Assembly (NCBI GenBank): GCA_947311105.1
Contig: CAMZKG010000246.1
Coordinates: forward strand, 1-32,117
DNA length: 32,117 bases
DNA from: an uncultured Saprospiraceae bacterium
GTDB taxonomy: Bacteria; Bacteroidota; Bacteroidia; Chitinophagales; Saprospiraceae
Direction: 5' to 3'
Numbering within the stretch: position 1 is the first letter of the stretch; each line of letters starts with the position of its first letter. The translations under genes and the position numbers were made by a program. The notes under the pieces were generated by a model. It saw only the letters and a program-made list of their open reading frames with translations, was not told where the DNA came from and did not search any database. Positions 1 through 32,117 of the stretch are shown one piece after another.

Positions 1-1
1 A

Positions 2-1144
2 AGAGACGAAGAAACGCAACTCATCCGTCAATTGGATATTGCGAAAGTGAACTGGCTTGAAGAAAGCAAATCTAAGCGATACCCCGTTGACGAAGAGCAG
101 ATTGCCGAAGTGGTTTCTATGATGACAGGTATTCCTGTTCAGCGGGTCGCTCAAAAAGAAAGTGCCAAACTGGTCAAGATGGATGATGACTTGCGTACAG
201 GTGTAGTCGGACAAGACGAAGCTATCGCAAAAATCACCAAAGCCATCCAAAGAAACAGAGTAGGCCTAAAAGACCCTTCTAAACCCATTGGAACATTTAT
301 TTTCCTTGGCCCGACTGGTGTCGGAAAAACGGAATTGGCCAAAGTATTGGCGCGCCAAATGTTTGACTCCGAAGATGCGCTTATTCGTATCGACATGAGT
401 GAATACATGGAAAAATTTACGGTTAGTCGCCTAATTGGAGCCCCTCCAGGCTATGTAGGTTTTGAAGAAGGCGGACAATTGACCGAAAAAGTGCGTAGAA
501 AACCTTATTCTGTAGTCTTATTGGATGAAATCGAAAAAGCCCATCCAGATGTGTATAACATTTTATTGCAGATTTTGGATGATGGTCAATTGACCGATGG
601 GCTTGGTCGCAAAGTCAACTTTAAGAACACCTTAATCATCATGACATCTAATATTGGATTGCGTGACCTAAAAGATTTTGGACAAGGCGTTGGGTTTGCC
701 ACAAAATCAAAAATTAGCTCGAAAGAAGAGCACAATAAATCAGTCATTCAATCGGCCTTAAAGCGGACTTTCTCACCAGAATTTTTGAACAGAATTGATG
801 ACATCATTGTTTTCAACAGCCTAAGCCAAGAAGACATCTTTAAGATTATTGACATCACTTTGACTGGATTATTCGAAAGGCTTAATAATTTGGATTATTC
901 TATGGAATTAACCAAAGAAGCTAAAGTTTTCGTTTCCGAAAAAGGCTTTGACCCACAATATGGCGCTCGTCCTTTACACCGAGCCATTCAGAAATATATC
1001 GAAGATCCCCTTGCGGAATTTATCCTAAATGAGAATCCGCCAGAAGGAAGTCATTTTGCTGCAAAGCTCAACAAGGACAAAGACAAGCTGATTATCGAAC
1101 TAAAAAAAGAAGGAAAAGACAAAAAAACTAGTCCTAAAAAATAA
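2..1144 (+). CDS. clpC: ATP-dependent Clp protease ATP-binding subunit ClpC/ClpB-type AAA+ ATPase, C-terminal part (5' end outside window)
   Basis: Frame open from the window edge; Walker A GPTGVGKTELAKVLA, Walker B VVLLDEIEKAHPDVYNILLQ, sensor motif TSNIG, C-terminal D2-small domain FDPQYGARPLHRAIQ. Confidence 0.93.
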   Translation, partial: RDEETQLIRQLDIAKVNWLEESKSKRYPVDEEQIAEVVSMMTGIPVQRVAQKESAKLVKMDDDLRTGVVGQDEAIAKITKAIQRNRVGLKDPSKPIGTFIFLGPTGVGKTELAKVLARQMFDSEDALIRIDMSEYMEKFTVSRLIGAPPGYVGFEEGGQLTEKVRRKPYSVVLLDEIEKAHPDVYNILLQILDDGQLTDGLGRKVNFKNTLIIMTSNIGLRDLKDFGQGVGFATKSKISSKEEHNKSVIQSALKRTFSPEFLNRIDDIIVFNSLSQEDIFKIIDITLTGLFERLNNLDYSMELTKEAKVFVSEKGFDPQYGARPLHRAIQKYIEDPLAEFILNENPPEGSHFAAKLNKDKDKLIIELKKEGKDKKTSPKK

Positions 1145-1169
1145 CGATTAGATTCATTTCCAATTTCAT

Positions 1170-1202
1170 AAAAAAGCAGAGCCGAAAGGCTCTGCTTTTT
1201 TT
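1170..1202 (+). terminator. Rho-independent terminator after clpC
   Basis: AGCAGAGCC-GAAA-GGCTCTGCT stem-loop followed by T-run. Confidence 0.85.
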
Positions 1203-1210
1203 GTATCTAG

Positions 1211-1390
1211 TGACCCGATTGCTAGATGCCCGAACGACCGTTCGACTCGACTTCACACGATCTCGTTTCTTGTTACGCGATTGCTAGATACTTGAACGGC
1301 CGTTCGGCTCGACTTCCCACGATCTAGTAATCAGCAACCCGATTGCTTGACGGCCGTTCGGCTCGGCATCCCACGATCTCGTAACTAGTA
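1211..1390. repeat. Three tandem copies of a 62-bp palindrome-containing repeat
   Basis: GATTGCTAG/GATTGCTTG anchors at 1217, 1279 and 1341 (exact 62-bp period); each copy has an (A)CGGCCGTTCGGCTCG core and CCCACGATCT tail. Confidence 0.85.
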
Positions 1391-1485
1391 TCTTTTCCAT
1401 ATAAATTTCCCATTTTCATTACAAATGCTTATCTTTGCAGATAAATGTGGGCAATCCACGTATTCATCACTAAAAGTAAAAACAT

Positions 1486-2079
1486 TTGGCCAAGAGAAGA
1501 AGACCACAGCCTAGAGTCGTAAAACCCCAATTTAGAGTAAATGACAACATTCGCGTCCCAGAGATTCGCTTGGTAGGCGATAATTTAGAAGCGATAAGCG
1601 AAGCCATAGGAGAAAAAATCGAAACAGGCGTATATGCTACACATCGAGCCAAAAAATGGGCCGAAGAAGCAGAATTGGACTTAATCGAAATCTCTCCCAA
1701 TGCCAATCCACCTGTCTGTAAAATTACAGATTATCAAAAGTTCTTGTACCAAAAGAAAAAGAGAGAAAAGGAACTAAAATCCAAAACTTCTAAGACAGAG
1801 TTAAAGGAAGTGCGTTTTGGCCCGAATATTGACGACCATGACTTCTCTTTCAAGCTACGTCACGCCAAAAAATTCCTAGAAGAAGGAAACAAAGTTAAAG
1901 CTTACGTCCACTTCAAGGGGCGTACTATCATATACAAAGATCGTGGAATGCTTGTTTTGCTAAAGTTCATCAAAGAACTAGAAGAATACGGTTCAGCTGA
2001 CGAGCTACCAAAAATGGAAGGGCGTCGCATGTTAGTGATGATTTCGCCAAAGAAAGGACCTTCTAAGAAAAAGAAGTAA
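1486..2079 (+). CDS. infC: Translation initiation factor IF-3
   Basis: IF-3 family protein ([16 protein letters not shown]..., [39 protein letters not shown]-like); TTG start forced by in-frame stop at 1477. Confidence 0.95.
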   Translation: [197 protein letters not shown]

Positions 2080-2116
2080 GTTTAAAGGTTAAGGGGTTAA
2101 AAGTTAAAGGGGCTTA

Positions 2117-2156
2117 GAAGTCGAGCCGAACGGTCGTTCGGGTGTCTAGTAATCCT
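2117..2156 (-). repeat. Dispersed palindromic repeat copy (inverted orientation)
   Basis: GTCGAGCCGAACGGTCGTTCGGGTGTCTAGTAATC is the reverse complement of the repeat at 1211-1390 and 11649-11712. Confidence 0.8.
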
Positions 2157-2180
2157 ATAAAAAAAATAACTTCAATCCAA

Positions 2181-2270
2181 AATGACAGGCAGGGACAAGC
2201 TTTCTTTAGCTAATTTTCCCAAAAGCTGATAATACCAATAACCACGGTCTTTTCTAACTACCGAAACTAA
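2181..2270 (-). repeat. Copy 1 of ~80-90 bp dispersed repeat (inverted)
   Basis: Reverse complement TTTCGGTAGTTAGAAAAGACCGTGGTTATTGGTATTATCAGCTTTT...AGCTTGTCC aligns to 16533-16606 and 25973-26050. Confidence 0.75.
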
Positions 2271-2273
2271 ACA

Positions 2274-2380
2274 AACGGAGCGAAGCGACATTTGAACGCC
2301 GAAGCCAAATGAACGCCGAAGCCAAATTGAACGCCAAAGGCAAATTGAACGCCGAAGGCATTTGAACGGAGCGAAGCGAC
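2274..2380. repeat. Minisatellite: imperfect ~18-bp tandem units flanked by 16-bp direct repeats
   Basis: Units (T)TGAACGCCGAAGSCAAA x4, flanked by AACGGAGCGAAGCGAC at 2274-2289 and 2365-2380. Confidence 0.8.
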
Positions 2381-2423
2381 AAAATAACCAATAAAAAAGA
2401 TGCAACAAACCAAAATAACCATT

Positions 2424-2431
2424 ACCTTTGC
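2424..2431 (+). promoter_or_regulatory. Putative Bacteroidota -7 promoter element for rpmI
   Basis: TACCTTTG matches the Bacteroidota TAnnTTTG consensus, ~20 bp upstream of the rpmI ATG. Confidence 0.5.
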
Positions 2432-2449
2432 ATCCTAAATTTTTTGACT

Positions 2450-2647
2450 ATGCCAAAGATGAAATCACACTCTGGAGCGAAAAAACGTTTCAAAGTAACA
2501 GGAAAGGGAAAAGTAAAGCGTTTTCACGCAGGAACTTCTCACCTAAGAAGAAAAAAAAGTAAAAAAGCAAAGCGTGCTTTACGTCACGCTGGTTTGGTAG
2601 ATGCTGGACAAGCAAAAACTATCAGACGCGATTTACTTGTAAAGTAA
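2450..2647 (+). CDS. rpmI: 50S ribosomal protein L35
   Basis: [45 protein letters not shown] at 2450 preferred over the TTG at 2444. Confidence 0.97.
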
Positions 2648-2727
2648 AAGACAATAATTTTTTAACAAGTTGTTCAGATCCAAAGTATTTCAGTATTTGA
2701 AATCTCTGCCAGCTAAAAAATTCAACT

Positions 2728-3072
2728 ATGCCACGTTCAGTAAACTCAGTAGCATCTAAAAGAAGACGGAAAAAAATCTTAAAAGCAGCCAAAGGATATT
2801 GGGGTGCAAGATCTAAGGTCTATACCGTCGCCAAGAATGCCGTAGAAAAAGCAATGGTTTATGCTTATATCGGCAGAAAACAAAAGAAAAGAGCTTTTAG
2901 AAGGCTTTGGATTGCTCGTATCAATGCAGGTGCACGCCAAAATGGTACGACTTATTCTCGCCTTATTCATGGCTTACACTCTAACAATATCGACCTAAAC
3001 AGAAAGGTTCTAGCCGACATGGCCATGAACCACCCTGAAGTATTCAAACAGATTGTCGATAGCGTAAAATAA
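2728..3072 (+). CDS. rplT: 50S ribosomal protein L20
   Basis: [67 protein letters not shown]. Confidence 0.97.
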
Positions 3073-3094
3073 AGTTCTGTATTAAACTTTTTTG

Positions 3095-3132
3095 AAAGCA
3101 AGTTACTTTTCCAGAGTAGCTTGCTTTTTTTT
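3095..3132 (+). terminator. Rho-independent terminator after rplT
   Basis: AAGCAAGTTACT / AGTAGCTTGCTT stem (one G-U) followed by T8. Confidence 0.8.
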
Positions 3133-3473
3133 GTTGTCCTACCTATAAACCCAATGGTTCGGTCAGTTTTGGAGTCAAAAATCTAGTAAAATCTCCGTAA
3201 CACTGGTGTTTTTGCTCTAATTCACCGCTTCTTAGATACCCACAGTAAAAAAAGAAAAAAATTGTAAATATGAGATTTTTATCATAATTTAGCGATTAAT
3301 AAACGTTTGTTTGCGTATGTAAACGCTTAATTATTCGCATATAAACGTTTGCACACGAATATATCGCTGATAATCAATTAGTTAGGGCGTTTTTTGTTAA
3401 ACTTCTGCAATATGGATTGGGTGTGGATATATTCAAGTTACTTGCAATTAAGGAAAAATGATGAAAATAATAT

Positions 3474-4493
3474 ATGTTTGATGAAAAAGAAATAATAGAA
3501 TTACTCAGAACAAGAGATAATGGAATTCTTTATCACAGAGAAGGGCAAACCGTAGAATTCAAAGAACAATATAATTTTGCTGGATTAGCTGACTATTTTA
3601 GAGATTTTGCTGCATTTGCTAATAATAAAGGTGGATATCTAATTTATGGAGTAACAGATGTCCCAAGAACACCAACAGGTCTTTCTAAAAGTTCATATAA
3701 TCAATTTGAAAAAATTGACCCAGAACGAATTTCAGGTTTTTTATTAGATATATTTTCAGGAAAAATTGATTGGGAACAACATATTGTTGAACATAATTCT
3801 CTAAATTTTGGTGTATTTGCAATTGGAGAAGCAAAAACAAAACCCATTATTGCAAAAAAAGATGAAGGTAAAGAACAACATATAAAAAATGGAGAAATAT
3901 ATTTCCGTTATGGTGGAAGAACTCAAAAAATTAGGTTTCCTGAATTAGAAGCCATTATTAATAAAAGAATTGAACTTCACACAAGTTCTTGGATGGATTT
4001 AATGTCCAAAATCGCAAAAACAGGACCTGAAAATGCAGCAATTTTAGATACAGAAAAAGGAGTGATTGAAAAAGGAGAAAATAAAATAATGGTTATTGAT
4101 GAAGAATTAATTAATAAGTTATCATTTATAAAAGAAGGAGAATTCAATGAAAAAGAAGGTGCAACAACATTAAAGTTAATTGGAGATATTAAACCAATTG
4201 ATAAAGTTGAGGTTATCAAAAAAGTAAAAGAAGATTTAATAAAAAGGTATCCATTAACTTCAATTCAAGTAGCGGATATGGTAAAAAAAATATTGCCAAA
4301 ATGTTCAAGAAATGAAGTTTGGAGAATAATAAAAGATAATGATTTAAAAAATAATTTTGATTATTCAGCTTATAATTTTAGATCTAAGAAACACGAAGAT
4401 GAATATAAAAAAACAGGTAAGATACCAAATGGAACTGCGAGTATATTTAAACAAGAAGCTGTTGATTTTATATGTAATATTTGGCATGGATAA
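3474..4493 (+). CDS. AlbA_2 (Schlafen-type) domain protein; 3' end coincides with IS21 left end
   Basis: N-terminal EGQTVEFKEQYNFAGLADYFRDFAAFANNKGGYLIYGVTD is typical of AlbA_2 putative nucleic-acid-binding domains; last codon(s) and stop lie in the inferred IS terminus. Confidence 0.75.
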   Translation: MFDEKEIIELLRTRDNGILYHREGQTVEFKEQYNFAGLADYFRDFAAFANNKGGYLIYGVTDVPRTPTGLSKSSYNQFEKIDPERISGFLLDIFSGKIDWEQHIVEHNSLNFGVFAIGEAKTKPIIAKKDEGKEQHIKNGEIYFRYGGRTQKIRFPELEAIINKRIELHTSSWMDLMSKIAKTGPENAAILDTEKGVIEKGENKIMVIDEELINKLSFIKEGEFNEKEGATTLKLIGDIKPIDKVEVIKKVKEDLIKRYPLTSIQVADMVKKILPKCSRNEVWRIIKDNDLKNNFDYSAYNFRSKKHEDEYKKTGKIPNGTASIFKQEAVDFICNIWHG

Positions 4494-4494
4494 C

Positions 4495-4616
4495 TCGGAG
4501 CAAGTTGTGCCACCTTTATCGGAGTAAGCTGTGCCACTCAAATCGGAGCAAGTTGTGCCACTATTGTCGACTACGAACCTAGTCTATTTAGGAAAATATC
4601 GGAGCAAGTTGTGCCA
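4495..4616 (+). repeat. IS21 left-end repeat array (4 copies of TCGGAGCAAGTTGTGCCA)
   Basis: Copies at 4495-4512, 4519-4536, 4543-4560 (24-bp period) and 4599-4616. Confidence 0.9.
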
Positions 4617-4665
4617 AAATAGATACTGATTGATTCTTTTGATGATCTTTGTAAAAACAAAGATT

Positions 4666-6210
4666 ATGGCATCCAACAGAATTAAGATTATGGATCTACG
4701 ACAATTATTACAGCTCAAAGCAAAAGGACTGAGCAATCGAAAATCAAGCCTTCTAATCGGAATTCACCGTAATTCCATCAATAGTTATGTCCGGTTATTT
4801 AATTCGACTGGGATGAGCTACAAAGAACTTCTTACGCAGTCTGACGCAGAGTTATCAACGCTATTTCCACTCCATCAAACTATCGATAAACGGCGATACG
4901 AAGAGCTGTGTAGCCAGTTTATGTATTACAGAGAAGAACTAAAAAAGCCTGGTTGTACGAGGCAAGTTTTATGGAAGGAGTATCTAACTAGCCATCCTGA
5001 AGGCTACGGATACACACAATTTAACGAACACTTTAAAAGATGGCTAAAACCATTAAAAGGAAGTGGAAAATTGAACCACAAAGCTGGCGATAAAGTTTAT
5101 ATCGATTATACTGGAAAAAAACTTAGCTATACCGACAAAGAAACTGGCGAGCTCATAGAAGTGGAAGTATTTGTCGGAATACTGCCGTGCAGTAACTATA
5201 CTTTTGTAGAAGCTTCTCCATCTCAGAAGTTGGGGGATTTCATTGATTCCATGAATAATTGTCTTCGATATTTTGGAGGAGTACCCAAAGCTATTGTACC
5301 TGACAATCTAAAATCTGCGGTCACAAAAGGAAGTAAATATGCGCCAACAATCAACAAAAGCTTTAAGGATTTTGCCCTTCATTACGGCAGTGTGATTAAT
5401 CCTACAAGAACATATTCTCCACAGGATAAGGCTCTAGTTGAAGGGGCTGTAAAACTAGTATATCAGCGTATTTTCTACCCACTTAGCAAGATGAATTTCT
5501 TTTCATTACCAGATTTAAACAAAGAAATTAAAAGGCTACTAGAGGAATATAATGACCAGCCTATGACTAATATTGAGCTTTCTAGAAAGCAACAGTTTTT
5601 AAGTATTGAGGCAAGTTACTTATCCCCATTGGTACAAAATAATTATGAAATTAAGTATTATAAGACATCCAAAGTTCAAAAAATGGGATATATATTCCTA
5701 TCTGATGATAAGAACTATTACAGCGTGCCGTACCGCTATATTGGCAAAAAGGTTGAAGTCTCTTACAATAGTCAAAGCGTTGATATTCAGTACAATAGAG
5801 AGCGAATAGCTATCCATAGAAGAAGTTTTCAAGCAGGCCGATATATCACCATTAAAGACCATTTAAGCAGTTCTCATAAATTTTATAGCGATTGGAGTCC
5901 ACTGTTTTTTGAAAAGCTTGCACGTCCATATGGGGTGGCTGTAGTAGAATATTTCAAATGTCTTATTGAATCAAAGCCCTACCCTGAAGTTGCGTACAAA
6001 CAATGCTTAGGACTCTTAAGTCTAAGTAAAGAGTACAATAAGGAACGACTAAACAATGCTTGTAAACGAGGCCTAACAAACCATAAATATGGCTTTCACA
6101 TTATTGAAAACATCCTTAAAAACAATATGGACAAGCTAGAGCAAGACGAGCAACTAAATCATGAAATTGCAGCCCATAAAAACATCAGAGGTGCTGCTTA
6201 TTACCAATAA
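4666..6210 (+). CDS. istA: IS21-family transposase IstA (start could be 4642 or 4666)
   Basis: HTH plus rve/DDE core: YIDYTGKKL, IVPDNLKSAV, ALVEGAVKLVYQRI. Confidence 0.93.
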   Translation: MASNRIKIMDLRQLLQLKAKGLSNRKSSLLIGIHRNSINSYVRLFNSTGMSYKELLTQSDAELSTLFPLHQTIDKRRYEELCSQFMYYREELKKPGCTRQVLWKEYLTSHPEGYGYTQFNEHFKRWLKPLKGSGKLNHKAGDKVYIDYTGKKLSYTDKETGELIEVEVFVGILPCSNYTFVEASPSQKLGDFIDSMNNCLRYFGGVPKAIVPDNLKSAVTKGSKYAPTINKSFKDFALHYGSVINPTRTYSPQDKALVEGAVKLVYQRIFYPLSKMNFFSLPDLNKEIKRLLEEYNDQPMTNIELSRKQQFLSIEASYLSPLVQNNYEIKYYKTSKVQKMGYIFLSDDKNYYSVPYRYIGKKVEVSYNSQSVDIQYNRERIAIHRRSFQAGRYITIKDHLSSSHKFYSDWSPLFFEKLARPYGVAVVEYFKCLIESKPYPEVAYKQCLGLLSLSKEYNKERLNNACKRGLTNHKYGFHIIENILKNNMDKLEQDEQLNHEIAAHKNIRGAAYYQ

Positions 6211-6225
6211 TTAAAAATTGAAAAA

Positions 6226-6966
6226 ATGAATCAACAACTGACCATTGAAAAAATGAAATCTATGCGCCTGTTAGGCATGGCACAGATACATTTTGCTAAC
6301 CTACAAGACAACATCCATCAAGACTACACATTGGATCAATATGTGGCTTTATTAGTCGAACAAGAGTGGGAGTATCGACAAAATCGCAAACTAAAAAACA
6401 TGCTAACTAAAGCAAAATTTAGATCTGATGCCGATATCAATAATATTGACTTCACCTCTGATAGAGGTCTAGATAAGAATGCGTTTAATAGACTTGCTAG
6501 TCTTGACTTTCTATCTAGGCATGAAAATATTATTATTACTGGTCCAACTGGGACAGGGAAAAGCTATCTAGCTCAAGCTATTGGGAGGCAAGCCTGCATC
6601 TACCTAAATAAGACCAGATACTATACCGCTGCAAAATTAATAGATGAAATAAATCTTGCTAAATTACAAGGAACATACCATCGACTCATCAAAGGTATTC
6701 AAAATACAAAATTGCTGATTATTGATGACTTTGGAATCAATCCTTTTGACCAAAATTCAAGACAAGCGCTTATGGATATTGTGGACTACAAATACGATAG
6801 ATCATCGTTGATTATCACATCTCAAATACCTGTTAAAAATTGGCATGAACTAATAGGGGAAGGTACAATTGCTGATGCCATATTGGATAGAATCATCCAC
6901 TCTTCACACAGAATCAACCTAAAAGGTGATTCCCTTAGAAAGAAAAGAAAAATAAGTTTAATTTAA
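6226..6966 (+). CDS. istB: IS21-like element helper ATPase IstB
   Basis: Walker [14 protein letters not shown], Walker B LLIIDDFGI, ITSQIPVKNWHELIGEGTIADAILDRIIHSSHRI. Confidence 0.95.
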   Translation: MNQQLTIEKMKSMRLLGMAQIHFANLQDNIHQDYTLDQYVALLVEQEWEYRQNRKLKNMLTKAKFRSDADINNIDFTSDRGLDKNAFNRLASLDFLSRHENIIITGPTGTGKSYLAQAIGRQACIYLNKTRYYTAAKLIDEINLAKLQGTYHRLIKGIQNTKLLIIDDFGINPFDQNSRQALMDIVDYKYDRSSLIITSQIPVKNWHELIGEGTIADAILDRIIHSSHRINLKGDSLRKKRKISLI

Positions 6967-7006
6967 TTTCATTACCTTTGCCTAGAAGAAATCAGCTATT
7001 TTAGAG

Positions 7007-7046
7007 TGGCACAATAACTCCGAAATGACTGGCACAACTTGACCGA
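7007..7046 (-). repeat. IS21 right-end repeats (2 copies, inverted)
   Basis: TGGCACAATAACTCCGA at 7007-7023 and TGGCACAACTTGACCGA at 7030-7046. Confidence 0.85.
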
Positions 7047-7060
7047 TATGTCCACCGTTC

Positions 7061-7804
7061 TTAACCGCCGAACTTAGCATAACAAACCCTAGACAATGCC
7101 AAACCATTAGAGGGAGCGCTCAAACTCTTATCAACCCGAGTTTTATTTTCCAAAGCCTGTCGAACTTGATCAATGGAGATTTTCCCTAAGCCCACATTCA
7201 GGCACATCCCCACAATCAACCGAACCATCCCACGCAAAAAACGATCTGCCGTGATATAAAAGATCATTTCTCTTTTTTCCGCAAGGAACTCCCACTCGGC
7301 ACGTGTCAAATGACAAATAGTCGTCTTATTATCTCCGCCTGTCTTACAAAATGGGTGAAAATCTTCATAATCCAAAAGTAATTGAGCGGCTTGCTGCATC
7401 TTATGCGTATCCAAATCATCAAATTTCGCCAAAACGGTGACCCATTCATTCCGAAAGGGATCCTTATCTCCTTTAATCCGATAGACATAACTTCGGCTAG
7501 TCGCATCAAAACGAGCATGGAGCTCATCAACCATCTCCGCAGATTTGATATAAATATCTTGAGACAACATCCGATTGAGCTTATAGGCAAGATGCTCTAA
7601 AGTTTTATCAACATCAAAATGCGCATAGTAGTCTTCCGCATGCACGCCTGCATCCGTGCGCCCACAACCAATAACATGAATGGATTGATTAAATAAAATA
7701 GAAAGAGCGCCTTCTATGGCTTCTTGCACCGAAGGCGCATTGGGCTGAATCTGCCAGCCCGAATACCGAGTTCCATTATAAGAAAGATGAAGGAAATAGC
7801 GCAT
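7061..7804 (-). CDS. truA: tRNA pseudouridine(38-40) synthase
   Basis: LSYNGTRYSGWQIQPNAPSVQEAIEGAL, GCGRTDAGVHA, FLRGMVRLIVG. Confidence 0.95.
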   Translation of the reverse strand: MRYFLHLSYNGTRYSGWQIQPNAPSVQEAIEGALSILFNQSIHVIGCGRTDAGVHAEDYYAHFDVDKTLEHLAYKLNRMLSQDIYIKSAEMVDELHARFDATSRSYVYRIKGDKDPFRNEWVTVLAKFDDLDTHKMQQAAQLLLDYEDFHPFCKTGGDNKTTICHLTRAEWEFLAEKREMIFYITADRFLRGMVRLIVGMCLNVGLGKISIDQVRQALENKTRVDKSLSAPSNGLALSRVCYAKFGG

Positions 7805-7846
7805 TAAAAGCAGTTTTCGCAGAAATAGACTCCAAAAAAGCTAATG

Positions 7847-9085
7847 CTAAGCAGCCAATAACTTCTCCAGTTTAGACTTCTTCAGTTTCTCTTCTGTATA
7901 AGCCAAGTCCACCGTAAATTCTTTGATATTTGTTTCGGAAGGAAGCTCATACATCGCATCCATCAAGACAGCTTCACAAATAGATCGAAGGCCACGTGCT
8001 CCTAACTTATACTCCAGTGCCTTTTGAGCAATCAAGCCTAAAGCTTCATCCGTAAAATTTAGCTTAATCCCTTCCAACTCAAACAACTTAGTATATTGCT
8101 TGACGATAGAGTTTTTGGGTTCCAAAAGTATGGTCTTCAAACTCTTCACATCTAACGGATTCAGGTGCGCAATAACAGGAAGACGACCGATCAACTCTGG
8201 TATCAACCCAAATTTACGAATATCTTCATGAGTCACATATTGTAGCAAGTCATCTTCTTTGACTTCTGCATCTTGCGATGAATTATAACCGATCACCTGA
8301 GTATTAATCCGACGACCAATTATTTTTTCGATACCATTAAATGCGCCACCAGCGATAAAAAGGATATTACTGGTATCAACTTGAAGCATTTTTTGTTCTG
8401 GATGCTTACGACCACCGTAAGGCGGCACGCTCACGACAGTACCTTCCAATAATTTTAGCAATGCCTGCTGTACACCTTCACCAGATACATCTCTAGTAAT
8501 AGAAGGGTTATCGCTTTTACGAGCAATTTTATCAATCTCATCGATGTATATGATGCCCCTTTCGGCTGCTTCAATGTCAAAATCACAAGCTTGCAATAAA
8601 CGACTTAAAATACTCTCTACATCTTCTCCAACATAGCCTGCTTCTGTCAAAACCGTAGCGTCAACTATCGTATAAGGCACATTCAACAAACGAGATATTG
8701 TCTTGGCAATCAAAGTCTTACCAGTTCCCGTAGGCCCTGCAAATAAGATATTTGACTTATCCAACTCAACATCTTTGAGATTGGGATGATTCAATCTTTT
8801 GTAGTGATTATACACGGCTACAGCAATCACCTTTTTGGCTTGGTCTTGCCCAATGATGTATTCATCCAAAAACTGTGTGATTTCTTTGGGCTTTTGGATA
8901 GTCAAGCCCGCCGCTTTTTTTGTCAACTTGGATGACGGCTTTACATTCAGCTCCAAACTCACAATATCCATCGCACTCTGAACACATTGTTCACAGATAA
9001 AACCATCTAATCCAGTTACTAAAATCTGAACTTCACCAGAATCTCTTCCACAAAAAGAACAATATTCTTCGGTTGACTTACTCAT
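7847..9085 (-). CDS. clpX: ATP-dependent Clp protease ATP-binding subunit ClpX
   Basis: N-terminal zinc-binding [11 protein letters not shown]...[50 protein letters not shown]. Confidence 0.97.
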
Positions 9086-9124
9086 AATACTTACGTTGAA
9101 ATGCTACACTGTAGCTGTAAAAAA

Positions 9125-9808
9125 CTAAGATTTGCGTGCTAAAACTTCATCCACTAACCCATAAGCCTTCGCTTCTTCAGCTTTCATCCAATTATCACGG
9201 TCACAATCTTTTTCTATTTTTTTATAGGTCTGTCCTGTATGACTGCTTAAAATATCATACAATTCTTTTTGCATTTGCTTAATCAATTGATAAGATATTT
9301 CCATGTCAGACACTTGACCTTGCATGCCTCCTAAAGGCTGGTGAATCATCACCCGACTATGTGGCAAAGCCGTTCTTTTGCCTTTTGCGCCAGCTGCTAA
9401 CAAGACCGCACCCATACTTGCAGCTAAGCCTGTACAAATTGTACCTACATCGGGAGATACATACTGCATCGTATCATAGATACCCAATCCATCAATCACA
9501 GAACCCCCAGGACTATTGATATACATCAAAATATCTCGTTTGGCATCTGTAGATTCCAGAAATAAAAGTTGTGCTTGAATGACATTAGCGACATAATCAT
9601 TTACAGGGACGCCCATAAATATAATTCTATCCATCATCATTCTAGAGAACACGTCTAACCCCACGATATTCATCTTTCTTTCTTCGATGACATTCGGGGT
9701 AAAGCCCTGTATATTAGGCGCTGTAGCTTGCGCATATTTTTCAAGATGCATACTATTCATCCCTAGATGCTTAGTAGCGTACTTTAGAAATTCATTTTTG
9801 TGAAACAT
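9125..9808 (-). CDS. clpP: ATP-dependent Clp protease proteolytic subunit ClpP
   Basis: YINSPGGSVIDGLGIYDTMQ, GLAASMGAVLLAAGAKGKR, SRVMIHQPLGG; the only ATG near the N-terminus is 9808 (9877 is TTG). Confidence 0.95.
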   Translation of the reverse strand: MFHKNEFLKYATKHLGMNSMHLEKYAQATAPNIQGFTPNVIEERKMNIVGLDVFSRMMMDRIIFMGVPVNDYVANVIQAQLLFLESTDAKRDILMYINSPGGSVIDGLGIYDTMQYVSPDVGTICTGLAASMGAVLLAAGAKGKRTALPHSRVMIHQPLGGMQGQVSDMEISYQLIKQMQKELYDILSSHTGQTYKKIEKDCDRDNWMKAEEAKAYGLVDEVLARKS

Positions 9809-10009
9809 TTGCTTGTATTTTCGTAGCCTATCTTTACAATAGGGGGTTAAAAATTGTCTTTTCGACCTTGCGGACAAATATCAGATATTCTAAACGACAA
9901 AATACTAAAAATATGCGTTTTTATCGTGATATTTCAACTTTAGTCCAAGTACTTAAATGTAAAACGAGCCCAAATGTTGCAGTCCGAGCCTAATTTTAAG
10001 CAGCTTCTA

Positions 10010-11380
10010 TTAGCCTCCAAAGACTTCTTTAATCTTATCCGCAAACTGTACATCCGACAACTCCACATCCTTTGTCTTCAATGTGTCTTTTAGTGTATCA
10101 AACAACCGTCCTTCCATGATACCTTTAAAAGTAGCTTCTACCTTATTTTGGTCTTTTTTCATGGTATCACGAGCGATATTCATGATGATTTCATGATGTG
10201 GATCAATTCCATATTGACTACCAATAGAGTGAGCAATAGCATGCTCAATATCATGCTCTGTTGCGGGTGCAACGTCATATTTTTTAATCAATCTATCGCG
10301 GATAGTTGACCATACCAAATCCTTTTCAATAACGGGTAAATCCTTATCAACTGCCGCTTCATCAATGCCTTGATTACCAACCATTATCACCTTCTTCAGG
10401 TAGGTAGAAGGCAGTTCCATTTTGTTATTTTCCTGGAGATATTGCTTCCAAGCCATCAAAAGCATTTGGTTAGCTTCATTATTATATTTTGCTTCAAAAT
10501 ATTCTACAAGCTTCTCGACAGCTTTGTCTTCAGAATCCACAGCCCCAGGCCCAAACAAACCATCAAACAACTCTTGATTCAATTCCGCAGGCACTTTTTT
10601 CGTTGCCGAAATAATTTCAGCTTTGAATTTTTGCGGAAGCTCTCCTTCAAAATCATCTGCCAAGCCTAAATACGTAGTCGTAATATATTTTTCATCCTTG
10701 ACCGTAAGGTCTTCAAATGGAGCAAAATCAAAAGCATCTCCGACCTTTGCTTTCGCTAATTTCTTAACTAATTTTTCATTTTCAATTTCGGCAATGCGAA
10801 GAGTCGCTTCATGCGTCACCCCACCCTCTTTAGCTTCTTTGCCTTCTAATTCGGACAATTGGATTGTCAGCACAGCAGATTCATCAAACTTCGCCTCCGT
10901 CGGTTCTTCTTTGCCCATGCTAATCTGAGCTTGCTCTAATTCTTTTTTGGCAACATCCGTCAGGTTATTGACCTTATAAAAATCAAAAGTCTTCTTGGTT
11001 GGCTCTTTGATCTCCACATCAGGCATTACCGCCAAGTCAAAAGCGAAGAGAATGTCTTCATCCATATCCATTTTGATCTCAGGCGGGACCACATCATCAG
11101 CAGCGATAGGAGATCCGATATAATTAATCTCGTCTTCTTCTATCTTGTCAAAAAGTGCGGTTGAAGTCATTTTTTCCACCATTTCGTGGAAAATTTGGTT
11201 ACCGACCATTTTTTTGACGAAAGTCAATGGGGCAGTTCCCTTACGGAAACCTTTCCATTGGGCAGTTTTGCGATATTCCTTTAGCTTTTTGGTAAATTCC
11301 TTTTGGACATCTTCTTTTTCCAAGGTAACGGAAATACGATAGACATTATCTTCTAATGTGGTTTTCTCTACTTTTGACAT
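10010..11380 (-). CDS. tig: Trigger factor (peptidyl-prolyl isomerase chaperone)
   Basis: N-terminal ribosome-binding region WKGFRKGTAPLTFVKKMVGNQI; conserved tig-clpP-clpX order. Confidence 0.88.
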   Translation of the reverse strand: MSKVEKTTLEDNVYRISVTLEKEDVQKEFTKKLKEYRKTAQWKGFRKGTAPLTFVKKMVGNQIFHEMVEKMTSTALFDKIEEDEINYIGSPIAADDVVPPEIKMDMDEDILFAFDLAVMPDVEIKEPTKKTFDFYKVNNLTDVAKKELEQAQISMGKEEPTEAKFDESAVLTIQLSELEGKEAKEGGVTHEATLRIAEIENEKLVKKLAKAKVGDAFDFAPFEDLTVKDEKYITTTYLGLADDFEGELPQKFKAEIISATKKVPAELNQELFDGLFGPGAVDSEDKAVEKLVEYFEAKYNNEANQMLLMAWKQYLQENNKMELPSTYLKKVIMVGNQGIDEAAVDKDLPVIEKDLVWSTIRDRLIKKYDVAPATEHDIEHAIAHSIGSQYGIDPHHEIIMNIARDTMKKDQNKVEATFKGIMEGRLFDTLKDTLKTKDVELSDVQFADKIKEVFGG

Positions 11381-11426
11381 GCAAAGATGTTTTTGATGGG
11401 TGTAAGACTATTAAGAGTCCAAGAAT

Positions 11427-11454
11427 AAAAAAAGGGGCAAAAGCCCCTTTTTTC
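11427..11454 (-). terminator. Terminator downstream of tRNA-Leu
   Basis: GGGGC-AAAA-GCCCC stem with flanking A/T runs. Confidence 0.75.
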
Positions 11455-11456
11455 TG

Positions 11457-11541
11457 TGGTGCGGGTAAAGGGAGTCGAACCCCCACGCCTTGCGGCACTA
11501 GATCCTAAGTCTAGCGTGTCTACCAGTTCCACCATACCCGC
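11457..11541 (-). tRNA. tRNA-Leu (anticodon UAG), CCA encoded
   Basis: Reverse complement GCGGGTATGGTGGAACTGGTAGACACGCTAGACTTAGGATCTAGTGCCGCAAGGCGTGGGGGTTCGACTCCCTTTACCCGCACCA; anticodon loop CTTAGGA; variable arm typical of Leu. Confidence 0.95.
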
Positions 11542-11648
11542 AGTTGCCCTTTAATCTCTAAGGGATTGCAAAGATATGACCTTTAGCACAAAGAATGCAA
11601 AAAAAACGTATTTTTTTTGCATTCTTATTAAAAAATCATCCTAATTAA

Positions 11649-11712
11649 GCAGTAACCCGATTGCTAAACACCCGAACGGCCGTTCGGCTCGACATCCCAC
11701 GCTCTAGTATTC
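11649..11712 (+). repeat. Dispersed palindromic repeat copy
   Basis: AGCAGTAACCCGATTGCTAAACACCCGAACGGCCGTTCGGCTCGACATCCCACGCTCTAGTATT. Confidence 0.85.
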
Positions 11713-11741
11713 AATAACCATATAAGTATCAGGAAGCGAGC

Positions 11742-12449
11742 TTAATCCCCTAAATCAAAGTTTGGAGAGATAATATTACCTGTATCATCATTATAAAAAT
11801 CATTGATAATCTTCGCTACTTCACTAACATCGTCAGTAATATGCAGCAAGTCTAAATCTTCGGGATTTATATTGCCTTCGCCTAGCATAGATGACGCTAT
11901 CCATTCTTTCATTCCTGTCCAATAAGAAGCTCCCATCAAAATAACAGGCACTTGGCTAATTTTACGGGTTTGGATCAAAGTGATCACTTCAAATAGCTCA
12001 TCGAGTGTACCAAACCCACCTGGCAATACCACAAAAGCTTGGGCATATTTAACAAACATGACCTTGCGGACAAAAAAGAACCTAAAATCTAAGCTCATAT
12101 TTCTGCCGATATAAGGGTTATCGTGTTGTTCAAAAGGAAGAGCTATATTTAGTCCGACTGATGTTCCCCCTTTTAGGTGTGCTCCTTTGTTACCAGCTTC
12201 CATAATACCCGGCCCACCACCTGTAATAATTCCATACCCTTCTTCGACAAGGCGTCCTGCCACTTCTACGGCAAGTTCATAGTACTTCGAACCTGGTTTG
12301 GTCCTAGCAGATCCAAAAACAGAGACGCAAGGCTCGATATTATTCAATATATCAAAGCTATTTACAAACTCTGATAAAATCTTAAACATCGTCCAAGAAT
12401 TTTCACCCTTTACATTGGGTGACCACTTTTTTATTTTCTTTTTTTCCAT
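11742..12449 (-). CDS. LOG family (TIGR00730-type) Rossmann-fold protein
   Basis: GGGPGIMEAGNKGAHLKGGTSVGLNI and PGGFGTLDELFEVITLIQT motifs. Confidence 0.93.
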   Translation of the reverse strand: MEKKKIKKWSPNVKGENSWTMFKILSEFVNSFDILNNIEPCVSVFGSARTKPGSKYYELAVEVAGRLVEEGYGIITGGGPGIMEAGNKGAHLKGGTSVGLNIALPFEQHDNPYIGRNMSLDFRFFFVRKVMFVKYAQAFVVLPGGFGTLDELFEVITLIQTRKISQVPVILMGASYWTGMKEWIASSMLGEGNINPEDLDLLHITDDVSEVAKIINDFYNDDTGNIISPNFDLGD

Positions 12450-12462
12450 AATATAACAATTT

Positions 12463-12499
12463 CAAAAAAAACAAAGCCTACCAAACTGGTAGGCTTTTA
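12463..12499 (-). terminator. Stem-loop terminator between the sigma-54 regulator and the LOG gene
   Basis: AAGCCTACC-AAACT-GGTAGGCTT with A-rich/T-rich flanks. Confidence 0.7.
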
Positions 12500-12572
12500 T
12501 TTGCTTTGCAAGATAGATTCTTTTTCGTTCAAAACCAAAATAATAGTCATTCTTATCGAAAAAAATCTACTC

Positions 12573-13748
12573 TTATCTATTTGTTACATGTTTTTGCACA
12601 TCAGATTTTGCAATAATATCACCACGTGTCATAATAATCAAGCGCTCCACAGAGTTTCTCAGCTGCCTGATATTGCCTGACCAATCATTTTTCAACATTT
12701 CAGCTAGCGCATCACTTGACATCGTTTTTTGGGGCAGCCCTTGAACGGTATGAAAGATATTCAAAAAATGCTCGATTAAAGCAGGTATGTCATCTCTTCG
12801 CTCATTCAAAGGGGGTACATGTATCAACACCACTGCTAACCTATGGTACAAATCTTCTCTAAAATTACCTTTTTTTATTTCGTCCTTTAAATCCTTATTG
12901 GTGGCAGCGATAACCCTTACATCTACGTTGATATCCTTTTCTCCGCCTACTCTTGTAATCTTATTTTCTTGTAGTGCTCTTAGCACTTTAGCCTGAGCAC
13001 CTAGGCTCATGTCTCCTATTTCATCCAAGAAGATGGTACCATTGTGGGCTTGCTCAAACTTACCGATACGCTTTTTAATAGCAGAAGTAAACGAGCCCTT
13101 TTCGTGCCCAAACAACTCACTTTCAATTAACTCACCTGGAATCGCGGCACAGTTTACTTCCACAATCGGACTCTCCTTTCTAGGACTTTTTTCATGAATC
13201 CATCTAGCCACCAATTCTTTACCGGAGCCATTGTCCCCTGTAATTAACACCCTAGTCCTTGCCTGCGGGGCAATTAACTCAATGTCTTCTTTTACTCGCT
13301 GGATCGCAGCAGAAGTACCGATTATTTCCTGAATTTTACCCGAGTGCCTAATTGTTTGACGCAGGGTTTTGGTTTCGGTCACTAAGCTTGTCCGATTGAT
13401 TGCATTCTTGATGGTGATTTGCAGTTTATTCATATCCAAGGGCTTTTCAATAAAATCGAAAGCGCCTTTTTTTACTGCTTCCACTGCTTCTTGGATATTA
13501 CCATGTCCCGAAATCATTATTACTGATGTATTCGGAGCGATTGTCTTTATCCGATCCAATGTGTCAAAACCATCCATCTTTGGCATCTTAACATCAAGTA
13601 GCACTACGTCATAAGTGCTTTTCTTTAGCATTGATGTACATTCTAGTCCATCTCCAGCTTCTTCAATCTTATAATTCTCATATTCCAATAGCTCCCTTAA
13701 GGAAGCACGAATAGGAGCGTCATCATCTACAACTAGAATTTTGTGCAT
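12573..13748 (-). CDS. Sigma-54-dependent response regulator (NtrC family: REC + AAA+ + Fis HTH)
   Basis: REC: ILVVDDDAPIRASL...VVLLDVKMPKMDG; AAA+: GDNGSGKELVARWIH, ESELFGHEKGSFTSA (GAFTGA-like), FLDEIGDMSLGAQAKVLRALQE. Confidence 0.95.
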   Translation of the reverse strand: MHKILVVDDDAPIRASLRELLEYENYKIEEAGDGLECTSMLKKSTYDVVLLDVKMPKMDGFDTLDRIKTIAPNTSVIMISGHGNIQEAVEAVKKGAFDFIEKPLDMNKLQITIKNAINRTSLVTETKTLRQTIRHSGKIQEIIGTSAAIQRVKEDIELIAPQARTRVLITGDNGSGKELVARWIHEKSPRKESPIVEVNCAAIPGELIESELFGHEKGSFTSAIKKRIGKFEQAHNGTIFLDEIGDMSLGAQAKVLRALQENKITRVGGEKDINVDVRVIAATNKDLKDEIKKGNFREDLYHRLAVVLIHVPPLNERRDDIPALIEHFLNIFHTVQGLPQKTMSSDALAEMLKNDWSGNIRQLRNSVERLIIMTRGDIIAKSDVQKHVTNR

Positions 13749-13907
13749 CAATCAAGTGTTTAAAATGTGAAAGGAATCTTTGCAGAAACACATCAAATAT
13801 TACGCCAAAACGCCATATTTGTTACCCAACTACGAAATTATGTGATTTTTCTATTACATACAATAATAACATATATATTCTGCCGATTATTTGCAAAAAA
13901 CATCATT

Positions 13908-15860
13908 TTAGGCACCCAACTGCCCAAAATTAGCCCAGATCAATTCTAAATCTAACCAAATCGAATAATTCTTCGCATACAGGAGATTTAATCGATTCAT
14001 GGTTGGATTATCCAATTGCACTGATTTATGGATTGTAATTGGGTCGAGAACCCCCTTTGGGACTTTGGGGTAGCTCATCTTAGATTCAATATCAAAATAA
14101 CCGACCCACGTTTTTTTCGCAAGAATTACATCAAACATATTCCGTATTAAGCCTACTTTGTTTTTCACAAACCAAATCAAGACAGGGCTAAAAACCAACA
14201 AAACAAAAGCTACCAAAATATCCAAAAACCGCTTATTGCGTCGATTCGTACTACTCGCAATCGCAAATTGTACTTCTTCAATATAGATTTCGCCTTGGCT
14301 ATTTTTGGAGCTACTCCCAATGATACTCATGCTATCTTCAGGCAAAATCTTGTAATGGATATTCGCTCCCATACGCCCCATCCAATGAATTATCTGGGAT
14401 GACTTTACATCTTTCGAGCAAAATACAATCTCTTCTACTTTATAAATTCTGGCTATATTACCCAAATCATCAATCCCCGAAAGATACAGCTCAGAGTCAA
14501 AATCCTTCGCAGGGGCAACCGTCCCTATATAGTTTTTTTCATTTCCTGTTCTAAGCATTAAATTCTGCGCTCGCTCCGCTTCTTCTAGCGAACCTACAAA
14601 AATAAGCTTATTCGGTTGGCTTTTACCAACAGAAAAATGCTTAAATCGAAAATAATGAACCAACATTCTGAAAAGAAATGCAAAAGTCAAAACAAACAAT
14701 GTACCTATCAGAATGATTGCTCTTGATGTACGGTACTCCAAGTCTAAAAAACCATAAACAGCAGCAATCCCTAGACTTCCAAACAATATCCCGCGAAATA
14801 ACCACCTAAGATGAAACGGCTTATCGTACCCGCCATTAAAAAAAATGGATAATATCCAAATTAATACATATAGCGGAGCATTAATTTTTATGAAGCTTGT
14901 AGGGTAATAGCTGGCATCATGAAAGTAATAACTTGCCCAAAAGTCTTTCGACAAATAAATAGCTAAATAAAACAATAGCGCATCCACGACAGGAAAAAAG
15001 AATCGTCTAACCGTATTTTTGGCTAAAGTAATTCCTGCCTTAAGATAAATGGCGATATTCAGCAGAAAAATAAAAAGACTAGCCTTGCGACCTGCAAAAT
15101 GCTTTTTCGCAAATATAATCATCGCCTTATAAAAAATACGGACATATTTTATACTATTCCGCTTTGTACTCTCCCCCTTATAATGTATGATTCGTGTTTC
15201 CGCAAGGTAATAATTCTTATAGCCTCCTTTTTGGATGCGATAGGACAAGTCAATATCTTCTCCATACATAAAGTAAGATTCATCTAAAAGCCCCACTTTT
15301 TCCAAAACATCTTTGCGCATCATCATAAATGCCCCTGCTAAAACATCAACTTCTTGGTTCTCATTTTCACTAAGATGTCCTAGATAATAGCTATTAAAAA
15401 ATTTAGACTTCGGAAAGAAAGAAGAAATCCCTGAAAGCTTATAAAATGAAGCTGCGGGCGACGGAAATCCACGTTTAGACTCCGGTAAAAACTGCCCACT
15501 ACCGTCAATCATCTTTACGCCTAACCCTCCACAGTCGGGCGTTTTTTCCATAAAATCAATACAATGCTTTAAAGTATCTTCTTCGAGAACAGTGTCAGGG
15601 TTCAACAATAGAATATACTTACCCTTGGCGACTCTCATGGCCTGATTATTTGCTTTCGCAAAACCCACATTTTCCTTATTTGCCATTAGGATTACACTTG
15701 AAAACTGCTCCTTGACCATTTCGCAAGAGCCATCATCCGAATTATTATCGACTACAAACACTTCGCCTTCTATCCCTTTCAATGCTTTATCTACGGATAA
15801 CAGCGCTTGCTTCAAGAAGTACTTGACCTTATAGTTGACGATAATAATGGAAATGTCCAT
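13908..15860 (-). CDS. Family 2 glycosyltransferase fused to a membrane/sugar-transferase-like C-terminal region
   Basis: N-terminal GT2: MDISIIIVNYKV...VVDNNSDDGSCEM...LLLNPDTVLEE...FMYGEDIDLSYR; multiple TM segments; C-terminal NKRFLDILVAFVLLVFSPVLIWF resembling polyprenyl glycosylphosphotransferases; ATG at 15860 avoids overlap with recR. Confidence 0.88.
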   Translation of the reverse strand: MDISIIIVNYKVKYFLKQALLSVDKALKGIEGEVFVVDNNSDDGSCEMVKEQFSSVILMANKENVGFAKANNQAMRVAKGKYILLLNPDTVLEEDTLKHCIDFMEKTPDCGGLGVKMIDGSGQFLPESKRGFPSPAASFYKLSGISSFFPKSKFFNSYYLGHLSENENQEVDVLAGAFMMMRKDVLEKVGLLDESYFMYGEDIDLSYRIQKGGYKNYYLAETRIIHYKGESTKRNSIKYVRIFYKAMIIFAKKHFAGRKASLFIFLLNIAIYLKAGITLAKNTVRRFFFPVVDALLFYLAIYLSKDFWASYYFHDASYYPTSFIKINAPLYVLIWILSIFFNGGYDKPFHLRWLFRGILFGSLGIAAVYGFLDLEYRTSRAIILIGTLFVLTFAFLFRMLVHYFRFKHFSVGKSQPNKLIFVGSLEEAERAQNLMLRTGNEKNYIGTVAPAKDFDSELYLSGIDDLGNIARIYKVEEIVFCSKDVKSSQIIHWMGRMGANIHYKILPEDSMSIIGSSSKNSQGEIYIEEVQFAIASSTNRRNKRFLDILVAFVLLVFSPVLIWFVKNKVGLIRNMFDVILAKKTWVGYFDIESKMSYPKVPKGVLDPITIHKSVQLDNPTMNRLNLLYAKNYSIWLDLELIWANFGQLGA

Positions 15861-15867
15861 GCTGTTC

Positions 15868-16482
15868 TTATTCCTTGTTGGTATTATATGGAAGGCGAGC
15901 CAAAATTGATCTACCAAGAGTAACTTCGTCTGTATATTCTAGCTCCCCACCAAAAGACACTCCTCTCGAAATAGTCGAAATAGAAACCCCTAAAGGAGCG
16001 ATAATTTGGGACAAGTAATAGATAGTCGTCTCCCCTTCTATGGTGGGGCTAATAGCCATGACAACTTCCTTAATGCGGCCGGTACTCAATCGCTCCTTTA
16101 GTGTGTCTATATTTAGATTTTCTGGCCCAACACCTTCAATCGGGGAGATAATACCACCCAACACATGATAAACCCCTTGAAATTGACCTGTTTCTTCGAT
16201 GGCCATCACATCTCGCACTGACTCAACGATACAAATAAAACCCTGATCTCGTCTTTTTGATAAACAAATACTACATACTTCTTCGTCCGAAATGCTATGA
16301 CACTTTTGGCAATATTTGATATTTTTCACCAATGTCTCAATAGCTTCCGCAAACTCAACAGCCTCTTCTTTGGGCCTTGACAAAAAATGTAAAACAAGTC
16401 GGGTCGCTGACCTTTTGCCAATTCCCGGAAGACTCGTTAAAGATCGAACGGCGTCATCAAAAAGCTTAGATTTGCTAGACAT
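15868..16482 (-). CDS. recR: Recombination mediator protein RecR
   Basis: LPGIGKRSATRLVLHFL, zinc finger CQKCHSISDEEVCSIC, Toprim IVESVRDVMAIEETGQFQGVYHVLGGIISPIEGVGP. Confidence 0.96.
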   Translation of the reverse strand: MSSKSKLFDDAVRSLTSLPGIGKRSATRLVLHFLSRPKEEAVEFAEAIETLVKNIKYCQKCHSISDEEVCSICLSKRRDQGFICIVESVRDVMAIEETGQFQGVYHVLGGIISPIEGVGPENLNIDTLKERLSTGRIKEVVMAISPTIEGETTIYYLSQIIAPLGVSISTISRGVSFGGELEYTDEVTLGRSILARLPYNTNKE

Positions 16483-16532
16483 TACGTAATTTTGTTAAAA
16501 AAACTGCTTGAAGACCACAAACATAAGAAAAC

Positions 16533-16606
16533 TTAAGTTTCGGTAGTTAGAAAAGACAGTATTTATTGACATTATTAGCTTTTAGAAAAACTTGTCCGTG
16601 CTTGCC
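16533..16606 (+). repeat. Copy 2 of ~80-90 bp dispersed repeat
   Basis: TTAAGTTTCGGTAGTTAGAAAAGACAGTATTTATTGACATTATTAGCTTTTAGAAAAACTTGTCCGTGCTTG aligns with copies 1 and 3. Confidence 0.75.
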
Positions 16607-16689
16607 ATTTCGGAGTGGAGTTGTTTTTTACCCAAAAAATAGCCAATTGTTTGTAACCTTTACCAGTACCTTCACCTTTTGTCATAAAC

Positions 16690-16735
16690 AAAAAAACAAG
16701 AGCAGCTAGAATCACTAGCTGCTCTTGTTGTAGAA
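16690..16735 (-). terminator. Strong stem-loop terminator downstream of the OmpA-family gene
   Basis: AACAAGAGCAGCTAG-AATCA-CTAGCTGCTCTTGTT, 15-bp perfect arms. Confidence 0.8.
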
Positions 16736-16770
16736 AAATGAAGATTAAAATCTTCAATCACAGGTATTCA

Positions 16771-18267
16771 TTAATACCCACCAACGTTTCCTGAGAAACT
16801 AGGGCCTCTACCTGCATTAGGACCTTCTGGACGTCCCATTTCAGTTTCAACAGTAGCCACCTTAAACTCTACGCGTCTATTCATAAAGCTACGTCCATCT
16901 GTAGGCACTAAAGTAGTACCTTCTCCGCCATAGTTCAATACTAATCTGCTTCTATCTATTCCATGAACAGTAACTAAGTGTTGAATAGCAGCCATTGCAC
17001 GGTTATAAGAAAGAACATTATTGTAATTATCTCTAGCTGTCTTATCAGTAAATCCAGTCACAACAATTTTAATCTTTGGATTATTCTTTAGGACAGTAGC
17101 CACTTGATATAGCTTCTCATACTCCTGATGTCTAATATCATAATGGTTCAAGTTAAAGTGTACCATAGGCAAGAACCAATCTGTCAATGTACCACCTCCG
17201 TCAAAACTAGTTTTAAAAGCGGCTAACTTTCCATCAACAATCTTATTCACATCATCTTCAGTAACCTTAGGCTCTGGTGGAATCATAGCGATACCATCCT
17301 TGCTAATCTTATACCCTGGAGGAGAAAAAGGCTCTTTATCATTCAAGTCAATGATGCCATCCTTATCACTATCTAAAGCAACACCAGAAGCATTTACAGG
17401 AGCTCCTTCTGGAGTACCTTCTTCTTTATCAAAAGAATTAAAGACACCGTCATTATCGTCATCAGCCATATCCAATACTGGACGAGCTTTCAACTCAGCG
17501 ATATCATTCAATACAGGAGTCAATGGGTTAACCCAATACAAAGGCTCTACCATTTTGTCTTTCTTACCTAGATTAAAGTTAAGTCTAAGGTGAGCATAGT
17601 TCATCAAATCACGATATGGAGTTCTGTCAACATCTGTACCGCCTGGGTTAAAGTCTTCACGCCCATCCATCAAGTCAATGGTACCTCCCATCACCATCTT
17701 AACATCATGCTCTAGCGCAATGTTAAAGTTTGGACTCAAACGAAAAGCGATACCAGCACCAACATTAGCGTGTGTCAATAACTTTCCTGTTCTATCCGCA
17801 ACACTCTTAGCATAAGCCTTTGCACTTGGCGTATTATCATTGGTCGTAACATCATATTTGTTAACTCCTGCACCAACCACGATGTACATATTTACTTTTC
17901 TGTGTGGCTTATCAAAACGCATATTATTCACGGTGATAATACCATTTACGGTACCAGCCAACCAATTAGTCTCATAGGACTTAAAACCATTAGGCGAAGC
18001 GACATCTTGCTCTCCTTTGGTTTTGCCAAACTCTCCATCCAAACGAAGAGAAAAAATGTGATCCAACGCCTTTCTAACGTGGAATCCAGCACCGAACCCT
18101 CCAGCGCCAAATCCTGCATTGGAAGAGACATCACCAGCGACAAACATTAGACCGCCATGCACACCTACTTCTACCATATCTTTGGGGGTAGCTTGCTGAG
18201 CGTTAGACAGTTGCGCAAAGCTAACTGCCAACAAAAGAACAAAAGCTCTTGTAAAGAATCTTTTCAT
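16771..18267 (-). CDS. OmpA-family outer membrane protein (beta-barrel, TSP type-3-like Ca-binding linker, OmpA C-terminal domain)
   Basis: Signal peptide; DDDNDGVFNSFDKEEGTP...DSDKDGIIDLNDKEP; VVTGFTDKTARDNYNNVLSYNRAMAAIQHLV...NRRVEFKV. Confidence 0.92.
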   Translation of the reverse strand: MKRFFTRAFVLLLAVSFAQLSNAQQATPKDMVEVGVHGGLMFVAGDVSSNAGFGAGGFGAGFHVRKALDHIFSLRLDGEFGKTKGEQDVASPNGFKSYETNWLAGTVNGIITVNNMRFDKPHRKVNMYIVVGAGVNKYDVTTNDNTPSAKAYAKSVADRTGKLLTHANVGAGIAFRLSPNFNIALEHDVKMVMGGTIDLMDGREDFNPGGTDVDRTPYRDLMNYAHLRLNFNLGKKDKMVEPLYWVNPLTPVLNDIAELKARPVLDMADDDNDGVFNSFDKEEGTPEGAPVNASGVALDSDKDGIIDLNDKEPFSPPGYKISKDGIAMIPPEPKVTEDDVNKIVDGKLAAFKTSFDGGGTLTDWFLPMVHFNLNHYDIRHQEYEKLYQVATVLKNNPKIKIVVTGFTDKTARDNYNNVLSYNRAMAAIQHLVTVHGIDRSRLVLNYGGEGTTLVPTDGRSFMNRRVEFKVATVETEMGRPEGPNAGRGPSFSGNVGGY

Positions 18268-18594
18268 GATTTATTATATTTAGTTTTGTGAGTTAAAACT
18301 CCAATTTCAATAGACAAAAGTATTAATTATTTTGCTCTATTACAAAAATAGAAACATCTTTTTTCAAAAAAAAACGTCTAAATCCTTAATAATCTAGCTT
18401 TTACACCCTGCATTGAGCACCTTATACATCGTCACCTGCTCTAAGGTTTCATTAAAAATCCCATTAAATTAATTCTATATCAACAATTTAAGCATAATAA
18501 ATATTAACAATTTAACAAAATTAAAATTCTTTTTTGCACATTTTTAGTTTTTTCTCGCTTACACTGCCTAGTTTTGCACAAAAAATTAAAAACA

Positions 18595-19683
18595 ATGCTA
18601 AACAACTGGCTAACTTCATCAAATGTGACAGGGAAAAATGACGAAAACAACAATGGATTTGTACATAAAATAGAATCTTATCACCAAAATGAAGATTTTC
18701 TTTCTGATGCCAAAATCGCCTTAATCGGCGTAAACCCCGAAAAAGCGGATAAAATCAGAGCAGAATTATTTAGTCTCGTTGGCTTTAATCTAAAAGTAAT
18801 TGATTTAGGCAACCTAAAAAATGAAAAACCTGGATTTGCCATCCAACTAATCGGCTTCCTGCTCAAAAGCAAAATCTTACCCATTCTTTTTGGGGGCGAC
18901 GACCAATTTATCTTTTCACTCTATCACGCCTTCCAATTAAATGAAAAAATGGTCAATCTAGCCATCGTCGATAATACCATTCGATTTACGGCAAAGCAAA
19001 GCGACCCTGACGCTTATCTCAACCCGTTGCTCAATCCGCCACACAAAAACCTTTTTCATTTAAGTATCTTGGGCACCCAAGCTCACATCAATAACAGCAA
19101 CCTATATAAAATACTGTCTAACAATGACTTCGAGTGGGAGTCACTCGGCAATATGAAAACCAACCTTGCCAACTCCGAACCATTAATCCGTGATGCAGAT
19201 TTATTCTCCTTTAACCTTGCCGCCATTAAAGCTGCAGATTGTCCAGGGCAAAAAAATCCGTTCCCCACTGGACTATCTACTCAAGAAGCATGCTCTATCG
19301 CTCGTTTTGCAGGTATGAGTGACAAATTAACCGCCTTCGGAGTCTTTGGATTTGACCCCGACAAAGACATCCACAACATATCCGCAAAAACAGCGGCTTT
19401 GGTCATCTGGTACTTCCTTGATGGTGTCGCCAATCGCCAAAAAGAATTTCCTTTATCCAAAAAAGGTCTGAAAAAATACATCGTCGTACACAAAAAAAAT
19501 GATGTCCACATTACCTTTTGGAAAAGTGAAAAAACAGGGCGTTGGTGGATGGAAATACCTATTTATCGCAAGAATCAACAGCTTAGACATGCGCTCTTGC
19601 CTTGCTCTCATGACGACTACATCATGGCTACCAAGGACATGTTACCAACAAGATTACTTAACGGGCTCAGCCGAATCGGCTAA
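18595..19683 (+). CDS. Arginase/formimidoylglutamase-fold family protein, metal-ligand motifs apparently degenerate
   Basis: ILPILFGGDDQFIFSLYHAF in place of GGDHS; SFNLAAIKAADCPG at the SxDxDxxDP position; LSTQEACSIARFAG; ATG at 18595 preferred. Confidence 0.7.
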   Translation: MLNNWLTSSNVTGKNDENNNGFVHKIESYHQNEDFLSDAKIALIGVNPEKADKIRAELFSLVGFNLKVIDLGNLKNEKPGFAIQLIGFLLKSKILPILFGGDDQFIFSLYHAFQLNEKMVNLAIVDNTIRFTAKQSDPDAYLNPLLNPPHKNLFHLSILGTQAHINNSNLYKILSNNDFEWESLGNMKTNLANSEPLIRDADLFSFNLAAIKAADCPGQKNPFPTGLSTQEACSIARFAGMSDKLTAFGVFGFDPDKDIHNISAKTAALVIWYFLDGVANRQKEFPLSKKGLKKYIVVHKKNDVHITFWKSEKTGRWWMEIPIYRKNQQLRHALLPCSHDDYIMATKDMLPTRLLNGLSRIG

Positions 19684-20996
19684 AACGCTTGCTCTAGCCT
19701 TATACCCCTTGAGCCTTTTACAAAAAAGAATGTGTCTTTGATATTTTTTTGCGCAAGCCACTCCTTCAACAAATCTATTTTTTCAAAATGAAGACCGATA
19801 TTTGTGACATCTGCTTTCGCAAATAATTTACCGACAAAAATCAACTGCGAAAAACCCATTTGCTCAGTTATTGTAAGGATTTCTTGGTGAGATTCTTCCG
19901 AAAAAGAGCCCAACTCCAACATATCCCCAAGAACTACTACTTTTGATTTTTTGTCAGACTTCATCCTAACAAAACTCTTCAATGCCATCTTCATGCTTGT
20001 AGGATTAGCATTATAGGCATCTAAAAACACCAAATTAGTCCCTAACTCATAGATTTGTGAACGCATATTTTGGGGCACATAGGACTCCACCGCATACTTG
20101 ATGTCCAAAAAAGGCACCTTAAAATACTTCCCGATAGCTATTGCGGTCTTAATATTTTGGTAGTTATGCTCGCCACTAATTTGGGCAAAAACTCGATAAC
20201 TCCATCCATCTTCTTCCACTAGAGCCACCACCTTCTCCGTATCGGCTATTTGATTCACCTTGATATAGCTTATTTTCCCTTTCGGCAAAATCTCCCCATA
20301 ACCAACTCGCAAATTGACTTGGCGCGAAATCTCCTCCAAGTAGGGTTCGTCCACATTATAAAAACTCAACCCTCCATTGGCTGTCAGATAAGCATACAGC
20401 TCGCCTTTGCCCTTCTTTACCCCGTCAATCCCACCAAATCCTTCTAAATGTGCTTGACCGACATTGGTAATTAGACCATAATTGGGCGCTGCAATTTCAC
20501 ACAATTGATGAATTTCACCTGGACTACTAGCTCCCATCTCAATAACCGCAAACTCCGTATCCCGCGGCATCGATAAAATCGTCAAAGGCACACCTATATG
20601 ATTATTCAAATTACCTTGGGTCGCATGCACCACATATTTTCGCGCAAGCACATCTCTCACCAGCTCCTTCGTCGTTGTTTTGCCATTAGAGCCACTAATC
20701 GCAAGTACTGGAATATCAAATTGTTGCCGATGATAATGAGCCAATTCCTGCAAAGTAGTCAACACATCTTCCACCAAGATATACCGTTTATCTAGCTTCA
20801 TCTTTGGGTCATCAATGACCACATACCTAGCCCCTTTCTCGAGCGCCTGCTTCGCGTATTTATTCCCATCAAAGTGCTCTCCTTTCAACGCAAAAAACAA
20901 GCTATTATCAGGTACGCAGCGACTATCCGTCGTCACTTCACTTGATGACAAATAATAAGAGTAGAGCTTTTTTATAAAATCAACCATATCAACCAC
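19680..20996 (-). CDS. murF: UDP-N-acetylmuramoyl-tripeptide--D-alanyl-D-alanine ligase
   Basis: TTDSRCVPDNSLFFALKGEHFDGNKYA, ISGSNGKTTTKELV, LNNHIGVPLTIL, AVIEMGASSPGEI, DAYNANPTSM. Confidence 0.95.
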   Translation of the reverse strand: MVDMVDFIKKLYSYYLSSSEVTTDSRCVPDNSLFFALKGEHFDGNKYAKQALEKGARYVVIDDPKMKLDKRYILVEDVLTTLQELAHYHRQQFDIPVLAISGSNGKTTTKELVRDVLARKYVVHATQGNLNNHIGVPLTILSMPRDTEFAVIEMGASSPGEIHQLCEIAAPNYGLITNVGQAHLEGFGGIDGVKKGKGELYAYLTANGGLSFYNVDEPYLEEISRQVNLRVGYGEILPKGKISYIKVNQIADTEKVVALVEEDGWSYRVFAQISGEHNYQNIKTAIAIGKYFKVPFLDIKYAVESYVPQNMRSQIYELGTNLVFLDAYNANPTSMKMALKSFVRMKSDKKSKVVVLGDMLELGSFSEESHQEILTITEQMGFSQLIFVGKLFAKADVTNIGLHFEKIDLLKEWLAQKNIKDTFFFVKGSRGIRLEQAF

Positions 20997-21119
20997 ATTT
21001 TCTTAGTGGAGCACAAAGATAGTCAAATTGTCGAAATGCGTTTTAAATTAGAAATAAGCGGCAGAAGTTGCGCATCATCCTTTTTTCTCTCATTTTTGTC
21101 TTTCATCAGATACGACATA

Positions 21120-22757
21120 ATGAAAATTGCACTCGCTCAATTAAACTTCCATGTAGGTAATTTTGAAGGTAATTTCTCCAAAATGAAATCCGCAATAGCG
21201 GACGCAATAAAACAAGGCGCTGATATTATTTGCTTTCCAGAACTAGCCGTAACAGCCTACCCGCCTAGGGATTTTTTGGAGTTTAGTGACTTTATTGAGC
21301 TATCTAATCAAACCATCAAACGATTAACGGAGCTTGCAGATGACATCGCCATCGTCGTCGGCGCCCCTAGCATCAATCCAGTCATTGAAGGCAAAGACTT
21401 GTATAATTCTGCCTATTTCCTTGCGGAAAAAAAAGTATTACACATCACGCACAAGGCGCTGCTACCCACTTATGATATTTTTGATGAATACCGCTACTTT
21501 GAGCCTGCAACTTCCTTTGGTACAGTCACTTACAAAGGCAAAAAGATTGCCTTGAGTGTTTGTGAAGACATTTGGAATGTAGGCAATGAGAACCCACTTT
21601 ATACCATCTGCCCTTTGGATGAAAGCATCAAAGAAAGCCCTGATTTTATCATCAATATTTCTGCATCTCCTTTTTCTTTTAGCCACGCCGACGACCGCTT
21701 AGACACCATTCGTAAAAATACGCTTCGCTATAAAGTCCCCCTTTTCTATGTCAACCATGTAGGCGCCCAAACCGAAATAATATTTGCTGGTGGCTCCGTA
21801 GTAGCTAATCAATATGGCGATATTTATGATGAGATGCCTTTTTTCAAAGAGCAACTAAAGGTCTATGACCTAGATGAAGTAAGCTCTTCACGACAAAACC
21901 AGATTAGAAAAAAGGAAAAAATAGAGATGATTTATCAAGCCTTAGTACTTGGCTTAAAAGATTATTTTGGAAAACTAGGCTTTAAAAAGGCCATTCTGGG
22001 ACTGTCCGGTGGTATCGACTCGGCTGTGGTGGCCGTCTTAGCAGCAGATGCTTTAGGTGCAGACAATGTGCGTTGCATCTTATTGCCTTCCCAGTATTCT
22101 TCAGATCATTCCGTAAATGATGCCCGTATCCTTGCGAAAAACTTAGGTGCACAGTATGACATTGTCCCTATTGAGTCCATTTATGGAGCATTCATGGAAG
22201 AACTAGATATCCACTTTAGGGGATTACCCTTTGGTCTTGCAGAAGAAAACCTTCAAGCTCGCATTCGGGGTACGCTATTAATGGCATTTTCTAATAAATT
22301 CGGGAATATCCTTCTCAACACATCCAACAAAAGCGAAGCAGCTGTCGGCTACGGCACCTTATACGGCGATATGAATGGTGGTCTATCTGTCATTGGAGAT
22401 TTGTACAAAACAGAAGTCTTTGAACTAGCCAACTACATCAACAGAAATAAAGAAATAATCCCGACCAATACCATCACTAAGCCTCCTTCCGCCGAGCTAC
22501 GCCCCGACCAAAAAGACAGTGACAGCCTACCAGATTATGACATTTTAGATCGAATTTTATTTGAATACATTGAAGCACAAAAGAGCCCCAAAGAAATTGA
22601 AGAAATGGGCTTTGATGCCAAGTTAGTGGCACGTATCCTACGGATGGTCAACATCAACGAATTCAAAAGATACCAAATGCCACCTGTCCTTAGAGTTTCG
22701 GACAAAGCCTTCGGAATTGGTCGAAGAATGCCTATTGTTGGAAAATATCTGAGCTAA
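21120..22757 (+). CDS. nadE: Glutamine-dependent NAD+ synthetase (nitrilase domain + NAD synthase)
   Basis: MKIALAQLNFHVGNFEGN; nitrilase motifs FPELAVTAYPPRDF and SVCEDIW; LGLSGGIDSAVVAVLAADALG; NTSNKSEAAVGYGTLYGDMNGG. Confidence 0.95.
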   Translation: MKIALAQLNFHVGNFEGNFSKMKSAIADAIKQGADIICFPELAVTAYPPRDFLEFSDFIELSNQTIKRLTELADDIAIVVGAPSINPVIEGKDLYNSAYFLAEKKVLHITHKALLPTYDIFDEYRYFEPATSFGTVTYKGKKIALSVCEDIWNVGNENPLYTICPLDESIKESPDFIINISASPFSFSHADDRLDTIRKNTLRYKVPLFYVNHVGAQTEIIFAGGSVVANQYGDIYDEMPFFKEQLKVYDLDEVSSSRQNQIRKKEKIEMIYQALVLGLKDYFGKLGFKKAILGLSGGIDSAVVAVLAADALGADNVRCILLPSQYSSDHSVNDARILAKNLGAQYDIVPIESIYGAFMEELDIHFRGLPFGLAEENLQARIRGTLLMAFSNKFGNILLNTSNKSEAAVGYGTLYGDMNGGLSVIGDLYKTEVFELANYINRNKEIIPTNTITKPPSAELRPDQKDSDSLPDYDILDRILFEYIEAQKSPKEIEEMGFDAKLVARILRMVNINEFKRYQMPPVLRVSDKAFGIGRRMPIVGKYLS

Positions 22758-22806
22758 GTAGATACAATTCACGAATTGTATCTACGTAATTCACGAATTG
22801 TATCTA
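22758..22806. repeat. Perfect palindrome plus partial direct repeat between convergent genes
   Basis: GTAGATACAATT-CACG-AATTGTATCTAC (12-bp arms) followed by GTAATTCACGAATTGTATCTAC. Confidence 0.85.
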
Positions 22807-22815
22807 CTCAAGAGA

Positions 22816-23142
22816 TTACCGCTTATTCAGGCGACTGGTAGCGACGATACGACCATCGCCATCAATCATCTGAACAAGGTAAAGCCCATTAGAAAGGTCT
22901 TCAACCAAAAAGTCAGATTCTTTCTTAGGGTAAAATGTTTTCATCCGTTTACCAATCAGGTTATACAGGTAAATGATTGCGATTTGATTGTCTTCACCTT
23001 CTATGTTAAAAAACGAAGTGGTTGGATTTGGAAAAACCTGAACCGTAACAGCCTGGTTCATACGTACAGGCTTTTGAGCTGTTTGCGAAAAGCCTACAGT
23101 CAAAGCAAAAGAAAAAACAAGTGTTAGTACAAACGTCTTCAT
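22816..23142 (-). CDS. Short T9SS type A sorting domain-containing protein
   Basis: Signal peptide MKTFVLTLVFSFALTVGFSQ; sorting domain VQVFPNPTTSFFNIEG...IYLYNLIGKRM...VEDLSNGLYLVQMIDGDGRIVATSRLNKR. Confidence 0.85.
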   Translation of the reverse strand: MKTFVLTLVFSFALTVGFSQTAQKPVRMNQAVTVQVFPNPTTSFFNIEGEDNQIAIIYLYNLIGKRMKTFYPKKESDFLVEDLSNGLYLVQMIDGDGRIVATSRLNKR

Positions 23143-23391
23143 AAACAAAAGGTGAATATGCTCCTATTTTTAAGGAACGAGTTAAGAATCAACAAAAACT
23201 CAAGGGGAGTTTTCTGAATTCTCATTGTAAAAGTACGCTTTGAAAGGGACAAAACCAAAAAATATCTTCGTTTTAAGAAAAAATTAACGAAATATGCACA
23301 ATAATTGACTTGTTATCGACATTATTTGCAACTTTGGCTTTCCTTGACTCTTTCAAATTTCGTACCAAACACGTAGCACGCTTAAAAATAA

Positions 23392-25215
23392 ATGAACTAC
23401 TACTTCCGCATACTCCGTCTAGCAAAAAAATACCGTAAAGAAATTTTTTTGACCATCACCCTTAACCTTTTTGTGGTGGTTTTTTCCTTATTTTCCATTA
23501 CGGTACTTATTCCCACCCTTAAGATTATCTTCAAAAACACCGTGGATGTATCGTCTGCTCTACCCTATTCTGGCTTATCCCACATAAAAGAATACCTAGA
23601 ATCCAACCTCAACTATTACATCACCACTCAATCCCAAATCATTGGAAAATCAGGTGTTTTAGTTCGTATTCTAATTTTTGGAACGGTTATGTTCTTTTTC
23701 AAAAACCTATTTCGGTATTTGGCCGCCATCTCTATGGCCTACATCCAAATTGGTGTCGAAAGAGACTTGCGCAATAAGATACACGCTAAAATACTTCAGC
23801 TCCCTACTCGCTACTTTAACGACCAACGCAAAGGCGACATCATCGCCAAGATGACGACTGATATCAATGAAATCCAATGGGCGCTATTAGGTAGTTTTCA
23901 GCGACTGGTACAAGACCCTTTGATGATTCTTTTGACCTTGACAACGATGATTATTCTTAGCCCCCAACTCACAGGCTTCGTCGTCATTTTTATTCCCATC
24001 ATGGGATTGCTCATCAATCGTATAGGCAACACACTCAAAAAGCCTTCTGGACAAGCCAAAGAAGCCATGGGGCGCATCCTTTCACATGTCGATGAAAATA
24101 TCACGGGCTTACCCATCATCAAGTCGTATGTTGCCGAAAATCGCGCCCAACAAGCCTTTCAATACACCAACGAAAATTATTTTAGATATATGATTCGAAT
24201 GTTTCGGCGTAGAGAACTCTCGTCTCCGATGAGCGAATTTTTGGGCTCCATGATTATCATTACCATTATGTGGTTTGGTAGCCAATTGATTTTGGAAAAA
24301 GGGCAATTAGAGCCTGAAGTTTTTATCACTTATATCGCGCTATTCTATCAGGTCATTGCGCCAGCCAAAAACATCTCCAATGCGGTATTTGACATCAAGC
24401 GGGCAGAATCTTCTGGAGAGCGGATTTTTTCTTTATTGGATGCTCCAGACAATATGCAGGATGCCCCTGACGCTTGCGTAAAAGAGCAGTTTGACAAAGA
24501 ATTAGTATTACAAGATGTCTGCTTTTCTTACGAAGAAAAACAAGTAATTACTGATTTTAACTTAACCATAAAAAAAGGCCAACAAATTGCCTTAGTCGGT
24601 CAATCGGGTAGCGGCAAAACCACCATTTCTTCTCTTATCAATCGCTTTTTTGACGTAAGTTCTGGCAAAATTCTTATTGATGGTATTGACTATAAAGAAC
24701 TAAAAATCAAGTCTTTGCGCAAGCTTATCGGCTACATCTCCCAAGATGCTATCTTATTTCATGACACTATCAAAAACAATTTATTACTAGCCAAACCCGA
24801 TGCCACCGAAGCAGAAATCATCGCCGCCGCCAAAGCAGCCAATGCCCATGACTTCATTCTGGCAACAGAAAATGGCTATGACACCAATATCGGAGAAGGG
24901 GGCTCAAAATTGAGCGGCGGACAAAAACAAAGATTAACCATCGCCAGAGCCATTCTGAAAGATCCCCCTATCTTAGTTTTGGATGAAGCCACTTCGGCTT
25001 TAGATTCCGAATCCGAAAAATTAGTCCAAGAAGCACTAGAAAAAATCATGGAGCATAGGACTTCTATTGTCATTGCCCACCGACTATCCACCGTCAAGCA
25101 CTCCGACCGAATTATTGTCATGCGTGAAGGCTCCATTATCGAAGACGGCACACATGATGAGCTGCTTGCGCAAAATGGCGCCTACCAAAAACTGGTGGAA
25201 CTGCAAAACCTATAA
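23392..25215 (+). CDS. MsbA-like ABC exporter (fused TMD-NBD)
   Basis: TMD plus Walker A VGQSGSGKTTISSLINRF, signature LSGGQKQRLTIARAIL, Walker B ILVLDEATSALD, AHRLSTV. Confidence 0.94.
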   Translation: MNYYFRILRLAKKYRKEIFLTITLNLFVVVFSLFSITVLIPTLKIIFKNTVDVSSALPYSGLSHIKEYLESNLNYYITTQSQIIGKSGVLVRILIFGTVMFFFKNLFRYLAAISMAYIQIGVERDLRNKIHAKILQLPTRYFNDQRKGDIIAKMTTDINEIQWALLGSFQRLVQDPLMILLTLTTMIILSPQLTGFVVIFIPIMGLLINRIGNTLKKPSGQAKEAMGRILSHVDENITGLPIIKSYVAENRAQQAFQYTNENYFRYMIRMFRRRELSSPMSEFLGSMIIITIMWFGSQLILEKGQLEPEVFITYIALFYQVIAPAKNISNAVFDIKRAESSGERIFSLLDAPDNMQDAPDACVKEQFDKELVLQDVCFSYEEKQVITDFNLTIKKGQQIALVGQSGSGKTTISSLINRFFDVSSGKILIDGIDYKELKIKSLRKLIGYISQDAILFHDTIKNNLLLAKPDATEAEIIAAAKAANAHDFILATENGYDTNIGEGGSKLSGGQKQRLTIARAILKDPPILVLDEATSALDSESEKLVQEALEKIMEHRTSIVIAHRLSTVKHSDRIIVMREGSIIEDGTHDELLAQNGAYQKLVELQNL

Positions 25216-25223
25216 AAAATCGC

Positions 25224-25268
25224 AACTATTTAGGAACCCTACCAGAAATCAGGGGTACCTAAATAGTT
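25224..25268. terminator. Long stem-loop downstream of ABC exporter
   Basis: AACTATTTAGG-AACCCT ... AGGGGTA-CCTAAATAGTT inverted repeat. Confidence 0.6.
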
Positions 25269-25326
25269 ACGAAAAATCTAGCGTTCGGCTTGGAATGCAC
25301 AGACGAACGACCGTGCGCTCAGCTAC

Positions 25327-25836
25327 TTACTCCCCAAGAATATATCGAACAGAAAGGGCGCCATATCCCGCTCCAAAGCGATCGCCATATCCAGTCAATA
25401 TAAAATTCGGCTGCCAATCTAAACTTACGTTTATAGGAGCATCTGCAAAACGATAATCCAACCCTATAGATGGATGTACTGAGATGCCCAAATTACTTTC
25501 ATTATCATAGTAATAAGCGTCACTATACGAGTAAAAGCTAACACCAGCACCCCCACCATAAAACCACTGCAAGCCTTCTGTTACATCAGACAAGTCATTA
25601 TGAATCTGATAAGTAGCACCCAATCCATAATCTGTAACATGATAGGAATAAGCACCCCAACGTCTATAACTACCGTATAGCTCTATAGCTGATGTTTCAT
25701 TTATAAAAAACTTATAGGAAACTGCTACTGGAATCCCTAAACGTAGTCCAATCGCAGATTGGTAATTTTGGGCAGATAAGTTTGTCCCTACAAAGCACAA
25801 GGTCAAAAAGACCAAAGTGGAAATAAATTTTCTCAT
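25327..25836 (-). CDS. Small outer-membrane beta-barrel protein (169 aa)
   Basis: Signal peptide MRKFISTLVFLTLCFVGTNLSAQ followed by alternating aromatic/hydrophobic strands; C-terminus ALSVRYILGE. Confidence 0.75.
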   Translation of the reverse strand: MRKFISTLVFLTLCFVGTNLSAQNYQSAIGLRLGIPVAVSYKFFINETSAIELYGSYRRWGAYSYHVTDYGLGATYQIHNDLSDVTEGLQWFYGGGAGVSFYSYSDAYYYDNESNLGISVHPSIGLDYRFADAPINVSLDWQPNFILTGYGDRFGAGYGALSVRYILGE

Positions 25837-25972
25837 GTTCTTGTTTTTTAGACAGCGAAATTATTTGTTCTTGAGATAAATAGCAAATATTTAACCACTA
25901 TAAAGAAACAATTAACAAACATCTGTTTTGGCATCTGTTTAAATAATTAAGTACCAACTAGTAACACATTAC

Positions 25973-26050
25973 TTAAATTTCGGCAGTTAGAAACGACCGT
26001 AATTGTTGGTATTCTCAGTTTTTAGCTTAATGAAGCTTGTCAGCGCTTGG
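25973..26050 (+). repeat. Copy 3 of ~80-90 bp dispersed repeat
   Basis: TTAAATTTCGGCAGTTAGAAACGACCGTAATTGTTGGTATTCTCAGTTTTTAGCTTAATGAAGCTTGTCAGCGCTTG. Confidence 0.75.
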
Positions 26051-26166
26051 AGCTATTCTTTACAGGAAACAGCCAACTTCTTTTAATATCTTGATTTTCA
26101 ATCATTTACACGTCACCCACACCATAAAAATAAAGCATGAAACCAATCTCCACCCCTGCTAAAAAA

Positions 26167-28068
26167 TCATTTTTCCGAAAGGACAAAAATCATCACTGCT
26201 AAAGGAGACAAATTGATTGAAATCGAGTAATTTTTTCCATGCTGAAACTCTTTTCTTGCTAACAATTGACCATTCACAAGACCACTTCCACCATATTCTT
26301 TTTGATTACTGTTTGCTATCTCTTGCCACTTGCCCTTGCTCGGTACACCAATTTGATAGTTTTCAATGGCATTGGGCGAGAAATTACACACTACTAAAAC
26401 TTGATCTTCTTCATTTTTACGCAAGTAAACCAACACACTATTAGAAGTATCGTCAGCAGCTAGCCATTCAAATCCTTCCGAATCAAAATTAACCGTCCAC
26501 AAGGCAGGTGTCTCCTTATAGACTTCATTGAGTTTTGCGAGCCATTTTTGGACGCCTGCATGCATCGGATAATCCGTCAAATGCCATTCTATCCCATGAT
26601 CCAAATCCCACTCTTTCTGTTGCCCTATTTCCCCACCCATAAATATCAACTTGTCTCCAGGATGCGTAAACATATACCCAAACAACAACCTTAAATTAGC
26701 AAATTGCTGCCACTCATCGCCTGGCATCCTACTAATCAATGCCCCTTTACCATGCACCACTTCATCATGCGATAATGGCAACACAAAACGTTCCGTAAAG
26801 GCATATAACAAGCTGAATGTCAACTCACTCTGATGGTGTCCCCGATAAATCGTATCACGCTGTAAATAGCGCAAAGTATCATGCATCCAACCCATCATCC
26901 ACTTGCGATCAAAGCCTAAACCACCGTGTTCGGTTGGAGCAGTCACCCCAGCCCAAGATGTAGATTCTTCTGCTATGGTCATCGCTCCAGGGTGATGTTG
27001 ATGGACAGCATCATTTAGTTCTTTCAAAAAATGGACAGCTTCCAAATTCTCATTTCCACCATGCTCATTGGGTATCCACTCCCCTTCCTTGCGGGAATAA
27101 TCCAAATACAACATCGAAGCGACCGCATCCACGCGCAGTCCTTCCACATGATAACAATCCATCCAAAATAGCGCATTGGAAATCAAAAATGACCGCACTT
27201 CATGACGCCCATAATTGAATATATAACTTGTCCAGTCTGGATGATAGCCTTTTCTGGGGTCAGCATGCTCATATAAGTGACTTCCGTCAAATTTGTAAAG
27301 CCCATGAGCATCTCCTGGAAAATGAGATGGCACCCAATCCAAGATGACTCCAATACCCGCAGCATGCAATTGATCGACCAAAAACATAAAGTCTTCTGGC
27401 GTCCCAAACCGACTATCCGAAGCAAAATACCCCGTAATCTGATACCCCCAAGACTGAAAATAAGGGTGTTGCATCACGGGCATAAACTCCACGTGGGTAA
27501 ATCCCATCTCTCGGATATATGGAATGAGCTTATCCACTAACTCGCGGTAACTCAAGGAGCGATTAGCTTCATGGTGTATCTTCATCCATGAGCCGATATG
27601 CAGCTCATAGACAGACATTGGCTGGGGTTGTCCAGCTTGTTTTTGCCTGTTTTTGAGCCACTTTTCATCAGACCATTGGTAGTCTGTGTCCCAAACAATA
27701 GATGCCGTTTTGGGCGGAATTTCCCAAAATCTAGCAAAAGGGTCGCCTTTTTCTAGTAAATCTCCCGATTTCGCCCTAATTCCGTATTTATACAACTCCC
27801 CTTTACCCAGTCCAGGGATAAAACCTTCCCAGATACCGCTCCCGTCCCAACGAACATTCAAAGGGTGACTCCCCGAATCCCAATAATTAAATCCACCCAT
27901 CACCGATACCGAATCGGCATCAGGAGCCCACACCGCAAAATACACGCCTTGCTCACCATTTAGGGCAATAGGACGGCTGCCTAATTTCTCATACAGCTTA
28001 AAGTGCTTGCCTGAGCGAAAAAGAGCAATATCAAAGTCTGTGAAAAGCGAATGGGGGATAACTGACAT
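26167..28068 (-). CDS. glgB: 1,4-alpha-glucan branching enzyme
   Basis: CBM48 GVYFAVWAPDADSVSVMGGFNYWD; GH13 ILDWVPSHFPGD, GLRVDAVASMLYLDY, AEESTSW, LSHDEVVHGKG. Confidence 0.96.
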   Translation of the reverse strand: MSVIPHSLFTDFDIALFRSGKHFKLYEKLGSRPIALNGEQGVYFAVWAPDADSVSVMGGFNYWDSGSHPLNVRWDGSGIWEGFIPGLGKGELYKYGIRAKSGDLLEKGDPFARFWEIPPKTASIVWDTDYQWSDEKWLKNRQKQAGQPQPMSVYELHIGSWMKIHHEANRSLSYRELVDKLIPYIREMGFTHVEFMPVMQHPYFQSWGYQITGYFASDSRFGTPEDFMFLVDQLHAAGIGVILDWVPSHFPGDAHGLYKFDGSHLYEHADPRKGYHPDWTSYIFNYGRHEVRSFLISNALFWMDCYHVEGLRVDAVASMLYLDYSRKEGEWIPNEHGGNENLEAVHFLKELNDAVHQHHPGAMTIAEESTSWAGVTAPTEHGGLGFDRKWMMGWMHDTLRYLQRDTIYRGHHQSELTFSLLYAFTERFVLPLSHDEVVHGKGALISRMPGDEWQQFANLRLLFGYMFTHPGDKLIFMGGEIGQQKEWDLDHGIEWHLTDYPMHAGVQKWLAKLNEVYKETPALWTVNFDSEGFEWLAADDTSNSVLVYLRKNEEDQVLVVCNFSPNAIENYQIGVPSKGKWQEIANSNQKEYGGSGLVNGQLLARKEFQHGKNYSISINLSPLAVMIFVLSEK

Positions 28069-28128
28069 AGGGGACTTCTTTTGACTTGTGGTCCATTGAA
28101 TTAGATAAAAATGAATTCATTTGTTGCC

Positions 28129-29271
28129 TTAGTCCACAACCATTTTCTTGCGATCCAATAGCTGCTGTTCAATGACTTTCGGCAAAGGCAGATGGTTGTA
28201 TTCTTGGTCTCGAAACTGCGGTATAAACCCAGCATCCACGATAGCATCTTGAATTCCCTGAGCCGTAAAACGAAAATTGGCTCCTGCTGCAGACACTACA
28301 TTTTCTTCAATCATGATACTTCCAAAATCGTTGGCTCCTGCATGTAAACAAACTTGAGCCACCTGCTTGCCAACTGTCAACCATGATGCGCCTATGTTTT
28401 TAATATTAGGCAACAAAATCCGACTCACAGCTATCATACGAATATATTCATCGCTAGTTACTGCATTTCGGGCTCTTTTTAATCTTTTCAACAAAGTCCC
28501 TTCGTCCTGAAATGGCCACAAGATAAACGACGTAAATCCTTGACTACCAGCAGGTTTTTCGCTCTGCACTTGGCGCATCGCTATGATATGCTCCATCCGT
28601 TCTAGATTTGTTTCGATATGTCCAAACATCATCGTGGCAGAAGTAGCCATCCCTATTTGGTGAGCGGCACGCATGACATCTAACCAATCCTTACCCCCAC
28701 ATTTGCCATTGGAGATAATAAATCGAACTCTATCATCCAAGATTTCTGCTCCTGCTCCCGGCAGTGTATCCATGCCAGCTTCTCGCAAAGCCAACAAAAC
28801 TTCTTTAAAAGTCATCCCGCCCAATTCCGCAATATGAACTATCTCAGGAGGTCCTAAGGCATGAAGTTTCAAATTTGGATATAAGCTCTTTAATTCTCGA
28901 AAGAGATTTGCATAAAAATCTAATCCTAAGTCTGGGTGGTGCCCCCCTTGCAACAAAAGCTGATTACCACCATATCGAAATAGCTCTTCAATTTTCTCTT
29001 TGTACTCATCAATGGTGGTGATATAAGCGTCTTTGTGCCCAGGAACTCTATAGAAATTACAAAATTTACAGTTGGCGACACAGACATTAGTTGTATTGGA
29101 GTTTCGATCAATAATCCAAGTTACTTTATTATCAGGGATATGGTGCTTGCGCAACTTATCAGCAGTCCGCATCAAAACGGCAGTATCTGCATTTTCAAAT
29201 AGAAAAAGGCCTTCTTCGGCAGACAAAAACTCTAAATTTTCGGCTCTTTGCAGCAAATTTGTAACATCCAT
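28129..29271 (-). CDS. mqnC: Cyclic dehypoxanthinyl futalosine synthase (radical SAM)
   Basis: CVANCKFCNFYR radical SAM motif, LLQGGHHPDLG, PGAGAEIL, ATSATMMFGHIETNLERMEH. Confidence 0.92.
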   Translation of the reverse strand: MDVTNLLQRAENLEFLSAEEGLFLFENADTAVLMRTADKLRKHHIPDNKVTWIIDRNSNTTNVCVANCKFCNFYRVPGHKDAYITTIDEYKEKIEELFRYGGNQLLLQGGHHPDLGLDFYANLFRELKSLYPNLKLHALGPPEIVHIAELGGMTFKEVLLALREAGMDTLPGAGAEILDDRVRFIISNGKCGGKDWLDVMRAAHQIGMATSATMMFGHIETNLERMEHIIAMRQVQSEKPAGSQGFTSFILWPFQDEGTLLKRLKRARNAVTSDEYIRMIAVSRILLPNIKNIGASWLTVGKQVAQVCLHAGANDFGSIMIEENVVSAAGANFRFTAQGIQDAIVDAGFIPQFRDQEYNHLPLPKVIEQQLLDRKKMVVD

Positions 29272-29351
29272 ATCTTCGACTTTTTTAGCTTCCGCAAATA
29301 TAGGAAAAATTAAGTTGGGGAATAGGATAATCGGGTCGAGTTTGTTTTTTA

Positions 29352-29410
29352 GGATTGCTAGACACCCGAACGGCCGTTCGGCTCAACATCCCACGAGCTA
29401 GTAACCAGCA
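29352..29410 (+). repeat. Dispersed palindromic repeat copy
   Basis: GGATTGCTAGACACCCGAACGGCCGTTCGGCTCAACATCCCACGAGCTAGTAACC. Confidence 0.85.
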
Positions 29411-29447
29411 ACCGGCGTCTAGAAACTAGAGTCCAGCCACGAGTAAC

Positions 29448-29500
29448 CAGCGTCCAGACACCCGAACGGCCGTTCGGCTCGACATCCCTAAGCCCCTTTG
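29448..29500 (+). repeat. Dispersed palindromic repeat copy with alternative tail
   Basis: CAGCGTCCAGACACCCGAACGGCCGTTCGGCTCGACATCCCTAAGCCCCTTTG; tail matches the 2090-2120 copy. Confidence 0.85.
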
Positions 29501-29510
29501 ACCTTTGACA

Positions 29511-30218
29511 TTACTTAACTAACACAATCCGCTGTGAAAACCATTTTCCTTTTTGCAGAAAACTAGCGATATAAGTACCTTTCGGCAAATGGCTGATATC
29601 TAGCCCATAAAAAGATCTGCCTGTCACCTTTCGGGAAAGAACCACACGCCCCACAAGATTGACCACTTTTATTTCTGTAGCTTCATCTGCCAATTCGATA
29701 TTAAAAATGCCCGTGGTAGGATTAGGATAAATGGTATTCTTAGGTTTTTTAGGCATTTTCACTTGTACCAAGTTCACATTATTGATATTCACACCAGGGC
29801 TTATGGAAGCTTTCGCAAAATCAGTCTTAGTTTTTAGCGTAAGCGCAAAAGGATGTGTGGGCACAAAAGCCTGTACCAAATTGCCTTCAACTATAGATAT
29901 TTTCGGATTAGACTTTGTTTCTTTGGACAAGTTATAGTGAAAAGTCAAAGCGTTCTTGTGATAAGTTTTAGCCTTCTTAGCTTTTGGCAGTTTCTTGGCT
30001 TTCCATATATTTTGGGCTGTTTTGGATATGGGTTTTACTACTAAAACAGGCACTTTCTTTGGTACAATCTGCTCCCGAAGGTTTAGCCTATAGCTTCTCT
30101 GCATGCCTAACTGGGGACTGGTCTTATAAAACCGGAAAGATTCAGTGGACGGCAAGGACTGCTGAGCTTGTAGCAAGTGTCCCCAAAAAACAAACAATGT
30201 CAATATAAAGTACTTCAT
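29511..30218 (-). CDS. T9SS type A sorting domain-containing protein
   Basis: Signal peptide; C-terminal NTIYPNPTTGIFNIELADEATEIKVVNLVGRVVLSRKV...YGLDISHLPKGTYIASFLQKGKWFSQRIVLVK. Confidence 0.88.
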   Translation of the reverse strand: MKYFILTLFVFWGHLLQAQQSLPSTESFRFYKTSPQLGMQRSYRLNLREQIVPKKVPVLVVKPISKTAQNIWKAKKLPKAKKAKTYHKNALTFHYNLSKETKSNPKISIVEGNLVQAFVPTHPFALTLKTKTDFAKASISPGVNINNVNLVQVKMPKKPKNTIYPNPTTGIFNIELADEATEIKVVNLVGRVVLSRKVTGRSFYGLDISHLPKGTYIASFLQKGKWFSQRIVLVK

Positions 30219-30424
30219 TTGAGATTAATTTGGCGAATAAATTACAACTGCGAAGTTACAACCAAAACGCCAAATATCCTAGATTCGCTGCTAAAAAGGT
30301 TCTTTTTTTCAAACAACCACCCCGAGCGGCTAAATTGGCCTACGGGCTACGAGTTTAGCCTAAAAATTAGAAAAAGTCTTTTTGCCCGAAATGACCGCAC
30401 CATCGTTTAACAAAAACCATTTTG

Positions 30425-30436
30425 ATACCTTTGTGT
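30425..30436 (+). promoter_or_regulatory. Putative Bacteroidota promoter -7 element upstream of START-domain gene
   Basis: GATACCTTTGTG matches TAnnTTTG, ~30 bp upstream of ATG 30462. Confidence 0.45.
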
Positions 30437-30461
30437 TACGTATAATCTAGAGTAAATAAAT

Positions 30462-31085
30462 ATGAAGCAGATTTTCTTTTTACAGTTTCTATTGCCTATG
30501 TTCTTTTTCGGTGGCACCCCGACCGCCGCATGGAAACTAAAATCCCAAAAGGGAAATATCAAAATTTATACGCGCACTACTACAAAATCTGACATCAAAG
30601 AAGTGCGCATTACCACCCAAATCGAAGGTGACTTAGATGATTTACTTACCTTATTGGATGACGTAGCTAGCTTTAAATCTTGGCTGTATCGCTGTACTGA
30701 GTCTAAAGTACTAAAAACTGTTGCTGAAGGCGAATATTATTATTACAATCTGACTGATTTTCCTTTCCCCCTAAGTGATCGCGATATGGTTATTCACTCT
30801 AAAACTTGGAAAGTACCAGGCTCCAATATGGTCAAAACTCACTCAAAGGCTTATACTAAAGATGATTTATATAAGGAACAAGCGGGCATTGTCCGAATAA
30901 AAATCCTAGAATATTCTTGGACTTTCACGCCTTTGGACAATGGCATGATTGATATAGATTATGAGATTTTCAGCGATCCTGGCGGTGCTTTACCTTCTTG
31001 GGTAATAAACATGGCGGTCTCCAAAGGCCCAATGGAAACCATGCTTCACTTAAAAAAAGAAATGAACCGTCGCTATAACAAATAA
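30462..31085 (+). CDS. START-domain-like protein
   Basis: Signal peptide; lipid-binding START pattern ...LLTLLDDVASFKSWLYRCTESKVLKTV...YYYNLTDFPFPLSDRDMVIHSK...WVINMAVSKGPMETMLHLKKEM. Confidence 0.85.
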   Translation: MKQIFFLQFLLPMFFFGGTPTAAWKLKSQKGNIKIYTRTTTKSDIKEVRITTQIEGDLDDLLTLLDDVASFKSWLYRCTESKVLKTVAEGEYYYYNLTDFPFPLSDRDMVIHSKTWKVPGSNMVKTHSKAYTKDDLYKEQAGIVRIKILEYSWTFTPLDNGMIDIDYEIFSDPGGALPSWVINMAVSKGPMETMLHLKKEMNRRYNK

Positions 31086-31960
31086 GGATTTGAGCGCCCT
31101 TTGGGATGACAAAAATGTGCCAATTCCATTTTTTGTTTTAAGCTAGGAACTAATGACATGAAGGACGGTAATTTATGAATTCGGGAGTAACTATTATTAA
31201 TAACTGTACGCATCAACCCATTATTCCAGACTCTATTTTCTCCACTATCTTTAAAGTGATGCCACTGATCTGCACCGGCGTATCCCGTAATAATTAATTG
31301 TGGAAAATCTCTTAACTTGAACAAAAGCGCCCGACTCTCTCCCTTGTAAAAGGGATTCCAAAAAGATGATTCTTCAAAAGGACGCTCTTTGGGTCGGCGA
31401 TTATTTTTAAATTTATCGTATAGGCTACTAAGATAGTTTTCTTGCTTTTCCGAAAGGTGAATACTAATCAACTCTTTTCGATCTTCCAATGAATCCGATG
31501 CTTTCAAAAAAGTAAATAAGTATTTTTTGTCGTAAGACTTCGAGATAACAGTTTTATCTCTTTTTGCCCACTGGTCATAATTTGTTTTATTGGGGATCAA
31601 TGCGGGGAGCCACTTGTAATATTTTTTAAAAAGGTAGTTTCCTTTATGATAAATAAAATTATTTTTGATGTCCCACTCTGTATTTTGAAAGACAAAATCT
31701 GTTTTGTCTGGTCTATAAAAAGGCGTTTCGCCGATGGCTCTATTGATGTCTATTTGATTGCTTTCGCAAAAATAAAAGAAGAGCCCTTCGGCTAATTTTC
31801 CTTTGGCAATGTTGGCTATTTTTCTTTCTAACCCCCTGATTCCCATACGATTATAGGTAAACGGGATGGATATAATGGCATACTCTACAGCCTTTCGGCA
31901 AATATTCAAATAGGCATCTTTGGGTATGCCATTGACGATGATTACTTCTGTCTCTTGCAT
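31073..31960 (-). CDS. Uncharacterised protein with PD-(D/E)XK nuclease-like motif pattern
   Basis: KGKLAEGLFFYF...YRPDKTDFVFQNTEWDIKNNF fits alpha-1 Glu + D-Xn-(D/E)XK spacing; no confident family recognition. Confidence 0.5.
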   Translation of the reverse strand: MQETEVIIVNGIPKDAYLNICRKAVEYAIISIPFTYNRMGIRGLERKIANIAKGKLAEGLFFYFCESNQIDINRAIGETPFYRPDKTDFVFQNTEWDIKNNFIYHKGNYLFKKYYKWLPALIPNKTNYDQWAKRDKTVISKSYDKKYLFTFLKASDSLEDRKELISIHLSEKQENYLSSLYDKFKNNRRPKERPFEESSFWNPFYKGESRALLFKLRDFPQLIITGYAGADQWHHFKDSGENRVWNNGLMRTVINNSYSRIHKLPSFMSLVPSLKQKMELAHFCHPKGRSNPYLL

Positions 31961-32025
31961 GGCTTTTTTTTGGGTTATGGAAAAATTCTATTTTTGTTAC
32001 CTGAAAATTCTGTTTTTTCATGCCT

Positions 32026-32117
32026 GAAAATTCGTGAATTTTATGGCTCAGCAGAGAAAATTCGTGAATTTTATGGCTCAGCAGAGAAAATTCGTGAATT
32101 TTATGGCTCAGCAGAGA
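32026..32117. repeat. Perfect 30-bp tandem repeat (>=3 copies) running off the window edge
   Basis: GAAAATTCGTGAATTTTATGGCTCAGCAGA at 32026-32055, 32056-32085, 32086-32115, then GA. Confidence 0.95.

Follow-up and report, generated by a model that had tools for sequence, protein, structure and literature searches.

The minus-strand open reading frame (ORF) near the end of the window and a methylase gene on another contig (C33) of the same genome probably form a working Type II restriction-modification (R-M) pair, whose genes are separated in a Saprospiraceae genus and in which the neighbouring 30-bp repeat array is uninvolved. We give this reading a probability of about 0.86. As one half of the pair, the ORF product would belong to the PD-(D/E)XK superfamily and act as an orthodox Type II restriction endonuclease. 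The other half would be the ~465-aa N6_N4-type methyltransferase encoded on C33. This enzyme would modify the recognition sites in the host's DNA, and the endonuclease would cut phage or plasmid DNA that enters the cell with its sites unmarked; E58, D88, D97 and K99 are the predicted metal-binding and catalytic residues of the endonuclease. The Saprospiraceae genus would inherit both genes at separate chromosomal places, while most other carriers have them as tail-to-tail neighbours; the array would play no role in the R-M system. The family, the invariant residues, the fold, the adjacent partner in most carriers, co-occurrence, purifying selection and site avoidance are computed results; that the two proteins cleave and methylate DNA, which site they recognise exactly and that they still act as a pair when unlinked is what we infer.

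The Predicted Endonuclease and Its Sequence Family

The window, that is the whole stretch of DNA analysed (32,117 nucleotides), is the entire contig C246 of a 3.83-Mb genome in 328 contigs (G000), which close homologues of the endonuclease in Saprospiraceae assign to this family of Bacteroidota. The genes and codons at its end are as follows.

31073..31960, minus strand: predicted Type II restriction endonuclease, 295 aa, ATG start, PD-(D/E)XK fold, family without a database name
31787..31789, minus strand: codon of Glu58, predicted active-site Glu, invariant, in helix 44-67
31697..31699, minus strand: codon of Asp88, predicted metal ligand and D of PD, invariant, at the start of strand 89-91
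31664..31672, minus strand: codons of Asp97-Ile98-Lys99, the D-x-K, invariant, in strand 94-104
30462..31085, plus strand: 207-aa START-like protein (named from its sequence), convergent neighbour of the endonuclease, outside the system

The original prediction had described a 295-aa minus-strand ORF at 31073-31960 whose start codon lies about 65 bp from perfect 30-bp repeats, and both the coordinates and the repeats were reproduced. The ATG, 157 bp from the end of C246, is backed by close homologues that start at the same residue. In two sister genomes (loci L047 and L048) the gene downstream is likewise an orthologue of the START-like gene; this neighbour marks the chromosomal setting and is not an R-M component. 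Elsewhere in the window, two adjacent ORFs at 4630-6966 read like an IS21-type istA/istB pair (a 526-aa integrase-like protein and a 246-aa ATPase), and a 339-aa ORF whose sequence has a Schlafen-like look adjoins them.

Sequence searches with the endonuclease against Pfam, NCBIfam, PADLOC, PHROGs and the PDB gave no match, in keeping with the earlier statement that no family could be recognised for the ORF with confidence. A TIGR03574 match (0.008) was discarded, being 275 bits under its cut-off. No relatives were found among phage, plasmid and IMG/VR records. The family thus carries no name in the libraries searched and may be present in REBASE as a putative enzyme. Three homologues were found among 395 genomes of the class, and a phylum-wide draw of 396 genomes yielded no additional endonuclease carrier. 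A profile was needed to recover relatives from genome contigs: the single-protein query found no homologue, and the profile search of the same contigs found 20 homologous loci in Bacteroidota, KSB1, Calditrichota and Neomarinimicrobia.

The endonuclease has the motif layout KGKLAE...DKTDF...EWDIKNN. Invariant residues in an alignment of 21 sequences include N50, K53, G54, K55, E58, D85, D88, E95-W-D97-I-K99-N-N and D129-Q-W. The PD-(D/E)XK-like motif order first proposed for this ORF was thereby borne out, with E58, D88, D97 and K99 unchanged in all 21 sequences. In the unlinked lineage both the endonuclease and the methylase gene are under purifying selection (dN 0.15-0.19, dS 1.8 or saturated).

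Predicted Fold

AlphaFold modelled the endonuclease with pLDDT 89.8 and pTM 0.91. In the model, E58 lies on helix 44-67 and D88, D97 and K99 lie on or beside a strand pair, which is the PD-(D/E)XK residue layout: a Glu in the first core helix, an Asp and a D-x-K, all invariant and placed in the model. The catalytic residues of EcoRV are D74, D90 and K92 (PMC4081073), a D...D-x-K pattern similar to that of D88, D97 and K99. A Foldseek comparison with the PDB returned EcoRV as the best match, followed by HincII and BglI, all of them weak, with a best E of 0.04 and probabilities of 0.18-0.28. EcoRV chains made up 29 of the 30 top PDB fold matches; these are repeated entries and not independent. 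The top PDB matches come from the EcoRV/HincII/BglI (beta) branch and are non-significant. Predicted phage structures gave fold matches up to probability 1.0 (E 1e-4 to 2e-3), two of them named restriction endonuclease.

The original prediction had read the ORF as a possible nuclease of the PD-(D/E)XK type and proposed comparing an AlphaFold model with such folds. That comparison produced a confident model that resembles EcoRV, HincII and BglI weakly and phage restriction endonuclease models at probability 1.0. The nuclease reading is upheld by the invariant residues, the high-confidence model, its Foldseek neighbours and a methyltransferase partner.

The Probable Methylase Partner and Its Separation From the Endonuclease

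In 13 of the 20 homologous loci, across Bacteroidota, KSB1, Calditrichota and Neomarinimicrobia, the next gene encodes a methyltransferase (N6_N4_Mtase, PF01555, E 1e-23; Type II MTase according to PADLOC), which makes a Type II restriction endonuclease the most likely identity of the ORF product. Type II R-M systems are built in this way, with the endonuclease and methyltransferase genes next to each other. Eleven of the 13 pairs, among them L010 and L011, are arranged tail-to-tail and either overlap or are separated by up to about 75 bp; the remaining two are head-to-head (L052) and convergent at a distance of 1.5 kb (L059). The methylase of the window's own genome is the following.

G000:C33:41350-42747: N6_N4-type methylase, ~465 aa, intact, with the motifs DPMSGTGST and TSPPYWD (as read from the sequence)

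It lies on a different contig (C33) from the endonuclease (C246). The usual Type II adjacency is likewise missing from the rest of the window's genus and from G899, L053 and L054, where the two genes are unlinked too, and on the endonuclease tree the unlinked state requires three changes. Every intact endonuclease without an adjacent methylase had a methylase elsewhere in its genome, one of which was seen in part at a contig end. In G731, the genome of L047, the methylase is found on a contig of 95 kb between genes that read as housekeeping; its upstream neighbours are those seen on C33, and the endonuclease lies on a different contig. In G899 the endonuclease and the methylase are on separate contigs (128 kb and 87 kb), the latter gene beside genes reading as purK/purE. 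A methylase without an endonuclease was observed in this same purK/purE-like setting at locus L103 (G1006:C139).

On C33, 236 bp remain between the methylase and the contig end, so that each of the two genes in the window's genome is less than 240 bp away from such an end, and their non-linkage in this genome consequently rests on analogy with the sister genomes. These positions (236 bp for the methylase, 157 bp for the endonuclease start) would suit genes that are adjacent here and parted by an assembly gap alone, an arrangement that we consider quite unlikely. In the closest long-contig relative, the methylase has the upstream genes of C33, and no endonuclease was found in the ~78 kb and 10 kb around it; the endonuclease of the same relative has 2.4 kb of upstream sequence without a methylase, and that of L048 has 3.8 kb. 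The sister genome speaks against a join of C33 and C246 across a gap, which the position of both genes at contig ends had first suggested.

Genes kept apart, as in our preferred reading, have a precedent in the 'separated' Type II R-M systems that Ershova et al. (2012) predicted, in which the two genes are more than 4 kb apart; those with orthologous linked systems in other taxa form the more reliable class, and the Type II cases were sequence predictions with no experimental proof at that time (PMC3488263). The present genes are more than 4 kb apart in the unlinked state of G731 and have linked orthologues at L050-L066. Since they are unlinked here and linked in other carriers, the system is 'separated' in the sense of that study.

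Co-occurrence of the Two Genes

The endonuclease and the methylase belong together by three tests: co-occurrence, distances, and a broken gene where the methylase is missing. Among 298 Saprospiraceae genomes the endonuclease was found in six and the methylase in seven, and all six endonuclease genomes were among those seven. Among 395 genomes of the class, all three methylase carriers also had the endonuclease, and in the sole endonuclease genome without a methylase (G228, the genome of L064 / L009) an in-frame TGA breaks the endonuclease. The distance matrices correlated with r 0.59, a value reached in none of 5000 permutations and to which linked pairs and shared ancestry contribute.

A different view of the ORF would be that of a solitary endonuclease-like gene that has lost its link to the C33 methylase and is inactive, is protected by a different methylase or has taken another role (e.g., methyl-directed, Type IV-like). 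Linkage of the two genes is indeed missing from the window's genus and three other lineages, and inactivity has been reported for some solitary endonucleases (PMC3488263). However, this view is unlikely given that all predicted catalytic residues are retained, the gene is under purifying selection, its co-occurrence with the methylase is strict and the one endonuclease seen in a genome that lacks the methylase is broken.

Avoidance of a Candidate Recognition Site

Genomes that have long harboured an orthodox Type II system tend to be depleted of its sites, which applies to about half of the known orthodox systems, and such avoidance can persist after the system is lost (PMC4687349). We counted 352 symmetric six-base patterns in 0.17-0.42 Mb of sequence per genome. 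GTMKAC was the most avoided of them in three carriers of the genus, with observed/expected counts of 15/174 (the window's genome), 4/180 and 13/66, and GTAGAC, its non-palindromic member, ranked first for avoidance among all hexamers. The pattern was next tried in genomes other than those that had suggested it. It was absent from the sequence of two unrelated carrier groups, the f36 carriers (0/9.8) and G734 (0/3.9), jointly 0 against 13.7 expected, and a non-carrier, G744, showed no avoidance (113/110). The short loci of other carriers gave a mixed picture, and carriers G899, G735 and G1052 avoided GTMKAC little or not at all. For a whole-genome test, GTAGAC was counted against its reversed word; the median ratio was 0.097 in carriers and 0.34 in non-carriers. 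The ratio was lower in carriers with p = 0.004, a comparison in which close relatives were merged and the source genus left out, all non-carriers were Saprospiraceae and taxonomy was not controlled.

Avoidance of GTMKAC was also found in G742, a genome of the same genus (79% complete) in which neither gene was found. Loss of the system, its absence from the assembly or the presence of another system would each account for this, and since the avoidance occurs there with neither gene found, another system could be its cause. Two further members of the family without the endonuclease-methylase system, G756 and G752, had GTAGAC ratios of 0.04 and 0.07 and may hold another enzyme for the site. These three genomes favour an origin of the avoidance in an unrelated R-M system, in which case the endonuclease-methylase pair would have a different site. 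We regard such an origin as possible but doubtful, for the avoidance recurs in the unrelated carriers f36 and G734, GTAGAC is lower in carriers overall, and avoidance can outlast the system that caused it (PMC4687349). Our preferred assignment is that the pair itself recognises GTMKAC (AccI-type), which is probable rather than firm.

Other short sites are also scarce in this genus. GATC, GGCC and CGCG were strongly under-represented in the genus stretches (L104-L163, L184-L203), GATC being seen 432 times in the window's genome against 1309 expected, and TTCGAA, CATATG and ATCGAT were under-represented in the genus stretches as well. This depletion of tetramers and hexamers hints at further past or present R-M systems and, like the weak avoidance of GTMKAC in some carriers, counts against our reading.

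The Repeat Array Upstream of the Endonuclease

Two stretches separate the endonuclease from the end of the contig.

32026..32117, no strand: 30-bp tandem array of 3.1 copies, cut by the contig end (Tandem Repeats Finder, period 30, 100% match)
31982..32025, no strand: decayed repeat-like stretch between array and gene (Tandem Repeats Finder, within a weak array at 31982-32042, period 23, 79%)

The copy number of 3.1 is a minimum, position 32117 being the end of C246. The weak array at 31982-32042 agrees with the earlier description of an array that decays toward the gene. The repeat core, AATTCACGAATT, occurs in 67 copies at 39 places in the window's genome, 14 of which are arrays, and the period is mostly between 18 and 36 bases; a second array of the palindrome lies within the window itself at 22766-22807. 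With ~1.5 copies expected from base composition and none of the reversed control, the 67 copies are not due to chance, yet they are not special to the endonuclease gene. The arms of the palindrome vary in step on either side (GAGAAAATTC..GAATTTTCTC and GAGCCAATTC..GAATTGGCTC, and further AAAATTC/GAATTTT and GCCAATTC/GAATTGGC), often in short tandem arrays, and such coordinated variation appears as in hairpin-forming repeats. The window holds another tandem array at 1203-1347, with a 62-bp unit that includes the inverted repeat GTATCTAGCAA...TTGCTAGATAC.

The original prediction had suggested that the array might serve the nuclease as an operator, a self-target or an addressing element. What speaks for such a tie is proximity, about 65 bp to the start codon with the decayed stretch in between. 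However, the core is dispersed over 39 places, with periods mostly of 18-36, the repeat lies beside none of the 20 homologous loci, and no copy of the core was found in three genomes of the same genus that carry the endonuclease gene (G739, G740 and G741). The proximity of array and gene is therefore accidental as far as these counts go, and a functional tie is very improbable. Homologues consistently lacking adjacent repeats had been named in advance as grounds for giving up the link, and this is what the 20 loci show. We judge the array to be a dispersed, genome-specific palindromic repeat that has expanded in this genome and is no part of the R-M system. The idea of an undescribed module of repeat and nuclease was dropped, and the ORF is read instead as the endonuclease half of a Type II R-M system with separated genes.

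Significance and Comparison With Known Systems

Linkage is the usual state of R-M genes, as would be expected of pairs that behave as selfish addiction elements. If our reading is true, a pair kept apart over a genus with a strongly depleted candidate site would be a Type II system retained as host immunity without linkage. The fullest form of this proposal, a functional genus-wide Type II R-M system with stably unlinked genes, an unnamed endonuclease family and GTMKAC specificity, resident as an immune trait for so long that its site has been purged from the genome, could be right or wrong with equal chance in our estimation. The endonuclease family was missed by general libraries, and GTMKAC is its predicted candidate site.

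The closest known systems in predicted catalytic layout (a Glu in a helix, an Asp and a D-x-K on paired strands) are the orthodox Type II R-M systems whose endonucleases belong to the EcoRV/HincII/BglI (beta) branch (PMC4081073); EcoRV, HincII and BglI are also the nearest folds in the PDB, and these systems likewise have the endonuclease and the methylase as separate proteins. In contrast to these, the present endonuclease has no detectable sequence similarity to any PDB chain (best fold E 0.04), and the genes are unlinked in the window's genus. With the 'separated' systems of Ershova et al. the pair shares a distance of more than 4 kb between endonuclease and methylase and linked orthologous systems elsewhere; it differs in that the separation is inherited genus-wide, in conserved settings and with a site-avoidance footprint. 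AccI (GTMKAC) would have its recognition sequence in common with the endonuclease-methylase pair, provided that the avoidance stems from this pair, whereas the endonuclease has no Pfam match and hence none to the AccI family, if Pfam holds one. As far as the sequences tell, what is new is the unnamed endonuclease family, and the kind of system, a 'separated' Type II R-M system with a predicted site, is a known one.
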